Part shown: in pieces, positions 1 through 64,000 of the stretch
How the letters are laid out: each line of letters begins with the position of its first letter
How positions within the stretch are numbered: position 1 is the stretch's first letter
DNA from: Pseudanabaena sp. FACHB-1998
GTDB taxonomy: Bacteria > Cyanobacteriota > Cyanobacteriia > Pseudanabaenales > Pseudanabaenaceae
Reading direction: 5' to 3'
NCBI RefSeq assembly: GCF_014696355.1
Contig: NZ_JACJQA010000003.1
Span: forward strand, 1 to 64,000
DNA: 64,000 nucleotides
The notes under the pieces: generated by a model
Databases searched by the model: none
Told to the model about the DNA's origin: nothing
Seen by the model: the letters and a program-made list of their open reading frames with translations, nothing else
Program-made: the position numbers and the translations under genes

Positions 1-221
1 AAACTACTGATTAGGTAATCTGAGTATAGGTCTAAGAACTTTCTGTCCATACCTTTCAACCTCTGTCGGAGTCTATCTTTACTCTACTCTGTTTTCCTTC
101 CACGTAACATCAGTCAAATAAGTAGAGATTTGGTTTTAGGCGATCGCGGGTTGTTGAGATTGAGATTGAAGTAGAGGGGTGATCGCTTTTTGATTAATTG
201 TATTTTAGGCGATCGCCCAAC

Positions 222-1664
222 CTAAAAATCGAAAGAAGTAGACAATATATTCGCTCCCAGAATATGAGCATAGAGACTAGAGGGACAAAATTCAAACTCT
301 ACTCCTTTGTATTGAATGTTTTTATCTGAAATAGTTTGGCTAGTTACCAAAATTGGTTGAGAGATAGCAGGATGCTTGTTGGCAAATTCGATACAATTAT
401 CTAGTTCTGCAAGAGTCCTATAGGGGCGATCGCTCCACTTAACTTCAACAATCCACGAAGGCTGTTGATTAATCTTATCTAAATGCACGATATCAATCTC
501 TCCCGACTTCCATCTTGCATAATAAAGTTCAACAACCTTATTGTGTTGCCATTGACTGAAAATTGCAGTTTCAGTCATCGCTCCCATAGCTTCAGAATTT
601 GCATCAATCTGTCCAAATAAAGCTGCCCTCATAGATGGATTAGTTAAGTAAACCTTGAAACATATTGCTCTTTTAAATCTCTTCGCATTGTTGTCTATTC
701 GCTCAACTCGCCGAATTAGGAATGCAGCCTCAAGATATTCCAGATAACGTTTGATCGTATTTTTAGCAACACCAGAGGATTTAGATAATCCATCTAAACT
801 TACCTCATTTCCAGAATTGTAAGCTAGGGTCGTAAATAGTCTATTTAATTCTTGAATGTCGTTAATACCGTAAAGGCTTGGGAGATCTCGGAGTAATACC
901 TTATCGATAATGTCACTTTTGATATACTGACTAGGATTTTGCCTGATAGTTTCCGAAAAAACTGCCTCTGGATATCCACCAAAGTTTAGGTAGTTTATAA
1001 ACTCTTCATTGAGGGCTTTGATATTTGTAACAGAGTATTCATTTTTCTCTAAATCAAAATCTTTAATTGTCGTAAACTTTATCAGTTCAGATTCTCGCCC
1101 AATAAACATTAAGTACTCAGCGAAAGTTAGCGGCGGCAGAACATAATCGCTAAAGCGTCCAGCACCAGACTCATTACTTTTTAACCTTAGTGCGGCGGCA
1201 GCAGAACCTGTGGCAATAAAGCGATAGTCTGCATAAGAGTCAACTAGAGATTTAAGATGTACTTCCCAATTACGAAAATACTGAATTTCGTCAAAGAAGA
1301 CAAACAGTTTTGCATTGCGTTTATGTTCAAAGAGTTTCTGGAAATAATTAAGTATTCGTTCCAAATGAAGTCCAGTATAGATAGGAGTTTCAAGGGAAAT
1401 ATATAAAATATTTATTGCTTCTACACCAGAGTCTAAGAGTGCGCGAATGGTGTGATAAACCATAACTGTTTTACCAACGCGCCTTGGTCCCATTAAAACG
1501 ATCGCTCGACGAACGTTTATATCCAAAATATTTTCATAAAAAGTCTCAAAGTACTTACGTCGAGGAGTATTTTCGTAAGTTATTTTCCCTTCTACGCCTT
1601 GTTCCCACCAAGGATTATCAAACCTAAGTCGGGACAAAATATCTACTTCTGAAATTTCTAGCAT
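222..1664 (-). CDS. AAA-family ATPase with C-terminal DUF4143
   Basis: The 480-residue protein has a Walker A motif (GPRRVGKT, about residue 59) in an AAA_14-type P-loop domain. Walker B follows (FVFFDEIQYF, about 120). The C-terminal half has the features of DUF4143, including a winged-helix-like stretch and a late EVKW motif typical of nuclease-like folds. Members of this family are widespread accessory ATPases with no settled biochemical role; some are linked to toxin-antitoxin-like or defence contexts. The gene is monocistronic. Its start lies 6 nt from a 30-bp perfect palindrome that overlaps a plausible promoter, which suggests autoregulation. Family assignment is firm; function is not known. 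Confidence 0.85.
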   Translation of the reverse strand: MLEISEVDILSRLRFDNPWWEQGVEGKITYENTPRRKYFETFYENILDINVRRAIVLMGPRRVGKTVMVYHTIRALLDSGVEAINILYISLETPIYTGLHLERILNYFQKLFEHKRNAKLFVFFDEIQYFRNWEVHLKSLVDSYADYRFIATGSAAAALRLKSNESGAGRFSDYVLPPLTFAEYLMFIGRESELIKFTTIKDFDLEKNEYSVTNIKALNEEFINYLNFGGYPEAVFSETIRQNPSQYIKSDIIDKVLLRDLPSLYGINDIQELNRLFTTLAYNSGNEVSLDGLSKSSGVAKNTIKRYLEYLEAAFLIRRVERIDNNAKRFKRAICFKVYLTNPSMRAALFGQIDANSEAMGAMTETAIFSQWQHNKVVELYYARWKSGEIDIVHLDKINQQPSWIVEVKWSDRPYRTLAELDNCIEFANKHPAISQPILVTSQTISDKNIQYKGVEFEFCPSSLYAHILGANILSTSFDF

Positions 1665-1670
1665 AGATCT

Positions 1671-1700
1671 AAAATAAGATTAGTTAACTAATCTTATTTT
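1671..1700. promoter_or_regulatory. 30-bp perfect palindrome (candidate operator) plus half-site
   Basis: The arms AAAATAAGATTAGTT / AACTAATCTTATTTT meet with no spacer just upstream of the AAA/DUF4143 start. A second half-site (AACTAATCTTATTTTT) lies at about 1729-1744. On the minus strand a TTGACC box (1725-1720) and TAAAAT (1701-1696) are 18 nt apart, so transcription would begin inside the palindrome. Binding by the gene's own product or another repressor is inference. Confidence 0.5.
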
Positions 1701-1877
1701 ATCTTGACTTTACATTTAAGGTCAATCAACTAATCTTATTTTTGCCTTGTAGGTTTAGCGATCGCAGAAATTTAATTGCGTAGCGATCGCCTTACAGCAT
1801 CTAAAAATTCAATTTAAAATGGGGGCGAACGCTTTTTGATGGGTTATGATTACACTAATTGCTCTAGGTAATTGATT

Positions 1878-2354
1878 ATGAAATGGGAAGAAGTTTGTGA
1901 GAATAAACAGCTACAAGATTTACCCTTCAAAATTGAGTTGAATAAGTGGGGGCAAATCGTTATGAGTCCTGTCAAAATCAAACATTCTTTTCATCAAGGA
2001 AGAATCCAACGTTTATTGGAGTCTTTATTAAGTAATGGAGAAGTAATGCCAGAATGTGCGATCAATACTACAGACGGGGTTAAAGTTGCTGATGTTGTTT
2101 GGTGTTCGGAAGCAAGATTTGACAAAATCCAAGATGAGGTATCAGCATCTATAGCCCCAGAAATTTGTATAGAAGTTAAATCTATTGGTAATATTTTGGG
2201 TGAAATGGAATTCAAGAAAAATCTTTATTTTGAAGCCCAAGCTCTTGAAGTATGGCTATGTAATGAGCAAGGTGAAATAAGGTTTTATAATGAGCAGGGA
2301 GAATTAGAGCAATCCTTGTTAGTCCCTGATTTTCCGAAGCAAATTAAACGGTAG
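1878..2354 (+). CDS. Uma2-family (DUF820) putative endonuclease
   Basis: The protein of about 158 residues belongs to the Uma2/DUF820 family, a PD-(D/E)XK nuclease-like fold greatly expanded in cyanobacteria. The core is visible: an acidic residue in a 'VKVADVVW' strand, then 'PEICIEVKS', which supplies the E-x-K pair. An in-frame TTG lies 6 nt upstream; the ATG at 1878 is preferred as the ordinary start. The cellular role of these proteins is unknown, and a nuclease or restriction-like activity is presumed from the fold. No partner methylase is nearby. It is a stand-alone gene after an intergenic stretch rich in HIP1 sites. Confidence 0.8.
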   Translation: MKWEEVCENKQLQDLPFKIELNKWGQIVMSPVKIKHSFHQGRIQRLLESLLSNGEVMPECAINTTDGVKVADVVWCSEARFDKIQDEVSASIAPEICIEVKSIGNILGEMEFKKNLYFEAQALEVWLCNEQGEIRFYNEQGELEQSLLVPDFPKQIKR

Positions 2355-2555
2355 TTTGTTTTTTATTTTTAATGGGTTAGATTTTAGACGATCGCGGATT
2401 TTGAGATTTATTGGGAGGCGATCGTTTTCATGTTAACTCCAGAAATTATCATTTATACAGGGTGTGAATATCGTGATCAAATTCCCACAAATCAGGAAAT
2501 TTATATTGTGGATAATCTTCTGTAACTTCCTTAAGAGCATCCTTCCAAATATTAT

Positions 2556-4487
2556 CTAATGAGAATTAGCATTGCTGCATAAATTATGCCAATGCGTCCA
2601 AATAATTACCATTGCCATCGTGTCAAGGCGACAGTATTGATAAAGCAATTCTTGCCATTGCGATCGCATTTCTGGATTGTGCAGACAAAGCTCACGGCTT
2701 TCACCATACATTAAATCTTGATAGGCAAGCATAGCCCCCGCGCCTTCATTAACAACATAGGTGCGATCGCCAATTTGCAATTCAGACAGAACATCGTAGG
2801 GGCTTAAAATTTCACCATCAACATCGCGAAAATATTCCTTAAACCAAGGAATTTCATGCAAATAGGAATTAGTTTTCCAAACGGCAGGAAGAACGCATTT
2901 GAGCGAAGTTCTTCCCTTCATTAATGGGTGAAAGTAATACTTCAGAGTTAAAGCATTCATATCTACTAAGGTGGATTTACCCTTATGCCCACCTTTGTGA
3001 TTCAGCTTCGCGGTATTCGCTAGCCATGTCTGCAACTCAGGATTTTGATAGTCATAGGCTTGCATTTGATAATAGATATCGCGCAAAACACTATTTTCAT
3101 GGGTAGCCCATGTCAAAATCGTGCCGCGATCGCCTAGACATTCCATGAGAGATTCCGCAAATTGGAAATTCGGGAAATTATTGTCCAGATCGAGCCATTC
3201 TGTTTGGACAGGTGGCGCGTCAGGTTCAGAAATCGTGTGACAACTCCATTGGAAGGCAACCTGCTCATAGGGTTGCCTTCCTGCGCGATAGGGAATCGCC
3301 ATCCGTGAAGTCTCAAAATCAATAAAATGAATGGGATATTCGATCTCCTGCATAATTTTAGGAAGATGTTCCGAAATCCATTCTTTATTTTTTTGAGTAT
3401 ATTCAATCTGAATTAGCTGACGATAGCTGTAGGTATAGTCATTGAGTTCATCTAGAGGCACATCAAACATACTTACCTTCTTTTGTTGAATTAGTTCATT
3501 CACTAAAGGCGTATCATTCCCACCAATTCTTCCCATTTGATAAAGATCTAAGACATGAAATTCTTCATCGGCAAGATCACCCCAACATTCTTTAAATCCA
3601 TCACGCGAGTCGCGATCGCTAGCGCGATATTCGCAACCTTTACAACTTTTGCTGATCGGTGCAAAAATTTGGGTCGATCGCTCTATTAGATAATTAATAT
3701 ATTTTTGTGCTGAAGCGATCGTTGGCTCGATTAGTTCATCAACTTCCGCAGCAATACTCACTTTAGTAAGAAATTGATCTTGATGAATTTGTTCAATATC
3801 ACCAGTAAAGTTAACCTTAATTCCATTAAATTTAGAAAGGGAATTGCGATGGGTAGATAAACGCTGAATTTGAAAATAGGAAGCAAGATTATCGATGCTT
3901 GTAGTTTTGGCTTTATCAGGAACTATTAAATAAGGAGATATCACCACTTCCAGATTGGGAAGATGCTCTGCTAGCATTTCTTGCAAAATCCCAACTTGAT
4001 AGGAAACATCTTCAATGATATGTCTCCATTCGCCGCCGACCTTGCCTGTCCGCTTATTGCGAAAGAGCGAAAGATTACGATATTTAATCAAATCCTCATG
4101 GGCGCTACTATCAAAAGCCTTAGATTTGATTTCAATAATTTCAAGGCGATCGCCTTGCTTAACGAGAATATCCGCACGCGCCAACTTATGTTGAGAATAG
4201 AAAACAGGCTCAAATAGAACTACATTTTCTTGTTGTAGATAATTGATTGTTTCTTGAACAGCGTGATTAATATTCTCTTGGGAGCTAAAATTTGCCGAAA
4301 TATAAATACCTTCAGGATAAAGAAGGTGAGCGATCTTACTAATGATAAAGTTCCCATCTGATAAGATTCTGGTGTAAGAATCGACGCGATCAACTGTTGG
4401 ATAACCTAACTTTTTGTAATAGAGTTTGGTTGAGCAACTGCGGGCAGTCTTGAGATCGGATTTCGTCAGATAAATTGGATGGGACAT
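2556..4487 (-). CDS. Cas4-like nuclease fused to DUF2779 exonuclease-like domain
   Basis: The protein has about 643 residues when started at the ATG at 4487 (MSHPIYL). The frame stays open to 4631, but that extension runs through a 53-nt perfect hairpin and is probably not coding. The N-terminal half resembles Cas4/AddB-type PD-(D/E)XK nucleases: D106 (LARAD), E119-I-K121, and four cysteines placed like an Fe-S cluster (C18, C282, C285, C301). The C-terminal half is DUF2779, starting with a DEDD-exonuclease-like 'IDFET' (D390, E392). It is therefore probably a two-domain DNA or RNA processing enzyme. No cas genes or repeats lie nearby, so a CRISPR role is not supported. Activity is inferred only. 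Confidence 0.8.
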   Translation of the reverse strand: MSHPIYLTKSDLKTARSCSTKLYYKKLGYPTVDRVDSYTRILSDGNFIISKIAHLLYPEGIYISANFSSQENINHAVQETINYLQQENVVLFEPVFYSQHKLARADILVKQGDRLEIIEIKSKAFDSSAHEDLIKYRNLSLFRNKRTGKVGGEWRHIIEDVSYQVGILQEMLAEHLPNLEVVISPYLIVPDKAKTTSIDNLASYFQIQRLSTHRNSLSKFNGIKVNFTGDIEQIHQDQFLTKVSIAAEVDELIEPTIASAQKYINYLIERSTQIFAPISKSCKGCEYRASDRDSRDGFKECWGDLADEEFHVLDLYQMGRIGGNDTPLVNELIQQKKVSMFDVPLDELNDYTYSYRQLIQIEYTQKNKEWISEHLPKIMQEIEYPIHFIDFETSRMAIPYRAGRQPYEQVAFQWSCHTISEPDAPPVQTEWLDLDNNFPNFQFAESLMECLGDRGTILTWATHENSVLRDIYYQMQAYDYQNPELQTWLANTAKLNHKGGHKGKSTLVDMNALTLKYYFHPLMKGRTSLKCVLPAVWKTNSYLHEIPWFKEYFRDVDGEILSPYDVLSELQIGDRTYVVNEGAGAMLAYQDLMYGESRELCLHNPEMRSQWQELLYQYCRLDTMAMVIIWTHWHNLCSNANSH

Positions 4488-4530
4488 ACTGCCTAAAAAA
4501 CTTCGCTTTATAAATCTAGCACGAACAATC

Positions 4531-4583
4531 ATTAAACCAAAGGTAGAGGCGGCGCTTCGCGCCGCCTCTACCTTTGGTTTAAT
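4531..4583. repeat. Hairpin, 25-bp perfect stem, apex GC-TTC-GC
   Basis: Perfect inverted repeat 4531-4555 / 4559-4583 with core GGCGGCGC-TTC-GCGCCGCC. It lies between the start of the DUF2779 gene and rpe and is part of the window-wide hairpin family. Confidence 0.9.
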
Positions 4584-4767
4584 AGTTTTGCTGTAAAGAT
4601 TTTTGATGACTCGACAAAGTAGCGTCATCAAAAATCTGGTTCTTTAAACTGTAATTCTGGCGCTTAAAACTGCTAAATTTAACTAATAATTAAGGTAAGA
4701 CTGTACTTAAAATTACTTTTACCTACTGTTTTTTAGATCTTTGTTAAGCTAAGCCCCCGTAAATCAT

Positions 4768-5457
4768 ATGCCTAAAAAGTCCACAGTTATTTCCCCCTCG
4801 ATCCTGTCTGCTGACTTTAGCCGTTTGGGTGACGACATTCGTGCAGTTGATGCGGCGGGTGCAGACTGGATTCACGTTGATGTGATGGATGGTCACTTTG
4901 TCCCCAATATCACCATTGGGCCATTAATCGTTTCGGCGATTCGTCCTGTCACCACTAAAATTTTAGATGTGCATTTGATGATTACTGAGCCAGAAAGATA
5001 TGTAGCTGATTTTGCTAAAGCTGGTGCTGATATCATCACTGTCCATGCTGAGCATACTGCTTGCCCTCACTTGCATCGCAATCTTTCTCAAATTAAGGAA
5101 CTAGGTAAACTTGCTGGCGTTTCCCTTAATCCTTCTACACCTTTGAGCTTTATTGAGTATGTTCTCGATCTTTGCGATTTGGTCTTGATCATGAGCGTTA
5201 ACCCCGGATTTGGTGGTCAAAGCTTTATTCCTAACGTAATTCCTAAGATTGCGAAGTTGCGTCAAATGTGTGACGATCGCGGGCTTGATCCTTGGATCGA
5301 AGTCGATGGTGGTCTGAAGGCAAATAACACTTGGCAAGTTTTGGAAGCTGGTGCAAATGCGATCGTCGCTGGTTCCGCAGTATTTAATGCTCCTGATTAC
5401 GCGAAGGCTATTACCGATATTCGCAACAGCAAGCGTCCTGAATTGGTCACCGCTTAA
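4768..5457 (+). CDS. rpe: Ribulose-phosphate 3-epimerase
   Basis: Interconverts D-ribulose 5-phosphate and D-xylulose 5-phosphate in the Calvin-Benson and pentose phosphate pathways. The 229-residue TIM barrel has the expected length. Family signatures are clear: [11 protein letters not shown] near the N-terminus, '[12 protein letters not shown]' with the metal-binding His/Asp, 'DVHLMI', '[10 protein letters not shown]' and 'EVDGG' with the second catalytic Asp, then 'AGSAVF' for phosphate binding. The gene stands alone. It is followed by two hairpins (5461-5495, 5517-5557) that probably end transcription from both rpe and the convergent DUF4335 operon. Confidence 0.97.
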
Positions 5458-5460
5458 AAT

Positions 5461-5495
5461 TTTTTGAAAACGTTGCCCAGCAACGCTTTCAAAAA
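5461..5495. terminator. Hairpin after rpe, apex GC-CCA-GC
   Basis: 16-bp stem with one mismatch (5461-5476 / 5480-5495), three bases after the rpe stop codon. Confidence 0.65.
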
Positions 5496-5516
5496 TATCT
5501 TGATTTAGTTTTGAGC

Positions 5517-5557
5517 AAAATAACAAAAGCCTCGCGACGCGAGGCTTTTGTTATTTT
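5517..5557. terminator. Bidirectional terminator between rpe and DUF4335 gene, apex GC-GAC-GC
   Basis: 19-bp perfect stem, AAAATAACAAAAGCCTCGC and its complement around loop GAC. The A-rich left and T-rich right arms give a U tract on both strands. Confidence 0.85.
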
Positions 5558-6873
5558 TGGATTTGCAATACTAGGCGAATTTTGCCTGATGCAGGATTAG
5601 CCGATCGCCACTTTCTGACTAGATTTTCAATTGAGGCGATCGCCTGAGTATTTTTAAGCGTTGAGGATGGGATATCTGTAGAGATATTCACGACCTGTCC
5701 ATTGCTAATTTCTAACTCGACAATGAGAGTTCCTTGAGATTCGAGGCTAATAGGCTCCTGTTGCAGATATTTGACCAAATCGTTAGTGATCTCGTTGGAT
5801 AGCTCTGATTGAATTTGCAGAACTTTAATGTTAGTGGGGGTTATGTTGTTTGTTCTTGCGGCAGCAGGGGGTACGATTTTAGGAGATGAGGCAGCAGGGG
5901 AAACTGGCGATGACTCAGCGATGGTAGTTCCCGCCTGATCCTTGTTAGGAATTTCAGAAGGCTTAGATGATTGGGTGGCAGGGCTATTTTCTAGGGTAAT
6001 TCCAGAGGGTACTCCCCCGTTAATGCGGAATTGATCGCTTACTTTGCCATCAGTACTACCAGTTATGACTTCTGGGGCGATCGCTACTCGATCTTGGGCG
6101 ACTTTACGCTCCTCTCGAATGTCATTCCTAGACCTAGATGGACTTGGAGCCGATCGCTCATTGGGGGCGATCGCGCTATTTGGGTTTGATGTAATGCTTG
6201 GTAAATTATTTTGATTATTAGGGGATGTAGGCGATCGCAAGGCATCATCGCCAGTCTTAGCCGATCCCGCTACCTTGGCGCTATCTTTGGATGTACTTTC
6301 AGGCTTGGAGTTGGTTACTGCGGGAGGATTAGCAGCTTCGGGGGGCAATGCGTTAGGCGTAGAGGCAACTTGAAATGCTGGTTGATCGCCAAACCGAGGC
6401 GAAATTAAGCGAATTGTGCCGATACTAACGCCCATGATGGCGATCGCTGCCGCGATTAACTTTAGCCAATTTGGGCTGAGGCGGCGCACTTCTAAGACTA
6501 CATTGGGCAAAATCACAAACTCATTGGCACAGAGTTCTAAACTTTCGTAGAGATCGAATAATTGCAGGGTAGAAAGTTTGAGCTTGGATAGTTTGGGAAT
6601 ATTAATGGCATGATCTAGCTTCCCAAAATCATCTTGCGCGAGCCAGCGATCGCAATATTGAGTGATTACTTCGATTAAGCTAGCAATTTGTTGCTGGTTG
6701 CCTTTAATCACCTTATTGCCATTGGCTAACTGCAACCGAAAGCGCAAATTTTGAGCCACGATCTGCGATTGCCAGTCAGATAAAGGCGATCGTTCAGTCC
6801 AAACCTCTAGCAAGCAGGTGGGTAGCTCATAGCGACGATTCAAGATATTTGATTCTGCTGCTGAGTAGGTCAT
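5551..6873 (-). CDS. DUF4335 protein, membrane-anchored, Ycf46 operon
   Basis: This 440-residue protein matches the cyanobacterial DUF4335 family. The N-terminal domain (about 10-130) has the typical 'RRYELPTCLLEVW' opening and is followed by one transmembrane helix (about 136-157). Then comes a long low-complexity Ser/Pro/Asn linker, and a C-terminal domain (about 355-440, 'GTLIVELEISNGQVVNI') that resembles small TonB-C-like folds. The topology suggests a cytoplasmic N-domain and a periplasmic or lumenal C-domain. It is the third gene after ycf46 and DUF3038, with a 5-nt gap, so the three are almost certainly co-transcribed. Function is unknown. Confidence 0.85.
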   Translation of the reverse strand: MTYSAAESNILNRRYELPTCLLEVWTERSPLSDWQSQIVAQNLRFRLQLANGNKVIKGNQQQIASLIEVITQYCDRWLAQDDFGKLDHAINIPKLSKLKLSTLQLFDLYESLELCANEFVILPNVVLEVRRLSPNWLKLIAAAIAIMGVSIGTIRLISPRFGDQPAFQVASTPNALPPEAANPPAVTNSKPESTSKDSAKVAGSAKTGDDALRSPTSPNNQNNLPSITSNPNSAIAPNERSAPSPSRSRNDIREERKVAQDRVAIAPEVITGSTDGKVSDQFRINGGVPSGITLENSPATQSSKPSEIPNKDQAGTTIAESSPVSPAASSPKIVPPAAARTNNITPTNIKVLQIQSELSNEITNDLVKYLQQEPISLESQGTLIVELEISNGQVVNISTDIPSSTLKNTQAIASIENLVRKWRSANPASGKIRLVLQIQK

Positions 6874-6878
6874 GGGTT

Positions 6879-7430
6879 TTATTGACTGCGCTCAAATAGG
6901 GCAACCCAGAGGCGGCGTGAGCCAATTTGAGAGCTATAAAAAAGTAAATCTATTAATAATTTTAACGCTAATTTCTGGATTGCGTCGGGTTTAGCCTGTT
7001 CTTCCTCAGCCATGCGTTCTTGATATAAAGTATTAAAGCGATCGAGATAATCCCCGAGAATCGGTTCACGATAGGGAAGGCGTTTTAGGGCAGTACTTTT
7101 TTCTAACTGAGCAACCGCATTTCGGATGGCAAACTGTTGCTGTGAGGCTAGAGTACAACTAATTAAAGTCATCGCTCTCGCCTCATCGACATCTAGTTTT
7201 TTTCGTCCTTTGCCCTTGCGTAAGGGGCTAGCCTGCCGCAATCGCCATAAGGTAATGCGATCGCTAAGGATTTCTTCTAATCCCAGCTTTTCGGCTACGA
7301 CAAGCATTTCATCGGAGCCAATACCCGTCAAAGCTTCCAAGGCAAGCAACACTAAGTCCAAATGCGCTTTAATCGCCTGCAATTGCGGCAAATCTGGATT
7401 ATCGAAGGAAGTTGCGGGATGAGAAGTCAT
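6879..7430 (-). CDS. DUF3038 protein, Ycf46 operon
   Basis: A 183-residue soluble, largely helical protein of the cyanobacterial DUF3038 family; the 'LDLVLLALEALTGIGSDEM' region is characteristic. Its ATG overlaps the stop codon of ycf46 by the ATGA arrangement, implying translational coupling. The DUF4335 gene follows after 5 nt. DUF3038 and DUF4335 genes recur next to each other in cyanobacteria, which suggests a shared complex. No catalytic motif is recognisable and no function can be assigned. Confidence 0.85.
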   Translation of the reverse strand: MTSHPATSFDNPDLPQLQAIKAHLDLVLLALEALTGIGSDEMLVVAEKLGLEEILSDRITLWRLRQASPLRKGKGRKKLDVDEARAMTLISCTLASQQQFAIRNAVAQLEKSTALKRLPYREPILGDYLDRFNTLYQERMAEEEQAKPDAIQKLALKLLIDLLFYSSQIGSRRLWVALFERSQ

Positions 7431-9049
7431 GATTCTGAGTTGGATTTAAGCTGAGGTAATGGCGGTAAGGGTAAAGGACGATGTTTGTTCTTGGACTTTT
7501 CCAGTGCAGATTTAGTTGCGGATTCCACCACATTAACATCACTAATCTCCGCAAATTCTCCCCGTGATGCACTTCTTGCCCTACCTTGGGTTGCCCATGC
7601 TTGCATAAAGCTAATTTGCTCTCTGGCGGTACTGGCGAGGGGATAGGTATCTTTGATGGCGGCGAGAATGTCACTGGTCATCACATCCCGTTGCTCATGA
7701 AAAGCGCGATACATCCCTTCGACGATCGCCTGTTCGATCTCCGCGCCACTAAATTCCTTGGTGATTTCCGCCATTTTATCAATATCAAAATTGCGGATTT
7801 CCATTGGTCGAAAGCGCTTGAGATGCAATAAAAAGATTTCCTTGCGTTCTGCATAGGTGGGCAAATTGATAAAAAACAATTCATCAAATCGACCTTTTCG
7901 CAATAGTTCGGGAGGCAAGGCATTAATATTATTTGCCGTAGCAACTACAAATACAGGGCTAGATTTCTCCTGCATCCATGTGAGCAATGTACCTAACACA
8001 CGCTGGCTCGTTCCCGAATCACCCATACTATTAGCGATACCGCCAAAGGCTTTATCAATTTCATCAATCCAGAGAATACAAGGTGCAAGAGCTTCGGCTA
8101 GCTGGATCGTCTGACGGGTGCGGCTTTCGGACTGTCCAACTAAACTCCCAAATAACCGCCCCACATCTAAGCGAAGCAACGGTAAGCGCCATAAATTCGC
8201 GATCGCCTTAGCGCATAAGCTTTTCCCCGTTCCTTGGATGCCTAATAATAAAACACCACGCGGATTTGGTAAGCCAAAGGCGCGAGCCTCATCGGAAAAG
8301 GCTTGCTGACGCTGCATCAACCATAATTTAAAATTATCTAAGCCTCCAATACTATCCAAAGTTTCATTGGGAGTAAAAAATTCGAGAAATTCCGTTTGCC
8401 TGATTCTTTTTTGCTTTTCCAACAAAACCCGATCAATATCCGATTCATTGAGAAAATGCTTTTGGACGATGGACTTAGAAAGCGTATGGCAAATGCGATC
8501 GCGAGTCATCCCCATGCAAGCCTTGACCAACTGCCCAAGGCTATTCCCTTCCATTCGCAACTGCTCAGGTGGAATCATCTGCTCAATAATATGCCGAATC
8601 TCGGTAGTCTCAGGCAATGGGAAATAGAGTACCGAAACTTGCTCTTCTAATTCCGAAGGCATTTCTAGCAATGGACTCAGCAAAATTAGCGTTTTTCGCG
8701 AATTCCGAAAACTGCGGTAAAGATTACGAAGTTGCCGCACCAAAATTTCATCTAAACGTTGGGTTGCTAAACGTCGATGTAAATCACGAAATATATAAAT
8801 TGTGGCTGTTTGGCGATCGCTATTTTCCACAATTTGCAAAGCTTGCAGCAAATTGTTTTTCCCCTCCTGATTATGTTCAAACCCTCGGACTAAGTCGTAA
8901 TAAAGTGTCTGACGTGGCGGCGTACATTCCTGTGCAACTTGAGCAATCGTCTTTTCGGCACGCTCTTCTTCCCATGTCACGACATAAATGATCGGACATT
9001 TAGCACGGATTAGCAGACTCAATTCTTCTTGGAAGTTAAGAGGTTTCAT
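7427..9049 (-). CDS. ycf46: Ycf46-like AAA+ ATPase
   Basis: A 540-residue AAA+ protein of the Ycf46 type found in cyanobacteria and some algal plastids. The N-terminal part (about 1-200) is family-specific. The AAA module follows, with Walker A (LLGIQGTGKS, about 268), Walker B (CILWIDEIDKAF, about 328) and an arginine-finger region 'LPPELLRKGRFDE'. Family members have been linked to regulation of photosynthesis and inorganic carbon use. It heads an operon with DUF3038 and DUF4335 (ATGA overlap), so the membrane-anchored DUF4335 protein may be its tether. The start at 9049 has no strong Shine-Dalgarno. Confidence 0.9.
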   Translation of the reverse strand: MKPLNFQEELSLLIRAKCPIIYVVTWEEERAEKTIAQVAQECTPPRQTLYYDLVRGFEHNQEGKNNLLQALQIVENSDRQTATIYIFRDLHRRLATQRLDEILVRQLRNLYRSFRNSRKTLILLSPLLEMPSELEEQVSVLYFPLPETTEIRHIIEQMIPPEQLRMEGNSLGQLVKACMGMTRDRICHTLSKSIVQKHFLNESDIDRVLLEKQKRIRQTEFLEFFTPNETLDSIGGLDNFKLWLMQRQQAFSDEARAFGLPNPRGVLLLGIQGTGKSLCAKAIANLWRLPLLRLDVGRLFGSLVGQSESRTRQTIQLAEALAPCILWIDEIDKAFGGIANSMGDSGTSQRVLGTLLTWMQEKSSPVFVVATANNINALPPELLRKGRFDELFFINLPTYAERKEIFLLHLKRFRPMEIRNFDIDKMAEITKEFSGAEIEQAIVEGMYRAFHEQRDVMTSDILAAIKDTYPLASTAREQISFMQAWATQGRARSASRGEFAEISDVNVVESATKSALEKSKNKHRPLPLPPLPQLKSNSES

Positions 9050-9140
9050 TAGTGAGGAGGATCTTGGAGCGATAACTTTGAGCTATAAAAATATGTCCCG
9101 CGTGTTTTTATAGCAGTTTTTCGCGCAGTACTCAAACTAA

Positions 9141-9420
9141 TATAGCTGTCGCCCGCCACCTTGTACCAGATCACAAAATGGCTCCGCCATTTTGTGCTTT
9201 TAAAATCCTTACTGAGTTTGATTTTTAATTCCCAAAAGTGTGTCAACACTTTTGGGAATTGATATTATACCAAAGCACAAAATGGCGGAGCTATTTTGTG
9301 CTTTTAAAATCCTTGCTGGGTCTGGTTTTTGATATACAAAAGTGTTGTCGCACTTTCGTAAAACTGGGTTCATTTCCAAAAAGAAGAGTGGCGCAAAGCA
9401 CCACTCTTCTTTTTTGGAAA
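9141..9420. repeat. Hairpin-rich intergenic block with imperfect ~104-bp tandem duplication
   Basis: The gap from 9050 to 9540 contains no gene. It starts with a decayed TATAGCTG MITE end (9141). Four hairpins follow in line: 9172-9196 (GC-TCC-GC), 9227-9260 (15-bp stem), 9272-9304 (GC-GGA-GC) and 9373-9420 (GC-AAA-GC). The block from the first hairpin through 'CTTTTAAAATCCTT' recurs about 104 nt later with substitutions, so it is an old tandem duplication. Confidence 0.7.
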
Positions 9421-9540
9421 TCAGCGTCAATTTATAGATTTGTTATAATAAACAGTAGAACCTAAAAAATTTAGAAGTAGTTTTTAACTTACCAAACCGC
9501 CAACCATAAAATAAAACTTACGAAAAATAAAATCTAATCC

Positions 9541-10050
9541 GTGATCCCAACGCTTGATCTCAAATATGCTTACTCCATGGTTCTGGGAATGCTAATTGCA
9601 TTGACAGGGGTATCCGTGTGGCATCGCATCGCCCCTCTACCCTCCCGCGAACCTTCCGAAACCATTGAAGTCCAAAAAGTCGTTATTGCTCCTTTACCCA
9701 CCACCTTTGCCCGCCCTACTCTCAATGATGGGACAAACATTGGCAGCCTCAGAGTGGGCAATCGAACCGATCGCCCTGTGCGGATTGTCTTATTCTCACG
9801 AGTTACTGCCCAGAATGTCTGGCAAGCGATTGAGCCGCTGAACTGGGATTTCGCGCCTAATGAGGGCGGTAAAGAAGGTTTATTACTATCATTACCTAAT
9901 TACAAAATCGCGATCGGTAAAGGTGATGTAATTTTTGCCTTTGCGACCGATGGTTCCCGCACCTATTGGGGACCCAACATAGTCGGTGAAACCGATGCCC
10001 CATTTTGGGACAATCCAAATAAAGAGTGGAGCATGGTTTTACAACCCTAA
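9541..10050 (+). CDS. Conserved cyanobacterial hypothetical, membrane-anchored
   Basis: 169 residues with one hydrophobic segment (about 12-30, 'SMVLGMLIALTGVSVW'), then a beta-rich domain of about 110 residues ('GSLRVGNRTDRPVRIVLFSR', 'YWGPNIVGETDAPFW'). This suggests an N-terminally anchored periplasmic domain. I do not recognise a named family. The start is uncertain: GTG at 9541 has no clear ribosome site, and an ATG at 9577 would begin at the membrane segment. The stop codon lies inside the left arm of a perfect 20-bp terminator hairpin. Confidence 0.65.
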   Translation: MIPTLDLKYAYSMVLGMLIALTGVSVWHRIAPLPSREPSETIEVQKVVIAPLPTTFARPTLNDGTNIGSLRVGNRTDRPVRIVLFSRVTAQNVWQAIEPLNWDFAPNEGGKEGLLLSLPNYKIAIGKGDVIFAFATDGSRTYWGPNIVGETDAPFWDNPNKEWSMVLQP

Positions 10051-10090
10051 AACAAAAAGAGAGAGGCTTTGCCTCTCTCTTTTTGTTTTA
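10048..10090. terminator. Terminator hairpin containing the stop codon, apex GC-TTT-GC
   Basis: 20-bp perfect stem, 10048-10067 / 10071-10090. The left arm begins with the TAA stop of the preceding gene. Confidence 0.85.
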
Positions 10091-10204
10091 TAGCTGTTGC
10101 CATTCTTGTTAGGACACAAAACCAGAAGACGAGTTGCGGCGCGAAGCGCCGCAACTCGCTTCTTGGGTTTTGATTTGTCCTAATGCAAGTGACCGCAGCT
10201 ATAT
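10089..10204. mobile_element. MITE family A copy (116 bp) with internal hairpin
   Basis: Left end TATAGCTGTTGCCATTCTTG followed by TTAGGACA. The right end read in reverse is TATAGCTGCGGTCACTTGCA followed by TTAGGACA. Inside is a long hairpin with core GGCGC-GAA-GCGCC. It has no coding capacity; near-identical copies lie at 30013 and 62418. Confidence 0.75.
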
Positions 10205-10245
10205 ACACATTTTCCAAAGTGGGGAATTATAAAATCAAATCCCCT

Positions 10246-10290
10246 AATAAAACCCCAAAAGATGGCGAAGCCATTTTTTGGGGTTTTATT
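10246..10290. terminator. Bidirectional terminator, apex GC-GAA-GC
   Basis: 21-bp stem with one mismatch (10246-10266 / 10270-10290), A-rich left and T-rich right, next to the 3' end of the basic-tail protein at 10295. Confidence 0.8.
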
Positions 10291-10294
10291 ACAT

Positions 10295-11395
10295 TTATTC
10301 AGTGGGATTTTTGCGTTTAATCAATGGACGCGGCACTGGTGGGCGATCTTCCGTAGAAGAAAACTTGGGACGAGGCGGATAAATACCACCATCGTTCATA
10401 TCACCAGCTATTGAGGGCTTGTAAGGACGATCGCTATAGGGGCGATCGCCATACTTTCGGGGGGCAAACTTGCCGCCACCACCTACCCGTCCCTTCGATT
10501 GAGGACGACGCTTACCTTTATAAGGCACATGCCCAATAAACTCACCATCAATAATTGTTAAGACATCCCCATGTCTTTGGACATTCACACTCCAGAACTG
10601 ACCAATGGCATCATCAGGCAATAGCCCTGTAAGCCTTACCTTAAACTTACTATATTCTTTAGCCACCTTATCTTTCTGCTTATCAAATTTCTGCTCAGTA
10701 CGGCGAACCTTGACAATTACTGAATTATCTTCAACAGATTGACTCGATATCTCTCCCCTAACCGAGAAGTAACCATCTTGAACATTAGGATCAACTTGGA
10801 TATCAGCTTTCCCCAATTCAACAGGAGCCCATACCCCAGCGATCTGCACATGTAACTTACCTGCTTTATCGTTGGTGCGGGGATAGACTACCCACAAATA
10901 TTCGCGATCGCTTTGGAGCCGTTTTTTTACAATAGAAATAATTTTTCCAAGCAATACAGCATCTACTTGAGAACCATCTGTTGTCAGGATATGTCCCTTA
11001 GCAAAATTATCCTCATTGGCTATATATCGCCCATAGATCACACCAATCGCTCTATATTGCAGAGGTTCAGTTGCTGGTGGAATTGGTTGCAGACAGACTT
11101 TGTCCTTATCATCCTCAACTGGCTCAGGTGCTTCTTTTGACTCAATGACCCGATTAACTACTTGAGTCTTGACTTTTGCCGTTACAGACACGGATTTAGA
11201 AACAGTTTTAACCTGTTCATCAATCTTAGCAACCTTCATCTCTTCAGCTTGAATAGTCTCAGCAGATTTAGGAGCAATAACTTTGACAACTTCTAATTTA
11301 GGCAAATCTTTAATCGGAGGTTTAGGTGTAACGGATCTCGTTAAGGGTTTACTATTTGAGTCATCGGATTGGATTGGCTGATTGATTTTACTCAT
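10295..11395 (-). CDS. Conserved hypothetical with basic Gly/Arg-rich tail
   Basis: 366 residues in three parts. The N-terminal region (about 1-110) is Lys/Ser/Pro-rich and disordered. A central beta-rich region (about 115-270) contains 'YRAIGVIYGRYI', 'GKIISIVKKRLQSDREYLWVVYPRT' and 'LTGLLPDDAIGQFWSVNVQRHGD'. The tail (about 280-366) is strongly basic with RPQSKGRVGGGGK- and RPY-type repeats. It looks like a conserved cyanobacterial unknown; the tail would suit nucleic-acid binding, but that is inference. It is monocistronic and preceded by a gene-free stretch of nearly 1 kb. Confidence 0.65.
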   Translation of the reverse strand: MSKINQPIQSDDSNSKPLTRSVTPKPPIKDLPKLEVVKVIAPKSAETIQAEEMKVAKIDEQVKTVSKSVSVTAKVKTQVVNRVIESKEAPEPVEDDKDKVCLQPIPPATEPLQYRAIGVIYGRYIANEDNFAKGHILTTDGSQVDAVLLGKIISIVKKRLQSDREYLWVVYPRTNDKAGKLHVQIAGVWAPVELGKADIQVDPNVQDGYFSVRGEISSQSVEDNSVIVKVRRTEQKFDKQKDKVAKEYSKFKVRLTGLLPDDAIGQFWSVNVQRHGDVLTIIDGEFIGHVPYKGKRRPQSKGRVGGGGKFAPRKYGDRPYSDRPYKPSIAGDMNDGGIYPPRPKFSSTEDRPPVPRPLIKRKNPTE

Positions 11396-12352
11396 GAGAA
11401 CCTCCAGAAAACTAAGGAGCCTAATGCGGACTAGACCTTACTGGGAAATCGTTAGACAAAATATGTCAATAAAGTTCAAAATTATTTTACGCGATGTATA
11501 AAAATTTTGAATTGAGTTATTACCCCAGCTAAGGCTGAGATAGCGACATACTTTATAATCTACCTAAATTAAGTTCCGCAAAAAATGAAATATTAGGTAG
11601 TCTAACTTATCCCCTTACTAATTGGTCTGACTAGGTCAAACTTAACTAGCACTTTGATTTAATACAGCCTTTAGTTAGGATGTACACTTAGACATCTTAA
11701 CTCACCTAAGCATACACTGTTCTGTCTCAGCGCTATACATAGTTTGCCAAGTTTCAGGCATATATCATTTAGGCACGTATAAGAACTTAACTTAATGTAA
11801 TCAGTTAGCGATCAAGGCGATCGCATTCGCAATTTTGCAATCATTTGTTCGTTATTTACACCCTCTTTTTAGGCTGCGTGTATTACAGATAAATTTTGAG
11901 AAAGCTTGCAAAGCAAGCTTTCTCAAAATTTATCTGGGTTTTAAAAAAGTGCCTCGCACTGTATATCTTTTGTGATAGCTCTAAATAGCTAAGGAGAATT
12001 ACGCCCCAAAGTTCGGTAATTCTCCTTTCGGTTTTAGCTTTGTCTTGATATTGCTTACTATCTCTATATATTAAGGATTTACAAAGGATTTGCGATCCCC
12101 GCTAAATCAGCGCTTACGATACTTTTGTTATTCAATGCAGAAAATATTTACTGTAATTGAAAATTTACAGCAGATTTTAATCAACCAAACCACTACAAAT
12201 ATTTGAAAGTGCTGTACTGCAACAGTTTCAAATATTTTGGTCTTGAAGTGAGTAGAAGGTGCTGTAAATACATCCCTGCAATTTATGCATGGCTAGAAGA
12301 GCAGAAGGTGTGGATGATATCTGCCGATGTTTCACAGAATAGAGAGGACTTT
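11396..12352. other. Gene-free 957-nt stretch with hairpins
   Basis: No gene, tRNA or riboswitch recognised. It contains a 24-bp perfect hairpin (11886-11936, apex GC-AAA-GC), a small AGTGC-CTC-GCACT hairpin (about 11949), a 12-bp stem with 13-nt loop (11991-12027), and a long imperfect dyad (about 12195-12238) just before gnd. The first 450 nt look unstructured by eye. Confidence 0.6.
11886..11936. repeat. Hairpin, 24-bp perfect stem, apex GC-AAA-GC
   Basis: 11886-11909 pairs perfectly with 11913-11936. It is not adjacent to any gene end, so a terminator role is less obvious. Confidence 0.9.
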
Positions 12353-13777
12353 ATGGCATCTGACAAGCAAAGTTTTGGATTGATCGGTTTAGCTGTGATG
12401 GGTGAAAATCTCGCTCTAAACATTGAGCGTAATGGGTTTTCGATGAGTGTTTATAATCGAAGCCGCGATAAAACCGATAAATTCATTACCACTCGTGCGG
12501 CTGGTAAAAATTTCAAGGCTACCTATACGATCGCAGATTTTGTCGCTTCCCTAGAGCGTCCCCGCAAAATGATCATCATGGTCAAGGCTGGAGGGCCTGT
12601 GGATGCCGTGATCGAAGAACTAAAACCATTTTTAGAAGAAGGTGACATTATTATTGATGGCGGAAACTCCCTCTATGGCGATACCGATCGCCGTACCGAG
12701 GAGCTAGAAAAGATCAATCTCAAATTCATCGGCATGGGAGTAAGTGGCGGCGAAGAAGGTGCGCTCAATGGACCAAGCATGATGCCTGGTGGTCAGAAGT
12801 CTGCCTATGCTGAGATTGAGCCTATCGTCACTAAAATTGCGGCTCAAGTCGATGATGGACCTTGCGTAACTTACATTGGTAAGGGCAGCGCAGGGCATTA
12901 CGTGAAGATGGTGCATAACGGCATTGAGTATGGCGATATGCAGCTAATTGCCGAGGCTTACGATCTCCTAAGTACTGGTTTGGGTTTAACCGCAAGTGAA
13001 TTGCATGAAACATTTACGGCTTGGCGTAGTTCTGAGCTAGATTCTTATTTGATTGATATTACGACTGATATTTTCACTAAGATTGATGACCTGACGGGTG
13101 ATGCACTGGTCAATAAGATTTTGGATGCGGCTGGACAGAAAGGGACGGGTAAATGGACAGTACAAAGTGCTTTCGATCTGGGAGTGCCTATTCCTACGAT
13201 GATTGCGGCTGTGACCGCGCGGGTAATGTCTTCCTACAAAGAAGAACGGGTGGCAGCCTCAAAGGTGCTAACTAGTTCCACCTCTGGTAAGTATGAAGGC
13301 GATCGCCAAGAATTTATCGATGCAGTTCGAGATGCCCTCTATTGTTCCAAAATTTGTTCTTACGCTCAAGGGATGGCGTTATTGGGAGCCGCTTCCAAGG
13401 AATTTGGCTATGATTTAAATCTGGGCGAAATTGCCCGTATTTGGAAGGGTGGTTGCATCATCCGTGCTGCATTCCTTGACAAAATCAAATTGGCTTTTCA
13501 ACGTAATCCCAATCTGCCGAACTTGCTAGTCGATGAGGACTTCAAGCAAACGATTCTTACCAAGGAGTCGGCATGGCGCAAGGTTGTGATTGCGGCGGCT
13601 CAATTGGGTATCCCGATCCCCGCCTTCAGTGCATCTCTCGATTATTTCGATAGCTACCGACGCGATCGCCTACCTCAAAACTTGACACAGGCTCAGCGCG
13701 ATTACTTCGGCGCTCATACCTACGAGCGCACCGATAAGCCCAGAGGCGAATTTTTCCACACCGAGTGGATGAAGTAA
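12353..13777 (+). CDS. gnd: 6-phosphogluconate dehydrogenase, decarboxylating
   Basis: Oxidises 6-phosphogluconate to ribulose 5-phosphate, giving NADPH and CO2 in the oxidative pentose phosphate pathway. The 474-residue length is normal. The Rossmann motif '[15 protein letters not shown]' is at the N-terminus, the catalytic region '[23 protein letters not shown]' carries the Lys and His, and the C-terminus keeps '[11 protein letters not shown]'. The ATG at 12353 has AGAGAGGA 5-12 nt upstream. An in-frame TTG at 12203 would add 50 residues that cross a dyad and match no family sequence, so it is rejected. Confidence 0.97.
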
Positions 13778-13863
13778 ATTTCTACTTTTCTCTAAATTGC
13801 CATAAGTGATCTAAGTGCTCAGTGTAAGTTTTAATTTGCACTGGGCGCTATGTATTATTAGTG

Positions 13864-13975
13864 TAAGTAGCTATAGCAATCCTATTTCATTTGTGAGAAA
13901 GACAAGAGACTTAATCCCCTTTTTTGCTTCTGTTTCTCATGACTCATTTAGGATTGCTATAGGCATAATTAAAGC
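13864..13975. mobile_element. MITE C (86 bp) inserted in a MITE B end with TA duplication
   Basis: MITE C spans 13874-13959 with 11-bp perfect terminal repeats TAGCAATCCTA and is flanked by TA (13872-13873 and 13960-13961). Removing it and one TA restores TAAGTAGCTAGGCATAATT, the uninterrupted end sequence seen at 24779 and, reversed, at 35154-35178. This is a clear nested insertion with a TA target-site duplication, as IS630/Tc1-mariner elements make. Confidence 0.8.
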
Positions 13976-13978
13976 TAA

Positions 13979-14845
13979 CTAGAATGATATCCCTAGAGCC
14001 TGATATGGGGGAGATGTTTTACATCTTTCTGCGGCTTTTGAATAATTCTTAATCCATAGATAATTATTACTTTTATGATCAAGTTTTGGTGGTGTAAGTA
14101 ATTCTCTTGTAAATGGATTATAGCTAGCAGGAACAAAGCCAGAAATTTGAAGTAATGATTCTATTTTAGGATTAACTGTTTCCAGCATAATAGCTAATAG
14201 AGAATCACATTTTAAGATGTTTAATGCTCCTTGAATTACTTCTTCCTCAAATCCCTCAACATCAATTTTAATCACACTGGGTTGTAGGGTATTAAGGAGA
14301 TCATCTAGAGATTTAACAGGTACTTCTATTGATTTTCCTGAATAAGCTTCATCAACCACTTTGTTCATCGTATCGTTGTCTGAAGAAAATATCACTGAGC
14401 CATTTTCTTTGCCCACAGCACAACAAACTGAATCAACTAAAGAATTGATTTGATTAATATTTACATTTTGTAGTAAATGATTAAAGGTTTTGGGAACTGG
14501 CTCAAAAGCTATACTTTTTGCCCCAACTACTCTAGAAGCTAAAACTGTATAGGAACCAATATTTGCACCTACATCCACAAATAAATCGTCTTGCCTTAAT
14601 ACATGCAAACAAAACGCCATATCCCAAAACTCATGAAGTCCTGTATAAATATTGCCTGTTGCGCCAGTCATTCCCAATTCAACTATCAGCTTTGCGTTGC
14701 CCATAAAGGGCATGACTACGGGCATTCTTAAAATTCTTGCTCCAACTTGCCACTTCAGCCATTGTTTAATAGCTAAAGATAGATTTTGGGAAGCTAGAGG
14801 GTGAGCAGAAATAAATCGTAAAGTTCTGAGTAATGATGAAATCAC
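13979..14845 (-). CDS. FkbM-family methyltransferase
   Basis: 288 residues with an SAM-binding core: 'LFVDVGANIGSYTVLASR' (motif I, about 105-120), 'SIAFEPVP' (acidic residue binding the SAM ribose) and 'VIKIDVEGFEEEVIQGA' (about 200), the signature of FkbM methyltransferases. These usually methylate glycans or other secondary metabolites. The likely start is GTG at 14845 with no evident ribosome site. It shares an AT-rich patch with a convergent-side neighbour, a membrane acyltransferase on the same strand, as in polysaccharide decoration islands. The substrate is unknown. Confidence 0.88.
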   Translation of the reverse strand: MISSLLRTLRFISAHPLASQNLSLAIKQWLKWQVGARILRMPVVMPFMGNAKLIVELGMTGATGNIYTGLHEFWDMAFCLHVLRQDDLFVDVGANIGSYTVLASRVVGAKSIAFEPVPKTFNHLLQNVNINQINSLVDSVCCAVGKENGSVIFSSDNDTMNKVVDEAYSGKSIEVPVKSLDDLLNTLQPSVIKIDVEGFEEEVIQGALNILKCDSLLAIMLETVNPKIESLLQISGFVPASYNPFTRELLTPPKLDHKSNNYLWIKNYSKAAERCKTSPPYQALGISF

Positions 14846-15204
14846 ACATTTATCGAAGCGGAGTTTAATAATCGAATTTTAATATGAAATACGCGATGTG
14901 CAACTAAAGAATCAGGAATCAAGTAAATCTTTAAACTGTAAAAGATGAAGAGAATAACGATTGAGCCAAAAAAAGAGTATGAGCAAGAATTTTGCGATTA
15001 AGGCGAGTAGAGAGATGCTCCCTCCTAATTTGCACAAGTTATTTATTTTTCATTCCTTACCTATATCAGCAAAACTACGACAACGAGATGCACGGCAGGA
15101 ATAACATAGTGGTATTGGAATGCCAGCCGCCAATGTTGTTACTCCTATTTTCTAACTCTTTTGGCTGTGAGTTTTTTTTGCAATTTCTTGGTTACACATC
15201 ACGT
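14846..15204. pseudogene. Gene-free gap with possible transposase-tail remnant
   Basis: No intact gene. On the minus strand around 15030-14945 one frame reads QIRREHLSTRLNRKILAHT before an early stop, with a stop just upstream. This looks like the C-terminal end of a DDE transposase, but only about 30 residues survive and the match is from memory. The assignment is weak. Confidence 0.25.
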
Positions 15205-16407
15205 TTAATAATTTAAATTAAATCTTTTTAAAATTTCAGAACTAACAAATTTTCTTACTTGGTTAGTTTTTAATTCTGTAAATTTTGATATGATGCTTGC
15301 GTATTTCAATATTAGTAATGAAATTAGCACATGGTATAAAATATTTTCAGGAGTGGGTTTCCACTTCAGATGCAATCCCAAACACAGGAATACATTCATT
15401 AGAAAATTGAGAATAGGAGCATGGACGAGATATAGTGTGTAAGATAATCCAGCAATTTTTTTTGAAAAATTATTTATAAAATCTGCTTTGAAGCTGTTAT
15501 CAGAACTATCAATTATTATTTCTCGAACCTTAGAAGTGTCTATCGAAGATATAGTAGTAAAATAAATAATCAAAGAGAATACAGAACCAATTAATAATTC
15601 AGTCCAGAAATGTTTGCCTGCATTTTCTTTGAAAACTATCAAAATTATACCAATTAAAATTAATGATATTTTTTTATAATTCTTTGTAATAAAACTAAGA
15701 ATTCTTTTATTCCTAGGTCTTGGCATAAAAATTGGAATAAATCCTAGCAACCATATAGTAAAGTATCTAATTATACTAGGATTTTTGAAATACAAAATAA
15801 TTAAAATTGGTATAGTAAATCCTAAAAGAATTATTCTTGAATAGAGCTTATTATTGTAAATAAGCAATAGTAAAAGTGGAAAAATTATGTAGTACCAAAA
15901 TTCATAACTTAAAGACCATAGAGGATAATTTGAACCAAAATTATTAACAAAAATATTTTGCAAAAAAAATGTATTTCCTAAAAAAGATATCAAATCTATA
16001 TTTCCAAAGTTAACAGTTTGAATGGAAAAGTTATTAGATATTTTTTCAGATAGGATATCCCAGAATAATGTTAAAAACAATGATGGAATTAATACCACTT
16101 CTAATCTTATGATTCTATCGGTTAGATATTTTATCCAAGACCATCTTTTTGTGCTTAGCATTTTTAATATACTTCTAGATATAAAAAAACCACTAAGTAC
16201 AAAAAATAAAATAACTGGAATCCTCCCAAATCCTGTTAAAAAATAAAATGTTGATACGATAAAATTAGATGAGTAGAAAGGGTCTAAAGAAGCATACGAA
16301 GTAAAAAAGGTATCTTTTACGTGATGAATCATCACAAATAGAGAAGCTAAGCCCCTTAACAAGTCTAAAAAAGAAGATTGCTCTCTATCTAAATCACTTA
16401 GGTTCAT
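15205..16407 (-). CDS. Acyltransferase family 3 membrane protein (OafA/YrhL type)
   Basis: 400 residues, strongly hydrophobic with about ten membrane segments. The N-terminal 'FLDLLRGLASLFVMIHHVKD' carries the conserved R and His pair of acyltransferase-3 proteins, and 'VILFFVLSGFFISRS' is the next family signature. These enzymes move acyl groups, often acetyl, onto surface glycans. Codon use is markedly AT-rich compared with flanking gnd and anmK, which suggests horizontal acquisition together with the FkbM gene. It is divergent from anmK with 51 nt between starts; a TATAAT at 16432-16427 on the minus strand may be its -10 box. Confidence 0.9.
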   Translation of the reverse strand: MNLSDLDREQSSFLDLLRGLASLFVMIHHVKDTFFTSYASLDPFYSSNFIVSTFYFLTGFGRIPVILFFVLSGFFISRSILKMLSTKRWSWIKYLTDRIIRLEVVLIPSLFLTLFWDILSEKISNNFSIQTVNFGNIDLISFLGNTFFLQNIFVNNFGSNYPLWSLSYEFWYYIIFPLLLLLIYNNKLYSRIILLGFTIPILIILYFKNPSIIRYFTIWLLGFIPIFMPRPRNKRILSFITKNYKKISLILIGIILIVFKENAGKHFWTELLIGSVFSLIIYFTTISSIDTSKVREIIIDSSDNSFKADFINNFSKKIAGLSYTLYLVHAPILNFLMNVFLCLGLHLKWKPTPENILYHVLISLLILKYASIISKFTELKTNQVRKFVSSEILKRFNLNY

Positions 16408-16458
16408 AAAGTAAATTTTTTAGATAATTATAGCGGTAGTAACAGCAGCAGGGTAAAA

Positions 16459-17604
16459 ATGTTTGATATTTTGAAAAGCAAAATATTAGCGATCGGCTTG
16501 ATGAGTGGGACATCGGTAGATGGGATTGATGCAGCGTTGGTGGAAATCAGCGATCGCCAAGGTATCCTTACCACTAACCTACTCGCAGGTCACACCTATG
16601 AATATGACGCAGATCTGCGAAAAGAAATCCTTGCAGTTTGTGCGGGGGAACCGCGATCGCTACAACAAATATGTGAGCTAGACGATCGCATTGCCGAGAG
16701 TTTTGCTCAAGCAGCGATCGCGATTATGGAAAAAGGCGATCACCTTCCCGATTTGATAGGATCCCACGGACAGACTGTATTTCATCGCCCACCCGCAAAT
16801 CAAAAAATGGGTTATACGATGCAACTAGGGCGAGGTGCGTTAATAGCTGAGTTAACAGGGATTAAGACTGTCAGCGATTTTCGGGTTGCGGATATTGAAG
16901 TCGGGGGGCAAGGTGCGCCGCTAGTGCCGATGGTGGATGCTTTGTTGTTATCTCACCCTAATAAATATCGCGCTTGTCAAAATATTGGCGGTATCAGCAA
17001 TGTCACCTATTTACCACCTAATGCAGGTTCAATTCCAGAACAAATATTTGGCTTTGATAATGGGGCAGGCAATGTCCTCATGGATATGGCAACCCAAAAA
17101 TTATTTGGTCAGCCCTTTGATCGCGATGGCGCGATCGCGCGTCAAGGTAAACCCAATTTAGATTTAATCAATCAATGGCTAGAGCAGGAATTTTTTGCGA
17201 CCACACCCCCCAAATCAACGGGGCGTGAATTATTTAGTCCAACCTATTTAGAAAAATGTTTAAGTGAGTTCCAAGGTTTAAGTAATTACGATATTCTGGC
17301 GACACTAACAGAATTTACGGCAAGGGCGATCGCCAAAAGCTATCATGATTTCCTGCCTGTATTTCCTGAGGAAGTTCTAGTCGGTGGCGGCGGTGGACGT
17401 AATGGCTATTTGATGGAGCGTTTACAGGATTTGCTCAAACCTGCGATCGTGCAGCGTACCGATGCCTTTGGTTTGAGTGGTGATAGTAAAGAGGCGATCG
17501 CCTTTGCAGTATTAGGATATTTGCGAATTAAAGAGCGCTATGGCAATTTGCCTAGCGTTACAGGTGCTAAGAGATCGGTGTTACTAGGCAAAATTTTTCC
17601 ATAA
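16459..17604 (+). CDS. anmK: Anhydro-N-acetylmuramic acid kinase
   Basis: Opens the 1,6-anhydro ring of anhydro-MurNAc and phosphorylates it, returning cell-wall turnover products to MurNAc-6-phosphate. The 381-residue length is typical. The family opening 'GLMSGTSVDGIDAALVEI' is exact, followed by 'IGSHGQTVFHRP', 'DFRVADIEVGGQGAPLVP' with the catalytic Asp, 'NIGGISNVTYLP' and the late 'VGGGGGRNGYLME'. It is convergent with rpsB. Its stop codon lies in the left arm of the shared terminator hairpin. Confidence 0.95.
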   Translation: MFDILKSKILAIGLMSGTSVDGIDAALVEISDRQGILTTNLLAGHTYEYDADLRKEILAVCAGEPRSLQQICELDDRIAESFAQAAIAIMEKGDHLPDLIGSHGQTVFHRPPANQKMGYTMQLGRGALIAELTGIKTVSDFRVADIEVGGQGAPLVPMVDALLLSHPNKYRACQNIGGISNVTYLPPNAGSIPEQIFGFDNGAGNVLMDMATQKLFGQPFDRDGAIARQGKPNLDLINQWLEQEFFATTPPKSTGRELFSPTYLEKCLSEFQGLSNYDILATLTEFTARAIAKSYHDFLPVFPEEVLVGGGGGRNGYLMERLQDLLKPAIVQRTDAFGLSGDSKEAIAFAVLGYLRIKERYGNLPSVTGAKRSVLLGKIFP

Positions 17605-17637
17605 AAAAAGCGGCGCATCGCGCCACTTTTTTTATGG
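17599..17637. terminator. Bidirectional terminator anmK/rpsB, apex GC-ATC-GC
   Basis: 18-bp stem with one mismatch (17599-17616 / 17620-17637). The left arm includes the anmK TAA stop; A- and T-rich outer arms suit termination in both directions. Confidence 0.85.
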
Positions 17638-17647
17638 ATGAGAAGCT

Positions 17648-18427
17648 TTAAGCTTCTGCACCTTCTTCATCACCAGTGATGATTTCTTCATCAACATAGG
17701 CTTCTACTTCTTCAGCCGAGATTTCATACTCGATTTCTTCGATATCGCCATGACGACCTTCGTAGATTGCGTCTGCAAGCTTACCAACGATCAACTTGAT
17801 CGAGCGAATTGCGTCATCGTTTGCAGGAATCCCGATATCAACGCTATCAGGATCGCAGTTGGTGTCAAGCAAAGATACGATGGGAATACGCAACTTTTGG
17901 CATTCTTGCACCGCGTTGTATTCGCGCTTGTGGTCAACGATGATCACGATATCGGGTGGCTTACGCATCAACTTGATGCCACCAAGATACTTGCGGAGCT
18001 TTTCCATTTCGCGGCGAAGGGTAGATGCTTCCTTCTTAGGTAAGCGATCCAATGCACCACTTTCATCGCGACGTTCGAGATCCTTGAGGCGATCAACACG
18101 GGTTTTGATGGTTGTCCAGTTGGTGAGCATTCCACCCAACCAGCGTTGGTTGATGTAATAGCTACCGCAACGGGCTGCTTCTTGAGCAATCAGACCAGCA
18201 GCTTGACGCTTGGTTCCAACGAACAATACTTTTTTGCCTTGCTCGGAAGCTTGGCGCAAATAAGCGTAGGCTTCTTCGAGGTATTGTGCAGTTTGCACAA
18301 GGTCAATAATATGAACGCCATTACGCTCGGTGAAGATGTAAGGCTCCATCTTGGGGTTCCAACGACGGGTTTGATGACCGAAGTGAACGCCCGACTCTAG
18401 CAATTGGGCTAGGGTTACGACTCCCAT
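17648..18427 (-). CDS. rpsB: 30S ribosomal protein S2
   Basis: Structural protein of the small ribosomal subunit. 259 residues, with the S2 signatures '[19 protein letters not shown]' at the N-terminus and '[28 protein letters not shown]' near residue 180, then an acidic C-terminal extension. A good AGGAG site lies before the ATG. The gene is not followed by tsf (elongation factor Ts), which adjoins rpsB in most bacteria: the next gene is convergent anmK 43 nt away. The 5' leader can form two short stems (see regulatory entry). Confidence 0.97.
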
Positions 18428-18441
18428 TTAAATTTTCTCCT

Positions 18442-18510
18442 GTGTTCGGGTTTGTCCTTGCGCCTGAGATGGAATTTAGTAGTTACAAGTAACTCTAAAC
18501 ACCCGAAACC
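18442..18510 (-). promoter_or_regulatory. Candidate structured rpsB leader
   Basis: In the transcript, TTCGGGT (18507-18501) can pair with ACCCGAA (18451-18445), enclosing a small AGTTAC-AA-GTAACT hairpin (18481-18494). Ribosomal protein leaders often carry autoregulatory binding sites, but I know no matching motif. This is only suggestive. Confidence 0.3.
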
Positions 18511-18562
18511 TCAAGCGTGTGTTTTTTAACAGCTTGTCTAGGATAGCGCATATATGGCTAGA

Positions 18563-18592
18563 TAGCAAAAGAGGCGATCGCCTCTTTTGCTA
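18563..18592. repeat. 30-bp perfect palindrome centred on HIP1
   Basis: The arms TAGCAAAAGAGGCGA / TCGCCTCTTTTGCTA meet on GGCGATCGCC with no spacer. It is the only member here that closes on a HIP1 octamer instead of a triloop. Confidence 0.8.
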
Positions 18593-18618
18593 CCGTCGAT
18601 TAAGGTTTGGCATATTAT

Positions 18619-18665
18619 CCATAAACCTTAAAAAGCTTGCAAATCAAGCTTTTTAAGGTTTATGG
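18619..18665. terminator. Hairpin upstream of rpsB, downstream side of Rpn gene
   Basis: 21-bp perfect outer stem (18619-18639 / 18645-18665). The apex reads TTGC-AAA-TCAA, a one-base decay of GC-AAA-GC. It may end transcription of the Rpn gene that stops at 18713. Confidence 0.7.
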
Positions 18666-18712
18666 AGGGTTTTAAGAACAAGCACGAGGTAATTGATGGA
18701 TACCTTATTCAC

Positions 18713-19561
18713 CTAAATCCTATTAATAGCTTCATAGGATAAACCAGTCGATTCAGCAATAACTTCTATAGCTATATTCTGATCTTTCAATGCTTTAGCA
18801 ACTTTCTCAATACCCTTTTCAATGCCTTTCTCAATACCGACTTTTTCTCCTTCTTCAAAAGCAGTATCAAAAACATTTTTTACTTCGAGATACTGGACTA
18901 AGCTCTTTTTGTATTGTTCGTACTGTTCTATATTTAAGTGTGATATTTCTGCAATTTCAAAACCCTTCTGAAAGATTGGTTCATTCAATATTGCGGGTAT
19001 ATGATTAAAACTTTCTAGGTTTTTTAAAAAATATAACCATTTATCGAAATGCGTTACCAATTCATTTTCTTGTTTATTGAATAACGGCATTTGCAAAAAT
19101 TTAAAGTTTAATTTATCAAAGAAAATATCACCATCTTGGTCTTTTAAACATACATCGCGTCTAAATTTTGGCGTTGTATGTTCATCGTATTCAAAATCTA
19201 ATATAGCTATGAAATAGATTGGTAGTAAATGAAAATTCCAATCACCTTTTTCAGATTGTTCTCTAATTGGAAAGGTGGAATAAAATAAGGCCCGATCTTT
19301 AAAATATTTAATTTTTGCTTTTTGCATTTCGACAATAAATTTATCGCCAGTTTTGCTTTCGCAATAAATATCAAAAATCGCCTTACGCTCTGTGACTGTA
19401 TCGGCTAAGTTTTCAGGATTTTTAAATGCCAACTGCTGGATTTGATGATGTATTGGTAAAAGTTGATTGAGAAAATCAATGAGTAAATCTTTGCTACCTT
19501 CTTCGCCAAAAAGTTTTTTAAATCCAAAATCCGTATAAGGATTAAAGTATTTCGCAACCAT
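18713..19561 (-). CDS. Rpn-family recombination-promoting nuclease / PD-(D/E)XK transposase-like
   Basis: About 282 residues with the Rpn/transposase_31 opening 'NPYTDFGFKKLFGEEGSKDLLIDFLN' and the nuclease core 'ERKAIFDIYCESKTGDKFIVEMQ' (D, E-x-Q). The C-terminus has a Gly-Ile-Glu-Lys repeat ('EKGIEKGIEK') that is probably a coiled coil of slippage origin. E. coli Rpn proteins are DNA endonucleases, and some carry internally translated short forms that act as antitoxins. The ATG at 19561 has GGAG 8 nt upstream, favouring it over the GTG at 19567. A paralogue lies at 52766-53710. Confidence 0.85.
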   Translation of the reverse strand: MVAKYFNPYTDFGFKKLFGEEGSKDLLIDFLNQLLPIHHQIQQLAFKNPENLADTVTERKAIFDIYCESKTGDKFIVEMQKAKIKYFKDRALFYSTFPIREQSEKGDWNFHLLPIYFIAILDFEYDEHTTPKFRRDVCLKDQDGDIFFDKLNFKFLQMPLFNKQENELVTHFDKWLYFLKNLESFNHIPAILNEPIFQKGFEIAEISHLNIEQYEQYKKSLVQYLEVKNVFDTAFEEGEKVGIEKGIEKGIEKVAKALKDQNIAIEVIAESTGLSYEAINRI

Positions 19562-19677
19562 AATCACTTCTCCAAGATTATTTTAATAAAGTATTCACTG
19601 AACAACTATGTATTTAGAAAATCTCATCTAAATATTTTCTGTGTAAATCAAATATGCTCTTAAGAACCTTTAATATA

Positions 19678-20364
19678 TCATATTTGTTTTAGTATTTCTT
19701 TTATTTTATGATCATTGTAAGACACCTTGTTACCTGAAATTGTTATAGCACTCTGTGTAGTTAGTAAGCTAAAAATATCTGCTGGTGAATGAGGTGAATC
19801 TTTGAACTTATTTCTAATGTTATTCATCAGAGTATCTATACTTGCTGGTCTATTTTGGCTATAGGTAAGAAGATGGGTGCAATATATTTTGAGTGGTGAA
19901 ACTAAAACTGTAGATTCATCTGTATTTTTTGTAGATGTAGTGGTTTTATTTTCTTCTTTTTTGGTACTTATCCGCTCAGCCGAACGACCCTGACTTTTAA
20001 GTAAATTGACAACATGATCTAAATCAGTATCATTTGAAATGATTACAAAATGAGTTTCCTTGTGCAACTGTTGCATTAAAACACCAGCAAAAAAGCAAAT
20101 GCCAAAGTCTGCTGCATTTTTGCCGCCATTTGTCATTTTGAAAATCTTGAGCTTGTTTGAAATTACTGTTGTACTTAATGGAATAAGCCAATCAAGAGGT
20201 ATTTTTGCTCCTGTTTGTGCATAGCAAATTACAACTTGAGAGAATTGTTCTAATTTTTCTTGCAGATGAGAAATTTGATCAGGACAATTTTCTAAATCAA
20301 TCAATAATACTCTGCCTACCTCATCATCATCTTGATTGGAATTGTGGCTATCTTCGATCATCAT
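19678..20364 (-). CDS. NYN/PIN-like domain protein with C-terminal LOTUS-like region
   Basis: 228 residues. The N-terminal domain (about 15-140) shows PIN-fold acidic motifs: 'RVLLIDLENCPD', 'GGKNAADFGICFFAG' and 'VIISNDTDLDHVV', as in NYN/LabA-type ribonucleases. A Ser/Thr/Lys/Glu linker follows. The last 65 residues ('PASIDTLMNNIRNKFKDS...TISGNKVSYN') resemble the winged-helix OST-HTH/LOTUS module that often accompanies NYN domains and binds RNA. An RNA-processing role is likely from domain architecture but untested. It is a single gene with no clear operon partner. Confidence 0.7.
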   Translation of the reverse strand: MMIEDSHNSNQDDDEVGRVLLIDLENCPDQISHLQEKLEQFSQVVICYAQTGAKIPLDWLIPLSTTVISNKLKIFKMTNGGKNAADFGICFFAGVLMQQLHKETHFVIISNDTDLDHVVNLLKSQGRSAERISTKKEENKTTTSTKNTDESTVLVSPLKIYCTHLLTYSQNRPASIDTLMNNIRNKFKDSPHSPADIFSLLTTQSAITISGNKVSYNDHKIKEILKQI

Positions 20365-20440
20365 TCTTTATAAATATTAAGTTGAGCCACAGTCTTGCAA
20401 ACTCGTAAATCAGTTGCGAGACTGCGCTAAAAAAATTATT

Positions 20441-21517
20441 TTACGATTGGACTTTAGCCGCGATCGCCTTAGCAATCTCTTTTAATGCCTTAGCCGAAGC
20501 CGAATCAGGATGACCTAACACAATTGGCACACCGCGATCGCCACCTTCGCGAAGACTGATTTCTAGAGGAACACAACCAAGCAACTCCACACCAAGCTCA
20601 TCGGAAGCCTTCTTACCACCACCAGAGCCAAAAATGTCGTACTGTTTATCGGGCATATCAGGCGGAATAAAATAGCTCATATTTTCGATGATGCCTAAAA
20701 CGGGAATGCCCATATTTTGGAACATTTTTAAACCCTTACGAGAATCTAAGAGCGATACAGTTTGCGGTGTAGTCACGATCACGGCTCCCGCTAATGGTAC
20801 AGATTGCGTGAGGGTTAGTTGGGCATCACCCGTACCGGGGGGCATATCCACAATTAAATAATCCAGTTCGCCCCAATTTGCTTGATAGAGAAACTGCCGA
20901 ATCACACCATTAAGCATTGGACCCCGCCAGACTACAGGCTGATCCTTCGCAATCAAAAATGCCATCGAAATCGTTTTTACGCCATAATTAAAGGCTGGCT
21001 CCACAACATCAGTGCCATTCTCAGCCTTTACCACCTTTACCTGAGCAGCTTCGACACCGAGCATTAAGGGTACATTGGGTCCATAAATATCCGCATCAAG
21101 TAGACCCACCTTTGCGCCCATATCAGCAAGAGCTACAGCAATATTTACGGATATCGAGGTTTTCCCTACGCCGCCTTTACCACTGGAGATGGCAATAATA
21201 TGTTTTACACCTTCGATACCTTGCAGGGCATTAGTGGGAGTTGCGGGAGTTGCGATCGCGGAACTATTGGCAATCACCTTTACCCAAACATCGGTAACTG
21301 TAGCGATCGCCTTAATCGCGGTTTTACATTCTTGGATTAAGGGATCGCGCTTGGGGCTATTGGGATCATTTAACAAAAGCGTAAAGCTGACTACCCCATT
21401 GGACTTAATGGCTATATCGCGCACCATATCCAATTCGATAATACTTTTGTGGCGATCGGGATCGATGATGGGTGTTAATACGTCCTTTATCGCTTGCAAG
21501 TCGTGTAAATCAGCCAT
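20441..21517 (-). CDS. mrp: Mrp/ApbC-type Fe-S carrier ATPase
   Basis: 358 residues: an N-terminal MIP18/DUF59 domain (about 1-85) followed by a P-loop ATPase with the deviant Walker A 'SSGKGGVGKTS' (about 110-120), 'LLDADIYGPNVP' and 'DYLIVDMPPGTGDAQLT'. Homologues carry Fe-S clusters to apoproteins. The C-terminal CPHC cluster motif of E. coli-type ApbC is replaced here by 'SYFIPPDMPDKQYDIFGSGGG' with no Cys pair, a common cyanobacterial variant as far as I recall. The gene stands alone. Confidence 0.92.
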   Translation of the reverse strand: MADLHDLQAIKDVLTPIIDPDRHKSIIELDMVRDIAIKSNGVVSFTLLLNDPNSPKRDPLIQECKTAIKAIATVTDVWVKVIANSSAIATPATPTNALQGIEGVKHIIAISSGKGGVGKTSISVNIAVALADMGAKVGLLDADIYGPNVPLMLGVEAAQVKVVKAENGTDVVEPAFNYGVKTISMAFLIAKDQPVVWRGPMLNGVIRQFLYQANWGELDYLIVDMPPGTGDAQLTLTQSVPLAGAVIVTTPQTVSLLDSRKGLKMFQNMGIPVLGIIENMSYFIPPDMPDKQYDIFGSGGGKKASDELGVELLGCVPLEISLREGGDRGVPIVLGHPDSASAKALKEIAKAIAAKVQS

Positions 21518-21715
21518 AGATTTAGAAAATTAAAAATTAAAAAAATTGCTTATAGTGTCAAGATTTCATTAAAGCCCAAATAAGAGCCAAAGTTATCGAT
21601 AAAGATTTATGCTTATGTAGAGATATTCTCTTACAGCATGGATTAAATATGCTGGGTCTATTAGTTATCTTTGGTTATCTTTGGTAAGTAATTCTCTAGG
21701 TCAGGAAATAAATAA

Positions 21716-22039
21716 ATGAGTAATGAAGTAAAAATTATCCAACCTTCGGGAAGGCTTGATGTTACAACTGCGGCTGATTTTCGCCGCCAAGTTAACGATA
21801 TTGCCTCTATTCCGCTTCCTCCTAAATACTTATTAGTAGATCTGCAAGAGATCACTTTTATGGACAGTTCTGGGCTTGGAGCATTAGTTTCGGCTTTAAA
21901 ATCTATTCGTAACAGTAACGGGGAAATGGTAATTTGTGGGGCTAACGATCAGGTTCAAATGCTCTTTGAACTGACAAGTATGACTAAAATTTTTAAGATT
22001 TATCCATCTGCTGAAGAATTTAAGGCAACTCTAGCCTAA
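21716..22039 (+). CDS. STAS-domain anti-sigma-factor antagonist
   Basis: 107 residues forming a single STAS domain. The phosphorylatable serine motif is present in 'ITFMDSSGLGALVSAL' (about 55). Such proteins bind anti-sigma or other HPK-type kinases when unphosphorylated and are reset by a PP2C phosphatase. A SpoIIE-type phosphatase with a receiver domain is encoded convergently only 180 nt away, a strong functional hint. The kinase partner is not in this window. A short GG-A-rich ribosome site precedes the ATG. Confidence 0.92.
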   Translation: MSNEVKIIQPSGRLDVTTAADFRRQVNDIASIPLPPKYLLVDLQEITFMDSSGLGALVSALKSIRNSNGEMVICGANDQVQMLFELTSMTKIFKIYPSAEEFKATLA

Positions 22040-22089
22040 ATTTTTAAGGCAATTTTCAATCAACCAAATCTCAAGATATTTTTTGAAAG

Positions 22090-22184
22090 TATAGCTGTGG
22101 TCACATGCATTAGGACAAATCAAAACTAGAAGTGAGTGGCGGCTTCTGAGGTTTCGTGTCCTAACAAGGCTGGCTATAGCTATA
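22090..22184. mobile_element. MITE family A copy with deleted right hairpin arm (95 bp)
   Basis: Ends TATAGCTGTGGTCACATGCA and (reversed) TATAGCTATAGCCAGCC match family A. The interior keeps 'AGAAGTGAGTGGCGG', then jumps to 'CTTCTGAGG', so the core and most of the right arm are gone. Confidence 0.65.
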
Positions 22185-22218
22185 TTTACTTGAGAAAGAT
22201 TATCTAAAAATTTTCACT

Positions 22219-23373
22219 TTAGACATGAAATTCTACTTCGAGCAAAGATAAATCATCTTCAAAGGGACGATTATTTGCGGCGGCTTTGACACAGCTTAAA
22301 ATATGCTCGATCCTTGATAAGCGATCGCTAGGAGTATGGATAAAAGCATCGATTAAAGCATTAAATCCCCAAATACTATCATCTTCTTGCGGAATCTCGT
22401 ATACACCGTCACTAAATAGATATAGACGACTATCTGTGTCAATCTCGCAGGTTTGATCGTGGTAATCAATATTAGGCATCATCCCAATCGGTAAGCCAGA
22501 GGTTTTGAGCAGCTTGATTTTAGGGATATCGTCATTAGAAATTAAAACTGCGGGTGGATGACCACCGCTAGCATAGACAAGTTGGTGGGTTTGCTTGTTA
22601 TATACCCCGTACCAAATAGTGAAATACATTTCGTTATGTACTGACATCTGAAATGTATTATTCAAGTCACGGAGTACTTGGCTTGGGCTAGAGAAATTAG
22701 TATTTTCCTGAGATGTAATGCTATTTCTCAAACTGCGGGTACGCATGATATTTAAGACTGATACCGATAGCAAAGCAGAGCCAACCCCATGCCCCGACAC
22801 ATCTAGCAAGTAAAGGGCTAAATGGTCCTGATCTAGCCAAAAATAGTCAAAGCTATCGCCTCCAAGTTGAGTGGAAGGCAAAAAGCTCGATTGAATGGAG
22901 ATTTCGCCTTCGATTGGTGCAGGTAAAAGCGATCGCACATATTGAGAAGCTTGAAATAACTCCTGCTCAATTACCTGCTTTTGGCGTTGGAGTTCTTGAG
23001 TCGCTTGATAAAGCCTAAGCCCCGCTCTCACCCTTGCTCTTAGTTCATTAATGCGTGGTGGCTTGCTTAAAAAGTCATCTGCCCCCATTTCTAATCCCTT
23101 AACCAAATCCCCTTCTTGATCACGAGCAGTGAGCAAGATCAAATAGATGCTCGACAGTTTGAGATTGCTTTTGATCTGGCGACATACCTCTAGCCCATCC
23201 ATAATCGGCATCATCCAATCACAAATGATTAGGGATGGATTGACTTCTTCAGCCTTAGCTAAACCTTCCTGTCCATCTTTTGCCAATATGACATCATAAC
23301 CCTGACTCTTGAGAAATCTCTGAAGAGTCATTCTCATAGTGGGATCGTCATCAATGATGAGAATTTGAGGCAT
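22219..23373 (-). CDS. Response regulator with SpoIIE/PP2C phosphatase output
   Basis: 384 residues. The receiver domain (1-120) has the acidic pocket 'IIDDD' and the phospho-acceptor D52 in 'IICDWMMP'. A coiled linker (about 125-155) leads to the PP2C SpoIIE domain (about 160-384) with 'SFDYFWLDQDHLALYLLDVSGHGVGSALLS' and 'LYLFSDGVYE' metal-binding acidic residues. It probably dephosphorylates a STAS protein in response to phosphorelay input, and the STAS gene at 21716 is its obvious candidate substrate. Confidence 0.92.
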   Translation of the reverse strand: MPQILIIDDDPTMRMTLQRFLKSQGYDVILAKDGQEGLAKAEEVNPSLIICDWMMPIMDGLEVCRQIKSNLKLSSIYLILLTARDQEGDLVKGLEMGADDFLSKPPRINELRARVRAGLRLYQATQELQRQKQVIEQELFQASQYVRSLLPAPIEGEISIQSSFLPSTQLGGDSFDYFWLDQDHLALYLLDVSGHGVGSALLSVSVLNIMRTRSLRNSITSQENTNFSSPSQVLRDLNNTFQMSVHNEMYFTIWYGVYNKQTHQLVYASGGHPPAVLISNDDIPKIKLLKTSGLPIGMMPNIDYHDQTCEIDTDSRLYLFSDGVYEIPQEDDSIWGFNALIDAFIHTPSDRLSRIEHILSCVKAAANNRPFEDDLSLLEVEFHV

Positions 23374-23456
23374 ATTGAATTATCAAGATTATAAATCACC
23401 GTTAAGTGATGAGATTCTTCGATTCTCTAGATTGATACACCACTTAGGGTGCTAAT

Positions 23457-23512
23457 AAAGAACCAAATTTTTTATAGGGCAGCATAGCTACTCTATAAAA
23501 AATTTGGTTCCT
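23457..23512. terminator. Long-stem hairpin between SpoIIE gene and CyanoP gene
   Basis: 17-bp perfect stem AACCAAATTTTTTATAG / CTATAAAAAATTTGGTT (23461-23477 / 23492-23508) with a 14-nt loop containing TAGCTA. It lies just downstream of the CyanoP stop. Confidence 0.65.
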
Positions 23513-23580
23513 TATTTTACTCTACTTCTCTTACGCAACTGACAAAACAGCTAGACTGCTTTGCTTACTCATGTAAGTAG

Positions 23581-24129
23581 CTATTCCGCAATACTGAAGG
23601 ACTTAGCAACTCTTGTAAATAAGTCTTTGACCTTATCCCATCTTTTTTCTGAGCTAGAAATATTCATGGTGTAAAGGTTGCCACGATTAGTTGTGACGGT
23701 TACGAGATCGTGGCGAGGTTCGCCTTGAAGACGCTTAACCGCGTACTCAAAGGTGTAGTATTTGCGATCGCCATCTTCTCTTTGGACTGCTTTTAGCAAC
23801 TGGGCTTGGCGACCAGAGCCATCGGGAGCAACTACTCTTTGTTGAACTCGCAAGCCGATCGCATCCACCTCACCGATTTCTTCTAAGTTTTTAACAGTCT
23901 CAAGTTTGCTAATTGCTACAGAGACGTTTTCGGAAGGCTCAATGATGTCATGAAATAAAATGTCAATCGCTGAATTACCTTTAGTTTCAGTCCAGCCATT
24001 GGGATACAAAAAGCGGTAGCCATCTTTACTATCTGCAAATGGCACTAGCCCACTGGTCGGAGTACTAGCACAACTGGTAAGAAATAGGGCAAGAACCACA
24101 AGCAATGTAGAGACGGCACGTTTGAGCAT
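23581..24129 (-). CDS. CyanoP, PsbP-like photosystem II lipoprotein
   Basis: 182 residues. The N-terminus is a lipoprotein signal peptide with lipobox 'LTSCAS' (Cys about 20), placing the protein on the thylakoid lumen or periplasmic face. The mature part matches the PsbP fold: 'FADSKDGYRFLYPNGWTE' and 'YYTFEYAVKR...RHDLVTVTTNRGNLYTMNISSSEKRWDK'. CyanoP associates with photosystem II and is thought to help its assembly rather than oxygen evolution. The TAG stop is part of TAGCTACTTA, the reversed end of MITE family B. Confidence 0.93.
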   Translation of the reverse strand: MLKRAVSTLLVVLALFLTSCASTPTSGLVPFADSKDGYRFLYPNGWTETKGNSAIDILFHDIIEPSENVSVAISKLETVKNLEEIGEVDAIGLRVQQRVVAPDGSGRQAQLLKAVQREDGDRKYYTFEYAVKRLQGEPRHDLVTVTTNRGNLYTMNISSSEKRWDKVKDLFTRVAKSFSIAE

Positions 24130-24570
24130 AATTTAGAAAATGAAGATTAAGTAAAGGGAATAATTAAGGTTTTTTGATAAAAAGTCTTAATAAATCTTAT
24201 CAAACAACAGTTGATAGTTAACAGTTTAACTGCTTTAGACGGTCTACCCCTAATAGGATACAGCACCATCGCAAACAATTTTTGGATAGATTTCTGGTCA
24301 AAAGCAACGCGAAGGGATTGTAAAACCAAAAGATAATTGCATCATAAGCTGACGCAATTATCTTTTGGTTTTATATCAGATTTGTAAAGTATTGCTTCAA
24401 AAGATTACACTTATTAACTAAAGGTATATTGCTATAACGGCTGTATGATAAGTTCTATACCGAAAGTCATAGAAAGAACTTGATTTAAGTCAATTCAATT
24501 TCGACACTTAAGTTTAAAAATCAACATTTTAATTCATATACTCAGTTCAAATAATCAAACGAGAGGTAAC
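24130..24570. other. Gene-free 441-nt stretch with a terminator-like hairpin
   Basis: Contains a 19-bp perfect stem (24322-24340 / 24354-24372) with a 13-nt loop, A-rich then T-rich. Nothing else recognisable except a weak TATAACGGCTG MITE-like end near 24433. Confidence 0.6.
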
Positions 24571-24765
24571 GTGGTGACTAGCAATAAATCTGTAACTCTT
24601 CAACAAGGCGATTTGAGTGACTATGTAACACATTTACAGTTGCATATGGCTTTGCAAGCTCGCAACCTCGTTCCAAATTTGAGTAGCGATCGCGCTCAAG
24701 ATAGCCGCAGCAGAATGCTTTCAAGCAGTCAGGCTGATTTTGAGAAATTAGCTTCTCGCTTGTAA
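24571..24765 (+). CDS. Small hypothetical protein (64 aa)
   Basis: Starts with GTG-GTG preceded by GAGAGG 5-8 nt upstream, a good ribosome site, which supports a real gene. The product is a soluble, helical 64-residue protein ('DLSDYVTHLQLHMALQARNLVPNL') with no Cys and no membrane segment. I recognise no family. HIP1 sites occur in frame. It lies downstream of a terminator-like hairpin and upstream of a MITE and mutS2, so it is probably transcribed alone. Confidence 0.55.
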   Translation: MVTSNKSVTLQQGDLSDYVTHLQLHMALQARNLVPNLSSDRAQDSRSRMLSSSQADFEKLASRL

Positions 24766-24778
24766 AATTTAAAGCTTT

Positions 24779-24900
24779 TAAGTAGCTAGGCATAATTAAT
24801 TACAAACCAAAACCCATAAAGTTTCGCTCGTACGGGGCGCGACTCTATGGGTTTTGGTAATTTATACCGCCAGACAAGAGGCTTAAGCCTCTTGTCTGGC
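24779..24900. mobile_element. MITE family B end plus two hairpins
   Basis: Starts with TAAGTAGCTAGGCATAATT (24779-24797). A dyad ACCAAAACCCATA / TATGGGTTTTGGT (24806-24818 / 24846-24858) follows. Next is a 32-bp perfect palindrome whose half is GCCAGACAAGAGGCTT (24869-24900). The right end of the element is not clear. Confidence 0.55.
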
Positions 24901-24985
24901 AAATTTTTTGGCACAATAGAAAAGTATTGCTTCACAGCAGTTAGCCCGCCTAACTGCCCTATGTCTATAAGTATTTTGAGGTGTC

Positions 24986-27046
24986 ATGCAAGCTGAGACG
25001 TTAGAACTGTTGGAATGGAATCGTTTATGTCAGCATTTATCAACATTCACAACGACGAAGCTGGGGGCGATCGCGGCTGTACATTTGCCCATACCTGAGC
25101 GCTATGAAGAAACATTGAATCTGTTATCGCAAACAAAAGAAGCCTATGCCCTAGAAGAACGCAATGCGGGGCTTGCACTAGATGGGATTCAAAATATTAC
25201 CGAGGCAGTATTACGCGCCGAGAAACAGGGGATATTGTCGGCAAATGAGCTATGGGCGATCGCCACGACTTTAGCGGGAGCCAGAAATTTGCGCCGCCAG
25301 TTAGATAATGCCGATTACTGCCCCAATTTACAGATATTAACTAGCGATTTACGCACCTATCCTGATATTGAGCAGGAGATTTATCGCTGCGTTGATGAAG
25401 GCGGCAATGTTTTAGATCGAGCTTCGGCGCGTTTAGGGGAAATTCGCGATGAATTAACTTCAGTCCGCGATCAGATTTTGACAAAGTTGCAAAATATCAT
25501 GCAGCGTAATGCTAGCTCTTTGCAGGAGCAGATTATTACTCAGCGCAACGATCGCTATGTCCTCTCAGTCAAATCGCCTCAACGCGATCGCATTCCGGGG
25601 GTAGTACATGATACCTCTAGCACGGGCATGACCCTATTTGTGGAGCCGAATTCTGTAGTACAGTCCAACAATCGGTTGCGGCAATTGCTCAAAATGGAGC
25701 AAACCCAAATCGAGATTATTTTGGCGGCGCTAAGCTCTAAGGTCTCCGATATCGCCGAAGATTTGCAAAGATTATTAATTATTGTTACCAAAATTGACCT
25801 AGCCGTGGCTAGGGCTAGGTATGCCTATTGGCTCAAGGCAAATCCACCCCACTTTGTCGAGCATGGTACAAATGAGGCGATCGTCCTGCGGCAATTGCGA
25901 CACCCCTTGCTAGTGTGGCAACAGCAAAACGAAGAAGGGCGAGAAGTCGTACCTGTGGATGTGTTAGTTTCGCCCCAGATTTCCGTAGTCGTGATTACGG
26001 GGCCGAATACGGGGGGCAAAACTGCCACCTTAAAAACCTTTGGCTTAACCGCACTCATGGCAAAGGCGGGGATGTATATTCCTGCGCGGGAGCCTGTGGA
26101 ACTGCCTTGGTTTGATTTGGTGCTTGCTGATATTGGCGATGAGCAGTCCCTACAGCAAAATTTATCGACATTTTCGGGACATATTCGCCGTATTGGGCGC
26201 ATTCTTGACGCAATTTCTGATCAATCTCTTGTGCTGCTTGATGAAGTGGGTGCGGGCACTGATCCCTCGGAGGGCAGTGCGATCGCCACCGCTTTATTGG
26301 AATATTTTGGCGAACATACGCGCCTGACGATCGCCACTACCCACTTTGGCGAACTCAAGGCTCTGAAGTACCAAAATCCCAAATTTGAAAATGCTTCCGT
26401 GGAATTTGACGATGCCTCCCTTGCGCCGACCTATCATCTACTGTGGGGAATCCCCGGGCGATCTAATGCCTTGGCGATCGCGGGGCGGTTAGGATTACCC
26501 CAAGATATTCTAGAAGCAGCCCAAGTGCGGGTGGGCATCGGTTCTGCCGAGATGAATGAGGTAATTGCCGAGCTAGAAGCCCAACGCCGCGAACAAACCC
26601 AGAAAACCCAAGCCACCGCCCATCTTTTGACTGAAACCGAACGTTTGCATCAAGAAATTTTGCAACGTGCCGAGCAGATGCGATCGCAGGCTAAGGAATT
26701 GCGCGATCGCCAAGAAAAAGAAGTCGCCGCCGCGATCGCCCAAGCCCAAAAAGAAGTCGGTCGCGTCATCCGCAAACTCCAAAAAGGCGAACAAAAGGGC
26801 GAACAGGTGGCTACCGATGTCCAACGCACCGAACAACGCATTGAAGAGTTAACCAAGCGACATATGCCCGTTGTCCCCGAAGAAAAAATTGAGGTACAGA
26901 TAAAAGTAGGCGATCGCGTAAGAATTCCTAAATTCGGCAAAGTCGCACAGGTTTTGACCGCACCCAATAGTTCAGGAGAATTTTCAGTGCGCTTAGGTCA
27001 CATGAAGCTTTCCGTCAGCCTCACAGATATCGAAATTATTAAATAA
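24986..27046 (+). CDS. mutS2: MutS2-family ATPase lacking the Smr nuclease domain
   Basis: 686 residues. It has the clamp/lever region, the ATPase with Walker A 'VITGPNTGGKTATLKTFGL' (about 340), 'SLVLLDEVGAGTDPSEGSAIA' (Walker B) and 'TIATTHFGELKAL'. A long coiled coil (about 520-630) is followed by a KOW-like segment 'IKVGDRVRIPKFGKVAQVL'. It stops right there. Typical MutS2 proteins run to about 780-820 residues and end with an Smr endonuclease domain, which is absent here. MutS2 binds branched DNA and, in some bacteria, collided ribosomes. A GAGG ribosome site precedes the ATG; narM starts 8 nt after the stop. Confidence 0.93.
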   Translation: MQAETLELLEWNRLCQHLSTFTTTKLGAIAAVHLPIPERYEETLNLLSQTKEAYALEERNAGLALDGIQNITEAVLRAEKQGILSANELWAIATTLAGARNLRRQLDNADYCPNLQILTSDLRTYPDIEQEIYRCVDEGGNVLDRASARLGEIRDELTSVRDQILTKLQNIMQRNASSLQEQIITQRNDRYVLSVKSPQRDRIPGVVHDTSSTGMTLFVEPNSVVQSNNRLRQLLKMEQTQIEIILAALSSKVSDIAEDLQRLLIIVTKIDLAVARARYAYWLKANPPHFVEHGTNEAIVLRQLRHPLLVWQQQNEEGREVVPVDVLVSPQISVVVITGPNTGGKTATLKTFGLTALMAKAGMYIPAREPVELPWFDLVLADIGDEQSLQQNLSTFSGHIRRIGRILDAISDQSLVLLDEVGAGTDPSEGSAIATALLEYFGEHTRLTIATTHFGELKALKYQNPKFENASVEFDDASLAPTYHLLWGIPGRSNALAIAGRLGLPQDILEAAQVRVGIGSAEMNEVIAELEAQRREQTQKTQATAHLLTETERLHQEILQRAEQMRSQAKELRDRQEKEVAAAIAQAQKEVGRVIRKLQKGEQKGEQVATDVQRTEQRIEELTKRHMPVVPEEKIEVQIKVGDRVRIPKFGKVAQVLTAPNSSGEFSVRLGHMKLSVSLTDIEIIK

Positions 27047-27054
27047 AACTCCCT

Positions 27055-27507
27055 ATGTCCCAATTTTTTCAGTTTGAAGCCGATTTTGTCGCCTCCTTGC
27101 GTTGTATCCCCATGCAGGTACGCTACAAACTAGATACAGTGGGCATCAAACTCAAGCTGAACCATTGGCATAGTTTCTCCATTGAGGAGAGAAAAAATTT
27201 GGTAGAGAGACCCTGCAATACCGCCGAGGAAATTAAAAATTATCGCGAACATTTGCGATCGCTCGTTTTTAATCATTTCCAGACATATCCCCCTGATTTA
27301 CCCATCGAGTCAGCACCTCTATGGATGCAAATAAATTCTATTCCCCAGTCAGTCTCTGATCATGCTCAAGAATTACATCTAGCGATCGCCCTATCCCAAT
27401 GGCAAACTCTCTCATCGCTTCAACGCTTTGCCCTTATCAAGCTCAGTACCTCAAATCACGAAAACAACAATTTTCTACCTGCTTTAGAGGAATTTAATCT
27501 GAGATAG
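27055..27507 (+). CDS. narM: NarM-like nitrate reductase-associated protein
   Basis: 150 residues matching the nitrate reductase-associated (NarM) family: 'FFQFEADFVASLRCIPMQVRYKLDTVGIKLKLNHW' at the N-terminus is characteristic. In cyanobacteria NarM is needed for nitrate reductase activity, probably in maturation of NarB. Here it is 8 nt behind mutS2 and probably co-transcribed with it rather than with nir/nrt/nar genes. No NtcA box (GTA-N8-TAC) was seen nearby. The TAG stop opens the left arm of a 24-bp perfect hairpin. Confidence 0.75.
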   Translation: MSQFFQFEADFVASLRCIPMQVRYKLDTVGIKLKLNHWHSFSIEERKNLVERPCNTAEEIKNYREHLRSLVFNHFQTYPPDLPIESAPLWMQINSIPQSVSDHAQELHLAIALSQWQTLSSLQRFALIKLSTSNHENNNFLPALEEFNLR

Positions 27508-27555
27508 AACCAAAAAGCTAAAAATGGCTACGCCATTTTTAGCTTTTTGGTTCTA
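27505..27555. terminator. Terminator hairpin containing narM stop codon, apex GC-TAC-GC
   Basis: 24-bp perfect stem 27505-27528 / 27532-27555. It begins exactly on the TAG stop, with A-rich left and T-rich right arms. Confidence 0.9.
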
Positions 27556-27559
27556 TTAA

Positions 27560-27664
27560 CTCCAGAAGCGAGGGACGGCGCACTCGCTTCTTAGGTTTTG
27601 TGTTTTAACAACCCAAAAAATAAATAGAGTCGGTGCAAAGCACCGCCTCTATTTATTTTTTGGG
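27560..27664. terminator. Decayed MITE A hairpin and terminator of the OmpR-type regulator
   Basis: 27563-27591 keeps AGAAGCGAG / CTCGCTTCT from a MITE A core. A 25-bp stem with one mismatch (27612-27636 / 27640-27664, apex GC-AAA-GC) sits directly before the convergent regulator's stop at 27668. Confidence 0.75.
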
Positions 27665-27667
27665 ATC

Positions 27668-28345
27668 TTATGAGAGTTGACTTAGACGATAGCCAACACC
27701 ATGAATAGTCTCAATCAAGTTGTGAGGAGCGCCAGCACCCTTCAACTTATTTCGCAGACTCTTAATAGTCGCATTAATCGTATCTTCCCTAGGTGGATCA
27801 GTAAGTGACCACACATGTTCGACAATCGTAATGCGCTTCAAGACTTGACGACCGTGATGGAGCAACAACTCTAAAATGTTGTACTCCTTGGGAGTCAAAT
27901 GCACTGATTGACCTGTATAGGAAACCTCGTGCATTCCGGGATCGAGTTGTAGTTCCCCCCAACGCAGAACAGTGGGTTCGGCAATTTGGGCGCGACGCGA
28001 TAAAGCACGAATTCGAGCCATCAACTCAGGAGGATCGATGGGCTTAACGACATAATCATCAGCACCCGCATCTAAGCCCTGAACCTTGTCAGAACTCATA
28101 TCGAGCGCAGTCACCATCAAAATCGGAACATTGTTACCGTGGGCGCGTAAACGACGACATAGGTTAATGCCGTCTAGCTTAGGCAACATGACATCTAGCA
28201 GAATGAGGTTGTAATCGTCAGCTTGAGATTTCTCCCAGCCTTCCTCCCCATCTCTGGCGATATCTACAACACAGTGCTGACCAGTTAGAATTTCGGCTAA
28301 CGTATCAGCTAAATTGGCATCATCTTCTACAAGGAGAATTCTCAT
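27668..28345 (-). CDS. OmpR/PhoB-type response regulator
   Basis: About 225 residues from the ATG at 28345 (MRILLVEDD); a TTG 12 nt upstream is less likely. The receiver domain has 'VEDD', phospho-acceptor Asp in 'LILLDVMLP' and the conserved Lys in 'DDYVVKPID'. The C-terminal winged helix (about 125-225) includes 'HLTPKEYNILELLLHHGRQVLKR', 'VWSLTDPPREDTINATIKSLRNKLK' and 'IETIHGVGYRL'. It is an orphan with no adjacent histidine kinase. The sequence resembles ManR-like cyanobacterial regulators, but I cannot fix the subfamily. Confidence 0.92.
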   Translation of the reverse strand: MRILLVEDDANLADTLAEILTGQHCVVDIARDGEEGWEKSQADDYNLILLDVMLPKLDGINLCRRLRAHGNNVPILMVTALDMSSDKVQGLDAGADDYVVKPIDPPELMARIRALSRRAQIAEPTVLRWGELQLDPGMHEVSYTGQSVHLTPKEYNILELLLHHGRQVLKRITIVEHVWSLTDPPREDTINATIKSLRNKLKGAGAPHNLIETIHGVGYRLSQLS

Positions 28346-28690
28346 TGGATCGAACAAGTCTTAATTATTTTAAGCTTCGACAGGTAAGTGATTACTATGT
28401 TAGCAGATGTGGTTTCAGGTCTATGAAGAATATAAGTTTTTCAAACTTTGCCAACATATTTTTTTGCCTGTTTCCTTGAATTATATATAAAATATAGAAG
28501 ATTTTTTCGTGTATCAAAAGTTTTAAGCAAAGAAGCTACTCCCTAAAACCCAGAGATTAGTGGTGCGGCGCTTCGCACCGCACCACTAATCTCTGGGTGG
28601 GCTCCGTGTTATTTCCTTGATTTAGGTGACGCTGGTATCGTTGCTGAGTTAAATTGGGTCAGGAAAGAGTTAAAAAATCTTTGTTAAAAA
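28346..28690. repeat. Divergent promoter region with hairpin, apex GC-TTC-GC
   Basis: A 345-nt gap between the regulator and hemL. It contains a 24-bp stem with one mismatch (28548-28571 / 28575-28598, core GTGCGGCGC-TTC-GCACCGCAC). Both flanking genes point away from it, so this one is not a terminator of either. Confidence 0.75.
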
Positions 28691-30001
28691 ATGATCGCCA
28701 ATTTATCTACCTTTAAAACAACCGCTTCCCAAGAAATTTTTGCCAAAGCCAAAGACCTAATGCCGGGCGGTGTAAGCTCGCCAGTACGGGCTTTTAAGTC
28801 AGTGGGTGGTGAGCCAATCGTATTCGATCGCGTTAGTGGTGCTTATGCATGGGATATCGATGGCAACAAATACATCGATTACATCGGCTCATGGGGACCT
28901 GCGATCGTTGGACATTCTCACCCAGAAGTCATAGAAGCATTACATAAGGCTCTAGAAAAAGGCACCAGCTTTGGTGCTCCCTGCGTTCTAGAAAATCAAC
29001 TTGCCGAAATGGTAATTGAAGCAGTACCTAGCGTAGAAATGGTGCGCTTTGTTAACTCTGGCACTGAAGCCTGTATGTCAGTACTACGCTTGATGAGAGC
29101 CTTCACTGGACGTGACAAAATCATCAAGTTTGAAGGGTGCTATCACGGTCACGCGGATATGTTTCTAGTTAAAGCTGGATCAGGTGTGGCAACTCTGGGT
29201 TTACCCGATTCTCCGGGTGTACCTAAATCCACTACAGCCAATACCCTTACTGCTCCCTATAACGATCTCGAAGCCGTTAAAGCCCTATTTGCTGAAAATC
29301 CTGATCAAATTTCTGGCGTAATCATTGAGCCTGTGGTCGGTAATGCGGGTTGCATCGTGCCAAAGGATGGCTTTTTGCAAGGTTTGAAGGATCTTTGTCA
29401 TGCCAATGGCGCTTTACTGGTATTTGATGAAGTCATGACAGGTTTCCGTTTGTCCTACGGTGGCGCACAGGCTCGCTTTGGGATCACTCCTGACTTGACG
29501 ACCATGGGTAAAGTGATCGGTGGTGGCTTGCCCGTGGGTGCATACGGTGGACGCAAAGATATTATGTCGATGGTGGCTCCCGCAGGTCCGATGTATCAGG
29601 CTGGCACTTTATCGGGTAATCCTTTAGCCATGACCGCAGGAATTAAAACTTTAGAAATCCTCAAGCGTGCTGGTTCCTATGATTACCTAGAGCAGATCAC
29701 CAAGAAATTGGCTGATGGGATGTTGGCGATCGCCCATGAAACTGGTCATGCGGCTACAGGTAATCTCGTGGGCGCAATGTTTGGGATGTTTTTTACCAGC
29801 CAGCAAGTCTATGACTACGAAGATGCTAAAACTAGCGACACTCAAAAGTTTGCTAAATTCCATCGCGGTATGTTGGAGCATGGGGTGTATCTTGCGCCTT
29901 CACAGTTTGAGGCTGGGTTTACCTCGTTAGCTCACACCGATGCGGATGTTGCCGCAACTTTAGAAGCAGCCCGCGCAGTCTTATCTCAAATCCCTGCTTA
30001 G
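28691..30001 (+). CDS. hemL: Glutamate-1-semialdehyde 2,1-aminomutase
   Basis: Converts glutamate 1-semialdehyde to 5-aminolevulinate, the first committed tetrapyrrole precursor for chlorophyll, haem and bilins. 436 residues, a PLP-dependent class III aminotransferase fold. Visible motifs are '[18 protein letters not shown]', '[18 protein letters not shown]' (phosphate binding), 'GCYHGHAD', '[11 protein letters not shown]' and the PLP lysine in '[17 protein letters not shown]' (about 275). It is monocistronic; a MITE A copy begins 12 nt after the stop. Confidence 0.97.
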
Positions 30002-30012
30002 GAATGAAAATT

Positions 30013-30126
30013 TATAGCTGTTGCCATTCTTTTTAGGACACAAAGCTAGAAGCGAGTGGCGGCGCGATGCGCCGCCACTCGCTTCTGGGGCTTTGATTTG
30101 TCATAATGGAAGTGACCACAGCTATA
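30013..30126. mobile_element. MITE family A copy (114 bp), apex GC-GAT-GC
   Basis: Starts TATAGCTGTTGCCATTCTTT and ends (reversed) TATAGCTGTGGTCACTTCCA. The internal hairpin AGAAGCGAGTGGCGGCGC-GAT-... is perfect. It lies between hemL and the coiled-coil gene. Confidence 0.8.
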
Positions 30127-30134
30127 TTAAACCT

Positions 30135-30175
30135 ATAAATTGTTGGGACGGACTTCGCTCGTCCCAACAATTTAT
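30135..30175. terminator. Hairpin downstream of hemL
   Basis: 16-bp perfect stem ATAAATTGTTGGGACG / CGTCCCAACAATTTAT with a 9-nt loop, directly after the MITE. The rest of the gap to 30353 shows nothing recognisable. Confidence 0.6.
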
Positions 30176-30353
30176 GGGTAGTTCGGTTACAGCTTTCACA
30201 GAAATTCATTTACAATATCTACTAATCTTTCTAGGTCTACATAACGAACCATTACTTACTTTAGTTACGTTATGTAAAGCAAATGAACCATAATCACGTT
30301 CAATTCGTCTTCCTAGAATGTCGAAGCATTGAACTTTCCCCTACAAAAATCCG

Positions 30354-30983
30354 ATGCTGACAGACAACTCCACTGCTAGTACTAAATCTATTAATAATGG
30401 TAGTTATGGAAGCCCACAAGCTCCTTTACCAAAATCTGACTATTACATGAGCTTACACAAAGAGCTAGATCACCTCGAAGAGATGGTTCTCGAAAGTGGT
30501 CCTCGGGTAATGGGACATACGGTCATTGATGAAGAAAAGTTATGTCAGCAAATCGATCGCGTAAGATTTTCTGTGCCAGAGTCGATCGCTAAAGCCGAAG
30601 AGATCTTGATCTATAAGCAAGACCTCATTGCCGAGGCGCAGCAATATGCTGAAGATTTAATCAAGGCTGCGGAGTTACGGGCTAGCCAGTTATTAGAAGA
30701 GTCCTTAATCATTCGACAGGCGGAGCAAGAAGCCGATCAAATTCGACGGGAACTCCAAGAGGAATGTGATCAGATGCGATCGCAGACCTTGAATGAAGTT
30801 AACCAGATGCGAAGACAGGCTCAAAAAGACCTTGATAATTTGCATCAGAGGGTGACTACTGAGGTGCAGGATATGCAACGTGGGGCTGACGAATATAGCG
30901 ATCGCGTACTAGGTAATCTGGAATCCCAGTTAATCGACATGATCAAAATTGTCCAAAATGGGCGAAAGGAATTACGCCTCTAA
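30354..30983 (+). CDS. Coiled-coil protein, DivIVA / ATP-synthase-b-like
   Basis: 209 residues. After a disordered N-terminus, 'YYMSLHKELDHLEEMVLESGPRVMGHTVIDEEKLCQQIDRVRFSVPESIAKAEEIL' leads to a continuous Glu/Gln/Arg-rich coiled coil (about 85-205). It is conserved in cyanobacteria and often annotated as DivIVA-like; a cell-division or scaffold role is suspected from that resemblance only. No membrane segment is seen. It is convergent with lipB across a 29-bp perfect terminator hairpin. Confidence 0.7.
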   Translation: MLTDNSTASTKSINNGSYGSPQAPLPKSDYYMSLHKELDHLEEMVLESGPRVMGHTVIDEEKLCQQIDRVRFSVPESIAKAEEILIYKQDLIAEAQQYAEDLIKAAELRASQLLEESLIIRQAEQEADQIRRELQEECDQMRSQTLNEVNQMRRQAQKDLDNLHQRVTTEVQDMQRGADEYSDRVLGNLESQLIDMIKIVQNGRKELRL

Positions 30984-30984
30984 A

Positions 30985-31045
30985 TTAATTCTTTGCCCAA
31001 AAAAGGGAGTTGCTAAGCAACTCCCTTTTTTGGGCAAAGAATTAA
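30985..31045. terminator. Bidirectional terminator, 29-bp perfect stem, apex GC-TAA-GC
   Basis: 30985-31013 pairs perfectly with 31017-31045, the longest perfect stem in the window. It lies between the coiled-coil gene and lipB and overlaps the lipB stop region (31042-31045). Confidence 0.92.
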
Positions 31046-31737
31046 AGGTCAGGGGTTGTTAAAGAAGTAATAAATTGCATTTCCAAATTAAATGTTTCCG
31101 CGAAGGTTTGGGCGATCGCCTTTTTTACCTCTACAAAATCCACATTAGATACAAATTGATTGAGATTACAAACTTGGCAATCGGTGATTCCGCAGGGAAC
31201 AATGCGATTAAATCCTGTTAAGTCCATATTTATATTAAGCGCAAAGCCATGCATTGTAATCCATTGACTTACTTTAATTCCAACTTGCGCGATCTTTTGT
31301 ACTTGACCAGCATTATCAATCCACACACCCGTTAAGCCTTGAATACGCTGCGAAGGCACACCAAATTTTGCTAAGACTTGAATAATTACTTCTTCTAATT
31401 GGCGCAAGTACCAATGCAGATCGCGTTGATGGTGATCCAAATTCAAAATAGGATAAGCGATAAGCTGCCCGATCGCATGGTGCGTAACTTCACCACCTCT
31501 CTCAATGCGATGACATTCAATCTGAGGATCATCGAGATTGAATTTAAGAAATTCTAAACTTGAACCTTGACCAAGGGTATAAACCGCAGGATGTTCCATC
31601 AGCAATAGCACATCAGCTAAATCCTTGCCTTCCCGTCTGGCTTGTTTGCGCTCCCCTACTAGCTCTTTTTGCCATTGCCATGCGGTTAGATAGGGAATAG
31701 GGCGATCGCCTTGATAGAGCAAACAAGTTCGGCGCAT
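31042..31737 (-). CDS. lipB: Octanoyl-[ACP]:protein N-octanoyltransferase
   Basis: Moves octanoate from acyl carrier protein to lipoyl domains, the first step of lipoate assembly. 231 residues. The binding segment 'RGGEVTHHAIGQLIAYPILNL' is present, with Ile where most family members have Pro. The catalytic Lys is in 'KIAQVGIKVSQWITMHGFALN' and the catalytic Cys in 'RIVPCGITD'. Its last bases lie in the right arm of the terminator it shares with the coiled-coil gene. A 24-bp stem hairpin sits 10 nt upstream of its start. Confidence 0.95.
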   Translation of the reverse strand: MRRTCLLYQGDRPIPYLTAWQWQKELVGERKQARREGKDLADVLLLMEHPAVYTLGQGSSLEFLKFNLDDPQIECHRIERGGEVTHHAIGQLIAYPILNLDHHQRDLHWYLRQLEEVIIQVLAKFGVPSQRIQGLTGVWIDNAGQVQKIAQVGIKVSQWITMHGFALNINMDLTGFNRIVPCGITDCQVCNLNQFVSNVDFVEVKKAIAQTFAETFNLEMQFITSLTTPDL

Positions 31738-31746
31738 AGAAAAGTC

Positions 31747-31799
31747 CTATATAACAATAAGAAAAGCGCCATGATGGCGCTTTTCTTATTGTTATATAG
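31747..31799. repeat. 24-bp perfect hairpin upstream of lipB
   Basis: 31747-31770 pairs perfectly with 31776-31799 around loop ATGAT, an exception to the three-base rule. The end of the right arm, TATATAGC, runs into a MITE-like TATAGCAATGCAAG end. Confidence 0.8.
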
Positions 31800-31830
31800 C
31801 AATGCAAGTTTTGCTTAGCACCATCTCAAG

Positions 31831-31907
31831 ATTTTTCAAAAGAAGAAATGGCTACGCCATTTCTTCTTTTGAAAAATATCAAAGAGGCTCGCTTAGCGAG
31901 TCTCTTT
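31831..31907. terminator. Two hairpins at the 3' end of the FecR gene
   Basis: 22-bp perfect stem with apex GC-TAC-GC (31831-31852 / 31856-31877), then a 12-bp stem with one mismatch and apex GC-TTA-GC (31881-31892 / 31896-31907), 6 nt before the FecR stop. Confidence 0.85.
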
Positions 31908-31913
31908 GAGGAT

Positions 31914-32951
31914 CTAGAACGGGAATCTAGGTAAACTTGGGATAGGAATGTTCGGTGTAGGAATTCCGGGAATGGAAATAGGGAAATTTACTCCAGGAAA
32001 AAGTCCTTCAAACACTGACCTGACTTTATCTAAGCCAGGAATCTGATTAGTGAATCCTTGGAATAAATCTCCTTGCAATAAGGTAATAAACTCATTTTGT
32101 GTCAGTTGCTGGATAATTCCTAAAGCACCTCTAGGATCAACTTCTACCTTTTCTCCAGCCTTTAAAACTACTTCGTCAGGTTGGGTCGGTTTAGAACTAT
32201 CCTCCACCTTGAGAATAGGTTTATCACTTGTAGGTGAAGCATTGAGAGGCTCTAGGGGACGAGCTTTTTGAGGATTATCTTGAGGCAAATTGATCTGCGT
32301 ATTATTATTACTGGGGATAGTAGTAAATTGCTTAGTCTTAGGGGAAGTTATAGAAGTACTAGGCTTTGTGGGGGAATTCGTGGACGGTGGCGTTGGTTTA
32401 GCTGTAGGTTTAGTTTGAGTCGGTTTCTCCGATTCATCATCACTATCAACTAGAGGAGTAGCATTACGTTTAACCACAACTTCTCCCTCTAACACCTTGA
32501 CCTGTTGATTACCTGACTCATCAACTTCTAGTAAATAGGTCGTACCTCTAACTCCAGTCGTAATACCCGACGAACAGGCATTAACCGCACCGTTAATTAA
32601 AATCGTTCCGCGCCGTAGATTGGCACATTGCCCAATTTTTAGCACTGAATTAGCGGATAATCTTGCCACAGCCCCCGTGTTAAACAATAAGGCTGTGCGT
32701 GAGTTACCAGTGCGGACTTGCTGTGACTGTCGAGCCACATCGCTAACCGAGGCTCGTCTATTTTGGATAAATACCTGATTACCATCAAGGATTTCCTGCA
32801 CCGTAGCTTGAGAGGCTTGGGCAGATACAGGAGCAATTTGTGGGGCTGCTAAAGCAAAAATGCATAAACCTGTAAAGAAAAAGGCAAGTCGCTTTTGTTG
32901 GTGAGGTAATCTCATTCTAAGAAAATTCTTTAAAAAGTCCCATGAAAACAT
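31914..32951 (-). CDS. FecR-domain secreted protein
   Basis: About 345 residues from the ATG at 32951; a TTG 18 nt upstream is also in frame, but GGGAG lies about 11 nt before the ATG. A signal peptide 'LAFFFTGLCIFALAAPQIAPVSAQA' is followed by a FecR domain (about 60-170, 'QQVRTGNSRTALLFNTGAVARLSANSVLKIG', 'ITTGVRGTTYLLEVDESGNQQVKVLEGEVVVKR'). Then comes a long Pro/Thr/Ser linker and a C-terminal Pro-rich stretch. FecR domains in cyanobacteria occur in many exported proteins of unknown function. No sigma factor or TonB receptor is adjacent. Confidence 0.85.
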   Translation of the reverse strand: MFSWDFLKNFLRMRLPHQQKRLAFFFTGLCIFALAAPQIAPVSAQASQATVQEILDGNQVFIQNRRASVSDVARQSQQVRTGNSRTALLFNTGAVARLSANSVLKIGQCANLRRGTILINGAVNACSSGITTGVRGTTYLLEVDESGNQQVKVLEGEVVVKRNATPLVDSDDESEKPTQTKPTAKPTPPSTNSPTKPSTSITSPKTKQFTTIPSNNNTQINLPQDNPQKARPLEPLNASPTSDKPILKVEDSSKPTQPDEVVLKAGEKVEVDPRGALGIIQQLTQNEFITLLQGDLFQGFTNQIPGLDKVRSVFEGLFPGVNFPISIPGIPTPNIPIPSLPRFPF

Positions 32952-33054
32952 GTTTAATTGGTCTCCCAAGTATTGTACAAATGAGTTTTTCGCAACACTG
33001 ACTCGTAAAGCCTCTTAGTTCACTCCGATCGCTAATCGCCAAGACAGCTCCATC

Positions 33055-33846
33055 ATGCAAAAGGTTTCTTCAACATCCAAGGCGATCGCCAGTAATGTGG
33101 CGATCGCTACAGAGCAAATTAGTTATCAAACTAAATTTCGCACACTTTTGACAAATATTTCAGTAGCGATCGCCCAAGGTAGCAAAACTGCACTAATTGG
33201 CGCAACGGGTTCAGGAAAAACAACCTTTTTGCGCTTGCTCAATCGTTTAACCGATCCATCGGTTGGGACTATTTTACTGAATGGTAAAAATATTCAAGAA
33301 ATCCCCATTCAAACTTTGCGGCGAAGAGTAATGCTGGTTCCACAGGAACCGAGCTTATTAGGAATGACTGTTAATGAGGCGATCGCCTATCCGCTCAAGC
33401 TCCAAAATTTGCCCCAGAGCGAAATTGGGGCGCGATCGCAAAAATGGATCGACAAATTACAAATTGATCGCAAATTATTAAACCGCTCCGAGCTAGAGCT
33501 GTCTCTTGGTCAGAGACAATGGATGGCGATCGCCAGAGCTTTAACTATGGAATCAGAGGTACTTTTACTAGATGAACCGACTTCAGCATTAGATCGAGGC
33601 TTAGCGCATTTATTGTTAGATACCCTAACCGAGCTAACTCAATTACCTAAGCCTGTAACCGTAGTCATGATTAACCATCAACTTGATTTACTCCAAGCAT
33701 GGTGCGATCGCCTAATTTGTCTGCATAAAGGGGAATTAGTTCAAGATACGGAGGCAAGTCTCACTAATTGGTCAGAGATTGATAATTTATTGAGACGCGA
33801 TACAAGTTCAAGTCAAAACGCGGAAATAGAAGATGACTGGGATTAA
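33055..33846 (+). CDS. ABC transporter ATP-binding protein, orphan
   Basis: 263 residues with Walker A 'GATGSGKTT' (about 50), Q-loop 'LVPQEPSLLG', signature 'LSLGQRQWMAIARAL' (LSGGQ variant) and Walker B 'EVLLLDEPTSALD'. The overall type resembles FetA/PstB-like importers or exporters with short substrates. No permease or binding protein lies beside it, so substrate and direction cannot be told. The C-terminal 20 residues are acidic. It is convergent with the GGDEF regulator with only 8 nt between stops and no visible terminator hairpin. Confidence 0.88.
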   Translation: MQKVSSTSKAIASNVAIATEQISYQTKFRTLLTNISVAIAQGSKTALIGATGSGKTTFLRLLNRLTDPSVGTILLNGKNIQEIPIQTLRRRVMLVPQEPSLLGMTVNEAIAYPLKLQNLPQSEIGARSQKWIDKLQIDRKLLNRSELELSLGQRQWMAIARALTMESEVLLLDEPTSALDRGLAHLLLDTLTELTQLPKPVTVVMINHQLDLLQAWCDRLICLHKGELVQDTEASLTNWSEIDNLLRRDTSSSQNAEIEDDWD

Positions 33847-33854
33847 TTCTAGAG

Positions 33855-34862
33855 TTACCCAATCCTGTAGGTTTGATTTCTTCCCAATTCCTTAGCTCGA
33901 TACAAAGCATAATCCGCCGCCGTTAATAATACCGCAGGTTGAGAATCGGTCTTAGGAATTAAAGAAGTCAAGCCCATACTCAAAGTTACACAATCACTAA
34001 CTGCCGAATCCTCATGGGGCAGAGCCAACTCGCACAGCTTGTCGCGAATTAAATCAGCTATGGACATAGCGCCTTCAATATCAGTGTTTGGCAAAACCAA
34101 CACAAACTCCTCTCCACCATAACGAGCCGCCAAGTCCGCAGGTCGGCGCACCGATTGCTTAATAATCATCGAAACCTTTCGCAGGCAATCATCTCCAGCA
34201 ATATGCCCATAGGTATCATTGTAGTTTTTGAAGAAATCAATATCGCACATGATCAACGACAAAGGCATCTGTTCCCTTGATAACCTCTGCCATTCCTGAG
34301 CCAAATATTCATCAAAGCAACGACGATTTGCCAATTGAGTCAAGCCATCCAAATTAACTAAACGTCCTAACTTCTCATTAGCTTCTTGTAAGAGGGTTTC
34401 GGCAATAATGCGATTGCGAATTTCTTGAGTGAGAAGTTCGTTTTGTTCCTGTAGCTGTCTTTGTAATCTCCGCAAAGTCAATTGATTCTCGATTCTGGCT
34501 AATACCTCAGCAATCTGAAAAGGCTTAGTAATATAGTCCACACCACCGACCGAAAAAGCCTGTACCTTATCTAAAACTTCATCACGGGCGCTAATAAAAA
34601 TCACGGGAATGTCGCGAGTAAGCTCATTTGACTTAAGATGCTGGCATACCTGAAACCCATTCATATTAGGCATATTGATATCCAATAAAACCAATTCAGG
34701 TAGATCTTTTTCTAAGGTCAATAACGCACTAGAACCATCATTTACACCACGCGCTTCATATCCCTTTCGCGTCAGCATAGTTAACAGCAATTGCAAGTTA
34801 GGCGGCGTATCATCTACAACTAAGATGTACTCTTTTTTGGTTACGGCTTCGAGCAGTTGCAT
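33855..34862 (-). CDS. Response regulator diguanylate cyclase (REC-GGDEF)
   Basis: 335 residues. The receiver domain (about 10-130) has 'VVDDTPPN' and the acceptor Asp in 'LVLLDINMP'. A coiled linker ('LRRLQRQLQEQNELLTQEIRNRIIAE') leads to a GGDEF domain with the active motif GGEEF (in 'ARYGGEEFVLVLP') and an RxxD inhibitory site (RPAD) just before it. It should make cyclic di-GMP under phosphorelay control with product inhibition. No kinase gene is adjacent. Confidence 0.93.
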   Translation of the reverse strand: MQLLEAVTKKEYILVVDDTPPNLQLLLTMLTRKGYEARGVNDGSSALLTLEKDLPELVLLDINMPNMNGFQVCQHLKSNELTRDIPVIFISARDEVLDKVQAFSVGGVDYITKPFQIAEVLARIENQLTLRRLQRQLQEQNELLTQEIRNRIIAETLLQEANEKLGRLVNLDGLTQLANRRCFDEYLAQEWQRLSREQMPLSLIMCDIDFFKNYNDTYGHIAGDDCLRKVSMIIKQSVRRPADLAARYGGEEFVLVLPNTDIEGAMSIADLIRDKLCELALPHEDSAVSDCVTLSMGLTSLIPKTDSQPAVLLTAADYALYRAKELGRNQTYRIG

Positions 34863-35592
34863 TTGGCTATCATCAGAACATCTTGAAAGTTTAAACGTAA
34901 TTTAAAAACATAATTTAGAAACGCAATTTTTAGATTTGCTAATTCATGGGATTTTTTTAGGATTTACTCATTCTAAAATCATGTGGTTTAGTGTTAGTAA
35001 ATTCGATTATTAATTGATGCCCAATTAAATCTAATACTTGCTTTTATTGTCACAGCAACTAAACTTTAAACTATTTTCCCATTAAAACTGTATTAAGAAT
35101 ATCTAGATTTTTCTTATTAATTTACTTGGATTCTGGATTTTTTAGGACAATAGTTTTTTAATTATGCCTAGCTACTTACGAGATAGACTTTTTAATATAT
35201 AGCAATCCTAAAGAGTCATGAGAAATAGAAGCTTATAACCAGAGGCTTAAGCCCCTTACCTATTTCACTGGTGATAATAATGCACTCCTTCAAATTATTT
35301 AATCTTACAAATAAAATGTGACTACTATATGCAGATTATGCTGCATTCTGGCGACAAGTGGTCAGAATGCATCTTGACCTAACTTTAGGCTAAGATAAAC
35401 AGCAATAATGACTATTTTCAGGGCTGTAATCAAGATAAGGTAAGACGAATACCAGCTTTCAAATATAGTTGCGGTAACGATTATCACTACTCTATTAAGC
35501 TGATGACTTAATTTGCTTGAGTACTGCTATAAATGAAATTTACATAGTTAATTTACATAGTTTTTTATGTCTTTCTATCCTCGTGTTAGCTA
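34863..35592. promoter_or_regulatory. 730-nt divergent region upstream of ccmO, MITE remnants and dyad
   Basis: Contains a reversed MITE B end (35154-35178) and a truncated MITE C copy starting TAGCAATCCTAAAGAGTCAT (35200). A 9-bp dyad TGCATTCTG / CAGAATGCA has a 12-nt spacer (35342-35371). Near the ccmO start are two perfect tandem copies of AATTTACATAGTT (35537-35562). The dyad or direct repeats could be regulator sites for the carboxysome cluster; this is inference. Confidence 0.4.
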
Positions 35593-36339
35593 ATGTCCAG
35601 TAGTACATCTCAAAGAATCGATCTCTCAGGAAGCGCTTTGGGGATGGTCTCAACTATTAGCTTTCCTGCAATCGTCGGCACTGCTGACATGATGCTCAAA
35701 TCAGCAACAGTAAGATTAGTTGGCTACGAAAAAGTCGGTAATGGCTTCTGCACAGCAATTGTGCGCGGTCAAATTACAGATGTACGGATGGCTGTGGAAG
35801 CTGGTGCTGAAACAGCTCGGGAATTTGGTCAATTAGTTTCGACCATTGTAATTCCGCGACCATATCCCAATCTAGAAGCAATTTTACCTATCAGTAATCG
35901 TCTTAGCCAACTAACCGATGGGCGTTATAGTCGCCTGAGCAATCAGGCGATCGGCTTATTAGAAACTCGCGGCTTTCCTGCCATGGTTGGCGCAGCCGAT
36001 ATGATGCTTAAATCCGCAGATGTGCATCTGGCGGGATATGAAACCATTGGTGCAGGTTTATGCACGGCGATCGTGCGCGGTAATGTCGCCGATATTGCGA
36101 TCGCGATCGAAGCAGGTATGCATGAAGCAGAAAGAATTGGCGAGTTTCACACCCTGATGATTATTCCTCGCCCTCTTGAGGATCTTGAGGAGACCTTGCC
36201 AACTTCCGATTATTGGATTGAGACTCCGATTCCTGTAAATATCCCCATGGCGGCGCTCCAACAACAAGAAAGAGAATTAATTCAACTGCCTAACCTCGAA
36301 ATCGCCGAAGTAGAAACTATTTCCATAGGCGATCGCTAG
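35593..36339 (+). CDS. ccmO: Carboxysome shell protein CcmO (tandem BMC domains)
   Basis: 248 residues with two bacterial microcompartment domains (about 16-100 and 116-205). Each has the pattern 'FPAIVGTADMMLKSATVRLVGYEKVGNGFCTAIVRG' / 'FPAMVGAADMMLKSADVHLAGYETIGAGLCTAIVRG', which forms a pseudo-trimeric shell tile. CcmO is thought to occupy edges or special positions in the beta-carboxysome shell. Here it is first in the cluster, 462 nt ahead of the first ccmK; in many beta-cyanobacteria ccmO is last or elsewhere. The C-terminal 40 residues after BMC2 are an extension. Confidence 0.93.
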   Translation: MSSSTSQRIDLSGSALGMVSTISFPAIVGTADMMLKSATVRLVGYEKVGNGFCTAIVRGQITDVRMAVEAGAETAREFGQLVSTIVIPRPYPNLEAILPISNRLSQLTDGRYSRLSNQAIGLLETRGFPAMVGAADMMLKSADVHLAGYETIGAGLCTAIVRGNVADIAIAIEAGMHEAERIGEFHTLMIIPRPLEDLEETLPTSDYWIETPIPVNIPMAALQQQERELIQLPNLEIAEVETISIGDR

Positions 36340-36801
36340 GGAAATAAGTCCACTTTATAGGCACTATTTAGATTTATGATGACGGCTTATATTGTCAAAT
36401 GTACCGACACTCGTTATCGTAGATATAAAGATAGAATTGAATATATTCTTATTATTCAGTTTCTCTGATTATTCAGATTTAGAATGGATATTTCCGTAGT
36501 AATAAATACTTATCTACTAAAATTTATAATATTTTTTATGAATTTATAGATAGTCAATTGCACAGAAAGCCACAAAATATCTGTTAATTAGCTGCGAGAA
36601 GTTAGCTGCATTAAGTCAGCTACAAAAGTGCGCCCAACCTCATCTCATTTTTATTTTGTTTTAAAAATTTGAAATTTGATGTTTTAAGCGAACCGATCGT
36701 AGCTAAGATCAATAGTTGCGCTCGTGCATCTACATATGATTTATAGATAAACCGCGAGAACTTCAGTTTTTTAGAGAGTCGTAAGGACACTGGCTTAAAT
36801 T
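36340..36801. promoter_or_regulatory. Gap between ccmO and first ccmK, probable second promoter
   Basis: 462 nt without a gene. It is too long for simple operon spacing, so the ccmK-N genes probably have their own promoter here. No hairpin of the window-wide family and no clear operator were seen. GTAAGGAC lies about 14 nt before the ccmK ATG. Confidence 0.35.
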
Positions 36802-37110
36802 ATGCCGATCGCTATTGGAATGATCGAGACCAGAGGCTTCCCCGCAATTGTTGAAGCGGCTGATGCTATGGTCAAAGCTGCTCGCGTAACCCTTGTAGGT
36901 TACGAAAAAATCGGTAGTGGGCGGGTCACTGTCATCATCAGAGGTGATATCTCTGAGGTGAAAGCATCCATCGCTGCTGGAGTTGAAGGTGCAAATCGAG
37001 TTAATGGAGGCGAAGTTGTTTCGACTCATACCATTGCTCGACCACACGAAAACCTAGAGTATGTACTACCGATTCGCTATACGCGAGAAGTAGAACAGTT
37101 TGCTTTTTAA
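36802..37110 (+). CDS. ccmK: Carboxysome shell hexamer CcmK (CcmK2-like)
   Basis: 102 residues, one BMC domain. The pore loop KIGSGR is intact ('[22 protein letters not shown]'), consistent with a bicarbonate/metabolite-permeable hexamer facet. The short C-terminus ('REVEQFAF') resembles the CcmK2 type. The next gene encodes a close paralogue, and the pair forms the main shell facets. Confidence 0.95.
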
Positions 37111-37293
37111 ATTAGCTTTTTTGATTCCTCTTTTGGTCAAGTCTAGACATCGTTAAAGTTTTGTTTATTCTTTGTTTATTCAAAGCTTTAACTCTGCTCT
37201 ATTTAAATTTTCCCAAAACCACAGTTTCAAAAAAGTATCAAAAGACTAAATTTTCATTATTTCGTTATTTATTTTTCTAGGAGAACATGAATT

Positions 37294-37635
37294 ATGGCGA
37301 TCGCAGTTGGAATGATTGAGACTCTTGGCTTCCCTGCCGTTGTAGAAGCCGCCGACGCTATGGTGAAGGCAGCTCGCGTAACCTTAGTTGGCTACGAAAA
37401 GATCGGCAGTGGTCGCGTAACCGTTATCGTTCGTGGTGATGTATCTGAAGTGCAAGCTTCCGTAGCCGCAGGTACTGACTCTGTAAAGCGCGTAAACGGT
37501 GGACAAGTTCTTTCTACCCACATCATTGCTCGTCCTCACGAAAACCTCGAATACGTTCTACCAATTCGCTACACCGAAGAAGTCGAGCAGTTTCGTGACA
37601 ACGTAAATTCCATCCGTCCAATTAACCGTCCATAG
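37294..37635 (+). CDS. ccmK: Carboxysome shell hexamer CcmK (CcmK1-like)
   Basis: 113 residues, one BMC domain, nearly identical in core to the preceding CcmK and with the same KIGSGR pore. It has a longer C-terminal tail ('[15 protein letters not shown]') as in CcmK1 proteins. AGGAG lies 10-14 nt upstream of the ATG. The 183-nt spacer from the previous gene has no terminator-like hairpin. Confidence 0.95.
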
Positions 37636-37797
37636 GCTCGGTCTTGACTAGCGCAATAGCTCTAGAGTTCGCTCACACAATTGCTATTAGCTCTATCAAT
37701 AGCTTAATTTACAGGGGCTTTATCTCGTACTCTCCTCGAATTCCTTAGCCACTCCATATTCATCAGCAGTTAATTCTGCACAGGTACTAATTACAAT

Positions 37798-38106
37798 ATG
37801 CAAATTGCTAAAGTTTGCGGTACGGTCGTCAGTAGCTACAAAGAGTCCAACCTATCTGGAACTAAGTTTCTGCTTTTGCAACTTGTTGATCTCCAAGGGC
37901 AGTTACTTCCAGACTATGAAGTGGCAACCGATACAGTGGGTGCTGGCGTAGATGAATGGGTATTATTTACCCGTGGTAGCGGCGCGAGACAGGTACGAGA
38001 TAGTGCAAGCCGACCAATTGATGCGGCTGTGATTGCCATCATTGATACGGTCAGTCTTAGCGATCGCACTCTCTACAGCAAAAAATACAATGAGAGAATG
38101 CTGTAG
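37798..38106 (+). CDS. ccmL: Carboxysome pentameric vertex protein CcmL
   Basis: 102 residues of the EutN/CcmL family: 'MQIAKVCGTVVSSYKESNLSGTKFLLLQ' and 'DTVGAGVDEWVLFTRGSGAR' are family signatures. Pentamers close the twelve vertices of the icosahedral shell. It lies in order between ccmK and ccmM. Confidence 0.96.
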   Translation: MQIAKVCGTVVSSYKESNLSGTKFLLLQLVDLQGQLLPDYEVATDTVGAGVDEWVLFTRGSGARQVRDSASRPIDAAVIAIIDTVSLSDRTLYSKKYNERML

Positions 38107-38334
38107 CTCTCTAAATTAAGTAAAAGTTAATTATTGATAGATCGGCAAATTAATAAGCACATTAATTTGCTTAATTAATGACAAATTAATGCCAACTTAT
38201 TAGATAGCGCTAGTTATTAATAATTCTCCAACGTTGTAGCTTAAGTTTTTATTTGGAGGAGCGCTTTTCGGTTACTTAATAACTTTGATTTTCATAATCA
38301 AGATATGAGTGAAACTTAAAAGCGCAGATTCACT

Positions 38335-40386
38335 ATGGTAGTTCGTAGCTTTGCTGCCCCACCTACACCTTGGTCTAGGGAACTGGCAGAACCCAAAATC
38401 GATCCATCCGCCTACGTTCATTCTTTTTCCAATTTAATTGGCGACGTTCATATCGGCGCTAATGTTTTGATTGCTCCTGGCACATCCATACGTGCTGATG
38501 AGGGCAATCCTTTTCATATTGGCAATAGCACAAACGTTCAAGATGGTGTTGTTATTCACGGGCTTGAGAAAGGTCGTGTAATTGGCGATGACGGTAAAGA
38601 ATATTCCGTCTGGATTGGCAATAGCACCTCAATCACCCACATGGCGCTAATTCATGGGCCAGCGTATATTGGGAACAATTGTTTTGTTGGGTTCCGCTCG
38701 ACCGTATTTAATGCGCGAGTTGGAGACGGATGCATTATTTCCCTTCATGCTCTTGTCCAAGATGTAGAAATTCCTGCGGGTAAATATGTTCCTTCTGGTG
38801 CAGTGATTACAACGCAGCAACAAGCCGATCTGCTACCGAATGTGCGGGAATCGGATCAAAATTTTGCAGCTCATGTTGTCGGTATCAACGAGTCCTTGAG
38901 ACAAGGTTATCGCTGTGCTGCTGATATTGCTTGCATTACGCCGATTCGCCAGCAACAAGAGAAATCACCACAACTAAACAGAAATTCTCCATCAGGTTTT
39001 AATAAACAGCTTAATACGCAAATTAATAAGCAAAATTCTAATCAAACTAATCACAATCTTACCGATATAAACGCAGAGAGGAATGGATCTATGGCTGGGG
39101 ATTTAGCGCAGCAAATACGACAACTTTTAGGTCAAGGCTACCATGTGGCGGTGGAGTACGCAGATATGCGTCGCTTCCGCAGCGGATCTTGGCAATCTCA
39201 TGCAATTCCAAATACATCTGAAGCAACAACAGTTATTAATGCTGTACAGGCGGCTCTGGTTGAAAATGAAGGCGATTATGTCCGCTTAGTTGCGGTCGAT
39301 CCCAAGGTAAAGCGCCGTGTTTCTGAAACTATTATCCAACGTCCCACTGACAAGGCGGCGGTAATCAGCAATAGCGCACCTACCTCTAGTAATAGCTATA
39401 GCGCTCCTAAAGCAACTGCTAACGGTAGTGCAAATGGTAATGCTGATGTTTCGGGTCAAGTGCGTCAGCTATTAGCTCAAGGCTATCGTATCAGCATCGA
39501 ATATGCAGATGCTCGGCGTTTCCGCTCGGCTGCTTGGATGACAGGTCCTGCGATCGAAGCCACTAGCGAAGCCAGTGTCATTTCCGCCTTGAATAGCATT
39601 CTTGCTGAGCATGAAGGCGAGTATGTTCGTTTAGTCGGAGTCGATCCTAAGGCAAAGCGTCGAGTCCTCGAAACGATCATTCAACGTGCCGACAGCAAAG
39701 CCGTCAGCATTGGTCAATCCAATGGTGCGCCAGCCTACAGCGCTCCTCCTGCTGCTAGTAATAGCAATGGCAAGGGTGCATCTAGCGATGTAGCAGGTGC
39801 TGTACGTCAATTGCTGTCTCAAGGTCATCGCATTAGTGTGGAACATGCTGATGAGCGTCATTTCCGCACTACTTCTTGGCAGACACTTCCTGCGATTACG
39901 GCTACCAATGAAGCCGCCGCGATCGCCTCTTTGGAAAATTACATTGCCGAATATAGCGATGAATATGTGCGTCTTGTAGGTGTAGATACCAAGGTGAAGC
40001 GCCGTGTAGTGGAGCTACTCGTACATCGCCCCAATGGTCAGCCTGTAGCCGCAACTCGCACTGCTGTAAAAGTCAGCAGCCCTAGCAATGGCTCTTCCTA
40101 TAGTGGCAACAGCATTGGCAAGATTAGTGCAGATATCGTATCTCGCGTGCGTCAACTTTTAGCTCAAGGCTATCGCATTGGCACTGAACATGCAGATGAG
40201 CGTCGTTTCCGTACTAGCTCTTGGTATAGCTGTTCTCCCATTGAGTCTGCTAATGAGTCCGAAGTTATTCGTGCTTTAGAAGCTTGTTTGGCGGAGCATG
40301 GTGATGAGTATGTGCGTTTGCTAGGTATTGACCCTAAGGCAAAGCGTCGCGTATTTGAAGGAATCATCCAACGTCCTGCTAAGTAA
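38335..40386 (+). CDS. ccmM: Carboxysome assembly protein CcmM with gamma-carbonic anhydrase and four SSUL domains
   Basis: 683 residues. Residues 1-200 are a left-handed beta-helix gamma-carbonic anhydrase with zinc ligands H75, H102 and H107 and the cysteine pair C194/C200. In Thermosynechococcus CcmM the equivalent pair forms the disulfide needed for activity, so this enzyme is probably active. A linker leads to four Rubisco-small-subunit-like domains (about 254-342, 370-460, 485-570, 600-683) that cross-link Rubisco. Only the last has the redox cysteine pair (C633, C651). An internal ATG at 39091 (M253) follows AGAGAGGA by 8 nt, the expected start of the short CcmM form. Confidence 0.96.
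39075..39093 (+). promoter_or_regulatory. Internal ribosome binding site for short CcmM
   Basis: AGAGAGGA at 39075-39082 is followed 8 nt later by in-frame ATG (39091), immediately before the first SSUL domain. The short product would have 431 residues with four SSUL domains and no carbonic anhydrase. Confidence 0.65.
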
Positions 40387-40391
40387 GTGTT

Positions 40392-40420
40392 TAGAGAACC
40401 TCGCTTTGCGAGGTTCTCTA
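40392..40420. terminator. Hairpin between ccmM and ccmN, apex GC-TTT-GC
   Basis: 13-bp perfect stem TAGAGAACCTCGC and complement. Inside an operon it may reduce ccmN transcription. Confidence 0.65.
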
Positions 40421-40487
40421 CTTTAAGTAGTTGCAAGCTAGGAGCTTGTCCAGACTACGATTTTGAGAATTAGAAAGTGTAAAAGCC

Positions 40488-41378
40488 ATGCAATCAAACT
40501 ACTTACCACCTTTAGAACCAATCGGAGATTTTCGCTCCTACGTGTGTGGGGATGTAGTGATTGATGAAACGGCGGCGATCGCTTCGGGAGTTTTAATCCA
40601 AGCGGATCAGGGGAGCCATATTAATATTGGTGCTGGCGTTTGCATTGGGATGGGGGTAGTGATTCATGCCCAAGGCGGACTCTTAGAAATAGGTGCTGGT
40701 GCAAATTTAGGGGCGGGGGTGCTAGTTTATGGCTCCAGTAAAATTGGTGAAGGGGCTTGTATTGGCGCTTCTAGCTCCATTGTTCGCGCCGTAATTGCAA
40801 AGGGGGCGATCGTGCCTCCCTGCTCTTTGATTAGTGGCTTAGATCAAAGTGCAGTTGAGAAGAAAGCGAGTCCTGCGATCGCGCAGGAATTAGAAAAAAA
40901 TGCAGAAATTCATAAAAGTTATAGTTCTCCAACTAATTATTCCTTTACCCATACCTACTCACCTGCTAAACCCTTAAATAATCAAAGTACTGGGAATTTT
41001 GGATTTAGCCCAAATGGGATGAATGAAATAAATTCTAGTAATTTGGAAAATCCCGAGAACATTGTTGAGCGATCAACTACAGAAACCTATGTGCATACTA
41101 GCGTCACGGCAACTGCGGAAAGTGTGATTGCTAATTCAGTTGAGCGTACTGTCACTGAGACCCAAATGGAGATCCCGACGGAAGCGATCTCGGAACCATC
41201 TATGGAATCTGCTGATGGGGCGACTGATATGACAGGAAATGAATCTCTGGAAGCAGTTAACGAAGAGCCGACCAGTCCTGATGTCACGGCTTTAAGTACA
41301 GCAAACTCGGCTCAAGCCAAAGCCTATGCTCAAGCCCAAATAAATCGCTACATTAAACGACTTTTCCCTCTAAACTAA
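40488..41378 (+). CDS. ccmN: Carboxysome assembly protein CcmN
   Basis: 296 residues. The N-terminal part (about 20-125) is a hexapeptide-repeat beta-helix ('GAGVCIGMGVVIHAQGGLLEIGAGANLGAGVLVYG') that binds CcmM. The last 20 residues ('AKAYAQAQINRYIKRLFPLN') form the amphipathic encapsulation peptide that docks onto CcmK. Between them lies an unusually long Ser/Thr/Glu-rich linker of about 140 residues, so the protein is nearly twice the length of the Synechococcus elongatus CcmN. Confidence 0.92.
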   Translation: MQSNYLPPLEPIGDFRSYVCGDVVIDETAAIASGVLIQADQGSHINIGAGVCIGMGVVIHAQGGLLEIGAGANLGAGVLVYGSSKIGEGACIGASSSIVRAVIAKGAIVPPCSLISGLDQSAVEKKASPAIAQELEKNAEIHKSYSSPTNYSFTHTYSPAKPLNNQSTGNFGFSPNGMNEINSSNLENPENIVERSTTETYVHTSVTATAESVIANSVERTVTETQMEIPTEAISEPSMESADGATDMTGNESLEAVNEEPTSPDVTALSTANSAQAKAYAQAQINRYIKRLFPLN

Positions 41379-41405
41379 CAATGCAAAGCGCTGTAGTATC
41401 CCCAC

Positions 41406-41544
41406 ACAAAATGACTAGGTCATTTTGTATAGCAATGTAAGTTTTGCTTAGGACATAAACCCCAAAAAGCGAATTGCGGCGCGAAGCGCCGCAATTCGCT
41501 TTTTGGGGTTTTGGTTTGTACTGGCTAACTCTTTCTTTGCTATA
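41406..41544. mobile_element. Small hairpin and MITE family A variant (117 bp)
   Basis: 41406-41428 is a 10-bp stem ACAAAATGAC-TAG-.... The element at 41428-41544 starts TATAGCAATGTAAGTTTTGC and ends (reversed) TATAGCAAAGAAAGAGTTAG. It encloses a 26-bp perfect stem (41457-41482 / 41486-41511) with core GGCGC-GAA-GCGCC. Confidence 0.75.
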
Positions 41545-41549
41545 AATTG

Positions 41550-41594
41550 GCAAAAAAGGAAAGGCGGCGCGATGCGCCGCCTTTCCTTTTTTGC
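41550..41594. terminator. Hairpin, 21-bp perfect stem, apex GC-GAT-GC
   Basis: 41550-41570 pairs perfectly with 41574-41594, in the gap after ccmN. Between 41595 and 41931 there is AT-rich sequence with no recognised feature. Confidence 0.85.
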
Positions 41595-41931
41595 GATAAA
41601 TCACCCCATTAGTGCTTTGCACAATTAAAGTCAACCGATAAAGTTAAAAGAACATTTCGTCTAAAAATCTTTACTTTTGTATATTTGACTACTTGTTTGT
41701 AATCTTAAATCAACCAAAAGTGATAGAGATCACATCAAACTGGATATTTAAATTACATTTTTATTTGAATTTTCCGAGTATTATCAACCACACCGAAGAG
41801 ATTTTTTGTATATAAACTTAAGATCTATTGGGGTAAAACAAATTTTTAGATGGATATTAACCAAGATACAGGAAACAAAAAAATCTAAGCCTGAGTCATT
41901 GGAGTCGTTGAGACAAGATTGTTGGAGGAAT

Positions 41932-42117
41932 ATGAAGATGAACAGCACATTTAGCCTTAAATCTAGTATTGCCTTGCTAGTTTTAGGAGTTGCAATGCTT
42001 GCAGCGCCTAAACAACCAGCAAAATCAACATTGGCGGTACTTAGTAGTTACCAACCAGAAATTGCGGCTTCGGCGGTTGGCGCGATCGCTAGTTCGATGC
42101 AGTACGAAGTTGTTTAA
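41932..42117 (+). CDS. Small exported or membrane peptide (61 aa)
   Basis: A strong GGAGGAA lies 1-8 nt before ATG-AAG-ATG; the second ATG (41938) has the better spacing. The peptide has a signal-like N-terminus ('SLKSSIALLVLGVAMLAAP') and a short tail ending 'AIASSMQYEVV'. An in-frame TTG at 41806 would add 42 residues with no ribosome site and is not preferred. I recognise no family. Two hairpins follow the stop. Confidence 0.55.
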   Translation: MKMNSTFSLKSSIALLVLGVAMLAAPKQPAKSTLAVLSSYQPEIAASAVGAIASSMQYEVV

Positions 42118-42121
42118 TCTG

Positions 42122-42204
42122 CTTAAAAGTTTGGGAAAGTGCCGCAAAGCGACACTTTCCCAAACTTTTAAGAATTGAAGGCGGCGCATTGCGCCGCCTT
42201 CAAT
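42122..42204. terminator. Two hairpins after the small peptide gene
   Basis: 24-bp stem with one mismatch and apex GC-AAA-GC (42122-42145 / 42149-42172), then a 14-bp perfect stem with apex GC-ATT-GC (42174-42187 / 42191-42204). Confidence 0.85.
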
Positions 42205-42307
42205 CTTTTGGATAAGCAGCACTTGCATTGTTATAGTTGACTGCAAATTACGGGTAAAAAGGTAGAATACTAAAGAAAATTTTTGGCTTTGGTGACAAGG
42301 GGCTATT

Positions 42308-44389
42308 TTGGAAAAAGGTACGCTAGTCGAAGTGAAATTGCATGGCGATCGCCGCCTTGTCGTAATTGATCGTCCTGAAGGGAAAAAACACTTTCAAGCG
42401 ATCGATGAAAATGGGAATAGCCACACCATCCACCCCCGTGAAATTAATTTCATTATTAAATCTAGTGGGGAAAATTCTAGCTTTACCCATAGTCAAATTT
42501 TGACATTTTTACAAAAAGTTGAGAACTTCCTCGATCCTTCGAGCCTTGAAGTTGCTTGGGAAATTTTGATTGAAGACAATCAATCTACCAATCCCCACGA
42601 TCTTGCCCTGCTCTTATTTTCGGAAAATTCGGCAGTTACCGCTTACGCTTCCTACTGCTTGCTTAGTAATGACAAAATTTACTTTAAGCAAAAGGGCGAT
42701 CTCTACGAACCTCGTTCCAACTCACAGGTAGCCGAGCTAAAACATCAAGCTGAAGCCGCCGCCCAACGCGCTAAGTTAATCGAAGAATTTCAGGCTAAGC
42801 TCACGGCTAAGCTATCGGGCGGTGAAGTAGCATGGACAAGTAGCGATCGCAGTCGCTTAGATTGTTTGGAACGCTATGCCCTTCATGGCGATGAAACCAC
42901 CGATAAAGCTGCTGCCCAAGAGCTATTAAACTTTGCGAAACGTTCTAAAAATGAACAAGCTGCTTTTCAAATGCTCGTTGATTTAGGGATTTGGGACGAA
43001 CATGAAAATCTTAATTTGCTCCGCAGCCAAGTCCCCATTCGTTTTGCCAATGAAGTGATGGCCGCCGCCCAAGATTGTCTAAACAATCCTATTCCCGATC
43101 AGATGGAGCAAATACGTCGGGATCTCACACATTTGCATGTGTACACAATCGATGACATTAGCACTACCGAAATTGATGATGGGCTGAGCATTGAGACTCT
43201 TGCTGATGGCAGCAAGAGAATTTGGATTCATATTGCTGATCCGACCAGATGGCTTGATCCTGAAAGCCCCTTAGATAAGGATGCGCGTAAGCGGGGTACG
43301 AGTGTGTATCTGCCTACAGGGGTGATCCCAATGTTTCCCATTGAGCTAGCGGCAGGTCCAATGAGCTTAATTCAAAGCAAGGTCTGTTATGCGCTATCCT
43401 TTGCGGTGGATCTCGATGAAGGCGGGGCAGTTACCTATTATGAAATTGTGCCTAGCTTGGTAAAGCCCAATTATCGACTCACCTATGAAGATGTTGAAGA
43501 AATGCTGCAACTAGGGGTAGAAGACGATCTCGAACGCCTTGCCATCTATGCGCGTCTACGCAAAAAATGGCGCGTTGCTCAAGGCGCGATCGAAATTCAT
43601 TTGCCAGATACCAGCATTAAAGTTGACTCTAAAAATGGCGATCGCCTTACTCTAGATCTAATGGAGGATACCTTCTCTCGCCAGCTGGTTGCCGAGATGA
43701 TGATCCTCGCAGGCGAAGTTGCCGCCAAATTTGCCCAAACCCATAGTATCCCCATCCCCTATCGCTACCAAGAGCAACCTGAGTTACCCCCCCTCGATAC
43801 CTTGATGCAATTGCCATCGGGTCCCGTGCGAGAATTTGCGATCTGTCGCTGTATGACTAAAGGTTCGTTAGGGCTGTATGCTTCCCGCCATTCAGGGTTG
43901 GGGCTAGATGCTTATGCACAGGTGACTTCACCGATTCGGCGCTATAGCGATCTGCTAGCCCATTGGCAAATTAAAGCTTTTTTGCGGGAGGAGCCATTAC
44001 CCTTCACCGCCGAAATGCTGACGGGAATATTGCAAGCGATCGATCCTGCGATCTGGGATGCAAATCAGGTCGAGCGGCAGTCGGTGCGCTATTGGAGCTT
44101 GGAATATTTGCGCCGCAATAAGGATGTGGTGTGGGAAGCGCTGATGCTTGATTGGCTGCGCGAAAATGAAAAGCTTGCCCTAGTGCTGATCGAGGACTTA
44201 GGTTTGAAGCTGCCCATGCGAATTACTCGCCAAATTCAAGTAGGTGATAATCTGCGGATCAAAACCTCTGATGTTGATCCCCGCAAGGACATTATTTATT
44301 TCCAAGAAGTTCAGCAATCGACTTCTCCCCTAGAACTAGAAATGGAAAGAAATAGCGATCGCCTCGAATCAGAATATGCAACCCTCTAG
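42308..44389 (+). CDS. RNB-domain exoribonuclease (RNase II/R family)
   Basis: 693 residues. The RNB catalytic core is clear: 'VYTIDDISTTEIDDGLSIE' (about 280) carries the metal-binding Asp cluster, followed by 'WIHIADPTRWLDPESPLDKDARKRGTSVYLP' and the late 'YAQVTSPIRRYSDLLAHWQI'. It should degrade RNA 3' to 5'. An N-terminal helical region precedes the core and a short S1-like segment ends the protein. The start codon is TTG at 42308 with AAGGGG about 7 nt upstream. DUF3067 follows after a hairpin. Confidence 0.92.
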   Translation: MEKGTLVEVKLHGDRRLVVIDRPEGKKHFQAIDENGNSHTIHPREINFIIKSSGENSSFTHSQILTFLQKVENFLDPSSLEVAWEILIEDNQSTNPHDLALLLFSENSAVTAYASYCLLSNDKIYFKQKGDLYEPRSNSQVAELKHQAEAAAQRAKLIEEFQAKLTAKLSGGEVAWTSSDRSRLDCLERYALHGDETTDKAAAQELLNFAKRSKNEQAAFQMLVDLGIWDEHENLNLLRSQVPIRFANEVMAAAQDCLNNPIPDQMEQIRRDLTHLHVYTIDDISTTEIDDGLSIETLADGSKRIWIHIADPTRWLDPESPLDKDARKRGTSVYLPTGVIPMFPIELAAGPMSLIQSKVCYALSFAVDLDEGGAVTYYEIVPSLVKPNYRLTYEDVEEMLQLGVEDDLERLAIYARLRKKWRVAQGAIEIHLPDTSIKVDSKNGDRLTLDLMEDTFSRQLVAEMMILAGEVAAKFAQTHSIPIPYRYQEQPELPPLDTLMQLPSGPVREFAICRCMTKGSLGLYASRHSGLGLDAYAQVTSPIRRYSDLLAHWQIKAFLREEPLPFTAEMLTGILQAIDPAIWDANQVERQSVRYWSLEYLRRNKDVVWEALMLDWLRENEKLALVLIEDLGLKLPMRITRQIQVGDNLRIKTSDVDPRKDIIYFQEVQQSTSPLELEMERNSDRLESEYATL

Positions 44390-44390
44390 A

Positions 44391-44427
44391 TCAGGAAGGT
44401 GCGGCGCGAAGCGCCGCACCTTCCTGA
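44391..44427. terminator. Terminator after RNB gene, apex GC-GAA-GC
   Basis: 17-bp perfect stem 44391-44407 / 44411-44427 with core GGCGC-GAA-GCGCC, followed shortly by a run of seven T. Confidence 0.85.
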
Positions 44428-44465
44428 AGATTTTTTTAAAGATTTAGAATAAAAATGTAGGAACT

Positions 44466-44780
44466 ATGACAGGCTCGGAACTGCGTCAGGCGATCGCTAA
44501 TAAATGGGATTATTCCTATGATGTCCAACTACGGAAAACTCAGGGCAAAATCTTTTTGCAAGTCATGTGGCGCTATCAAGAACAGCAGTCGTTTTCCATG
44601 AGCGAGGCAGAATTTTTAGAGCATCTCGATGCGATCGCTAGCTATCTTAGTGATTGGGGCGTAGTCGAACAGGTGCAAAAGTTTATCGAAACCACCAAAG
44701 AACGCCCCCGACTTGGTAAAGCCGTCAGTATACCTCTCCAAATTGGTGAGCGATCGCTCGAATGGTTGATTGAGAAATAA
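44466..44780 (+). CDS. DUF3067 protein
   Basis: 104 residues matching the cyanobacterial/plastid DUF3067 family: 'MTGSELRQAIANKWDYSYDVQLRK' and 'MWRYQEQQSFSMSEAEFLEHL'. It is soluble with no cofactor motif, and its function is unknown. The ATG lies 39 nt past the preceding terminator. A gap of 243 nt follows, containing three imperfect copies of ATAAACTTTT (about 44926-44960). Confidence 0.85.
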   Translation: MTGSELRQAIANKWDYSYDVQLRKTQGKIFLQVMWRYQEQQSFSMSEAEFLEHLDAIASYLSDWGVVEQVQKFIETTKERPRLGKAVSIPLQIGERSLEWLIEK

Positions 44781-45023
44781 TTACAAATTTAAGATCATCA
44801 TTGAGTAGACATATCATACATGTCACACATGTAGATAAAACTTCGATAAAAGTATGACCTGTTGCTGACTTTCTAAGCTAAAGATTGTACGCTTATGATG
44901 AAATATTGTTTGTTGCCTTATTTCATAAACTTTTTCAATAAACTTTTCTAATAAACTTTTAGTTTAATCAAGAATCCACTACGCCGCTAGCCATACTTAA
45001 GTCAAAATCGTCAGGGCAAAAAT

Positions 45024-47804
45024 ATGAGTCAAGCAGGAGCTAACCCATGGGATCGCCAATTTGTTAACCTTGGGCGGATCATGCAGTTCTTGCGTGATGA
45101 AGATAGTATCGACAATTTATTAACCGCTACTCTCGACTATCTTCGAGATAATTTTGAGTACAAACTTATCTGGATCGGGCTTTATGATGAAGAGAATCAT
45201 CGCCTTACAGGTAAAGGTGGCACGACTCCTGCGGGTGAGATTAAATTTTTAAAGGAACGTTTTGCCCTGAATGCTGGTGATCTCCTCGATCAGGTAATTT
45301 TGCAGCGTAAGCCCGTCCCGATCGCTGATCTCCGCCAAGAAAAAAGAAGTGGCGAATGGCAAAAATTAGCTCAGAAATTTGATATCCAAGGCACTTTGCT
45401 CTGGCCGATCTACCATCGCGATCGCAGTTTTGGCGTAGCTTTACTCGGCTCAAATCTCTGGAATGTTACTCCCCGTAACGAAGAAAGAGCCAGACTTTCG
45501 GTCGTACTGGGAACCCTCGGCTCTACCCTCAGTCGGCTAGATGCCGAATGGCATTATCACAATACCAAACGTCCTGATGAGCCACTATTGCAAATCCTCT
45601 CAAAAATTCGCAATATACCGACGCTCAACGATCGCCTTGAAGAAATCGTGCAGGAAACCCATGGATTTGTGATGCCCGACCACACCAATATTTATTGGTT
45701 TGAACGCGAACATCAATACTTTTGGCGGCGCATCGCCAATCGTCAAGCTGGGCCCAAGGGTAAACAAGCCGTAGATAATACCGCAGGGGTCACCGTTCAA
45801 AATGCCCCGGGGCTATATCAAGCTTTGTCTAAGGATCAGCTAGTGGTCGTTGTGGATGCGAAGTCCATGACTAAAGGCGAAATTAGCAATCGCGTCATGG
45901 AACAATTCGGCGCTACCTCCGTAATTATTGCTCCAATCTTCTTTCAAACAGAGCTTTTAGGCTTTTTATCGGTAGAGGGGGATGAGCCACGTCTTTGGAC
46001 AGATGATGAGCGTAATTTTGTGCGTGGTGCGGCGCAACTTGCGGCGATTACGGCTCCCTTCGAGGAAATGGAAGTCACTCTCGATCGCATTGCCTCCGAT
46101 CAAATTCTGACCGCAGGTATTGCGAGAGCCATTTATTCAGATAGTGACTGGCAAACTGCCTTAGATAAAGCTGCCGAACAGTTATGTCAAAGACTGGGGC
46201 TAGAACGTTTTTGGGTTGCCTCCTACGATCAAGACAATGACGTGTTTAAGATCGATTTCCAATACCATCCTAAAAATCGTCGTCCTATTCCCAATCTGCT
46301 GGCGGGATTAGCCCCTGTGGATATGCAAATGCTAGAGCAGTCTCCCGATGCATCAACGGTTGAAAATTTAGATAGTGATTTTAAGTTTTTATCATGGCGT
46401 AATTCCTTGATGGATTTAGATGTGCGTTCCATGATTATTAGTAGTACCTCGGTGGGCAAATCCCTAGAAGGGATTCTTGCGGTAGCTCACGAAGCACCCC
46501 GCACATGGTCGCGCCCAGAGAAAGAAATGGTGCAAGCGGTAGCCCAACAAATCGGCTTAATCGTTCACCAAAATGAATTGCAACGTCTTTCCGATGAGCG
46601 TCAAAAATCCCATCAAGCCGTGCAGTTTGGTTTAGTAGCCCTCCAACAGGCTAATACCCTCGAAAAATTGCATCATACGGCTACGCAGTTAATGGCACAG
46701 GTGACTCAATCGCCCCTTGCCATATTGGTGGTGTGGATGCCCGGTCGCCAAGGGGGACAGATTGCGTCGGTATTTGCGAGTCGTGATGAATACCAACTTT
46801 CGATTACGGAGACTTTAATTGCGATCGAAGAGGATCAACTGGTGCAATGGACGACTCAAAGCGAGGGGATTCTGCCCCTAAGTGTCCATGATTTACCCGA
46901 ATCCACGAAGGCTTGGCTCAATGCCCCTGCTCTGGGTCATATGATGGTCACGGCTCTCAGAACCACGCCCGACCATCAGCCTACGGGGATGATTTTGGTA
47001 GCCGATCGCGTCGGTAGGCGTTGGATCGATCGCCATTTACAGGCTTTTAATATGCTGGCTAATCAGTTGGCATGGTCACGCCGCCATTTACTCCTAGTCG
47101 AGCATCTCAAGCACAATCGCCAAGAATTAGAACGCCTCAACTGGTATAAGCACCGTCGTCTTGAGGATATTTATCGAACCGTTAGTACAGGGGTACAGCG
47201 TTTACTAGATGCTGATGCTAGAGCTAGTAGCACTGGCGGTATTAATAATGTCACCTTGCAAAGTTCTCTCAAACAATTACAGGGTTCGCTATCGCCATTA
47301 CCCCAGATTATCCGCAAGGAGCAGTGGCGCTTGCGTCCTAATTACGAAACCGCACCGCTAGCAGGGATGCTCAAACGCGCCTTAGAACGAGTGGATTCGC
47401 TGGTTAAGCAAAGGCAAATTTGGTCACAGGTACATAATCAAGCCAATGTGGTCGTGGGTGGTGATATTGCCAAAATGGAGATGATTCTCAATGAATTATT
47501 GCTATTTGCCTGTGGGCGATCGGAAGTGGGCGGACGGATTGATCTCTGGTGTCGGCAAATTGACGAGAAACTCCTTGAATTATCGATTACGGATTACGGG
47601 GTAGTTGATGCGAATTTGCTCCAAGAATTACACCAAGGTAGAGCGATCGATCCCCTTTCGCCTTCCTTATTAGATCAACCTCCGGGGTTACATCTCGCTA
47701 TTTGCCAAAATCTAATGGTAGAGGCAGGGGGCGAGTTAGCCCTCTATCAGTTAGAAGATAATCGGATTCTCAGCCGCCTAATTTTGCCTCTATCGAGTTC
47801 TTAA
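45024..47804 (+). CDS. Multi-GAF sensor protein with degenerate histidine-kinase module
   Basis: 926 residues. Four GAF-like regions can be traced (about 15-170, 185-345, 355-530, 545-690). The C-terminal part (about 700-926) resembles a histidine kinase: 'YKHRRLEDIYRTV' at the H-box place, 'EMILNELLLFACGRSEVGG' at the N-box, 'LSITDYGVVD' and 'PPGLHLAICQNLMVEAGGEL' at the G-boxes. The H-box lacks the usual E/D-L-R-T-P and the N-box lacks the second Asn, so catalytic competence is doubtful. No PCB-binding Cys-His pair was seen. The last 9 coding bases and the stop lie inside a 26-bp hairpin. Confidence 0.8.
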   Translation: MSQAGANPWDRQFVNLGRIMQFLRDEDSIDNLLTATLDYLRDNFEYKLIWIGLYDEENHRLTGKGGTTPAGEIKFLKERFALNAGDLLDQVILQRKPVPIADLRQEKRSGEWQKLAQKFDIQGTLLWPIYHRDRSFGVALLGSNLWNVTPRNEERARLSVVLGTLGSTLSRLDAEWHYHNTKRPDEPLLQILSKIRNIPTLNDRLEEIVQETHGFVMPDHTNIYWFEREHQYFWRRIANRQAGPKGKQAVDNTAGVTVQNAPGLYQALSKDQLVVVVDAKSMTKGEISNRVMEQFGATSVIIAPIFFQTELLGFLSVEGDEPRLWTDDERNFVRGAAQLAAITAPFEEMEVTLDRIASDQILTAGIARAIYSDSDWQTALDKAAEQLCQRLGLERFWVASYDQDNDVFKIDFQYHPKNRRPIPNLLAGLAPVDMQMLEQSPDASTVENLDSDFKFLSWRNSLMDLDVRSMIISSTSVGKSLEGILAVAHEAPRTWSRPEKEMVQAVAQQIGLIVHQNELQRLSDERQKSHQAVQFGLVALQQANTLEKLHHTATQLMAQVTQSPLAILVVWMPGRQGGQIASVFASRDEYQLSITETLIAIEEDQLVQWTTQSEGILPLSVHDLPESTKAWLNAPALGHMMVTALRTTPDHQPTGMILVADRVGRRWIDRHLQAFNMLANQLAWSRRHLLLVEHLKHNRQELERLNWYKHRRLEDIYRTVSTGVQRLLDADARASSTGGINNVTLQSSLKQLQGSLSPLPQIIRKEQWRLRPNYETAPLAGMLKRALERVDSLVKQRQIWSQVHNQANVVVGGDIAKMEMILNELLLFACGRSEVGGRIDLWCRQIDEKLLELSITDYGVVDANLLQELHQGRAIDPLSPSLLDQPPGLHLAICQNLMVEAGGELALYQLEDNRILSRLILPLSSS

Positions 47805-47849
47805 ACAAAAAAGGATGAGCTTTGCTCATCCTTTTTTGTTTAAGAACTC
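47795..47849. terminator. Terminator with 26-bp perfect stem that includes coding bases, apex GC-TTT-GC
   Basis: 47795-47820 pairs perfectly with 47824-47849. The left arm covers the last bases of the GAF gene and its TAA stop (47802-47804). Confidence 0.92.
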
Positions 47850-47874
47850 AAAGGCGGCGCGAAGCGCCGCCTTT
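47850..47874. terminator. Terminator of rlmN, apex GC-GAA-GC
   Basis: 11-bp perfect stem AAAGGCGGCGC and complement, directly abutting the previous hairpin and 2 nt before the rlmN stop. Confidence 0.8.
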
Positions 47875-47876
47875 AT

Positions 47877-48935
47877 TTATTTGGTGTGTTGTCCTCGTAA
47901 TTGCCCACAGGCAGCATCTGCCTCTAAGCCCCTAGTGCGCCGCACACTTACGGCAATCCTTGCGTCCTCTAGCACTCGCACAAAGGTCTGAATAGCTTTT
48001 TCGGTAGGACGTTGATAATCGGCATCGGTCACAGGATTATAGGGAATCAAATTAACATGACTCTGAAAGCCACGAATTAAATAGGCTAGTTCTTGCGCTT
48101 GCTCAGCCGAATCATTTACTCCCGCCAGAAGTGTATATTCAAAACTAATTCTTCGACCAGTGATTTCCACATATTCACGGCAGTCGTCCATTAAAGCTAT
48201 CAAGGGATAGCGATCGGCGGAAGGGATAACTTGGGCGCGAACCTGTTGGCTAGGAGCATGGAGGCTGACCGCAAGGGTAACTTGCAAATGCTCATTTGCG
48301 AATCGTGGAATTTGATTGGGAATGCCAACGGTGGAAACGGTGATATTGCGCTGACCGATGCCGATGTCTTTGTTGAGTACCGCGATCGCCCCCATTAGAT
48401 TTTCAAAATTGAGTAATGGCTCACCCATGCCCATAAACACGATATGGCTAACCCGTTGCTGCATCACTTCTTGAACGGTTAGGACTTGGTCGATAATTTC
48501 ATGCTTTGCCAAATTACGCTGAAAGCCGCCTTTGCCTGTGGCGCAAAAGTCGCAAGCCATCGGACAGCCAACTTGAGAGGAGACACAGACGGTTAGGCGT
48601 TTGCTGGTGGGGATGCCCACAGTTTCCACAATTTCGCCATCGGCTAACTTCAGCAAAAATTTCTCTGTGCCGTCGCGAGTTTGCTTATGTAGATGAATCT
48701 GCGATCGCCCAAAATCTACGGTCGGATTTGCCGCAAACTGTTCGCGCCATGCCTTCGGGAAAACCGTAATATCTGCCAAGCTCCGCGCCCCTTTTTCGTA
48801 AAGCCATTCATAAAGCTGTTTACCACGATAACGGGGTTGTCCTTGGGATTCGACCCATTCTGTAAGCTCCGCTTGCGATCGCCCCAGTAGTGGTAGGACT
48901 TTAGTAGCAGGATTTGGCAAAGTATTGGCAGTCAT
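47877..48935 (-). CDS. rlmN: Dual-specificity RNA methyltransferase RlmN
   Basis: Methylates C2 of A2503 in 23S rRNA and A37 in some tRNAs by radical SAM chemistry. 352 residues, the usual length. The Fe-S motif is C124-x3-C128-x2-C131 ('[15 protein letters not shown]'), preceded by '[11 protein letters not shown]'. '[12 protein letters not shown]' and the late 'AACGQLRG' with the mechanism-linked C-terminal Cys are present. It is convergent with the GAF gene. Confidence 0.96.
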
Positions 48936-49086
48936 GGCGGCTTGGCAAGTTTTTCAGTTATCTTGATTCTAGCTTAGAGAGATCAACACTTTGATAGCTC
49001 AGCTTTACTTCCTATGCTTCCCTAGATGCAACAGCAAACAGAATTATTTCAATCAAAATTGAAGATTAAAAATGTTAGGGGTAGAG

Positions 49087-49136
49087 CATTTGCGGTAATA
49101 GTTATAAACTATTACCAAAATTTCTATACGCAAATG
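49087..49136. promoter_or_regulatory. Nested dyad upstream of WD40-KAP gene
   Basis: The inner dyad GGTAATAGTT-ATA-AACTATTACC (49094-49116) sits inside an outer repeat CATTTGCG / CGCAAATG (49087-49094 and 49129-49136). It lies about 80-130 nt before the start codon and lacks the GC-NNN-GC apex, so an operator is as likely as a terminator. Confidence 0.4.
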
Positions 49137-49217
49137 TTATATCCCCCATTCGCTTTGATTGATAAATTTTCCCTGCGTTGTGAGGTTAGGGCATAGCATT
49201 CCCAAATTAAAACCATC

Positions 49218-52200
49218 ATGAATCCCGAACTATCCTCATTAGCGGAATTGATGCAGCAAAACGCAGTACAAGACGCGGAAATTTCTGAAATATTTAACAT
49301 AGGCGCTGAAATTGCTGTTGAAGAAACTACCGAATCTGAAGGCTCTAAGGCTGAAAGCCCTGTTGCAGAAAAACCTGACTCGATAATCGACAGTCCTATA
49401 TTCGCTCGCCTTGAGAGCATAGTATTCTCAACTGCATTCTCACCCGATGGGCGCAAGATCATCGCAGGGCTACGCGATGGCACTTTGCGACTATTCGATA
49501 CAATTTCTGGCGCTCCGATCGACGATCCTTTCCAAGGGCATGAGGATAGAGTCTGGTCAGTAGCCTTTAGCCCTGATGGCAAAGCGATCGTTTCGGGCAG
49601 TGTTGACAAGACGCTGCGGTTGTGGGATTTGCAGGGTAATCCAATCGGCACTCCTTTCCGAGGGCATGAGGATAGAGTCTGGTCAGTAGCCTTTAGCCCT
49701 GATGGCAAGGCGATAGTTTCGGGCAGTCAGGACAAGACGCTGCGGTTGTGGGATTTGCAGGGTAATCCAATCGGCACTCCTTTCCGAGGGCATGAGGATA
49801 GTGTCTTTTCAGTAGCCTTTAGCCCTGATGGCAAGGCGATCATTTCGGGCTGTGAGGACAAGACACTGCGGTTGTGGAATTTGCAGGGCGCTCCAATCGG
49901 CGCTTCTTTCTTAGGACATGAGAATAGAGTCTGGTCAGTAGCCTTTAGCCCTGATGGCAAGGCGATAGTTTCGGGCAGTGAGGACAAGACGCTGCGGTTA
50001 TGGGATTTGCAGGGCAACCAAATTGGGTTACCTTTCCAAGGGCATAAGGATAGTGTCTTTTCAGTAGCCTTTAGCCCTGATGGCAAGGCGATCATTTCGG
50101 GTAGTTCTGACAATACGCTGCGGTTGTGGAATTTGCAGGGCAACCAGATTGGGTTCCCTTTCCAAGGGCATGAGGATAGGGTCATATCAGTAGCCTTTAG
50201 CCCTGATGGCAAGGTGATAGTTTCGGGCAGTGAGGATAATACGCTGCGGTTGTGGGATTTGCAGGGCAAGGCGCTACCTAACTTGGCGGCTCGTGTGAAA
50301 ACGGTTGAGTCAACGTTTCCTGATAGCGTTGTAAACGATTCATCTCACGGGAAGGATTGCCTTAACGTTAAGGATGAAATCGAAGCGCTGGCAACGGTAC
50401 TCATGCTCCGCAGCCTAAAAGCGCCTGTGGCTGTGGGAATTTTGGGCGGATGGGGAAGTGGCAAGTCGTTCGGTATGAATCTAATTCAGCAAACTGTAGT
50501 GAAAATCCGCAATCAAAAACTCGATAGTGCCAAAGCATGGGGCGATATTGACTCTTCAAATGATAAGAAACGAATCACGTCTTCTTCTCTATCTCCCTTT
50601 GTAGGGCATATCTATCAAATCACTTTTAATGCATGGACTTATGCCAAATCCGACCTTTGGGCAAGCCTAATGCAAGAGATTTTCTATGAGTTAAACCGTC
50701 AGATTGCTTTAGAACAAAAAATTGGCAAATTTCTAAACTCCCAAAAACAAGAAAATTCTGAAGAAGCCTTACTTGAAGAAGTTGGCTTTTGGGAAATTCT
50801 TTACATAACCAATGAAGATAAACGCAGAGATTTTATTAATTCAAACCTCAAGGATTTTAAAGACCAGAAAGACTCCGACTCAAATAACTATTTGTGGAAT
50901 GTTCTAGATGAAAGCAAAGATCAAGAAAAAGAAAGCTTGGAAAAGTCGGAGCAAAACTTGCGAAAAAAAGAAGAAGATCTACAACTTCAATTCAAAATTG
51001 CCGAGAATGAGGTAAATCAACAACTTGCTCAGCGTCGGGTAAATGCTTTCTGGAAACCGATTTTTATTGCCATCGTTCAGATTCTTTTTTCCGACGAAGA
51101 CATCAAAAAATATGAAAAAGTAGTTGCTGATTTTGCCAAAACTGGTAAAGCGACTAGAGAGACGTTTTCATTGATACGGAAAGTAGCGACCAGTTGGCAA
51201 GGCTTAATCGCTCTTTTTGTTATGACTTTTTTGATTGTTTTAATTTTAGAACAGGATGTGAGGTCTGCAATCATCTCGACAACTCAACAAGCATGGATTC
51301 AATCACTCAGAGAGGCAATTCCTGCAAGTCTTCAGGTGCTAACTGTTATCGCAGCGACTGTCACCACGCTCTTGCCCGCCTTAAAAGCGTTAGGCAATTA
51401 CCTCAAGGCTGTACAGACAGAACAAGCAAAAATTCAAAGCGAACGTGACTCCTTGATAAAACAAAAGCAGCAAGAAAAAGCTAAAGATAAAAACCTTGAG
51501 AAAGAAATTGCTGAATTGAAACTGCAAGTGGAAGAACAACGACAGCGAGTAGGACTAACCGCTAAATATTCTTCGGTAATGGACTTTGTAAGCGACAGAC
51601 TTCAAGTTGACGACTATGGTAAGCGCTTAGGATTGATGGAACAGGTTAGAAAAGATCTAGCATCTATTTCCGATCGCCTTACCGATTGGGAACATAACAA
51701 AAAAGAATTAAAAAAATTCTTCCCAAGGGGACCAATTAGAGTCTTTCTCTATATAGATGACCTAGATCGTTGCCCACCAAATCGCGTTGTCGAAGTCCTA
51801 GAATCAGTCCAACTCCTGCTCAACACCCAACTCTTCATTGTCGTGCTGGGCATCGACGATCGCTATATTGCTCGTGCTTTGGAACAGGTCTACCAAGGCG
51901 TACTCAAGCGTGGCGCTAAACCCTCTGGTCTAGACTACCTCGAAAAAATTATCCAGATTCCCTATCGAATGAGACCAATTTCTAAAGCAACAGTTGAAGG
52001 ATATCTGCGCCCACAATTAAAAATTCGCCGTCCTAATGCTGAAACAGTAACAGAAGTGACTGATAAACAAACCACCGCTCAATCAATTGCAAAAACTGAC
52101 TCAGAACCAAGAGTAAAAAGAGAGCTTTCATCAGATAGAAATGAAAAATTACCCTCTCAACCCATAGTTTCTGACAATACTGCCGCAAAAATCGAAGCCA

Positions 52201-52727
52201 TCGCCAAAACTATTGAATTTGACGAAGAAGAGTTTCAACTGTTGCTAAACTGCTGTAAACACGTAGACATCACACCCCGCACCGCGAAGCGATTGCTTAA
52301 TATCTACAAAATCTTGCAATTTATATGGTTAACTCGCAGTCAGAAAATACTGCCAAAAGATCCACCCACAGATCTAGACAAGCGCATCGTTATGTCATTT
52401 CTCGCCCTCTCAGGCAGATATCCCGAATATATGCGAAACCTCTTTGAAGAAATTGACGTACTCTTTGAAGAGGCAGACTGCGATCCCCTTGAAATTTATC
52501 TAGATAAACTACTTAAACTCATCAAGCCCATAGCAACACAAAGCGATCGCTATGCCCAAAGAGAATGGCGCAAATTTACCAACGACATCAAACGAATGCT
52601 CGAACCTGATGATGTAGAACATCCTCCTAAACTCAAGATCGATCGCGATGTTTTTGACCTCATGCTCTCCTTCTGCTTTGTCGGCGACATCGGCTACGAT
52701 CCCGATGATTTCGAGACAAAGATTTAA
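49218..52727 (+). CDS. WD40 beta-propeller fused to KAP-family P-loop NTPase
   Basis: 1169 residues. An acidic N-terminus (1-55) is followed by seven WD40 repeats of 42 residues (about 62-352, 'GHEDRVWSVAFSPDGKAIVSGS'), enough for one closed propeller. Then comes a KAP NTPase: Walker A 'GGWGSGKS' (about 408), a long insert with coiled coil and two membrane helices (about 661-680 and 705-726), Walker B 'FLYIDDLDRCPP' (about 841), and a helical C-terminus. KAP NTPases are membrane-associated; several occur in phage-defence-type loci. The sensor-NTPase layout recalls STAND proteins. No effector domain is recognised. An Rpn nuclease gene follows convergently. Function is unknown. Confidence 0.9.
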   Translation: MNPELSSLAELMQQNAVQDAEISEIFNIGAEIAVEETTESEGSKAESPVAEKPDSIIDSPIFARLESIVFSTAFSPDGRKIIAGLRDGTLRLFDTISGAPIDDPFQGHEDRVWSVAFSPDGKAIVSGSVDKTLRLWDLQGNPIGTPFRGHEDRVWSVAFSPDGKAIVSGSQDKTLRLWDLQGNPIGTPFRGHEDSVFSVAFSPDGKAIISGCEDKTLRLWNLQGAPIGASFLGHENRVWSVAFSPDGKAIVSGSEDKTLRLWDLQGNQIGLPFQGHKDSVFSVAFSPDGKAIISGSSDNTLRLWNLQGNQIGFPFQGHEDRVISVAFSPDGKVIVSGSEDNTLRLWDLQGKALPNLAARVKTVESTFPDSVVNDSSHGKDCLNVKDEIEALATVLMLRSLKAPVAVGILGGWGSGKSFGMNLIQQTVVKIRNQKLDSAKAWGDIDSSNDKKRITSSSLSPFVGHIYQITFNAWTYAKSDLWASLMQEIFYELNRQIALEQKIGKFLNSQKQENSEEALLEEVGFWEILYITNEDKRRDFINSNLKDFKDQKDSDSNNYLWNVLDESKDQEKESLEKSEQNLRKKEEDLQLQFKIAENEVNQQLAQRRVNAFWKPIFIAIVQILFSDEDIKKYEKVVADFAKTGKATRETFSLIRKVATSWQGLIALFVMTFLIVLILEQDVRSAIISTTQQAWIQSLREAIPASLQVLTVIAATVTTLLPALKALGNYLKAVQTEQAKIQSERDSLIKQKQQEKAKDKNLEKEIAELKLQVEEQRQRVGLTAKYSSVMDFVSDRLQVDDYGKRLGLMEQVRKDLASISDRLTDWEHNKKELKKFFPRGPIRVFLYIDDLDRCPPNRVVEVLESVQLLLNTQLFIVVLGIDDRYIARALEQVYQGVLKRGAKPSGLDYLEKIIQIPYRMRPISKATVEGYLRPQLKIRRPNAETVTEVTDKQTTAQSIAKTDSEPRVKRELSSDRNEKLPSQPIVSDNTAAKIEAIAKTIEFDEEEFQLLLNCCKHVDITPRTAKRLLNIYKILQFIWLTRSQKILPKDPPTDLDKRIVMSFLALSGRYPEYMRNLFEEIDVLFEEADCDPLEIYLDKLLKLIKPIATQSDRYAQREWRKFTNDIKRMLEPDDVEHPPKLKIDRDVFDLMLSFCFVGDIGYDPDDFETKI
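49536..50270 (+). repeat. Near-identical 126-bp tandem repeats encoding WD40 blades
   Basis: Units starting GGGCATGAGGATAG recur every 126 nt (49536, 49662, 49788 and on). Long runs are identical at DNA level, showing recent internal duplication or gene conversion. Confidence 0.9.
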
Positions 52728-52765
52728 TCTCAAATCAACAACTATTCTTACGCCTTAAGTTCATA

Positions 52766-53710
52766 TTACCCTTCGTTAATATTGCGTAACCAATTATGTA
52801 GATCTTCCCAACTATCTAAATCAAACAAGGCTTCACTTAATACATCTAATAGTTCTGGTGCTAGCTGAAGTACTAGCAATTTAATTTCATCTGGTATAGT
52901 TCCTATTTTTCGAGAAAGTTGTTTTAGCAAAATTAATCTCTTACCCTCTTCCCTGCCTTCTTCCCTGCCTTCTTCTCGAGCTGTTTCTATGACACCTTTC
53001 AGGTCTCGATAGTACTTTAAGCTATTTTCATAAGCATTTTTCTCCTCTTGAGAAAAACTTGTAATCTGAGCAACTTCAAACAACTGCATAAATACATTTT
53101 CTTGCAGTGGTAAGGGGGGTTCTTCCAATTCAGGCAAATGTTTTAGCAAATATAACCACTTATCAAAATGGTTGTTTAGTTGATCAAGCGATTTTTTGAA
53201 TTTTGGTAATTCTAGATAAATAAATTTGAGTTTTTCGTAGAAAACTTTGCAAACTTGATCTCTTAATTCAACGATATGTAAGAAATCGTCATTATTTTTA
53301 TCTTCATCAAAAATAAAGTCTAAAATGCCAATAGTATAAACTGGCTCTAACTTGTAGTTCCAATCCCCTTTTTCTGCTTGTTCTTGAATAGGAAAGGATG
53401 CGTAGTAAATGCTGCGATCTTTAAAGTAATTATGTTTGGCTTTTTGCATTTCTACAATAAACTTTTCTCCTTTTTCGCTTTCGCAATAAAGATCAAAAAT
53501 TGCTTTGCGATCGCTTGGAGTATTGCCAAGATTTTCTGTGCTACGGTAGGTTAGATTTCTGACTCGATGTTGGGGTGGTAATATTACATTTAGAAAATCA
53601 ATCAATAAGTTTTTGTTTGGCTCTGTTCCAAATAGGCGCTTGAAGCCAAAGTCTGTAAGTGGGTTGATATAACGATCACGTCTAGGTCGGTTGGTAGAAG
53701 AATTAGACAT
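52766..53710 (-). CDS. Rpn-family recombination-promoting nuclease / PD-(D/E)XK transposase-like
   Basis: 314 residues, a paralogue of the gene at 18713-19561. It shares 'NPLTDFGFKRLFGTEPNKNLLIDFLN' and the catalytic 'DRKAIFDLYCESEKGEKFIVEMQKAK'. The C-terminal region has a slippage-type repeat 'REEGREEGREEGK' instead of the EKGI repeat of its paralogue. It is convergent with the WD40-KAP gene, with 38 nt between stops and no strong terminator. These proteins are probable DNA nucleases; whether it works with the KAP protein is unknown. Confidence 0.87.
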   Translation of the reverse strand: MSNSSTNRPRRDRYINPLTDFGFKRLFGTEPNKNLLIDFLNVILPPQHRVRNLTYRSTENLGNTPSDRKAIFDLYCESEKGEKFIVEMQKAKHNYFKDRSIYYASFPIQEQAEKGDWNYKLEPVYTIGILDFIFDEDKNNDDFLHIVELRDQVCKVFYEKLKFIYLELPKFKKSLDQLNNHFDKWLYLLKHLPELEEPPLPLQENVFMQLFEVAQITSFSQEEKNAYENSLKYYRDLKGVIETAREEGREEGREEGKRLILLKQLSRKIGTIPDEIKLLVLQLAPELLDVLSEALFDLDSWEDLHNWLRNINEG

Positions 53711-53825
53711 AATATTTTTTATTTAGTTATTTGTTTATGGAAATTATGGTTTAAGAATGTTTGATAATTGATTCTAACAGATCGCAAAACTCGCAATTTT
53801 CACTAGAATTGAGTGCAAGAAACTT

Positions 53826-54827
53826 ATGAAACGTCGTCAGCTTTTAGTTACATTAGGTAGCGCTTTAATTGGGTTACCCATCCTTGGATTCTTGATTAAA
53901 GCGATCGCTCAATCTAAAACCCCAGCTTCATACGACCCAGCCGCAGCGCAATCTCCTCCAAATATTCCTAAGTCTTCAAAAGATTCTCAAGACCCCAAGA
54001 ACCTTGCTGATGCAAATACAGAAATTACTTTAGAAACTACCGAGGAACCTTTACTCCGCTTTGCAGCGATCGCAGATAATGGCTTTGGTAGTCCTGACCA
54101 GATGGCAGTTGCCAAGTCAATGTGGGAAACTTATCAGCAAAAGCCCTACGCCTTTGTCTTGATGGCTGGTGATAACATTTATTCCTATGGTGAGATCAAG
54201 TTAGCCAAAGCTTATTTTGAGGAACCCTATGCACCTTTGCTCAAAGAGAACGTGAAATTTTATGCAGTGCTAGGCAATCACGACATCATCAAATCGAATA
54301 ATGGTCTGGATCAGATAAATTATCCACTCTTTAATATGAGCGATCGCTACTATTCCTTCACTAAAGGCGATGTCAATGAAGGAACTGTGGAATTTTTTGC
54401 GATCGATACAAATCGTAATGCGCCTTGGGAGGCTCAACTTGCGTGGCTCGATCAGCAATTAGGCAAAAGTACGGCTCCTTGGAAAATTGTCTATGGACAT
54501 CATCCACTCTATTCATCAGGTCGGCATGGAAGCGATCCTGAATTAGCCTCAATGCTTGAGCCAATTTTTTCTAAACATAAAGTTACTTTGTACCTATGCG
54601 GACATGATCATGGTTATGAGCGATTTAAACCCATAAATGGCACTACCTATATTGTGAATGGCGGCGGCGGCGCACCTTTGTATAAATTTACGGGATCACC
54701 TCAAACGGCTTTTGTGAGTTCGCAGTTTAGCTTTATGACCTTTGATGTCTATCAAGATAAGATCATCACCAAAGCGATCGCTACCGATGGCAAAGTATTT
54801 GATCGCGCCATAGTTACCAAGATATAA
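53826..54827 (+). CDS. Exported metallophosphoesterase (purple acid phosphatase-like)
   Basis: 333 residues. The N-terminus 'MKRRQLLVTLGSALIGLP' has a twin-arginine motif and hydrophobic core, suggesting Tat export. The calcineurin-like fold shows all metal motifs: 'AAIADNGFGS', 'VLMAGDNIYSYG', 'AVLGNHD', 'IVYGHHPLYSSG' and 'YLCGHDHGYER'. The spacing resembles ACP5-type acid phosphatases. A periplasmic phosphatase role, perhaps for phosphate scavenging, is likely but the substrate is unknown. Its last 22 coding bases, stop included, form part of a 28-bp inverted repeat. Confidence 0.9.
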   Translation: MKRRQLLVTLGSALIGLPILGFLIKAIAQSKTPASYDPAAAQSPPNIPKSSKDSQDPKNLADANTEITLETTEEPLLRFAAIADNGFGSPDQMAVAKSMWETYQQKPYAFVLMAGDNIYSYGEIKLAKAYFEEPYAPLLKENVKFYAVLGNHDIIKSNNGLDQINYPLFNMSDRYYSFTKGDVNEGTVEFFAIDTNRNAPWEAQLAWLDQQLGKSTAPWKIVYGHHPLYSSGRHGSDPELASMLEPIFSKHKVTLYLCGHDHGYERFKPINGTTYIVNGGGGAPLYKFTGSPQTAFVSSQFSFMTFDVYQDKIITKAIATDGKVFDRAIVTKI

Positions 54828-54864
54828 ATTCGCACGGCAAATTTATATCTTGGTAACTATGGCG
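54806..54864. terminator. Inverted repeat copying the 3' end of the phosphoesterase gene, apex GC-ACG-GC
   Basis: 28-bp stem with one mismatch (54806-54833 / 54837-54864). The left arm contains the last 22 nt of the CDS including TAA, and the right arm is its reverse complement. Confidence 0.9.
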
Positions 54865-54920
54865 TTTGATGCTTATCATCAAACAACCTATAGTAAATTT
54901 ATCTTCACCAGTTAATCTCC

Positions 54921-55676
54921 ATGAGCTTATATCTGTACGCAATTTTGCAAGCTGAAAATCTAGATCTGATTCAAAATATTGATCTCAACGGGATGAATAG
55001 TCAGCCCATTCAGTTTCATGCAATTCCACCTTTTGCGATCGTCTACAGTGAAGCTCAACAGGAACGATATCTCGCTAGTCGAGCCAATCTGCTTGCCCAT
55101 GAGACGGTTTTAGAATCGCTTATGAAGGCGATCGATCCCTATCAGGCTGTACCATTGCCCTTGCAATTTGGTCTAGTTGTCGAAGAATGGGAAGAGGTGC
55201 AACGGGATCTTCTCATTCCTTACGAAGACCAACTTAAGGGATTGATTAATAACTTAATTGGCAAAAGGGAAGTAAGTGTCAAGCTCTTTTGGAATCAAAC
55301 GGAAGAGTTAAATCTGGCAGTACTGGAAAATCAAGATTTGCAGAAGCGGCGCGAAGCTCTAGTTGGCAAAATGCTAAGCATGGATGAAGCTATTTCCATT
55401 GGGCAGGACTTAGAAGCCGCGATTGAGCAACGTCAGCAGGTGATCGTTAAGACTTTTTTAGAAACTTTAAAGCCTCTGTCCTATGACTATGCAGAAGGTG
55501 AACTACTGACGGAAAATATGATTTATAACGGTTCATTTCTCATTGATTGGAATAAGGAACCTGAGTTTGCTGCAACCGTTGAAGCGCTTGACAAGCAATT
55601 TGAGAATCGTCTCCGAATTCGCTACAACGATTTCACTGCTCCCTACAATTTTGTAAATGTAGATCGCGAGCAATAA
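54921..55676 (+). CDS. GvpL/GvpF-family gas vesicle protein
   Basis: 251 residues matching the GvpL/GvpF family: 'LYLYAILQAENL' at the start, 'ETVLESLMKAIDPYQAVPLPLQFGLVV' and 'VSVKLFWN' in the middle, and 'YNDFTAPYNFVNV' at the end. GvpF/L are minor proteins needed for gas vesicle nucleation. No other gvp gene (gvpA, C, N, J, K) is in the window, so this copy is isolated from any cluster seen here. Its stop codon overlaps a GGCGC-core hairpin. Confidence 0.88.
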   Translation: MSLYLYAILQAENLDLIQNIDLNGMNSQPIQFHAIPPFAIVYSEAQQERYLASRANLLAHETVLESLMKAIDPYQAVPLPLQFGLVVEEWEEVQRDLLIPYEDQLKGLINNLIGKREVSVKLFWNQTEELNLAVLENQDLQKRREALVGKMLSMDEAISIGQDLEAAIEQRQQVIVKTFLETLKPLSYDYAEGELLTENMIYNGSFLIDWNKEPEFAATVEALDKQFENRLRIRYNDFTAPYNFVNVDREQ

Positions 55677-55709
55677 GATAATGGCGGCGCGAAGCGCCGC
55701 CATTATCTT
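55675..55709. terminator. Bidirectional terminator, apex GC-GAA-GC
   Basis: 16-bp perfect stem 55675-55690 / 55694-55709, beginning inside the TAA stop of the gvpL/F gene and ending 3 nt before the stop of the flavoprotein gene. Confidence 0.85.
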
Positions 55710-55711
55710 GT

Positions 55712-57298
55712 TTAACTAAGTTTAGTTAATAGCTTTAATAATGATTGCGTCTTAGGAGTTAGTAAAGTTTTACGATATGCATCGGCGGCTTTTTTGATCG
55801 CATCGGCTTGCGTCGGATAGGAATGGATCACGCTAGATAATTTATTTAGTCCCAACTTAGAGGCGATCGCCAAAGTAATTTCGCTAATCATTTCGCCAGC
55901 ATGACTTGCCACAATGGTCGCGCCTAGAATGCGATCGCTACCCCGTTGATGCAAAATTTTGACAAAGCCTTCCGTTTCGCCATCATAGATAGCGCGATCA
56001 ACAGAGGAAAATGGAATCTTAATTTCGTTGGTTTCGATACCTTGAGCCTGAGCATCTTTGGCATATAAACCCACATGGGCAACTTCAGGATCGGTATAGG
56101 TAACCCAAGGCATGACCAGATCACTAAGTTTGCTTTTGCCTAAGCCAAAAGGAGAGAACAATGCATTTTTAATGACAATGCGGGCGGCGGCATCAGCAGC
56201 ATGGGTAAACTTCCAATCCATACAAATATCCCCTGCGGCAAAAATACGGGGATTGGAAGTTTGCAAATAGTCATTAACTAAAACCCCTTTACGCAGATCA
56301 TAGTTTATACCTACCGCTTCTAGGTTTAAGCCTTCGACATTTGGCGATCGCCCCGCACCGATTAAGATTTCATCAACTTCAATTTGATGATTAGTTCCAT
56401 TTTGTTGATAGTGAATAGCTTTGCCACTGTTAGTTTTTTCTACCTTGATAATTGCCGTATTCAAAGCTAAATTAATTCCTTCATCTTCAAATCTGTGCTT
56501 GAGGATTTCCGCCGCCTCCACATCTTCGCGATTGAGTAAATGGGGATTTTTATGCAATAAAGTCACCTCACAACCCAAGCGATGAAAGGCTTGTGCTAAT
56601 TCGCAACCAATTGCACCACCACCGATTACCGCTAATCTTTTGGGGCGATCGCCTAGAGAAAAGACTGTTTCGTTATTCAAATAACCGACTTCTGCAAGTC
56701 CTGAGATCTTGGGAGTTGCCGCCCTTGCGCCTGTGGCGATCGCTGCTTTTTTAAATTTTAATTTGAGAGTTCTATTAGCACTATTAGAATTATTAGAGCT
56801 GACAGAAATTTCTTTTTCATTGACAAATTGAGCCGAACCTAAAAATACATCCACTCCTAAATCTTTAAATCTAGCGGCTGAGTCGTGGTGACTAATGCTA
56901 GCGCGAATTTTTCGCATTCTCTCCATTACTGCCCCAAAATCAATATCCACCTCATGGGGCGGATTAATGCCAAAATTCGCTGCCTTGCGAATATCAGCAG
57001 CTACTCGTGCGGAGCGAATTACACATTTAGAAGGAACGCATCCCACATTCAGACAATCACCACCCATGAGATTTCTCTCAATTAAGGCGACTTTTAACCC
57101 AATTTTTAGCCCTGCGGCTCCTGCGGCGATCACCAAACCCGCCGTTCCTGCGCCAATCACGACTAGGTCATAGATATCAGCTGGCTGCGGATTTATCCAG
57201 TCAAGGGGATGCACATTCGCAATCAAAGCCCGATTGTAATCATCCACAGGCTGAATGAAATCTTCATAGCTAGACGAATATTCTGAAGAATTAGTCAT
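55712..57298 (-). CDS. FAD/NAD(P)-dependent disulfide oxidoreductase, mercuric reductase-like
   Basis: 528 residues of the class I pyridine-nucleotide disulfide oxidoreductase family. The FAD site 'DLVVIGAGTAGLVIAAGAAGLG'-type motif and redox cysteines 'GGDCLNVGCVPSK' (about 85) are clear. A second Rossmann motif 'RLAVIGGGAIGCELAQAF' and 'RIFAAGDI' follow. The dimerisation domain ends 'IHSYPTQADAIKKAADAY'. The C-terminal Cys pair that binds Hg(II) in true MerA is absent, so mercuric reductase activity is doubtful. It is downstream of a TVP38 gene on the same strand with a 60-nt gap, a recurrent pairing. Confidence 0.88.
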   Translation of the reverse strand: MTNSSEYSSSYEDFIQPVDDYNRALIANVHPLDWINPQPADIYDLVVIGAGTAGLVIAAGAAGLKIGLKVALIERNLMGGDCLNVGCVPSKCVIRSARVAADIRKAANFGINPPHEVDIDFGAVMERMRKIRASISHHDSAARFKDLGVDVFLGSAQFVNEKEISVSSNNSNSANRTLKLKFKKAAIATGARAATPKISGLAEVGYLNNETVFSLGDRPKRLAVIGGGAIGCELAQAFHRLGCEVTLLHKNPHLLNREDVEAAEILKHRFEDEGINLALNTAIIKVEKTNSGKAIHYQQNGTNHQIEVDEILIGAGRSPNVEGLNLEAVGINYDLRKGVLVNDYLQTSNPRIFAAGDICMDWKFTHAADAAARIVIKNALFSPFGLGKSKLSDLVMPWVTYTDPEVAHVGLYAKDAQAQGIETNEIKIPFSSVDRAIYDGETEGFVKILHQRGSDRILGATIVASHAGEMISEITLAIASKLGLNKLSSVIHSYPTQADAIKKAADAYRKTLLTPKTQSLLKLLTKLS

Positions 57299-57358
57299 GA
57301 TGGATGGTTAGGGATTGATTTACTTTTAATTTTAGAATGAGAGAGGCATTGGGATTGA

Positions 57359-58099
57359 TTAAGGATCTAGCGTTTTCGTCAGAATTCGGTTAGCAATCCG
57401 AGTAACTTGGATAGTGACAGCGATCGTGGCGATTAAACCAGTAATTTTAATACTCCATTGAGCCATGAGAGCTTGGGGATTATTAACATAATCCGTCTGT
57501 GGCGCACCTAAAATCGCCACATCCCCAACTAAAGCTCCTAGATAAACATACATAATCGTTGCGGGAATCATCCCTATCGAGCCAAGAATGTAGTCCCTGA
57601 GGGCAACGCGAGTCACTCCAAAGGCATAATTAAGCATATTAAATGGAAAAATTGGTGATAGTCGAGTTAGAAATACAATCTTAAAACCATCGATCGCTAC
57701 AGCCGCATCGATCGCCCGAAAGGTGAGGCTATTTTTGATCTTTTCGCTAAACCAACCTCGCGCAAAATAGCGACCAATGAGAAAGGCAAAGGTTGCGCCC
57801 AAGGTTGCCGCAATAAATACATAGATGGAACCCCAAAGCACGCCATATAAAGCGCCTCCTCCTAAAGTCAGGATCGAGCCGGGGATAAATAAAACTGTCG
57901 CTAAGTTGTAAATGAGGATAAAAGCGATCGCCCCCACTGCACCGAGTGTCTTAATCCAGAGCAAGGTATTTTGGGTGATGCTCCTCAGACTGATATTGAT
58001 ATTAAGCTGCTGAAAAACGGCTTCCAAAAGGACAATAGCGATTAATAAAAATATTGCTTTTAGCCAAAATTTGGGCTGATTCAGCCGCGATCGCATCAT
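57359..58099 (-). CDS. TVP38/TMEM64-family membrane protein
   Basis: 246 residues with about five membrane segments. The family signature is present: 'LFIPGSILTLGGGALYGVLWGSIYVFIAATLGATFAFLIGRY', then 'FKIVFLTRLSPIFPFNMLNYAFGVT'. These DedA-like proteins are implicated in lipid scrambling or small-molecule transport. It precedes the MerA-like flavoprotein in the same orientation. A homologous gene begins at 63672 behind arsM. Confidence 0.92.
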   Translation of the reverse strand: MMRSRLNQPKFWLKAIFLLIAIVLLEAVFQQLNINISLRSITQNTLLWIKTLGAVGAIAFILIYNLATVLFIPGSILTLGGGALYGVLWGSIYVFIAATLGATFAFLIGRYFARGWFSEKIKNSLTFRAIDAAVAIDGFKIVFLTRLSPIFPFNMLNYAFGVTRVALRDYILGSIGMIPATIMYVYLGALVGDVAILGAPQTDYVNNPQALMAQWSIKITGLIATIAVTIQVTRIANRILTKTLDP

Positions 58100-58198
58100 A
58101 CTAATCGCTCCATTTGGTTAGGGCAGAACATTACAATCTTAGCTTTTTAGAATCTGAGCCTTTATTTCTTTGTCCTAACGTTAAAATATATGAAGTAG

Positions 58199-58303
58199 TA
58201 AGTATCTGGGCAAAATTAAAAAAACAAAACCAAAAACTGTGACGCACGCGCAGCGTGCGCCACAGTTTTTGGGGTTTTATATTTAATTTTGCCTAGCTAC
58301 TTA
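58199..58303. mobile_element. MITE family B copy (105 bp) with internal hairpin, apex GC-GCA-GC
   Basis: Ends TAAGTATCTGGGCAAAATT and (reversed) TAAGTAGCTAGGCAAAATT. The inner stem CCAAAAACTGTGACGCACGC (58230-58249) pairs with 58253-58272 with one mismatch. Confidence 0.7.
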
Positions 58304-58332
58304 GATAATTTTGATAACAACTTTAAAAGCCC

Positions 58333-58761
58333 ATGTCTACAGAAATACTTAATCCTCAATTAAATACGCCAAAACCCGAATTTGCTGAATATGAAGCCCA
58401 AATATTGCAAAGAGCCGAAATAGCCTTGCGATGTGCGCCATTTACGGTGAAGCTATTCGCAGATATGGCAAAGCTAGGAGTCAATCTACGGGCGATCGCT
58501 GGCAATGAGGGCATAAAAAATCAATATCTAACAAGCTCCAGCAGTTTGATTATCACTGAAAATGCTTTGCTATGGCTGATTCAAGTTGGAGTCTTGCGCC
58601 GTGAAGTGGATGGTCAAGGCATCACAGATAGCTTTCGCCTTACGCCCATGGGACATCTTTTATTAGATAGGTGGCAAAACGATTTGAGATTTCCGATCGC
58701 CAGCTTTAGCGATCGCTTGCAAAATTTTTGGGCGCAAATTCAAATATCCAGATTTCTTTAA
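58333..58761 (+). CDS. Npun_F0494-type conserved cyanobacterial protein
   Basis: 142 residues. The region 'RAEIALRCAPFTVKLFADMAKLGVNLRAIAGNEGI' and 'ENALLWLIQVGVLRREVDGQGITDSFRLTPMG' matches, from memory, the Npun_F0494 family of small cyanobacterial proteins. The second half looks like a winged helix, but no function is known. The TAA stop is the first three bases of TAAGTAGCTGG, a MITE B end, so the C-terminus may have been set by insertion. Confidence 0.7.
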   Translation: MSTEILNPQLNTPKPEFAEYEAQILQRAEIALRCAPFTVKLFADMAKLGVNLRAIAGNEGIKNQYLTSSSSLIITENALLWLIQVGVLRREVDGQGITDSFRLTPMGHLLLDRWQNDLRFPIASFSDRLQNFWAQIQISRFL

Positions 58762-58875
58762 GTAGCTGGTCATCATAAAAAACAAAGCTAAAGCCATTGG
58801 CACACGCGCAGCGTGCACCAATGGCTTTAGGCTTTTGTGGCGCTTTATGTAACAAATTTTCTTAAAGAAATCTGG
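58748..58875. repeat. Nested inverted repeats over the 3' end of the Npun_F0494 gene
   Basis: The outer perfect 15-bp repeat CCAGATTTCTTTAAG / CTTAAAGAAATCTGG (58748-58762 / 58861-58875) contains the last codons and stop. Inside it is a hairpin with apex CACGC-GCA-GCGTG (58782-58838). The gap to 58956 has no other feature. Confidence 0.8.
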
Positions 58876-58956
58876 AACTTAAAGCTTTAAATACAGTCTG
58901 CTATTAAGAGTTTTGCCTCTAGCAAATCAATCAGTAAATTAAGCTAGGACTAAATC

Positions 58957-60639
58957 ATGATGCCTATTTCTTCTAAAAAATCTTCTCAAAAACTTTCTAA
59001 AAAACTTAGCAATCTTCTGGGCAATACACTGGGCAATACCTTAGGGAATACTTTTTATAAAACTTCCATATCTCTCCTTGCAGCAACCCTAGCGACAGCA
59101 CCATTCCTCTCAACCCTAGAAGCGCTCGCTGCCCCATCTGCCCCACAGGTAATTGCTCAGCTACCTCAAGATTGGCAGTCAGGGGTGAAGCTTTTACGTT
59201 TACTCGACAATTCTGGCAATCTTTCTAGTATTGGTATTTTATTTGACTTAGCTAACAAGCCTGCCACTTCCTACGCTAACGTTGTCTATCAACTTTATGT
59301 AAAGCGCTCTGGGGAATGGCGCGAAGTCTATACCACCTCTGGCGCACGTCTCCTATCTAAGAACGCAGGTCGATATTTTGTACCCGTTGAAGTAATTCCC
59401 CTCAACCAGCTCAGCGAAAAAATTTCTCTTGATGATATTTACAACGGTGACCTTAAGGCTATTACTAGCGTCCGCTATGACATTCCCAATGGGGCAAAGG
59501 ATGCCAGATTTGTCCTTGAGGAAGTTAAATCTTTTAGCTCGATTGTTGCCGTAAGTGCTTCTGAAGTAATTGCTGGACGTATTTCTTCAATATCTTCTAA
59601 CAACACTACAGTCAACACTTCCACAAATACGGTCAGCAATACCTATAACAATAATTCCCGCAATAATTCCAATAATGGCGACTTTTCTGATCGCGACTTA
59701 GGGATTTCGTCGGGTTCGCAAACCGTATCTCAAAACAACAATACCAACACGACCCAAACAACCGTTGTCCGAACCACCCAAGAAGTTAAGCCTCTGAAAC
59801 CCATCATCGTCACTAAAAAAGACTATGACGATGAAGATGACGATTACGAAGATAGCCGTCGTTCCGAAGACAGAGATCGTAAAGATCGCAAGGATCGGGA
59901 AGGTGTGGAGCTATCTAAAAAAAATCCCCATCGCGGACATTTTAGCTTAGCAGTTTTGCAGTCTCAGCCTCGCTTGTCTCAAGTCATCGCTCGCGTCTCC
60001 ATCAAATCTAAGCGTCCCAAAGGATTTATCAAAGAGCGCTTTGTGGGTGACTATCGATTTAATATTAACCAACGGGCTACTTTTATTCGTGGTTTGAATC
60101 CTGGCGATCGCCTGATCGTGCGTTTGTTTGACTTAAATAATCGTCCCTTAGGCTACAGCGAAGTTCAGTTGCTTAAGGATTTTGCGACCGTTAACTTGAT
60201 CCTGCCTAGCGATCCATCCGCCTACGGCACATTGAGAACTGTTTCGGGCATTGATTCACAGCGCATTGGACAAATTGATCGCAATGTCAGACTCTATGAC
60301 TATTACACTCAGATCCAAACTACTAATGTTGTCAGCCAAACAGTGGCTCGCTTCTTGACTACTTCCCAAGGTATTCCCGTGAATTTATTTAATGTTGCAG
60401 GTTTACCCCAATCTCCCAGCCAAAGTAGCTACACCAATGCTTTTGCCAAGGGTGAGCAATCATTAATTAATCGCGCAATTGATGTATTTACAAGAGACAT
60501 GCCCCCTGTAATGCAAGTCCTTCCCGGGAAGTTATCACCGATTTTACCGATCAATGACTCCAATTCGACCATTGATGTGGTTCGGAAGATCATTGATTTC
60601 AAAGACTTGAAACCCAGTAACATCTCCACCTTTTTCTAA
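58957..60639 (+). CDS. Exported hypothetical protein, Asn/Thr-rich linker
   Basis: 560 residues. The N-terminus holds a Lys/Ser-rich stretch with triple 'LGNT', then a signal-like hydrophobic segment (about 35-58). A first folded domain (about 70-200, 'GVKLLRLLDNSGNLSSIGILFDLAN') is followed by an Asn/Thr/Ser-rich linker (about 205-290) and a charged Asp/Glu/Arg/Lys block (about 295-325). A second beta-rich domain follows (about 330-430, 'RGLNPGDRLIVRLFDLNNRPLGY'). I recognise no family; a surface or cell-wall role is possible. HIP1 sites occur in frame. Confidence 0.75.
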   Translation: MMPISSKKSSQKLSKKLSNLLGNTLGNTLGNTFYKTSISLLAATLATAPFLSTLEALAAPSAPQVIAQLPQDWQSGVKLLRLLDNSGNLSSIGILFDLANKPATSYANVVYQLYVKRSGEWREVYTTSGARLLSKNAGRYFVPVEVIPLNQLSEKISLDDIYNGDLKAITSVRYDIPNGAKDARFVLEEVKSFSSIVAVSASEVIAGRISSISSNNTTVNTSTNTVSNTYNNNSRNNSNNGDFSDRDLGISSGSQTVSQNNNTNTTQTTVVRTTQEVKPLKPIIVTKKDYDDEDDDYEDSRRSEDRDRKDRKDREGVELSKKNPHRGHFSLAVLQSQPRLSQVIARVSIKSKRPKGFIKERFVGDYRFNINQRATFIRGLNPGDRLIVRLFDLNNRPLGYSEVQLLKDFATVNLILPSDPSAYGTLRTVSGIDSQRIGQIDRNVRLYDYYTQIQTTNVVSQTVARFLTTSQGIPVNLFNVAGLPQSPSQSSYTNAFAKGEQSLINRAIDVFTRDMPPVMQVLPGKLSPILPINDSNSTIDVVRKIIDFKDLKPSNISTFF

Positions 60640-60656
60640 TACGCATATCCTAAAAC

Positions 60657-60687
60657 GCAGTGCCGTTCGTGTAACGAACGGCACTGC
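60657..60687. terminator. Hairpin, 14-bp perfect stem, loop GTA
   Basis: 60657-60670 pairs perfectly with 60674-60687 shortly after the exported protein's stop. The loop is three bases but is closed by GT/AC rather than GC. Confidence 0.75.
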
Positions 60688-60709
60688 AAATAAAAGTGGC
60701 GTACGGCTA

Positions 60710-60881
60710 TATAGCTGTTGCCATTCTTGTTACAGCGCTTTGCGCTTACTTGAAACCCAGAAATATTTTTGAAAGCGCCGCGAAGCGGCGCTTTCAAAAA
60801 TATTTCTGTACTACTCAGAGCCTCAATAGGCTGTAACCAGAATAGGGTTTGATTTGTCCTCATGCAAGTGACCATAGCTAT
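60710..60881. mobile_element. MITE family A variant (172 bp) with two GC-NNN-GC hairpins
   Basis: Left end TATAGCTGTTGCCATTCTTG; the right end reversed is ATAGCTATGGTCACTTGCAT. It contains AGCGC-TTT-GCGCT and a 23-bp perfect stem (60759-60781 / 60785-60807, apex GC-GAA-GC), so it is longer than other copies. Confidence 0.7.
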
Positions 60882-60882
60882 C

Positions 60883-60927
60883 CAAAAAGCATCAAATGAG
60901 TGCAATGCGTTCCTTTGATGCTTTTTG
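60883..60927. repeat. Hairpin, 21-bp imperfect stem, apex GC-AAT-GC
   Basis: CAAAAAGCATCAAA / TTTGATGCTTTTTG form the outer 14 bp; the inner stem has decayed but GC-AAT-GC remains. Nothing else is seen up to 61075. Confidence 0.65.
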
Positions 60928-61075
60928 TGCAGATTTCTTAAGCATTGTAGCGATCGCTACAAATAGAGTCAGGAAGGTGTCAAGATTGGAATACTTAAGG
61001 ATATTTCTAGAAAATTCAATATCCAGCAAGTTTTTTACAAAAAATATGAATTCATAATCATGAATTCTGAATGCT

Positions 61076-62422
61076 ATGAAAAAAATTTTTGTAATTGATA
61101 CTAACGTCCTACTCTACGACCCAACTTCGATCATGCACTTTGCGGATAATGAAGTTGTCCTGCCCATGACCATCATCGAAGAACTCGATCGCTTCAAAAA
61201 GCAGCCCGAAATGATCGGACGGAATGCGCGGCAAGTTTCGCGCACCCTCGATAATTTACGAACTCAAGGCAATATTATCAAGGGGATTTCGTTGGAAAAT
61301 GAGGGACTATTACGAGTAGCTCTATGCGATCGCGACACCCTCAAAACTCTCCCAATCGAACTTGAAGGCGATCGCAATGACAATGCAATTTTGGCAGTAG
61401 CCCTTGAGCTAAAAAATAATTGTCATTGCCGCGTGATCATGGTCAGCAAAGACACCAACTTACGCATCAAGGCTGATGCCCTTGGACTAGAGGCTCAAGA
61501 TTATGAAACCGATAAAGTCGATGTTTCCGATCTGTATACGGGTATTGCCGAGCTAAGCGTCGATGGCGATCGGATTAACCAACTTTTCAAAAATGAGGCG
61601 ATTCAAGTCGAGGCAAACTTGTCTCCCAATCAAGCGGTGATGCTTGTGGATCAAGCAAATCCATCGCACACAGCTTTAGCGATCACCAATGGTATCCGCA
61701 ACGGTCAATCTAGCAAATTGATTGCCATCAATAAAATTGTCAATTCTGGCATCTTAGGCATCAACGCCCGCAATCGCGAACAAAAATTTGCCCTCGATCT
61801 CTTGCTAAATGACGAAATTCCATTAGTTACACTGGTGGGCAAAGCTGGTACAGGCAAGACTTTATTAGCGATCGCGGTTGGACTCCACAAAGTAAGCGAT
61901 GAGCGCACTTACACGCGCCTCCTAATTTCCCGCCCCGTCATTCCGATGGGCAAAGACATCGGCTTCTTACCAGGAGACATCAAAGAAAAGCTCACTCCTT
62001 GGATGCAGCCCATTTACGATAATTTCGACCTAATTTTTGGAACGCAAGCTCCCAAAGAAAAACGCAGTATTCACGCTCACACCCGCCGAGGTCACGAAGA
62101 TTTACTAGAGCGCGGACTTCTCCAAATTGAACCCTTGACTTACATAAGGGGTCGCACAATTCCCCAGCAATTCCTCATCGTTGACGAAGCCCAAAATCTT
62201 ACCCCCCACGAAGTCAAGACTATTTTGACCCGCGCAGGCGAAGGTACAAAGATCGTCCTCACTGGCGATCCTGAACAAATTGATAATCCCTTCATTGATG
62301 CCGCCAGCAACGGACTCACCTATGTAGTGGAGCGTTTCAAAAACGATCCTCTCGCAGGACATATTACGCTTAGCAAAGGCGAGCGTTCCAAATTAGCCGA
62401 ACGTTCCACAGAATTGTTATAG
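61076..62422 (+). CDS. PIN domain fused to PhoH-family ATPase
   Basis: 448 residues. The N-terminal PIN domain (about 1-140) opens 'KKIFVIDTNVLLYDP' with catalytic Asp 8 and has 'RNDNAILAVAL' and 'VMVSKDTNLR'-type acidic motifs. The PhoH ATPase follows with Walker A 'GKAGTGKT' (about 262) and Walker B 'QFLIVDEAQNLTPHE'. Such PhoH2 proteins combine RNase and RNA-helicase-like activity. The TAG stop falls inside TATAGCTG, the left end of a MITE A copy. Confidence 0.94.
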   Translation: MKKIFVIDTNVLLYDPTSIMHFADNEVVLPMTIIEELDRFKKQPEMIGRNARQVSRTLDNLRTQGNIIKGISLENEGLLRVALCDRDTLKTLPIELEGDRNDNAILAVALELKNNCHCRVIMVSKDTNLRIKADALGLEAQDYETDKVDVSDLYTGIAELSVDGDRINQLFKNEAIQVEANLSPNQAVMLVDQANPSHTALAITNGIRNGQSSKLIAINKIVNSGILGINARNREQKFALDLLLNDEIPLVTLVGKAGTGKTLLAIAVGLHKVSDERTYTRLLISRPVIPMGKDIGFLPGDIKEKLTPWMQPIYDNFDLIFGTQAPKEKRSIHAHTRRGHEDLLERGLLQIEPLTYIRGRTIPQQFLIVDEAQNLTPHEVKTILTRAGEGTKIVLTGDPEQIDNPFIDAASNGLTYVVERFKNDPLAGHITLSKGERSKLAERSTELL

Positions 62423-62539
62423 CTGTAGCTGTAGTCTCTTGCATTAGGACAAACTAAAACCCAAGAAGTGAGTTGCGGCGCTTCGCGCCGCAACTCACTT
62501 CTTGGGTTTTGTGTCCTAACAAAATTGGCTATAGCTATA
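62418..62539. mobile_element. MITE family A copy (122 bp) supplying the PhoH2 stop codon
   Basis: Starts TATAGCTGTAGCTGTAGTCT and ends GGCTATAGCTATA. The inner 25-bp perfect stem (62457-62481 / 62485-62509) has core GGCGC-TTC-GCGCC. The TAG stop at 62420-62422 is part of the element end. Confidence 0.8.
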
Positions 62540-62543
62540 AAAG

Positions 62544-62633
62544 TGCAAACCAAGAGATTTAAAAAGGTTGCAAAGAAACCTTTTTAAATCTCTTGGTTTG
62601 CACAGTAAGGGCGGCGCGAAACGCCGCCCTTAC
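62544..62633. terminator. Two hairpins between PhoH2 gene and arsM
   Basis: 28-bp stem with one mismatch (62544-62571 / 62575-62602, apex GC-AAA-GA), then a 13-bp stem (62605-62617 / 62621-62633, apex GC-GAA-AC). Both apices are one base from GC-NNN-GC. Confidence 0.8.
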
Positions 62634-62703
62634 GCTCTTTTACATTGCTATAATGTCCTTTCCATGAGAAAAAGACAAATCTCCATCGCTTACCCCTAAC
62701 TCC

Positions 62704-63672
62704 ATGAGCTACCTCCAAACCACTGCCGAATTTTATACAGAAGCCGCCAAATCTCCACAAGTTGGCTTGTGCTGCATCAGCACACCACCGATGCAATTTC
62801 CCGATCTCAAAATCCCTGAAATCATGCAGCAGATGAACTACGGCTGCGGCACAACCATTCAGCCAACAGAATTGCGTGGTAATCCTACGGTTTTATACAT
62901 CGGTGTGGGAGGAGGACTAGAAGCTCTGCAATTTGCCTATTTCACCCGTCGCCAAGGGAGTGTCATCGCCATTGATCCCGTAGTAGCCATGAGAGAAGTC
63001 GCTCAGCAAAACTTAGAACTAGCCACACAAGAAAATCCTTGGTTCGATCGCGAATTTGTAAAAATACTCGCAGGTGACGCTTTTGCTTTACCCGTTGCCG
63101 ATGCCTCCGTCGATATCGTCGCCCAAAATTGCCTATTCAACATCTTTGAATCACAGGATTTACAAATAGCCCTAAAAGAAGTCTATCGAGTCCTAAAACC
63201 GAGAGGCAGATTACTAATGAGCGATCCCATAGCCGCTCGCCCGATTTCAGCCCATCTCCAAGCCGATGAACGTTTACGCGCCATGTGTCTCTCGGGCGCG
63301 ATGACCTACGATGAATATATTCAACATCTCATTGATACGGGCTTTGGACAAGTAGAAGTTCGCGCCCGTCGCCCCTATCGTCTTTTAGATACCCATAGCT
63401 TTGCTTTAGATACCCCGTTAATGCTAGAAAGCCTCGACACAGTTGCTTTTAAAGTTCCAATTCCTAATGATGGCGCTTGTGTCTTTACAGGTAAGACCGC
63501 CATTTACAACGGCTCAGAATCCCAATTAGACGATCGCGCAGGACATATTTTGCAACGAGGCAATCCGACCTCCGTTTGCGACAAAACCGCCGCTAAACTT
63601 GCCACTAAGTTCCCTCACGAAGTAGTAATTACTGATTCCACTTGGCACTATAACGGAGGCGGATGCTGCTGA
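62704..63672 (+). CDS. arsM: Arsenite S-adenosylmethionine methyltransferase, arsenosugar type
   Basis: 322 residues. It matches cyanobacterial ArsM proteins of the arsenosugar pathway: 'GLCCISTPPMQFPDLKIPEIMQQMNYGCGTTI' with Cys residues, the SAM motif 'VLYIGVGGGLEALQFAYFTRRQGSVIAIDPV', 'DIVAQNCLFNIF' and a long C-terminal domain ending in '...YNGGGCC'. It methylates As(III) for detoxification or arsenosugar/arsenolipid synthesis. The stop codon overlaps the next start by one base (TGATG), so the TVP38 gene is translationally coupled. An arsS radical-SAM gene often follows but would lie outside the window. Confidence 0.9.
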   Translation: MSYLQTTAEFYTEAAKSPQVGLCCISTPPMQFPDLKIPEIMQQMNYGCGTTIQPTELRGNPTVLYIGVGGGLEALQFAYFTRRQGSVIAIDPVVAMREVAQQNLELATQENPWFDREFVKILAGDAFALPVADASVDIVAQNCLFNIFESQDLQIALKEVYRVLKPRGRLLMSDPIAARPISAHLQADERLRAMCLSGAMTYDEYIQHLIDTGFGQVEVRARRPYRLLDTHSFALDTPLMLESLDTVAFKVPIPNDGACVFTGKTAIYNGSESQLDDRAGHILQRGNPTSVCDKTAAKLATKFPHEVVITDSTWHYNGGGCC

Positions 63673-64000
63673 TGTTAGAGATCCTATTAGAAGCCTTAAA
63701 ATGGATTGAAAGTCTCGGATATATCGGCGGACTTGCCTTTGTGGGGATTTATATTGTTTCCACAGTGGCTTTCATTCCCGGATCTGTCCTTACCCTTGGA
63801 TCTGGTGTCGTTTTTGGCGTAGTTTGGGGTTCATTTTATGTATTTATTGGAGCTACGCTAGGAGCGATCGCCGCCTTTCTAGTTGGGCGCTATCTAGCTC
63901 GCGATTGGATTGGCAAAAAAATCGAAGGTAATCAGAAATTTGTAGCGATCGATCGCGCTGTAGCCCATGAGGGTTTCAAGATCGTCTTACTAACGCGCCT
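63672..64000 (+). CDS. TVP38/TMEM64-family membrane protein (partial, cut by window end)
   Basis: At least 109 residues before the edge. The sequence starts MLEILLEALKWIESLG and contains the family motif 'AFIPGSVLTLGSGVVFGVVWGSFYVFIGATLGAIAAFLVGRY', then 'GFKIVLLTRL', closely similar to the protein at 57359-58099. The start overlaps the arsM stop by one nucleotide. The coupling suggests a membrane step, such as transport or lipid handling, linked to arsenic methylation. Confidence 0.9.
   Translation, partial: MLEILLEALKWIESLGYIGGLAFVGIYIVSTVAFIPGSVLTLGSGVVFGVVWGSFYVFIGATLGAIAAFLVGRYLARDWIGKKIEGNQKFVAIDRAVAHEGFKIVLLTR

Follow-up and report, generated by a model that had tools for sequence, protein, structure and literature searches.

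An inverted copy of a gene's own end in Pseudanabaena sp. FACHB-1998 and its probable origin by template switching

A hairpin spanning the stop codon of a metallophosphoesterase gene in Pseudanabaena sp. FACHB-1998 (contig NZ_JACJQA010000003.1; positions 54806-54864 of the analysed window, which comprises the first 64,000 nucleotides of the contig) has as its right arm an inverted copy of the gene's own end. This arm was probably made, and has probably been kept matching, by template switching during replication. The mirror copy is present here and has no strong counterpart in 20 of 21 relatives, the exception being a hairpin that looks inserted. Other genes of the genus likewise mirror their own ends, and between sister species such hairpins show paired changes in the arms and inversions of the loop. 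From this pattern we infer the polymerase mechanism and the strand involved as well as, for the phosphoesterase locus, a direction of copying from gene to spacer and a recent date.

A near-perfect hairpin reaches into the phosphoesterase coding sequence

The metallophosphoesterase gene (positions 53826-54827, forward strand; an open reading frame of 333 aa matching Pfam PF00149 with an E-value of 3.4e-19) ends inside the hairpin, and this end is the putative source of the copied arm. A repeat search places the two forward-strand arms at 54806-54833 and 54837-54864 (28 nt each, 27/28 positions paired, 96% complementary) around the loop ACG at 54834-54836. The left arm consists of the last 19 sense bases, which represent the family's usual coding end, the stop codon TAA (54825-54827) and six further bases, while the right arm is the inverted copy of this gene end. 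Read from the tip, where the loop is closed by GC..GC to form a GC-NNN-GC motif, two GC pairs are followed by the single mismatch (C54831/A54839) and then by 25 unbroken pairs. The hairpin is thereby confirmed, with arms, pairing and loop as first described in an initial annotation of the window apart from small corrections. The 28-bp inverted arms around GC-ACG-GC proposed there hold with 27 of the 28 positions paired; of the "22 coding bases plus stop" assigned to the left arm, the 22 bases of coding sequence are correct, with the stop codon already contained in them (19 sense bases and TAA), so that the earlier wording counted three bases too many. Among the 40 stop-overlapping hairpins of the 398-kb contig, this one reaches deepest into the coding sequence (22 nt, followed by 15, 15 and 14 nt).

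A 201-base query found no second copy in the genome of FACHB-1998, and a 24-mer of the arm had no other place among the 272 loci compared. The predicted RNA fold of positions 54800-54910 reaches -45.6 kcal/mol, compared with a mean of -15.3 for shuffled sequences (z -10.9; 0/200 shuffles as good). Five microRNA matches in Rfam all lie far below the gathering scores and were taken as chance matches to a perfect stem. Adjoining the right arm, the RNA fold contains a second small hairpin, GTTTGATG-CTTAT-CATCAAAC (54864-54884, forward strand). The remaining spacer (54885-54920, forward strand) includes a stretch, TATAGTAAATTTATC, that a local spacer alignment shows to be common to one relative, L020 (score 48, 95% null 29, 0/1000 shuffles as high). 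It is followed on the same strand by a gvpF/gvpL-like gas vesicle gene at 54921-55676 (PF06386, E 4.8e-56). Upstream of the phosphoesterase gene, on the opposite strand, lies a gene for a transposase of the PD-(D/E)XK nuclease family (PF12784; 52766-53710).

The gene end is shared across the genus

We searched 26 genomes of the genus for the phosphoesterase gene and read the gene ends of 22 orthologues, including that of FACHB-1998. Left out of these counts were weak or partial matches in G009, G013 and G020 (L025-L027), second matches (L029-L032) and, for G024, the upstream half L024, its gene end L028 being kept; no phosphoesterase match was found in G021. One of the orthologues, L016 in G005, has an in-frame TGA and may thus be a broken gene. 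The protein ends in FDRxIxTK in 20 of the 22 orthologues, FACHB-1998 included, the exceptions being L020 and L023. Because this end is usual in the family, the left arm is best read as old coding sequence. A Val codon near the gene end occurs in FACHB-1998 alone, the other 21 orthologues having Ile.

The whole stop codon lies inside a hairpin in eight of the 22 orthologues, of which FACHB-1998 and L020 mirror 9/9 sense bases and the other six between one and three. A search for an inverted copy of each gene's own end within 150 bases past the stop agrees with this count: the score is 51 for FACHB-1998, 39 for L020 and 9-24 for the other 20 (among them L011, whose sequence is partly N), and the score of 24 and the next best ones (L014-L019) correspond to 9-13 bases around the stop. 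This contrast with 20 of 21 relatives, together with a single-copy arm that encodes the usual coding end, supports the proposal of the initial annotation that the right arm was copied from the gene end. L007 has, 49-63 bases past the stop, 14 bases that match its own gene end in inverted orientation (p 0.024 among 22 rows).

The hairpin of L020 looks inserted, though the case is ambiguous. To the eye its arm is similar to one of the genus's repeat families, and the protein deviates from the consensus in its last residues. Palindromic repeats at the gene ends of L020 and of two orthologues of the 655-aa gene treated below (L178 and L196) likewise seem, by eye, to be inserted, and such insertions would supply the last codons and the stop, altering the C-terminus.

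An orthologous copy of the FACHB-1998 hairpin was not found among the relatives, the nearest of eight compared being 81-82% identical in aligned DNA, and the step from a hairpin-less to a hairpin-bearing locus was not seen among them. The gene tree, built without L016 and L028, gives the FACHB-1998 genome no firm place. Relatives that keep the right arm beside differing gene ends, an outcome that the initial annotation had named as speaking against copying, were sought as well. L010 and L007 do carry a reversed match to the arm (12/12 and 11/12 bases) beside differing gene ends, but with p-values of 0.019 and 0.071 among 34 comparisons these matches are not significant.

Other genes mirror their own last codons

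Three further genes of the contig, selected because FACHB-1998 has a gene-end hairpin there, were followed through the genus: a 655-aa gene, ispF and a VTT-like gene. The labels ispF, VTT-like and receptor-like or "kinase" (655-aa gene) are putative and were assigned by reading the sequences; L172-L173 (weaker matches), L190 (contig end) and L197-L199 (partial or weaker) were left out. A stop-spanning hairpin is present in 14 of 22 orthologues of the 655-aa gene, ten of which mirror 8 or 9 of 9 sense bases. L181, L182, L184, L185 and L186 each mirror their own, differing last codons, L176, L177, L183 and L189 mirror just one to three sense bases, and in L187 and L188, which share the end ENK, pairing is limited to two stop bases. 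For ispF, a stop-spanning hairpin occurs in 7/26 orthologues, five mirroring 5-9 sense bases and two 2-4; the ends GTGAAATAG, GTCAAATAG and GTGCAATAG each come with their own mirror across 8-9 bases. The VTT-like gene has such a hairpin in 2 of 24 orthologues.

Two ispF sisters provide the comparison that the initial annotation had called for at the phosphoesterase locus, namely a gene end shared by a strain that lacks the inverted copy. L213 mirrors its end, while L201, with the identical last ten bases GGTGCAATAG, has no mirror; the check is thus passed at a locus other than the phosphoesterase gene. In L213, the mirrored arm is still followed by TTTGTCCTAA, a sequence that also borders hairpin repeats at positions 10174 and 285077 of the FACHB-1998 contig, suggesting that the gene end overwrote part of an inserted repeat.

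Right arms were compared between species, using for each row its strongest stop-spanning hairpin, a choice that may favour long ones. The mean number of mirrored bases with a species' own as opposed to another species' right arm is 6.4 and 1.1 for the 655-aa gene, 5.6 and 1.1 for ispF, and 4.6 and 0.9 for the phosphoesterase gene. When right arms are swapped between species within each gene, the sum over 27 distinct rows falls from 157 to 48 mirrored bases, and 0/20000 shuffles reach 157. Without three element-like rows (24 rows of the four genes remaining) the fall is from 130 to 47 (0/20000); once the own-genome rows and the remaining VTT row are removed as well, 19 rows give a fall from 95 to 39 (0/20000). 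By gene, shuffles reach the observed value of the 19-row set in 2/20000 cases for the 655-aa gene and 27/20000 for ispF; the phosphoesterase gene alone, outside FACHB-1998 and L020 (three rows), gives no mirror signal (6659/20000). In the 655-aa gene and ispF, right arms mirror the last codons of their own species far better than those of relatives. Copying from the gene end is thus supported as a general process in the genus, as a step that lacks a close-sister example at the phosphoesterase locus.

Loops invert and arms change in pairs between sister species

Aligned DNA of the genomes G015 and G022 shows 92.6% identity. Among 152 hairpins in 460 kb of G015, both flanks were found for 77 in 480 kb of G022, where 39 sites hold a homologous hairpin, 25 no hairpin and 13 none that matches. 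The loops of the 39 orthologous hairpins are the same in 11 cases, exact reverse complements in 18 and otherwise different in ten; taking the 28 differing loops, 18 exact reverse complements have a chance probability of 5e-26 at 1/63 each. In the stems, 675 base pairs are the same, 47 have changed on both sides and are still paired, and 27 have changed on one side or are broken. The reverse comparison agrees, with flanks for 75 of 142 hairpins, 47 homologous hairpins, 16 same, 21 inverted and 10 other loops, and 801, 54 and 33 base pairs in the same order. Six pairings in two other clades, in which loci are partly repeated between pairings, add 55 hairpins with both flanks and 29 homologous ones (loops 11 same, 8 inverted, 10 other). 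For FACHB-1998 itself, an empty-site comparison against G015 and G022 yielded one and three hairpins with both flanks and no homologous hairpin. According to the available part of a study in yeast, homogenisation of arms and inversion of the spacer are the two marks of template switching at inverted repeats (PMC8604942). As loop inversions and paired changes match both of these marks, they favour template switching.

The genus is rich in GC-NNN-GC hairpins

A simple finder run on 398 kb of the contig, with genes taken as open reading frames of at least 90 aa, returned 254 strong hairpins, 205 of them without an arm mismatch and 171 with 3-nt loops, and none in a single order-2 Markov sequence generated from the contig. 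The 254 comprise 189 intergenic hairpins, 40 over a stop codon, 18 within open reading frames and seven at starts. The GC-NNN-GC motif, which the initial annotation had singled out at the phosphoesterase locus, proves to be the rule of the genus: it closes 145 of the 171 triloops, the contig background being 6.5% (share of GC in the dinucleotides that self-pair over a distance of three bases). Stable d(GC-GNA-GC) mini-hairpins are described in the available part of PMC4686876; their stability was rejected as the cause of the tips, GNA or TNC loops making up 56/109 of the triloops in repeat-sharing hairpins and 11/62 in singletons (expectation about 8 in 64). GC closure is common to both groups (100/109 and 45/62).

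In stretches of nine genus genomes, which surround the phosphoesterase locus rather than being random samples and of which some contigs measure several Mb, the density is 20-65 hairpins per 100 kb; larger stretches of the two poorest genomes, G015 and G022, give 33 and 30 per 100 kb. Other cyanobacteria, represented by single 20-kb samples of differing G+C from 20 genomes of 17 families, hold ten hairpins in 400 kb, 15 samples having none, and the Markov controls of these samples contain one hairpin in a single control. E. coli has one in 50 kb. Two hairpins with GC-GCA-GC tips occur in a member of another cyanobacterial family (L264, G048), and Pseudanabaena may thus not be alone in showing the pattern. 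Extrapolation to 4.78 Mb would give about 3000 hairpins for the FACHB-1998 genome.

A 12-mer is shared with another hairpin by 143 of the 254 contig hairpins, and between G015 and G022 whole elements with terminal repeats are present in one genome and absent from the other. Many hairpins of the genus are whole inserted palindromic elements. In G015 (L101-L103, L108-L127), terminal repeats, for example AGTAGCTAGGCGCAATTAAATATAAAACCC and AGTTCGGGTTAAGCTGG, enclose a central perfect hairpin in MITE-like elements whose presence differs from G022.

The hairpin does not resemble a canonical terminator

The initial annotation had suggested that the copied arm makes a terminator from the gene's own tail, which is not supported here: the right arm has no T-run longer than three (26 of the 40 stop-overlapping hairpins of the contig have a run of at least four), a consensus terminator scan made no call at the hairpin site, and the gvpF gene follows close behind in the same direction. 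Like an intrinsic (Rho-independent) terminator, the hairpin is a stem-loop directly behind a gene; unlike one, it lacks a U-tract and a GC-rich stem, has its left arm within the coding sequence and is closely followed by a same-direction gene. The gvpF gene starts 93 nt past the stop in FACHB-1998 and 5-7 nt past it in four relatives. As the genes are so closely spaced in those relatives, co-transcription of the phosphoesterase gene and gvpF is probable, and no hairpin is required in them. A promoter-like TTGATG-17-TATAGT is found at 54866-54894, between the hairpin and gvpF, in the spacer that has TATAGTAAATTTATC in common with L020; promoter-like matches in the region number five, near the expectation from shuffles (3.2, sd 1.9).

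The predicted effect is a strong mRNA hairpin between phosphoesterase and gvpF, for which a reduction of read-through or a protection of the upstream 3' end is more likely than canonical termination. Cyanobacteria lack Rho, and in one studied species most transcription units are not ended by known pathways, as stated in the available part of PMC13289151. In a Rho-less phylum, such a stem might even so have a part in shaping a 3' end or shielding it. Ribosomes translating the coding left arm would hold it open, and the hairpin may also be neutral.

Discussion

Taken together, the data make fold-back template switching, proposed in the initial annotation, the best explanation of the right arm by its marks, loop inversion and paired change, although the event itself has not been seen happening. 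Once the gene end has been copied, the nascent strand would pair at a short quasi-palindrome past the stop codon, of the GC-NNN-GC type or similar, its partner being either its own sequence or the other nascent strand. The polymerase would then copy the arm just made before returning to its proper template; repeated events would make the two arms alike, whichever of them serves as template, and would invert the loop. For E. coli, switching of nascent strands at quasipalindromes has been described (PMC7202029, available part). At our locus, the arm is a reverse-complement copy of a pre-existing neighbour, the spacer measures 3 nt and the arms are near-perfect, as template switching predicts. 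Several observations speak against it, among them the absence of a mirror signal in the phosphoesterase gene outside FACHB-1998 and L020 and the many inserted elements of the genus. Because of the mismatch next to the tip, priming by two GC bases alone would start poorly; 4/14 stop-spanning hairpins of the 655-aa gene and 2/7 of ispF mirror just 1-4 of 9 sense bases; and the gene-end hairpins of L020, L178 and L196 look, by eye, inserted, with the stop codon brought in, which is the opposite direction.

These last cases lend themselves to a reading in which the gene received its last codons and stop from a palindromic repeat, REP-like or MITE-like, that inserted at its end. The genus is indeed repeat-rich, as the shared 12-mers and the whole elements differing between G015 and G022 attest. 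At the phosphoesterase locus, the arm has no second place in its own genome or the 272 loci and encodes the protein's usual end, and for these two reasons that end was not given by an element; insertion is already largely refuted here and must be considered quite improbable. Unlikely, too, is an older duplication of the gene end in the spacer that was inverted or converted in place, with the unique Val codon returned from the spacer arm. The Val codon itself, the 14-base inverted match of L007 and the reversed arm matches of L010 and L007, whose spacers measure 94 nt against 93 nt in FACHB-1998, would fit such a history. The p-values of the reversed matches, however, are uncorrected for 34 comparisons, and some other relatives reach equally low ones; an ancestral copy common to L007 and L010 was rejected, the alignment not being significant.

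Selection for an RNA stem could have built the right arm, with ordinary compensatory mutations keeping it. The strong fold and the excess of paired over one-sided changes are compatible with this, but it leaves unexplained the exact loop inversions (18/39) as well as 25 unbroken pairs that extend 22 bases into the coding region and lack a T-run, so that we grant it only a very small chance of being correct. Fold-back chimaeras are reportedly a known artefact of whole-genome amplification, and the genome is a draft in 64 contigs. An assembly or amplification artefact is nevertheless extremely improbable: such hairpins are dense in all nine genus genomes sampled and lie at orthologous sites in eight, and a fresh artefact would carry no mismatch.

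Template switching as the source of the arm at this locus may be one instance of a wider process. We suggest, tentatively and with some doubt, that Pseudanabaena undergoes hairpin-directed switching at an unusually high rate, which keeps thousands of perfect GC-NNN-GC hairpins, flips their loops nearly at random between sister species and goes on mirroring or overwriting gene 3' regions with their final codons and stops, so that C-termini and gene-end stems would co-evolve in single steps. As a cause of the hairpin abundance, loss of the hairpin nuclease SbcCD is not supported for SbcD: G000, G009, G019 and G022 each have two separate SbcD-family matches above the family cut-off, any second match in the other cyanobacteria searched lying below it.

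Template switching as such is already known, as are small inversions in plastids (PMC6824564) and stop codons supplied by REP sequences (PMC3733652), both as presented in the available parts of these papers. Its scale in one genus and the mirroring of coding ends appear to be new. Among the matches listed from the open-access literature, none was a cyanobacterial study of template switching, flipped loops or gene-end mirroring, and a word search of the main text of inverted-repeat surveys, as far as it was available, did not return Pseudanabaena. The origin of long perfect RNA stems is open, and the available part of PMC8794818 proposes their one-step creation by template switching for RNA genes. 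Pseudanabaena offers many cases (68 orthologous hairpin pairs were compared, partly overlapping), and in some hairpins one arm is anchored by codons, which allows source and copy to be distinguished. Such copying would be a route by which gene ends and C-termini change several bases at once. The genus is also a natural system for asking why a lineage gains or tolerates many near-perfect hairpins despite encoding SbcD-like nuclease subunits.

Comparison with known systems

Plastids descend from cyanobacteria. Chloroplast small inversions in hairpin loops (PMC6824564, available part) show the same flips between species over stable stems and are mostly intergenic; in Pseudanabaena, by comparison, the arms change in pairs, the loops are mostly 3 nt and GC-closed, and coding ends are included. 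REP palindromes and MITEs (PMC3733652, available part) are likewise short intergenic palindromes near gene ends, and REP ends often supply stops. They differ in that the FACHB-1998 phosphoesterase hairpin has no second copy and that tyrosine transposases (PF01797, Y1_Tnp) are few, with 2, 1, 0 and 3 matches in four genus members, the genome of FACHB-1998 having two; RAYT-driven REP spread was rejected as a weak candidate on these counts. Closest is template-switch mutation as described in the available parts of work on E. coli (PMC7202029), coding genes of yeast (PMC8604942) and RNA hairpins (PMC8794818), which shares with our hairpins the perfect arms, the flip of the loop to its reverse complement, the short spacers and the making of new stems from existing sequence. 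While those papers deal with single events or reporters, Pseudanabaena presents a large standing population of hairpins together with mirrored last codons and stops.
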